In this document: positions 1 through 14,614 of the stretch, one piece after another
Position numbering within the stretch: the stretch's first letter is position 1
Layout of the letters: the number at the start of each line of letters is the position of its first letter
Assembly: GCA_934717895.1 (NCBI GenBank)
Contig: CAKUZO010000043.1
Location: forward strand, 1 to 14,614
Source of the DNA: an uncultured Candidatus Melainabacteria bacterium
GTDB taxonomy: Bacteria > Cyanobacteriota > Vampirovibrionia > Gastranaerophilales > Gastranaerophilaceae
Direction of reading: 5' to 3'
Length of the DNA: 14,614 nt
Position numbers and translations under genes: made by a program
The notes under the pieces: generated by a model
Seen by the model: the letters and a program-made list of their open reading frames with translations, nothing else
Database searches by the model: none
Told to the model about the DNA's origin: nothing

Positions 1-4
1 ATAT

Positions 5-77
<73 letters not shown>

Positions 78-83
78 AATATT

Positions 84-110
84 AAAGACCTATCGTAAGA
101 TAGGTCTTTT
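84..110 (+). terminator. Rho-independent terminator of tRNA-Gln
   Basis: A perfect 11-bp stem, AAAGACCTATC (84-94) with GATAGGTCTTT (99-109), closes a GTAA tetraloop and ends in a short T run. It starts 7 bp after the tRNA. On the minus strand it lies over the 3' end of the small ORF at 90-434, so it could act in both directions. Confidence 0.85.
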
Positions 111-434
111 AGTTTGTGTTAGAAGTTTATTTCTCGCTTGAGATTTATTCCGTAAATGCCATTTTTGATAAATACAGTATTTGCAGTAAATATAAAAAGT
201 AAAAAGTAGTGATAATTGCAAAATGCCATAATAAATATACAATATAGGATTTGCAAGCAGAAGAATAGTTAAAGTGCTCAAAATACATCTGAAACCCCAT
301 AAATCTAAAATATATTTCACAAGACTTAACCGAACAAATTTTGCCAGGAACTCAGCCGGAAAATTTGAGTTTGCAGAAATTATTAGTTCTAAAGAATAAG
401 AACTAACTTTAGTATACACTTGTCTAATAGACAT
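90..434 (-). CDS. Possible small membrane protein (doubtful ORF)
   Basis: This 114-residue reading frame has one Met, at its start, and no recognisable family. The middle third is strongly hydrophobic (about residues 48-88, rich in Leu, Ile and Tyr) and could form two membrane helices, followed by a basic C-terminus. Against it: no Shine-Dalgarno sequence precedes the ATG, the start lies inside a cluster of inverted repeats that probably serves the divergent gene at 480, and the last codons fall in the tRNA terminator hairpin. Codon composition is not obviously non-coding. It may be a real small inner-membrane protein, a remnant, or chance in AT-rich DNA. Confidence 0.28.
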   Translation of the reverse strand: MSIRQVYTKVSSYSLELIISANSNFPAEFLAKFVRLSLVKYILDLWGFRCILSTLTILLLANPILYIYYGILQLSLLFTFYIYCKYCIYQKWHLRNKSQARNKLLTQTKRPILR

Positions 435-476
435 ATGACTATATTTATGCGTACACTTTAATAAGGAGAGTGTATA
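383..476 (+). promoter_or_regulatory. Promoter/operator region of the nuclease-like gene at 480
   Basis: Several perfect inverted repeats are packed here: TTAGTTCT (383-390) with AGAACTAA (399-406); TATACACT (413-420) with AGTGTATA (469-476); TGTCT-AAT-AGACA (421-433); and TACACT (452-457), which can also pair with AGTGTA (469-474). A weak promoter, TTGTCT (420-425), about 16 bp, TATTTA (442-447), overlaps the TGTCT palindrome. The Shine-Dalgarno AAGGAG (463-468) lies between two repeat arms, 11 bases before the ATG. The arrangement suggests binding by one or more repressors. No binding protein can be assigned from the sequence. Confidence 0.4.
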
Positions 477-479
477 AAT

Positions 480-1910
480 ATGAAAAAGAATATTTCTTTA
501 GCTGAGTATTATAAAATTCCAATAGAAAAATTTGAAGAATTAGGGATATTAAATCCAAATTTAAAACAAAATACAAATATGTTTATTGATCCTGTATTAT
601 TAAAGGATTCTAAATATAAAATTTTTAGTAATAAAGCTTACAAAAAATATATAAAATTTTTTGAAAATTTATATGATCAGATGAAAACTTATACAGAATT
701 ACCTGATGAAATTAAAGCTGAATCACAAGAAGATTTAATAAGCAAATTTTTTGCTAAAGGTATACCTTACTTATGTTTGGGCTATTCGTCTTCTGGAGAA
801 AGAGATAGTGGAATAGGACACAAAGGAGCAAAAAGAATTTTTAAAAAGGCTGAAAAATTATTTTCTTTAAGTATTGATAAAAATCCTGCAATATTTTCGG
901 TTGTATATATGTTAACGGAAAAAATAGGACCTGATTATATAAGTGATATGACAGCACAAATAATAATCGATGAAATTAAAGAATTTACTCAAACTATGGC
1001 ACCTAAATTAGGATTGAAAACATCAAAATTTAAAAAGGAAAAGTATGAACTACCTATTCATCCTTATCTTAAGAAGCCAATATTGTTATTACCAGAAGAT
1101 ATTTTAAATTTACTACCTATTGATGTTGATATTGAAGATATATACAATGGTTATCACCCAAATGGAACAATTCGCAGAAAAGTCAATGAATATATTGCGG
1201 ATATATTCAAAGACTATCAAATAAAGCGTAATAAAAAGAATTTACAAGAGATATTAACAAATTATTTTTCTGATAACACAGATGTCTTGAATGATTACAT
1301 CAAATATGCAGAATCAAGAAAATCTAAACCGTATGATTTTTTGAGTGATAAAAAAGGTTATTATTTTGCTCAAAGATTCAGAAAAATGTTTAATCTTAAT
1401 GAGATAGATGTAGAAGGATTTGATGTTATAGATGTTGTAGATGAAACGATTAAAAGATTTAAGAATAAGATAGACAACAATAATGATATTAAAAGAAATT
1501 TATTATGGTATAAAGAAAAACCAAGAAATGAAAAATGTTGGCAACAAGCATTCCACCTATCTATATTTCAAAAATTAGAAGATGCCGGATTTGATGTTGG
1601 TCCTGAATATCAAACAGGTAGAGGTCCTATTGATTTTTGTGCTTCTAAGGGCTCAAAATGTAGAATATTAATAGAAATTAAATTATCAAAGAATAATCCA
1701 ATAAAAGGTTTAGAGCATCAATTAGAAATCTATAAAAAATGTGTTGAAAATGTAAAAGCATATTTTATATGTTTTAATATAGAGAAAGAAAATGAAAAAT
1801 ATAATAAATTAAATGCAGATCTTGAGAGAAAACGAAAAGAATTAAATTTGGATACAGAAATTTTTATTATTGATGGGAGAATAAATTTATCTGGAAGCAA
1901 AGAAAAATAA
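480..1910 (+). CDS. Stand-alone protein with C-terminal PD-(D/E)XK nuclease domain
   Basis: The protein is 476 residues. The C-terminal region (about 350-430) carries the restriction-endonuclease-like core: E351 in a helix rich in Glu/Gln, then RGPIDF with D385, then ILIEIK with E399 and K401, then Q414 in HQLEIY. This matches the E...D...ExK...Q pattern of metal-dependent PD-(D/E)XK nucleases, so DNA cleavage is the likely activity. The first 340 residues match no family I can name; conserved-looking stretches include FIDPVLL (35-41) and KPILLLPEDIL (199-209). No signal peptide or membrane segment is seen, so it is probably cytoplasmic. The start is supported by AAGGAG 11 bases upstream. It stands alone on the plus strand with its own control region and has no adjacent methyltransferase, which argues against a classical type II enzyme and for a stand-alone defence effector. 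The nuclease fold is well supported; the role is inferred. Confidence 0.85.
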   Translation: MKKNISLAEYYKIPIEKFEELGILNPNLKQNTNMFIDPVLLKDSKYKIFSNKAYKKYIKFFENLYDQMKTYTELPDEIKAESQEDLISKFFAKGIPYLCLGYSSSGERDSGIGHKGAKRIFKKAEKLFSLSIDKNPAIFSVVYMLTEKIGPDYISDMTAQIIIDEIKEFTQTMAPKLGLKTSKFKKEKYELPIHPYLKKPILLLPEDILNLLPIDVDIEDIYNGYHPNGTIRRKVNEYIADIFKDYQIKRNKKNLQEILTNYFSDNTDVLNDYIKYAESRKSKPYDFLSDKKGYYFAQRFRKMFNLNEIDVEGFDVIDVVDETIKRFKNKIDNNNDIKRNLLWYKEKPRNEKCWQQAFHLSIFQKLEDAGFDVGPEYQTGRGPIDFCASKGSKCRILIEIKLSKNNPIKGLEHQLEIYKKCVENVKAYFICFNIEKENEKYNKLNADLERKRKELNLDTEIFIIDGRINLSGSKEK

Positions 1911-2042
1911 TTTCGGATACGCAAAATCGCAAACGGAGAATTTGGCAAGAAATCTACATTAAAAAACAGAGAATTATTATAGTTTTAATATTCTGTTTTA
2001 ATAAAATCGCTATATTGCCCCGTGTTTGCGGAACTTTTGTTT

Positions 2043-2068
2043 AGAGAGATTAATCTTATCTCTCTTTT
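2043..2068 (+). terminator. Probable terminator downstream of the nuclease-like gene
   Basis: An 8-bp perfect stem, AGAGAGAT (2043-2050) with ATCTCTCT (2058-2065), closes a 7-base loop and runs into TTTT. It lies about 130 bp after the stop at 1910. A weaker AAAACAG/CTGTTTT hairpin (1963-1969 with 1993-1999) lies between. Either could end the plus-strand transcript. Confidence 0.55.
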
Positions 2069-2124
2069 GTGGGCTAAAAAATGGAGCAAACAGTCCGAAT
2101 AGCAACAGGCTCCCTGACTATATC

Positions 2125-2256
2125 AACCTGTTAACCTGATAAAATTTTTTAACCTGTTATTTTGCTATACAGTTAGTATATTAACTAGTTATATCAGACT
2201 TATTTGAATTTCAGAATTTATAAATAACAGGTTATTAACAGGGAGGTAACAGGTAA
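2125..2256. repeat. AACCTGTT/TAACAGG repeat cluster in a convergent intergenic gap
   Basis: The 379-bp gap between convergent genes (1911-2289) holds no convincing gene. On the left, AACCTG occurs at 2125, 2134 and 2151, twice followed by TTA. On the right, TAACAGG occurs at 2225, 2236 and 2247, exactly 11 bp apart. The two sides are inverted to each other: TAACCTGTTATTT (2150-2162) is the perfect reverse complement of AAATAACAGGTTA (2222-2234). The 11-bp phasing puts the right-hand copies on one face of the helix, as in iterons or regulator arrays. The rest of the gap (1911-2042) contains only the weak hairpin noted above. Function is unknown. Confidence 0.6.
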
Positions 2257-2289
2257 TTTTTTAGGTTAAAAAGATACGATGCAATTTTA

Positions 2290-4074
2290 TTAAAATTTCT
2301 TCAAACAATATTTGTTGTAAATATTTTCTAGTTCTAAATAATAGTTTTCTTTAAATTTTATATGTTTTTTATCGGATATTTTCCATTGAGTTATACATGT
2401 ATTTAGGCTATGTAATATTGAATCATTTTTAGAAATAAAAGTTATATCACAGTTGTTATTCTTTAGATTTAAAATAATATTCGAAATTAGTTCAGGATTA
2501 TCCTTAACCATATTTATTTCTGCTTGGGAATCAATACCTATTAGATTTTTGAGTATAATATATCTTACAATCATATTATGCAAAAAATCTTCATGCAAAA
2601 AGTATCTCATTGTTAAATAAAGTTCCATTAACGCTTTCCATATATTTTCAAAAAAAGTAGTTGCAGAATTTACTTGTTTTTTTGAAATAAAATATTCAAT
2701 AACAGCTATACCCGTTAAAATTAAATACTGCGAGTGTGATATGTTATGCATATTGTCCTCATAATTTGAATGCATAGCTTTTTGTCGTTCAATATATAAA
2801 GCATTCCATATTTTTTGCCATTCATCAGCAGGTTTATCAATTTCAATAAACAACTGCGATAATAAATAGTGTTCAGTTTTTATAAAAGACTTATCAGATG
2901 AAATATATATTTTATTTGATAAATCTAATATGTAATCTCTAAATAATTTCAAATATTCTAGAGGAAAATTCATAGAGTCAGTTGTATATATTAAGGCAAG
3001 TAATAGTTCTTTACGTTTATTACTCAAATATTCATTTTCAAAGAAATTTTTACTAAAACTTTTGTCTTGTTCTACAATTTCTAATCCGATTATTTGTATT
3101 GTCATTTGTGTTATTTTTTTGTAAGTTTCAGAACGCGAATCTAGGATTGAAACAAGATGCAATAACCATTTTTGGATGAAAAAATTACAATCAGGTCTTT
3201 GTTTTAATTGTTTAATGAATAATTCAATGTGTTTTTTTAATATATCATCAACTTCATGTGTGGTATTTTTATATAATTCACATACATGTATTAAATTATT
3301 ATTTAATATTATTGTAAGTAATGGTAATAAAATAGCTTTATTGTTCCATTTTTCACTATTATTTGTAATTTTTGGTGCCAGAGATAAAATCTTGCAGATC
3401 AGTTCTATATCGTATTCGATTGTATTAATAGTTAAAAAATCTTCCAACAAAAAAATGCAATTTATTTTAGATAGTATTTTTACCACTTTTTTAATATCTA
3501 AATTTAATATTGGAGTTAGTGCAAAATATAATACACCATTTGATATATATCTATAATGCATACGAGTTCTGTCATTTAGAATATTTAAAATATCTGAATT
3601 TTCTGCATTCTTTTTCAAAAATTCTTTGAATGCGGGCTTTTCATCTTCTCTGATATAATTCAAAAAAGTTTGGTTAGCATAATCAATAATACCATCAAGT
3701 TTATCAGTATATTTTTTTAATAATGTTTTATTTTGAAATTTTTCAGTCAATATTTTGCTATAAAAAAGATATGCATTAAGATGACTATAGCGATTAAACC
3801 ATTCAAAAAACTCAATAAATTGGCAATCGGTTTGTAAAACTTTATCAACACAAAAATTCCCCAATATGTACGATTTTATATTATCGCTCAATGTATATTC
3901 GTCAGATTTTTTAATAAATTCATTATATGAGTATTTTTTTTGAAATGCCAAATTACAAAACTCATAAAAAAAAGTTTTGGTTTTATCATCAAGTTGCAAA
4001 TATTCACTTACAGTAGTTTGATATATCTTTAATTGTTCTTTCATATATGGTGTTTGCATTTCTGTTTCTATCAT
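2290..4074 (-). CDS. Large unrecognised helical protein, last gene of the minus-strand block
   Basis: This is a 594-residue protein I cannot assign to a family. It looks almost entirely alpha-helical, rich in Leu, Ile, Lys and Asn, with no Walker motif, nuclease signature, signal peptide or clear membrane helix. Such composition is common in helical-repeat scaffolds and in sensor subunits of defence loci, but no repeat unit could be defined by eye. The start codon overlaps the stop of the preceding phospholipase D-like gene by four bases (ATGA, 4071-4074), and GAGAGGA sits just upstream, so translation is probably coupled. That coupling implies it works in stoichiometry with the two phospholipase D-like proteins. 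It is the promoter-distal gene, and the repeat cluster at 2125-2256 follows it. Confidence 0.85.
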   Translation of the reverse strand: MIETEMQTPYMKEQLKIYQTTVSEYLQLDDKTKTFFYEFCNLAFQKKYSYNEFIKKSDEYTLSDNIKSYILGNFCVDKVLQTDCQFIEFFEWFNRYSHLNAYLFYSKILTEKFQNKTLLKKYTDKLDGIIDYANQTFLNYIREDEKPAFKEFLKKNAENSDILNILNDRTRMHYRYISNGVLYFALTPILNLDIKKVVKILSKINCIFLLEDFLTINTIEYDIELICKILSLAPKITNNSEKWNNKAILLPLLTIILNNNLIHVCELYKNTTHEVDDILKKHIELFIKQLKQRPDCNFFIQKWLLHLVSILDSRSETYKKITQMTIQIIGLEIVEQDKSFSKNFFENEYLSNKRKELLLALIYTTDSMNFPLEYLKLFRDYILDLSNKIYISSDKSFIKTEHYLLSQLFIEIDKPADEWQKIWNALYIERQKAMHSNYEDNMHNISHSQYLILTGIAVIEYFISKKQVNSATTFFENIWKALMELYLTMRYFLHEDFLHNMIVRYIILKNLIGIDSQAEINMVKDNPELISNIILNLKNNNCDITFISKNDSILHSLNTCITQWKISDKKHIKFKENYYLELENIYNKYCLKKF

Positions 4075-4646
4075 AAAGTCCTCTCTGAAAATTTAGAATT
4101 TTCAATTTGTTTTATAAGCATGGATATCTTATTAGCATCCCATCCGCAACTAAATGCGCTAAAGCCTTCGCTGGTTTTTCCTCCGACAGTACATCCAAAA
4201 TGAAATAGTTCATTATCCAATATTGCAAATCTATCATGAATGTATTTGTGCTTTATTTCAAATACTGCAAATTTGTCAGCAAGAATACGTTTAATTTCAT
4301 TGAGAGAATTTTTAATATTATCTACATTTTCTGTATAAAGCTTAAACATTTTAAATGTTGGTATTTTGTTTTTATTTTTTTGCATAATTTTTATAACTTT
4401 ATCCAGATCTTCATTTATAAAAAATTTATCAATTATAATTATATATTCAGCTTTTTCAAAATTGTTCCAAAAAATACTACTATATAAATCATTTCTATCA
4501 AAACAGCAACCATTTACAATTTCAATATCTTTAGAGTCACGTTTCCCAGATTCATAATTTGCGGACAAAAAATATAACTTGGGTTCTTTATTCGCAAATT
4601 TTTCCGGAATTGGTACTTGGATAACATTATCAATTTGCGGTTTCAT
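4071..4646 (-). CDS. Small phospholipase D-like protein with one HxR active-site motif
   Basis: With the ATG at 4646 the protein has 191 residues; an in-frame TTG at 4655 would add three. A beta-strand stretch YIIIID (about 68-73) is followed near residue 137 by HDRFAILD, which keeps the spacing of the phospholipase D HxKxxxxD motif (H137, D144) but has Arg (R139) in place of Lys. A FGCTVGG segment follows at the position of the family's Gly-rich stretch. Phospholipase D enzymes need two such motifs to form an active site, so this single-motif protein must dimerise, either with itself or with its upstream neighbour, if it is active. It overlaps that neighbour by 17 bp and the downstream gene by 4 bp, so the three are almost certainly co-translated. 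The substrate cannot be read from sequence: nucleic acid or phospholipid are both possible. Confidence 0.8.
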   Translation of the reverse strand: MKPQIDNVIQVPIPEKFANKEPKLYFLSANYESGKRDSKDIEIVNGCCFDRNDLYSSIFWNNFEKAEYIIIIDKFFINEDLDKVIKIMQKNKNKIPTFKMFKLYTENVDNIKNSLNEIKRILADKFAVFEIKHKYIHDRFAILDNELFHFGCTVGGKTSEGFSAFSCGWDANKISMLIKQIENSKFSERTL

Positions 4647-6156
4647 GGTTCTCAATCCATTCTTTTAATGTTGTTATTTTTTGCTTGTCATTTATAATGC
4701 TATAATAAATATTTTGAATTTCTTTTGGTGCTGATGATTTAATCAGAATACTTGCTCTTTTGCCAATATCAGCCAACGAATTTCCACTAATCCAAACTTC
4801 TTCATCTATAAATATAAATCTATCATGAAAAGCTGGTTCTCTTCCAAGCATCACCATTGCTTCAATATGATAATTCTTTGACGCATTATCAATATTTTTC
4901 AACAAAGTTTTGGCTTGATTTTTATTTTTGCCGCCTTTTAATACCAAAGAAGAGGTTATTATTGTAGTTTTTACGCTTGGATTTACCGATAAAACAAATT
5001 TAAATAATTCTCTGGTCGTAATATAGGGATCGATTATAGTAATTCTTGTTTGAGCTTTGGCAATAATACTTCTAATAAATGCTGTTGCTTCTTTTGGGTT
5101 TTCATAAAATAGTTTTTGAGTATTTTGAGCTATATTTTTTTGCTCCCTTGTTCTTTTTGATTTTAATAATTTAATTGCTAATGTTTCTGTTTTTGTTTTA
5201 TTGTTTTCTCCAATTGTAATTGTTTCACTACTATATCTTGAAGTTTCATATGTTTCTTCGATACCATCATAATTTTTAGTTGGAACATTGATCTTATTTG
5301 TACCTGTTACAATATTCATACTCAAAGATAAACTTTTCATAAAACCATGAAAACCTTCCCATAATAATAGTCCTCTTTTTGGACAAATTACAGCATAACC
5401 AATAGCTTCAACTTCTCCTATGTTATCTATTATGAAATACAGATTATTTAATGCAACTTCTTTAAAGCATTTATATCCAAGATTCCGTTTTTCTATATAT
5501 AACAATTTTAAATCCGAAATATCAACATTGTATCTTGGTTCAATTTCAAATGACACAGATTCAGATTTGGCATTTGTGTTTGTAATAAGTTTTGTATTAA
5601 CACTTCTTAGTAACGGATTATATGCAACTAAACATATTGATCCAATGTACTCAGAATATAATGATAAATCAAACTTAAAGTTATCACTAATCCAATTAAT
5701 GTTTTCTTCATCAAGGCATAGTTGTCTTATTTCTTCTGGAAAATCTTTTTCAAATAAAAAATGACACCTTACACAACCTACGAAATCTTGTAAAAATGGA
5801 AGATTATTCGATAGTAAAAGATCTGGATAAGCAGGTTCTTGTTCATAGTTAATTAATTCAAAAGGTTCATTATTTTGCCAAAACATATGAGAAACATTCC
5901 CAGACGAAATATTACTATACCAATTTAAAATATTTTCAACTGTATCTATGATTCTTGCAAAAAATAAACGTTTATTTGTTTTCTTTACACTGTGGCTATT
6001 TTCTTGAATATTTATAGGTTTTGGATATTCATTGGGAAACAACTCAATAAATGCAAAAATTAATGTTCTTTTTCCATTATCATACAACCACAATATATTT
6101 AATGCAGCATACTTATAATCTTCTAGCAACATATTTGAACTTGTAAAAAAAGACAT
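4630..6156 (-). CDS. Phospholipase D-like protein with large N-terminal domain (possibly VPA1262-like)
   Basis: A 508-residue protein. The C-terminal third is phospholipase D-like: ITIIDPY (372-378) is the typical strand entering the fold, HDRFIFID (444-451) supplies H444, R446 and D451 in HxKxxxxD spacing with Arg for Lys, and SGNS (457-460) gives the downstream Gly/Asn. Only one such motif is present, so activity would require dimerisation. The first roughly 340 residues are a separate domain without a motif I can name; the overall architecture resembles what I remember of the VPA1262 family, a tentative match. AAGGAG five bases before the ATG supports the start. It begins 25 bp after the WYL regulator stop and overlaps the smaller phospholipase D-like gene, so it is probably an effector under that regulator's control. 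It is expected to be cytoplasmic. Confidence 0.85.
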   Translation of the reverse strand: MSFFTSSNMLLEDYKYAALNILWLYDNGKRTLIFAFIELFPNEYPKPINIQENSHSVKKTNKRLFFARIIDTVENILNWYSNISSGNVSHMFWQNNEPFELINYEQEPAYPDLLLSNNLPFLQDFVGCVRCHFLFEKDFPEEIRQLCLDEENINWISDNFKFDLSLYSEYIGSICLVAYNPLLRSVNTKLITNTNAKSESVSFEIEPRYNVDISDLKLLYIEKRNLGYKCFKEVALNNLYFIIDNIGEVEAIGYAVICPKRGLLLWEGFHGFMKSLSLSMNIVTGTNKINVPTKNYDGIEETYETSRYSSETITIGENNKTKTETLAIKLLKSKRTREQKNIAQNTQKLFYENPKEATAFIRSIIAKAQTRITIIDPYITTRELFKFVLSVNPSVKTTIITSSLVLKGGKNKNQAKTLLKNIDNASKNYHIEAMVMLGREPAFHDRFIFIDEEVWISGNSLADIGKRASILIKSSAPKEIQNIYYSIINDKQKITTLKEWIENHETAN

Positions 6157-6181
6157 AAAACTCCTTTTTTCTTATTATATA

Positions 6182-7156
6182 TCAAAATTGTTTATTCAAA
6201 ATACTTATTAAATAATCTTTATAGTACTTTCTAAGTTTCGTTGTTTTTTTGATTTTAACACTTGTTCCCCATTTGAAAAGTTCATGGCAGATGGCAAGTT
6301 TACCACCGGAGGTGAATTTTACTTGAATATTACCGTTATCAAGTTGTTTTATCTTTTGTGTCGGATGAAAATGATAATTCAAAACATCTTCTGCAACAGA
6401 TTTGTCAAATTCTAATGTAATGTTCATTGGTTCTTCCTGATAGATTGAAAAAGAATTATTACAATATTCTGATAATAAAAATTTTTCATCTTTTTCAAAA
6501 TAATCATCTGTTACAATAAGATTTTGAAGTTTATCCTCCTTGTAAAGCCTTAAATCGTTTACATATTCATTAAATCCAACAAGATAATATTTATCTGAAA
6601 TTATTACCCCATAAGGGTTTAATACGATATGGCGCAAGCCCTTATCTGTATTGTAATCAAATTCAACCTTTTTAAATGAAAGCATAGCTTGCCGGAGTTT
6701 ATCTAAAACCTTTTTATCTGCTTTAACTCTTGAATATTGGTGTACTGCAAAACCTTCGGATTCAAGTATTGCTTCAATATCTGTTTCCAGTGCCATTGCA
6801 TTTTTTTGCGGAGTTAAAGCTTTTATTTTGGCAATTAATTCATCAAGTTCTTTTTGCCTATTTTCATCGTTTGATAGCCCTTTTAAGTATTCAAGGTTCG
6901 CAAAATCATCAGGGGTAAATGAAATTAACATGTTGGCAGTTCCTTTAATAAATCGCCAGCGTTTTTTCTTATCAGAAGTTGAAACTTCTTCAACTTTTTC
7001 AGGAAACATTTCAAATAACAGCGACTTCATTCGTTCTGCTGATCTGCGGGAGCATTCAAAATGTTCTTGAATATCATCAATACACAACCCGCAATAACTA
7101 TTCTGAAACATCATTGCAAGTTCTATTATTTCTGCTGCTTTATTTAATCTGGACAT
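6182..7156 (-). CDS. WYL-domain transcriptional regulator
   Basis: A 324-residue protein with the three-part layout of WYL repressors. Residues about 5-70 form a winged helix-turn-helix, with the recognition region near DIQEHFECSRRSAERM. The WYL domain covers about 150-215, with KYYLVGF (189-195) at the signature position and an Arg-rich ligand pocket region (DLRLY). The C-terminal WCX region spans about 235-320. Members such as CapW and BrxR are repressors of phage-defence operons and respond to nucleic-acid-type signals; that is family knowledge. It sits in the middle of the minus-strand block, 25 bp from the genes on either side. A GTCA-N5-TGAC palindrome lies directly upstream of its start, and the same element lies at the promoter of the first gene of the block, so autoregulation plus control of the operon is likely. 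No Shine-Dalgarno is visible, so its own transcript may be leaderless. Confidence 0.93.
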   Translation of the reverse strand: MSRLNKAAEIIELAMMFQNSYCGLCIDDIQEHFECSRRSAERMKSLLFEMFPEKVEEVSTSDKKKRWRFIKGTANMLISFTPDDFANLEYLKGLSNDENRQKELDELIAKIKALTPQKNAMALETDIEAILESEGFAVHQYSRVKADKKVLDKLRQAMLSFKKVEFDYNTDKGLRHIVLNPYGVIISDKYYLVGFNEYVNDLRLYKEDKLQNLIVTDDYFEKDEKFLLSEYCNNSFSIYQEEPMNITLEFDKSVAEDVLNYHFHPTQKIKQLDNGNIQVKFTSGGKLAICHELFKWGTSVKIKKTTKLRKYYKDYLISILNKQF

Positions 7157-7164
7157 AATTTAAT

Positions 7165-7194
7165 TTTATAACAAAAATACGTCATTTTGTGACA
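7165..7194 (-). promoter_or_regulatory. WYL gene promoter with GTCA-N5-TGAC operator
   Basis: On the minus strand, TATAAA (7165-7170) lies eight bases before the WYL start codon, which implies a leaderless or nearly leaderless transcript. The -35 position is occupied by the palindrome TGTCA-CAAAA-TGACG (7180-7194; perfect core GTCA-N5-TGAC at 7181-7193). The palindrome overlaps the stop codon and last codons of the WG-repeat gene. The poor -35 match suggests weak internal transcription. Confidence 0.5.
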
Positions 7195-8813
7195 TAATTG
7201 TCAATATCGATTTTTAAAATTTCACCCTTTTTGTTTACATACATCCATTTATTATGAGTTATTGCAAGAGTATATTCCCTATCGTTAAAAGGCATTAAGA
7301 TGTCAAATTTAAAATCAATTAAAACTTCATTTTGAAGGTTAATTAATCCCCACTTCAATTTGCCATTGACCCGACTTCTGGCAGGAAGAGTATTATCTTT
7401 ATCTAAGCATTTATCACGCTTAAACCAATATTTAAAAGGAACTATAATATTTTCATTAACATCAATAATTCCTTCTTTTGAATCTTTATTTGCAACAAGC
7501 AGATTTTTATTTATAAAGAATAAATCATCATATTTAAAATCAATTTTGATATTGCCGAATTTATCAATTAAACCGTTTTTATCATTTTTCATAGCGCAAA
7601 AATATTCACCGTTTCCCTCGGAGTTTATAAATTGAAAGTCTTCGTCGCAAACTTTCTTATTTGAAAAATCAATTATATATCCCTTGTTAAAATTATGTAC
7701 AAACATTGTTTCATTAGAAAAAATCTCAATATGTTCGTATTCAAAAGGAATAAGGGTTTCATTTTTTGAGTTTATAACGCCACATTTGCCATTTTTTTGT
7801 GCCACAGCCAAACTTTTTGTAGTGTCAAAAAAGTTTGAGCATAAACAATCATATTCGAAAGGAATAATAACTTTACTCTCAAGGTTAATAACCCCTTCCT
7901 TACCTTCTTTTTCTACGATAAAGCCCTCGTTTTTTCTAAATGGCAGGGCATAGATATTAAAACTTTCATCGTAAATGAAAGGAACGATGATATTTTCATT
8001 AACGTTAATCAAACCCCATTTACCTTGATTTTTTGCACAAATATGTTCTTTATCTCCAAAAAACTTCATATTGTCATATTTAAAATCAATAATGGTTTTC
8101 CCACATTCATTAATCACTCCATATTTTTCATTTAATTTTGCTGTAAAAAAGGAACGGTTTTCACCAAATGTCTTTTTTAATTCTTCATATTTGGGAGAGA
8201 TTAAATAATTGCCGTAATTGTCTATAAGACCATATTTTTTATCAATTGAAATAATAATACAGTCTTTATCAACCCTTTCAAAATTATCGCATTTGATTTT
8301 TAAATGAACCTTGCCTTTTTCATCAAATTCATACCAATAACCATCGATTTTACCTGATGCCTTGCCATAAATAAAACCGTAATATCGCATGCCTTCTAAA
8401 ACCGGATGTGCAAGTTCTGATACATGAGAATATTCGGCATTATAATAATCATACAGCCCTATTAAAATTTTTGCTAAAATTATTTTAACAACGGTTTTAA
8501 CCCTTGCCCTGCTCACCATAAGAGTTTTAGAGATTTCTGATATATTTTTACCCTGCTTTATGAGGATGAAAAATTCTTCCTCTCTTTCTGTGAGTTTTGT
8601 ACCGTTTTGAATTTCACAAACAAGAGTTTCATTTTCTTTGATATTAAAATTATCAACCATAGTTTTAATTTCCGCTTTAGAAAGATTAATAATATCGGAT
8701 ATTTCTTTATTGGTTTTTCTATTAATTAATTCCAAAGTCCAAGCTATTGTGATATCTTCAAGATGTTTCCACTTCTCCCATTCTTTTAAAATGTATTCTG
8801 CAGTCTTGGACAT
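7182..8813 (-). CDS. WG-repeat protein with two N-terminal helix-turn-helix segments
   Basis: A 543-residue protein. Residues about 20-55 and 72-118 each look like a helix-turn-helix; the second (LTEREEEFFILIKQG, then ISEISKTLMVSRARVKTVV) resembles LuxR or sigma region 4 DNA-binding domains. From about 190 to the end come roughly nine WG (KWG) repeats of the form KxGxI(N/D)xxxxxxIxPFxYD, for example KWGLINVNENIIVPFIYDE and KWGLINLQNEVLIDFKFD. At least one copy is degenerate (KGYIIDFSNKKV) and the last is partial. WG repeats form beta-rich surfaces of poorly known function, probably protein binding. The combination suggests a DNA-bound sensor or adaptor. Its start overlaps the stop of the nuclease gene upstream by one base (TAATG), so translation is coupled. 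No membrane segment is seen. Confidence 0.88.
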   Translation of the reverse strand: MSKTAEYILKEWEKWKHLEDITIAWTLELINRKTNKEISDIINLSKAEIKTMVDNFNIKENETLVCEIQNGTKLTEREEEFFILIKQGKNISEISKTLMVSRARVKTVVKIILAKILIGLYDYYNAEYSHVSELAHPVLEGMRYYGFIYGKASGKIDGYWYEFDEKGKVHLKIKCDNFERVDKDCIIISIDKKYGLIDNYGNYLISPKYEELKKTFGENRSFFTAKLNEKYGVINECGKTIIDFKYDNMKFFGDKEHICAKNQGKWGLINVNENIIVPFIYDESFNIYALPFRKNEGFIVEKEGKEGVINLESKVIIPFEYDCLCSNFFDTTKSLAVAQKNGKCGVINSKNETLIPFEYEHIEIFSNETMFVHNFNKGYIIDFSNKKVCDEDFQFINSEGNGEYFCAMKNDKNGLIDKFGNIKIDFKYDDLFFINKNLLVANKDSKEGIIDVNENIIVPFKYWFKRDKCLDKDNTLPARSRVNGKLKWGLINLQNEVLIDFKFDILMPFNDREYTLAITHNKWMYVNKKGEILKIDIDNYVTK

Positions 8814-9913
8814 TACATTTGACCATTTACTTTAAGTTGTTCAATTATCCAATCAACACATTCTTTAACTTTATTATTAAAACTATTTTCTTTTACAAGT
8901 TCAAAGATTGTATCATCGGATATCGAAAACACCTTTTCTTTAAATTTGTTTTTTGAAAATGAATTATTCCAAGATAAATCATTGGGATTCAAAACTTGAA
9001 TCAGCTTAAATACGCTATTATTTTCCAAACTGATACGTGCCACATCTACCTGGGATTTATCTTCTGATAAAGATAATTTATATCCAAGATTCCATTCATT
9101 ATCATCTTGACTGTTATCATCAAACGGTTTTATTTTTGTAAGTTCTTCTTCAAGTTTTTCTTTAAATCGGCTTAATAAAGTATTTTTTAGTGCCTGTGCG
9201 ATACTGTAAGCATTTTCAATATCGTTTTGTGTTTTTAATAAATTTTCAATTTCCATTAGTTCGCCTTTCTTTGTTTGTAATGTAAACTCTTCTATTGCTG
9301 TTTCAAATTGCAATAAAATTTCTCTGATAGGTGCTTTGTTTATGGTTGCTTTATCAGATATGCAAGCTCTTATCCAGTTTAATATATCCACATTCCAAGA
9401 TATGAGACCAATTTCTTCATCTTTTAAACTCTCTCTGCTTCCCATAGATGGTTCTGTTCCATATTTTGTAAGATAATATACTTTAGGATTTTCGTCATTT
9501 GGTTTTCTTTTCTTTGAATAATCGTATAATTGTTTCGATTGGTCGCAGGCATTTATTTTAACCTCTATAGGAATTACAAAATCTTTTGTTCTGTCTTTTA
9601 TGAGTATGTCAATTCTTCGACAACCTTCAATTACTTCTTCTCTTATAACCTCTAGTTCTGATAATGGAATATCCTTTTTTAAAACTATTTTGAAAAATAA
9701 ATTTAAATATATTTTATTCTGACCATGAGAACCGTTTGGGTCTAAAAGTTCGGTTAAAATTCTGCACATTGGGACTTCTTTTTGACTAATATGTGTAATT
9801 TCAAATATATTAAAATTATTACCTGTTTCTTTTGCAATTGTTTCTTTTATAGTTTTCTGTTTAATTGTAATTTCGTTTACATCATTCAGTAATTTTTCAA
9901 TTTTTTCTATCAT
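8813..9913 (-). CDS. PD-(D/E)XK nuclease family protein (PDDEXK_4-like)
   Basis: A 366-residue protein whose N-terminal half matches the PDDEXK_4 (PF14281) pattern: NIFEITHIS (35-43), then EVPMCRILTELLDPNGSHG (46-64), then RRIDILI with D102, then IPIEVKI with E117 and K119, then Q125/Q128. This is a complete nuclease core. The C-terminal half (about 200-366) is helical then mixed and probably holds the partner or substrate-binding part. The start is supported by GGAG seven bases upstream. It is the second gene of the block, 57 bp after the SMC-like ATPase, and overlaps the WG-repeat gene. Members of this family are frequent in defence islands, but their targets are mostly unknown. It could be activated by the neighbouring ATPase, by analogy with SMC-plus-nuclease systems such as Lamassu; that is inference. 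Confidence 0.9.
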   Translation of the reverse strand: MIEKIEKLLNDVNEITIKQKTIKETIAKETGNNFNIFEITHISQKEVPMCRILTELLDPNGSHGQNKIYLNLFFKIVLKKDIPLSELEVIREEVIEGCRRIDILIKDRTKDFVIPIEVKINACDQSKQLYDYSKKRKPNDENPKVYYLTKYGTEPSMGSRESLKDEEIGLISWNVDILNWIRACISDKATINKAPIREILLQFETAIEEFTLQTKKGELMEIENLLKTQNDIENAYSIAQALKNTLLSRFKEKLEEELTKIKPFDDNSQDDNEWNLGYKLSLSEDKSQVDVARISLENNSVFKLIQVLNPNDLSWNNSFSKNKFKEKVFSISDDTIFELVKENSFNNKVKECVDWIIEQLKVNGQM

Positions 9914-9970
9914 ATTTTACTCCATTTATATAAGTTGTGTTTCTTTGATTTCAGATTGATTTTTAATTTT

Positions 9971-10468
9971 TTAATTTACTGTAATAATCTGATCTGCATA
10001 ATCTAGCATACTTGTTTCGGTGCTTACCAAAATAATTTGTTTCTTATTTGATTCTTCTTTCAGATTTTTTATAAAATCTTTTAATTTTGTGCTATCAAAT
10101 TGATTATGAGAATTTGAATCTAAAAGTACAAAATCAAAATCTTCATAAGGAATATCGTTATCATTTGCCGGTTTTCCATTTATACATAATGATTTTTTGC
10201 CATTAATATCAATTGTTTTAAAAATTGATATCAAATTCCCATTTCCATCTATCAAAACAATTTTAACAGATGCCTCTGTTTCGCTTTCGTGTATCAAATA
10301 TTCAGTTTTTGCCTCATATTTCCCTAAGGCAAAATTAATTCCATCGATTATATTGCTTTTTCCTGTGCCATTTAAGCCTGTAATTACTGTTAATCCTGAG
10401 TCGAAAGAAATTGTGCATTTACCTTTAAAGGATTTAAAATTGTTTAATTCTAAAAATTTAATTTTCAT
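9971..10468 (-). CDS. Miniature SMC/RecF-like ATPase without coiled coil or hinge
   Basis: Only 165 residues. The N-terminus is a textbook SMC/RecF start: FLELNNFKSFKG, then Walker A GLNGTGKS (31-38), then IDGINFALG. The C-terminus resembles the end of an SMC head: FVLLDSNS (113-120) in the Walker B/D-loop position, then IILVST (145-150) and ADQIITV, as in the SMC switch region. Between them are only about 60 residues of beta-rich sequence, so the coiled-coil arms, hinge and LSGG signature are all missing. Walker B has Ser where the catalytic Glu is expected (LLDS rather than LLDE), which suggests ATP binding without efficient hydrolysis. The start is supported by AAGGA about eight bases upstream. 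It is the first gene after the operon promoter. It is an intact reading frame with its own start and stop, so it is more likely a compact family than a decayed SMC, although decay cannot be excluded. Confidence 0.85.
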   Translation of the reverse strand: MKIKFLELNNFKSFKGKCTISFDSGLTVITGLNGTGKSNIIDGINFALGKYEAKTEYLIHESETEASVKIVLIDGNGNLISIFKTIDINGKKSLCINGKPANDNDIPYEDFDFVLLDSNSHNQFDSTKLKDFIKNLKEESNKKQIILVSTETSMLDYADQIITVN

Positions 10469-10511
10469 TTTTATATTTCCTTAACCATTGTAGTGTCTAT
10501 GTTTATTCTTA

Positions 10512-10549
10512 AATATGAGTTTAACACAGCACCCCGTCAATTTATGACG
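10512..10549 (-). promoter_or_regulatory. Main promoter of the minus-strand block with overlapping operator
   Basis: Read on the minus strand, TTGACG (-35, complement of 10535-10540), 17 bp, CATATT (-10, complement of 10512-10517) is a good sigma-70 promoter, 44 bp from the ATPase start. The -35 is embedded in the perfect palindrome CGTCA-N5-TGACG (10535-10549). A protein bound there would block RNA polymerase. The same GTCA-N5-TGAC element lies in front of the WYL gene. Confidence 0.65.
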
Positions 10550-10566
10550 TAACAATTTCTTTTCAT

Positions 10567-10581
10567 TAGACTGTAAGTCTA
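10567..10581. promoter_or_regulatory. Palindrome TAGACT-GTA-AGTCTA ahead of the XRE gene
   Basis: A perfect 15-bp inverted repeat lies 34 bp before the XRE start, in the 147-bp divergent region shared with the ATPase operon. Small XRE regulators typically bind such short palindromes at their own promoter. A CATAAT at 10604-10609 could be the -10 for the XRE gene, with no good -35. Autoregulation is inferred. Confidence 0.4.
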
Positions 10582-10615
10582 TACGGTTGTACATTCATAA
10601 TAGCATAATTAAAGA

Positions 10616-10828
10616 ATGAATAGCAGTGTTATCAGAAATTTTGCAACAAAAGTACAACAAATAAGACTTGCTAAAAAACTTACAAAAGGTAAGGTCGCAG
10701 AGCTAGCCGGATTAGATATTTCATATATTGGTAAAATTGAGCGAAATGAAAAAATTCCAAACTTAAGAACAATAGTAAAACTTGCTGATGCCCTTGAAGT
10801 TCAGGTCAAAGAATTGTTTGATTTTTGA
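10616..10828 (+). CDS. Small XRE-family helix-turn-helix regulator
   Basis: This 70-residue protein is essentially one HTH_3 (Cro/CI-type) domain: IRLAKKLTKGKVAELAGLD, then ISYIGKIERNEKIPNL, then LADALEVQVKELF. The SYIGKIERNEKIP segment holds the recognition helix and the conserved Glu-Arg that follows it. It has no dimerisation or ligand domain beyond that, as in controller (C) proteins of restriction systems and small phage repressors. It is transcribed divergently from the seven-gene block and converges on the zinc-ribbon gene, with only five bases between the two stop codons. No strong Shine-Dalgarno is seen (AAAG is close to the ATG). Likely targets are its own palindrome at 10567-10581 and perhaps the divergent operon promoter. 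Confidence 0.93.
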   Translation: MNSSVIRNFATKVQQIRLAKKLTKGKVAELAGLDISYIGKIERNEKIPNLRTIVKLADALEVQVKELFDF

Positions 10829-10833
10829 TGCTG

Positions 10834-11259
10834 TTATTTATTATCAAATGATTTTGCAATAATGATGTTATTATTTTCCAAATAAATACTTAATTTCGGC
10901 GTTAAATTTTTTAATTTGTTGCTGCCAATATAATCCAAAGCTAAAGTCATATTATCAAGTTCTTTTTTATCTGATTCTTTTATAGAGAATAATTTTTGAA
11001 ATTTTATAGGTTCTCCATATTTTGGAGCATTATTTATTTCTGAATAATTTGTTTTTATAAGTTTCAAAATATGAACCATAAATAGTTTGTCTGCTTTATT
11101 TTTAAAATAATAATTCTTATTTTTTTTAAACGTCTTTTTACAGTTTTTACATTTGTATCTTGGTGTTTTTTCAGTAGTTGAATCATATCCATTAACAACT
11201 ATATCTGTTTTACCACAATAAGGACATTTCTCTGGTTTGGTGTTATTCTTTTCTTTCAT
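10834..11259 (-). CDS. Zinc-ribbon protein of unknown function
   Basis: A 141-residue protein with an N-terminal CPYCGKTDIVVNG and YKCKNCKKTFKK pair, placing C12, C15, C37 and C40 to bind zinc. This type of ribbon is typical of the N-terminus of IS1 InsA and related transposases, but the remaining hundred residues show no DDE catalytic domain and match nothing I know. The protein is Lys- and Asn-rich and probably cytoplasmic and nucleic-acid binding. Its promoter puts the transcription start at or next to the ATG, and no Shine-Dalgarno is present, so a leaderless mRNA is likely. It may be a fragment of a transposase-like gene or an independent small regulator. Confidence 0.75.
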   Translation of the reverse strand: MKEKNNTKPEKCPYCGKTDIVVNGYDSTTEKTPRYKCKNCKKTFKKNKNYYFKNKADKLFMVHILKLIKTNYSEINNAPKYGEPIKFQKLFSIKESDKKELDNMTLALDYIGSNKLKNLTPKLSIYLENNNIIIAKSFDNK

Positions 11260-11265
11260 ATTCTA

Positions 11266-11294
11266 ATTATAACATCTTTCAAGATTTATCACAA
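11266..11294 (-). promoter_or_regulatory. Promoter of the zinc-ribbon gene (leaderless)
   Basis: On the minus strand, TTGTGA (complement of 11289-11294), exactly 17 bp, consensus TATAAT (complement of 11266-11271). The expected transcription start, about seven bases on, coincides with the A of the ATG at 11259. ATCAC/GTGAT repeats overlap and flank the -35. Confidence 0.65.
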
Positions 11295-11308
11295 ATTTAT
11301 AATTTTTC

Positions 11309-11335
11309 GTGATAGTAAATCACCTAAAGCGCTTT
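11309..11335. promoter_or_regulatory. Palindromes in the divergent zinc-ribbon/methyltransferase region
   Basis: GTGAT-AGTAA-ATCAC (11309-11323) is a perfect 5-N5-5 palindrome, and AAAGCGCTTT (11326-11335) is a perfect 10-bp palindrome right beside it. A third ATCAC at 11288-11292 overlaps the -35 of the zinc-ribbon promoter and is inverted to GTGAT at 11309. They are likely operators for one or both divergent genes. Confidence 0.4.
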
Positions 11336-11389
11336 GATAGTAAGAGTTATAGTCATTTTTGTCTTAAGCAAAAACTTCTTTCTAGTTTA

Positions 11390-11423
11390 TTCCGGCAGCA
11401 AAAAGTTAGAGAACCTGCCGGAA
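11390..11423 (+). promoter_or_regulatory. GC-rich leader hairpin next to the methyltransferase ribosome binding site
   Basis: A perfect 9-bp inverted repeat, TTCCGGCAG (11390-11398) with CTGCCGGAA (11415-11423), has a 16-base loop. It stands out as GC-rich in very AT-rich surroundings. Its right arm runs into the Shine-Dalgarno GAAAGGA (11421-11427) of the methyltransferase gene. As RNA it could limit ribosome access; as DNA it could be an operator. Confidence 0.5.
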
Positions 11424-11433
11424 AGGACAAAAA

Positions 11434-12726
11434 ATGAATACGGAAAAAATTTGTAACCCACTTATTTTGAGAATTGAAGTAGAAAAACTTAAAGAACCCG
11501 AAAGAAAATTACGAAAGCACAAGCCCGAGAAAATCAAAAAACTTGCAAGACTTATCAAAGAAAATGGTATTTTTATCCCTATTGTAATTGACAAGAAACA
11601 AAAAATTGTAACCGGTTACGCAAGGTATCTTGCAGCTAAAGAATTGGGGCTTGAAAAAGTTCCCGCTATTGATGCCTCTCATCTTACAGCAGAACAGCTA
11701 AGAGCCTATTCTATAGCTGATAACAAGATGACAGAAACTGCCAAGTGGGATATTGATGCCTTGAAGTTTGAATTTAAAGAATTGCAGGAATTGGATTTTG
11801 ACTTAAGTCTTACTGCTTTTGAAATTCCTGAGATTGACTTTATAATTCAAGATTCTAAGAAAAATAATAAAAATGAATCCATAGAAACAATACCGGATGA
11901 TCTTAATATTGAAAAACGTGTAAATACCGGAGATATATGGCAGCTTGGTAAACATCGTTTATTATGTGGAAATGCTTTAGATATTCAGAATTACGGATTA
12001 TTACTCAAAGATATCAGACCGGTAATGGTTTTAACTGACCCTCCCTATAATCTTGCTGTTAAAAATATATGCGGCAATGGAAAAATTCAACATAAGGAAT
12101 TTGCAATGGCAAGCGGAGAAATGTCATCTGAGGAATTTACTGGGTTTCTTGGTGCTATTTTTAATAATCTGATGCAATATACGATAGATGGCTCTTTGCA
12201 TTATATATTTATGGACTGGAGGCATGTGTTAGAAATTTTAACCGCCGGCAAATGTTATTCTGAATTTAAAAATTTGTGTGTTTGGAACAAAATGGTTGGC
12301 GGACAAGGCTCTTTTTACAGAAGTCAGCATGAATTAGTATTTGTGTTTAAAAACGGCGTGGTCAAATATATAAATAATATCCAACTTGGTAAATTTGGTC
12401 GCTATAGAACTAATGTATGGGATTTTAAGGGGGTTCATGTTTCAAATCCTGAAAATAAAGATGATTTAAAATTTCATCCAACTTGTAAACCTGTAAAAAT
12501 GCTGGAAGAAGTTATTTTAGATGCAAGCAATCCGGATGATGCTGTACTTGACTGTTTTGCAGGTTCAGGCTCCACTCTTTTAGCTTGTGAGAATACAAAC
12601 CGGGTTTGTTATGCGATTGAACTTGAACCTAATTATTGCGATGTAATACTTCATCGCTTTGAACAATTAACTGGAGAAAAAGTGCAACTAGTAAGCACTT
12701 TAGAGGAAAATAAAGGAGGACAATAA
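11434..12726 (+). CDS. ParB-like domain fused to beta-class DNA adenine/cytosine-N4 methyltransferase
   Basis: The 430-residue protein has two parts. Residues about 8-105 are a ParB/Srx-like N-terminal domain (LARLIKENGIFIPIVID, then VTGYARYLAAKELG). Residues about 160-415 are an amino-group DNA methyltransferase: catalytic motif IV is DPPYN (202-206) and the S-adenosylmethionine motif I is FAGSGS (375-380), preceded by FHPTCKPVKML. Motif IV before motif I defines the beta class, which methylates adenine N6 or cytosine N4. Such ParB-methyltransferase fusions are common in prophages and integrated elements and usually act as orphan modifiers that protect the element DNA. AAAGGA seven bases upstream supports the start, and a strong hairpin overlaps that site. 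The DUF5681 gene starts two bases after its stop, so the two are co-translated. The recognition sequence cannot be predicted. Confidence 0.95.
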   Translation: MNTEKICNPLILRIEVEKLKEPERKLRKHKPEKIKKLARLIKENGIFIPIVIDKKQKIVTGYARYLAAKELGLEKVPAIDASHLTAEQLRAYSIADNKMTETAKWDIDALKFEFKELQELDFDLSLTAFEIPEIDFIIQDSKKNNKNESIETIPDDLNIEKRVNTGDIWQLGKHRLLCGNALDIQNYGLLLKDIRPVMVLTDPPYNLAVKNICGNGKIQHKEFAMASGEMSSEEFTGFLGAIFNNLMQYTIDGSLHYIFMDWRHVLEILTAGKCYSEFKNLCVWNKMVGGQGSFYRSQHELVFVFKNGVVKYINNIQLGKFGRYRTNVWDFKGVHVSNPENKDDLKFHPTCKPVKMLEEVILDASNPDDAVLDCFAGSGSTLLACENTNRVCYAIELEPNYCDVILHRFEQLTGEKVQLVSTLEENKGGQ

Positions 12727-12728
12727 TT

Positions 12729-13223
12729 ATGGGTATTTTTGACAAATACGAAAACATTCAGGATGTAATTGATGAGGCTATAAAAACCTATCATCCTGAA
12801 GGTAACAGGGATTATAAAACAGGACAATTTATTAAAGGTAAGTCCGGAAATCCAAAAGGACGTCCAAAAAGGAATTTAAAAACAAGACCAAATGAATGTC
12901 TAAACAAAATTTTGAGTCAATTTGTAGAAACAACAATTAATGGTAAACATAAAAAGATTACTTGTTTGGAGGTTTTGATTCACAAATTGGTTAGTGAAAT
13001 TATAAAAGGTGATGATACAAAATTACTTTTACAATTTTTAAAGATTTTTAGATCTGATATAGATATTCAGCATGAATTAGAAACTCGTCTAAAACCTAAA
13101 AACGAAGGACCTGATGTTCCCGGATATATAATTCAGTCACAATTAACCCAATTACTAGACATACTTAATGGTATTGATAGAACCAGTAATATTCCAAAAG
13201 AATATATTGTAGAAGATAAATAA
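12729..13223 (+). CDS. DUF5681 domain protein
   Basis: A 164-residue protein with the DUF5681 hallmark at residues 32-49: GQFIKGKSGNPKGRPKRN, a basic Gly-rich stretch. The remainder is helical with no enzymatic motif. In phages and integrated elements, DUF5681 genes are regularly found next to ParB-fused methyltransferases, sometimes in the position of a small terminase-like DNA-binding protein; the function is not established. AAAGGAGG nine bases before the ATG supports the start. It is the last gene of a two-gene unit that ends at the strong hairpin terminator at 13231-13269. Confidence 0.85.
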   Translation: MGIFDKYENIQDVIDEAIKTYHPEGNRDYKTGQFIKGKSGNPKGRPKRNLKTRPNECLNKILSQFVETTINGKHKKITCLEVLIHKLVSEIIKGDDTKLLLQFLKIFRSDIDIQHELETRLKPKNEGPDVPGYIIQSQLTQLLDILNGIDRTSNIPKEYIVEDK

Positions 13224-13230
13224 TTCAAGG

Positions 13231-13269
13231 ATATGGGGCAAGGTAAAAATCACTTTGTCCCATATTTTT
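13231..13269 (+). terminator. Strong Rho-independent terminator after the DUF5681 gene
   Basis: Left arm ATATGGGGCAAGG (13231-13243) pairs with CTTTGTCCCATAT (13253-13265) over 13 positions, including two G-T pairs, with a 9-base loop and a TTTTT tail. It begins 7 bp after the stop codon and separates the methyltransferase unit from the recombinase unit. Confidence 0.85.
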
Positions 13270-13358
13270 AACCTTGACTATTATTTAAATCAGAGTTTGA
13301 ATGCAATACGACTTAAAATGACATACTTATATGTAAAAATAAATAACGGAGGCATATT

Positions 13359-13790
13359 ATGTCAGAACATCATTGGTATAAATTAAGAAAAAGACTTGAA
13401 AACATTATACACCCAAGCCTTAATTTGTCCTTCATTTACATTCCTTTAAGCAAAAAGACTCAATGGAGTGAAATTACAGTAAGATTTTTTCAAATAAAAT
13501 TTGATAATGAGATTATTTGGGCATTTCCTAAAAATACAAATCAAAATATTGACCAAGGCTTTATTCACGGATGGAGTAATAAAACAAATGAGTGCATAGA
13601 GTTTCCCATTCAATCAATAATTAAATACCTTGATTTGCCAAGGCAGGAATTAATAAAATATCAGGATAATGCCGGATTAGCCGATATTTTAAAGGCTATG
13701 GACAGAAGAATAAGCCCAAAGCGTTTAAAAGAATTAGAATTGTCGCCTGCTGCAAAACAAGTATTAAATAAACGGCTATCTTTAAAATGA
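13359..13790 (+). CDS. SF0329-like protein of unknown function
   Basis: A 143-residue protein. An N-terminal WYKLRKRLENIIHPSL (6-21) and a C-terminal AMDRRISPKRLKEL (113-126) match my memory of the SF0329 family, whose members begin with a W-x-x-L-K-x-x-x-E segment and carry a LDRRxGKRRL-type motif near the end. The middle looks beta-rich. No enzymatic residues stand out and no function is known. It is preceded by GGAGG seven bases before the ATG and by TTGACT (13274-13279), a plausible -35 without a clear -10. Its stop overlaps a possible start of the next frame (ATGA, 13787-13790). It leads a DUF2924-recombinase unit, so it probably belongs to the mobile element. Confidence 0.75.
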   Translation: MSEHHWYKLRKRLENIIHPSLNLSFIYIPLSKKTQWSEITVRFFQIKFDNEIIWAFPKNTNQNIDQGFIHGWSNKTNECIEFPIQSIIKYLDLPRQELIKYQDNAGLADILKAMDRRISPKRLKELELSPAAKQVLNKRLSLK

Positions 13791-13855
13791 TAATTTCTGT
13801 GTCTTTTTTGCATTTAGACTTGATTTCGCTTGCGACAAGAGCGATTAATGTAAGT

Positions 13856-14260
13856 ATGGATAACTTAAAAACACTAACAACAAAGGAATTACAATCAAAA
13901 TGGCAAGAAATCTTTAAAATACCTGCACCAAAAGGTTATACTAAGTCATTCTTAATCAAAGAGATAGAATGGTATTATAAATACAGAAAATTATCAGGCG
14001 AACTTCAAAAAAGATTGGATAAACTTGTCGAACACTATTCAGAAACAAAAACCATAGATACCAAGAAAATCAAAAAATTTGAGGTAACTATCGGTACTAA
14101 ATTTATTCGTGAGTTTAAAGGTGAAAAATATGAAGTTATCGCAGTCAATGGAGGGTTTATTTTTAATGGTAAATTATACAAAACCCTTTCCGCTGTTGCA
14201 AATGTAATAACCGGCACACATTGGAATGGTAAAAAGTTTTTTGGAGTTGCAAATGGATAA
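13856..14260 (+). CDS. DUF2924 family protein, recombinase-associated
   Basis: From the ATG at 13856 the protein has 134 residues. The N-terminal helical part (LTTKELQSKWQEIF, residues 7-20, then YTKSFLIKEIEWYY) and the C-terminal beta part (GTKFIREFKGEKYEV, then LSAVANVITGTHWNG, 111-125) together fit the DUF2924 family. DUF2924 genes are characteristically found directly upstream of large serine recombinases and may assist them; the mechanism is unknown. An in-frame ATG at 13787 overlaps the upstream stop and would add 23 hydrophobic residues that do not fit the family. Neither start has a good Shine-Dalgarno, so coupling from the upstream gene could favour the longer form. The stop overlaps the recombinase start by eight bases. 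Confidence 0.85.
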   Translation: MDNLKTLTTKELQSKWQEIFKIPAPKGYTKSFLIKEIEWYYKYRKLSGELQKRLDKLVEHYSETKTIDTKKIKKFEVTIGTKFIREFKGEKYEVIAVNGGFIFNGKLYKTLSAVANVITGTHWNGKKFFGVANG

Positions 14261-14614
14261 AAAGAAAGTGCGTTGTGCCATATACACCCGCAAATCATCA
14301 GAAGAAGGGCTGGAACAAGATTTCAATTCGCTTGATGCACAACGTGAAGCCTGTGAGGCTTACATAAAATCTCAAATGCACGAGGGTTGGGTTTTGTTAG
14401 ATAAACAGTATAATGATGGTGGATATTCAGGCGGGACAATGGAGCGACCCGCATTTAAAGAACTTTTGAAAGATATAGAAAACGATGAAGTTGATATTGT
14501 AGTTGTTTATAAAGTCGACCGTTTAACTCGTTCGCTTATGGATTTTTCAAAGATTATTGATGTATTTGACAGGCATGAAACTTCTTTTGTATCTATAACT
14601 CAACAGTTTAATAC
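14253..14614 (+). CDS. Large serine recombinase, N-terminal catalytic part (cut by window end)
   Basis: The frame opens at ATG 14253 and runs off the window after 120 codons. It has the resolvase catalytic fold: AIYTRKSS with the nucleophile Ser15 (Y-x-R-x-S), then LDAQREACEAYI, then YNDGGYSGG, then VVVYKVDRLTRS with the catalytic Arg residues. The spacing and the DGGYSGGTMERPAF segment are those of large serine integrases rather than short invertases, so a recombinase/zinc-ribbon C-terminal region should follow outside the window. It overlaps the DUF2924 gene by eight bases, indicating coupled translation. It would cut and rejoin DNA at attachment sites to integrate or excise the element carrying these genes. 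Confidence 0.93.
   Translation, partial: MDKKKVRCAIYTRKSSEEGLEQDFNSLDAQREACEAYIKSQMHEGWVLLDKQYNDGGYSGGTMERPAFKELLKDIENDEVDIVVVYKVDRLTRSLMDFSKIIDVFDRHETSFVSITQQFN

Follow-up and report, generated by a model that had tools for sequence, protein, structure and literature searches.

A candidate WYL-switched nuclease cassette with exchangeable cargo on a mobile element of uncultured Melainabacteria

The seven co-oriented genes described here probably constitute a mobile-element-borne nuclease cassette that is controlled by a WYL regulator and whose cargo, in this case a three-gene unit, can be exchanged; this reading of the sequence comparisons is held with moderate confidence. The genes (g1 to g7, all on the minus strand and in that order) occupy positions 2290–10468 of the window, by which is meant the whole 14,614-nucleotide stretch that was analysed. 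We propose that a serine-recombinase mobile element, one whose relatives resemble phage satellites, carries the locus as cargo. Two modules would make up the locus: module N, made up of the g2 nuclease, the g1/g3 mini-SMC/HTH pair and the g4 regulator, and module V (g5-g6-g7), which begins 25 bp behind g4. Both modules look like antiviral weapons, and we infer a role in defence.

Gene content of the locus

The ORF list agrees with the original prediction of seven genes in one orientation (Table 1), with gaps of 57 bp (g1-g2), 25 bp (g3-g4) and 25 bp (g4-g5) and overlaps of 1 bp (g2-g3), 26 bp (g5-g6) and 4 bp (g6-g7). Its domain calls were upheld by profile matches for the SMC, PDDEXK_4, HTH-WG, WYL and PLD-like proteins, and the adjoining mobile-element module that it proposed was recovered as Xre, ParB-methyltransferase, DUF5681, DUF2924 and serine recombinase genes, the last of which is open at the window end. 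The genes look real because dN/dS is below 1 for every gene where it was measurable; g6 had no synonymous change, and the value for g2 against genome G001 was 0.70 from few changes. Generic sigma-70 promoter-like sites were at chance level (64 found, 64.5 expected), and the single terminator-like site does not lie between the seven genes. No convincing direct-repeat att core was found in L106.

Table 1 Features of the window and their coordinates.
Feature	Position	Strand	Remarks
Left terminus of element	2060–2100 (~2082)	.	similarity among three copies ends
g7, alpha-solenoid protein, no known family	2290–4074	-	594 aa
g6, small PLD-like protein	4071–4655	-	194 aa, TTG start
g5, VPA1262-family/PLD-like protein	4630–6156	-	508 aa
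g4, DriD-like WYL regulator	6182–7156	-	324 aa
Operator P2, TATGTC-N7-GACGTA	7178–7196	-	before g4; predicted site
g3, N-terminal HTH and seven WG repeats	7182–8813	-	543 aa
g2, PD-(D/E)XK_4 nuclease family (PADLOC PDC-S26)	8813–9913	-	366 aa
g1, mini-SMC P-loop protein	9971–10468	-	165 aa
Degenerate operator P1, TACGTC-N7-GACGGG	10533–10551	-	before g1; predicted site
Xre-type HTH regulator	10616–10828	+	70 aa; divergent; recurs beside nuclease cassette
Mobile-element genes	11434–14612	+	ParB-methyltransferase, DUF5681, SF0329-like, DUF2924, serine recombinase
Operator P3, TACGAC-N7-GACATA	13307–13325	+	before SF0329-like gene; no TANNNT at +10

The g1 protein matched SMC_N at 1.8e-21. Its residues 1–106 correspond to the SMC N-lobe with Walker A and are directly followed by an SMC Walker-B/H-like stretch (approximately 113–164); the hinge, coiled coil and signature region are absent, and Ser replaces the catalytic Glu that follows the Walker-B Asp in SMC proteins. 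Assignment as a full SMC ATPase was rejected, as Walker A and the Walker-B-like stretch are the only hallmarks kept. Mini-SMC relatives of g1 form 81 protein clusters of 101–200 aa. Fusion of g1 to a g3-type HTH in L107 and L189, whose fusion proteins are nearly identical to each other, ties g1 to g3. Probably g1 does not work as a DNA motor but binds ATP to switch the HTH of g3. This HTH, at residues ~1–124 of g3, gave a weak GerE-type match (22.8 bits against a cut-off of 23.5). The g2 protein matched PDDEXK_4 at 1.4e-28 (100.5 bits against a cut-off of 22.3) and PADLOC PDC-S26 at 2.1e-57; sequence search found no relatives of solved structure for it. The g4 protein matched the WYL profile at 1e-7, with a WCX match just below its cut-off, and displays the order wHTH, helical (3-helix) linker, WYL and WCX. 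Its best solved relative is a DriD chain, aligned over residues 3–305 with an E-value of 6e-33.

In module V, g5 matched the VPA1262 family NF040700 at 4.8e-53 (180.6 bits against a cut-off of 80) and combines a beta-rich N-terminal part with a C-terminal PLD fold at residues 337–508; both g5 and g6 matched the PLD part of PDC-S05. Although the fold is present, g5 lacks the catalytic PLD motif HxKxxxxD and reads HDRFxxxD, with Arg in place of Lys, in 28 of 28 rows, while the g6 motif is IHDRFAILD...HFGCTVGG. The g5 and g6 proteins may therefore be catalytically dead. No family was assigned to g7 by Pfam, PADLOC or NCBIfam profiles; its fold gave generic helical-repeat matches, with none from Foldseek at an E-value of 0.001 or better. 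Profile searches for solved relatives returned none for g5 and none below an E-value of 0.06 for g7.

Distribution of the two modules

Of 36 g5 loci, which come from several phyla, 33 have g7 as the neighbour of g5; this count leaves out L001–L003 (duplicates of L011) and L035 (g5 cut at the contig edge). The g6 gene is present in 24 of these 33 loci and is fused to g7 in L020. Most of the 79 initial loci held relatives that share the PLD part only, and these were kept out of the g5 count; six of seven plasmid hits were taken, with H3 left out. Judged by gene neighbourhood, g5-g6-g7 is a conserved three-gene unit across several phyla, in which g6 is frequent. An unbiased single-phylum draw contained NF040700 in 5 of 398 genomes, seed included; three of the five (seed included) have g7 beside g5 and the other two carry NF040700 subfamilies without g7. 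Among 240 class genomes, g5 was present in two. No g5 was found in phage records by tblastn, nor in viral contigs by a pattern scan reaching close relatives only, and E. coli genomes held no megablast-level match to the Klebsiella copy.

Homologues of g4 with at least 68% identity were found at 21 places in a draw of the same size as the 240 class genomes. At 18 of these places the gene run that holds g4 also contains a PDDEXK_4 gene (within ~6 kb); two of the remaining three are contig ends and one carries a GIY-YIG nuclease. Conversely, 24 of the 25 PDDEXK_4 matches found across the 20 genomes concerned lie in these gene runs, one of the 24 falling below the Pfam cut-off. The reverse tie is looser, with a g4-type WYL gene present at 9 of 15 g2-type places and not seen within the 20 kb covered at each of the other six (L105, L107, L108, L109, L112 and L116). 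In 19 of the 21 g4 places there is no g5. Defence-like cargo was recognised behind g4 at four of these 19, in a survey of ten hand-picked proteins, and comprised a PD-Lambda-5-like MTase with an AAA protein, DUF262/HEC-05, a PDC-M62 pair and a Mokosh-like helicase. By these gene neighbourhoods, g4 belongs with the PDDEXK_4 nuclease side and not with the PLD genes.

A single seven-gene defence system with all components acting together, the headline of the original prediction, is very improbable and was rejected on co-occurrence across loci. Tight spacing and single orientation would suit it, and all seven genes do occur together, under purifying selection and at two levels of divergence, in three elements (the window and two Melainabacteria relatives). 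These are the only such elements seen, however, and g5-g7 is widespread separately. Profiles for g2, g3 and the g4 lineage were empty in 30 module-V loci outside Melainabacteria, where the g1 profile returned one weak generic ATPase; these g1–g4 profiles are narrow and some module-V flanks are short. The PADLOC WYL profile likewise matched 1 of 76 scanned neighbours in module-V loci outside Melainabacteria, in a tally that took 76 of 136 listed module-V neighbours plus g4 and gives families, not members hit. In L010, moreover, g1 is broken, g6 is reduced and an extra gene sits between g2 and g3; neither g1 nor g6 may therefore be essential. Synonymous divergence between the window and L010 is also unequal, with dS of 0.55 and 0.51 for g5 and g7, 0.76 for g3, and 1.41 and 1.22 for g2 and g4. 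Modularity follows from the occurrence of g5 relative to g4, the g5-g7 linkage, the g6-g7 fusion and this unequal dS. The suggested alternative of two modules sharing a regulator was largely right, but it had placed the WYL gene with the PLD-PLD-helical genes and not with the nuclease.

Predicted operators and the proposed switch

DriD binds ATACGAC-N7-GTCGTAT and docks over the -35 position (PMC12340889). In the 22 g4 loci (378 kb), the pattern TAYGNC-N7-GNCRTA, which was fixed after inspecting these same loci, gave 38 sites against 0.30 expected, and 35 of the 38 precede an ORF start by no more than 200 bp. Exact operators occur in 17 of the 22 loci, and the other five have none. TANNNT is located exactly +10 from the operator end at 27 of 38 distinct gene-linked sites, which take in paralogue loci (mean 2.0 per offset). 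The sites are not independent, since the 22 loci share common ancestry. Counting by downstream gene family, which only partly offsets this kinship, placed a -10 at +10 in 10 of 16 families, with no other offset above 4; the remaining six include the window SF0329 gene. As predicted sites, DriD-type operators precede the cassette genes, most with a -10 at a fixed offset.

In the window, P2 lies directly before g4 and is therefore upstream of g4-g5-g6-g7, with a -10 of TAAAAT at 7163–7168; P1 is accompanied by TAAACT at 10518–10523. No operator lies directly before g5. Compared to the DriD-type core, the window operators have A/T swapped at the fifth base in one or both half-sites, and paralogue loci L192–L195 have the exact core TACGAC-N7-GTCGTA. 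The bare pattern was not enriched genome-wide (0–16 per genome against 3–19 for the reversed control), in the window the composite site with up to three mismatches was at chance level, with 11 occurrences against 9.6 expected, and G269, whose g4 shares 74% identity, has no exact operator anywhere in its genome.

Under the favoured reading, ssDNA from phage infection or replication stress would bind the WYL domain of g4, which would then occupy operators whose centre lies near -31, covering the -35 position, and activate transcription of g1-g3 and g4-g7. Phage or cell nucleic acid would then be cut by the PDDEXK_4 nuclease and by the PLD proteins g5 and g6, which possibly build one shared active site from two halves, with the g7 solenoid holding it. 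The same operator position would also suit repression, with g4 covering the -35 and being released on binding ssDNA or another ligand. BrxR and CapW are repressors. WYL regulators are found alongside defence systems of diverse kinds (PMC9122601). Repression by g4 nevertheless appears quite improbable, as its best solved relative over residues 3–305 is the activator DriD and, by eye, the operators contain no -35 consensus, as expected for activator-dependent promoters.

Operators also precede a DnaB-like helicase gene (L117; same family in L185), SF0329-like genes (the window, L106 and L180) and other element genes, and related elements L104, L113, L188 and L190 carry terminase large subunits. 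The WYL regulon could thus serve a phage-satellite-like element for its own induction: on infection, phage ssDNA would switch on the element's genes for replication, packaging and nucleases, and the host would be protected only incidentally. We regard this as unlikely, since in the window-type element no terminase-like gene lies between the recombinase and the cargo, and the g4 cargo is defence-like at all four other places where it was recognised.

More tentatively, and as a possibility that we rate somewhat below even, the activator reading may extend to a Melainabacteria family of satellite-like elements with an infection-inducible "armoury slot", in which a DriD-type activator that senses ssDNA, and has an operator/promoter arrangement of its own with the operator over -35 and the -10 at a fixed offset, switches on the nucleases upstream of it and whichever defence module has been inserted behind it, here an undescribed three-gene PLD/alpha-solenoid system. 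If right, a DNA-damage-type sensor (an ssDNA-bound WYL activator) is wired by dedicated operators to an exchangeable-cargo slot, offering a regulatory logic, open to testing, by which mobile elements could retain and exchange weapons. It would also define a VPA1262/PLD, PLD and alpha-solenoid module in several bacterial phyla, unnamed in the open-licence literature searched, and a mini-SMC family in which the P-loop is retained but the other parts of the SMC machine are missing.

Comparison with known systems

The expectation that no named system has this gene set held in Pfam, PADLOC, NCBIfam and the open-licence literature, which gave parts only: PDC-S26, PDC-S05, the VPA1262 family, a Mokosh-like PLD and DriD. 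Searches of the open-licence literature found no mention of PDC-S26, no description of VPA1262 family function, and no work on PDDEXK_4 with defence and WYL, on phospholipase D with WG repeats in an antiphage context, or on Gastranaerophilales antiphage systems; VPA1262 was found there only in Vibrio parahaemolyticus work. PDC-S26 and PDC-S05 are single-gene candidates by name, whereas g2, g5 and g6 are parts of multi-gene modules. Unlike module V, NF040700 contains subfamilies without g7 (L204 and L207). Cellular SMC proteins share the N-lobe and Walker-B-like stretch with g1, which is only 165 aa. MADS was rejected: the best 25 of 132 g1 matches included a mad3 hit that covers the generic ATPase N-lobe, and none of the other six genes matched a mad profile.

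Mokosh consists of MkoA/B/C and combines a helicase with a PLD protein. The PLD of g5 matched the PLD end of MkoC (9.3e-6), and in Magnetospirillum L012/L013 a gap of 10 bp separates g5 from an MkoC-like helicase gene upstream of it. Assignment of the locus to Mokosh was nevertheless rejected because there is no helicase among the seven genes, and g6 and g7 are extra. The closest counterpart of g4 is DriD, the ssDNA-activated WYL transcription activator of Caulobacter. The two differ in that g4 has low sequence identity to DriD and is encoded on a mobile element, next to genes for nucleases and cargo; they share the same domain order over residues 3–305 and a similar wHTH recognition region, and the g4 loci likewise appear to carry an inverted-repeat operator with a 7-bp spacer over the -35 position.

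Gene content and boundaries of the element

The seven same-strand ORFs of the original prediction (g1 to g7, g1 at the high-coordinate end) were confirmed on the minus strand at 2290-10468 with matching gaps, and their families are listed in the table. Searches with Pfam, PADLOC and NCBIfam profiles gave no family for g7. The mobile-element neighbourhood was likewise confirmed: element genes extend upstream of g1 as far as a serine recombinase, along with a divergent Xre gene and a minus-strand zinc-ribbon protein. Positions 2082-13061 match G001 (Melainabacteria MAG, contig CASLVD010000002.1), the nearest of the genomes compared, at 97.6%, and the G001 contig starts where the match ends on the right. 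Because similarity stops at ~2082 in both G001 and a third copy (L010/L106), the left end of the element was placed there. The repeated words beside this end are possibly recombinase sites. A tRNA and one gene lie outside the element; the D...EIK motif and weak NucS_C match of the encoded protein suggest a putative PD-(D/E)XK-like fold.

Features located in the window and in related loci
Feature	Position	Detail
g1		SMC N-lobe
g2		PDDEXK_4
g3		HTH + WG repeats
g4		WYL-WCX
g5		VPA1262 family, C-terminus PLD-like
g6		PLD-like
Predicted operator and -10 unit	7163-7196	before g4, no mismatch
Predicted unit	10518-10551	before g1, two mismatches
Predicted unit	13307-13340	before SF0329-like gene, one mismatch
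Palindrome GTATAGACTTACAGTCTAAT	10565-10584	before g1
CCTGTTA/AACAGG words	2100-2270	several, direct and inverted, largely conserved in three copies
tRNA-Gln	4-78	outside element
Gene	480-1910	476-aa protein, weak NucS_C match (E 0.03), D...EIK stretch near end
P-loop protein, 91-102 aa	L111:13977-14285	Walker A, then Walker-B/H-like stretch
P-loop protein, 91-102 aa	L183:7225-7503	Walker A, then Walker-B/H-like stretch
P-loop protein, 91-102 aa	L186:1251-1526	Walker A, then Walker-B/H-like stretch
RtcB-type RNA ligase	L188:14593-15714	between nuclease cassette and terminase gene
170-aa protein, tubulin/FtsZ-family GTPase domain	L110:4992-5504	directly upstream of mobile-element WYL gene
Cargo	L113	PD-Lambda-5-like methyltransferase + AAA protein
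Cargo	L114	DUF262/HEC-05
Cargo	L183	Mokosh-like helicase
Cargo	L186	PDC-M62 pair

Histories of the genes and the WYL-nuclease association

A single seven-gene system was not borne out. All seven can be made out in three copies: the window, G001 and L010. In L010, a stop interrupts g1, g6 is reduced to an ORF of 104 aa, and an additional 162-aa gene separates g2 from g3. Of 240 genomes drawn from the class, two have g5, while g4 at ≥68% identity occupies 21 places in 20 genomes; for g1 a word-limited protein search returned 81 clusters (E 1e-8), and for g7 at least 12 (E 1e-5). Between the window and L010, dS is 0.55 for g5, 0.51 for g7 and 0.76 for g3, and 1.41 for g2 and 1.22 for g4, the last two near saturation. 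Relative to G001, dS is 0.01 for g2 versus 0.15 for g1 and 0.14 for g3. Judged by sequence comparison, the parts of the locus have different histories.

The proposal that two modules share the WYL regulator largely held up as to two modules and one switch, but the WYL lineage pairs with PDDEXK_4 genes. Of the 21 close g4 homologues, 18 share a gene run with a PDDEXK_4 gene within ~6 kb, which is not in every case the adjacent gene (downstream at G224). Two of the other places (G280, G256) are contig ends with no upstream sequence, and the third (G107) carries a GIY-YIG nuclease. Across the 20 g4 genomes, 24 of 25 PDDEXK_4 matches, including one under the Pfam cut-off, fall at g4 places. The reverse tie is looser: in the stretch compared, g4-type WYL genes occur at nine of 15 g2-type places (counting G041, a WYL fragment at a contig end) and are missing at six. 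WYL paralogues of 45-49% identity (L192-L195) have no g2-type neighbour by the g2 profile.

The protein g1 aligns with SMC proteins on both sides of an absent middle, and the P-loop proteins in the table retain its beginning and end. A g1 of 62% identity directly precedes the WYL gene in L179. A stand-alone g3-type HTH follows the g2 homologue in L105, L108, L109 and L112; it is fused to the mini-SMC in L107 and L189, in two nearly identical proteins.

Predicted DriD-type operators

Chains of DriD, a Caulobacter WYL protein and the best solved relative of g4, aligned with g4 over residues 3-305 (E 6e-33). PMC12340889 describes DriD as an activator whose WYL domain binds ssDNA and which docks over the -35 at ATACGAC-N7-GTCGTAT. 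The relaxed pattern TAYGNC-N7-GNCRTA was derived from a DriD half-site scan and was therefore settled on the same loci it counts. It occurs at 38 sites versus 0.30 expected in 22 g4 loci (378,359 bases), whose common descent counts against this evidence; 17 of these loci have at least one site, and 35 sites precede an ORF start by 200 bp or less. In 11 control loci (212 kb) the pattern appeared four times, once at each of the four WYL-paralogue loci, and the remaining seven lacked it; nine further loci (181 kb) contained one site. The bare pattern shows no enrichment across whole genomes and is absent genome-wide from G269. In L192-L195, distant Melainabacteria paralogue loci, one exact DriD core (TACGAC-N7-GTCGTA) per locus precedes the WYL gene or a neighbour.

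The hexamer TANNNT begins exactly 10 bases past the operator at 27 of 38 distinct gene-linked sites (the four paralogue sites included), the mean per offset being 2.0; counted by downstream gene family, this holds for 10 of 16, with every other offset at four or fewer. This fixed spacing places the operator centre at about -31. Allowing one mismatch, the window contains three matches at two sites (0.05 on average in shuffles), and allowing two, five matches at three sites (0.85 in shuffles); at three mismatches the count equals chance. The unit before g4 ends 6 bases short of the gene start, and a transcript beginning there would be nearly leaderless. Module V (g5-g7) has no operator of its own; it lies 25 bp behind g4, so transcription from the g4 promoter could extend into it. 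The divergent Xre gene has a candidate operator in the palindrome before g1 and the 8-mer GTATAGAC, which recurs upstream of 10 of 20 cassettes.

Cargo behind g4 and interpretation

Besides module V, cargo was recognised at four g4 places among ten hand-selected proteins behind g4; elsewhere the following genes, partly scanned, are element genes or lack assignment. VPA1262-family members of other subfamilies occur without g7 in L204 and L207, one within a 1103-aa ORF and the other followed by a 479-aa gene.

The strongest rival explanation puts the regulon in the service of a satellite-like element: predicted operators stand before element genes, and a phage terminase large subunit is encoded in related elements (L104, L113, L188, L190), giving the family a phage-satellite-like appearance. 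We take the locus as two defence-like modules controlled by a single WYL switch. Its likely trigger would be ssDNA and its likely effectors nucleases, with trigger, effector activity and protection all presumed. Neither the three-gene module V nor the operator-wired slot was found described in the open-licence papers searched; the component parts are of known kinds.
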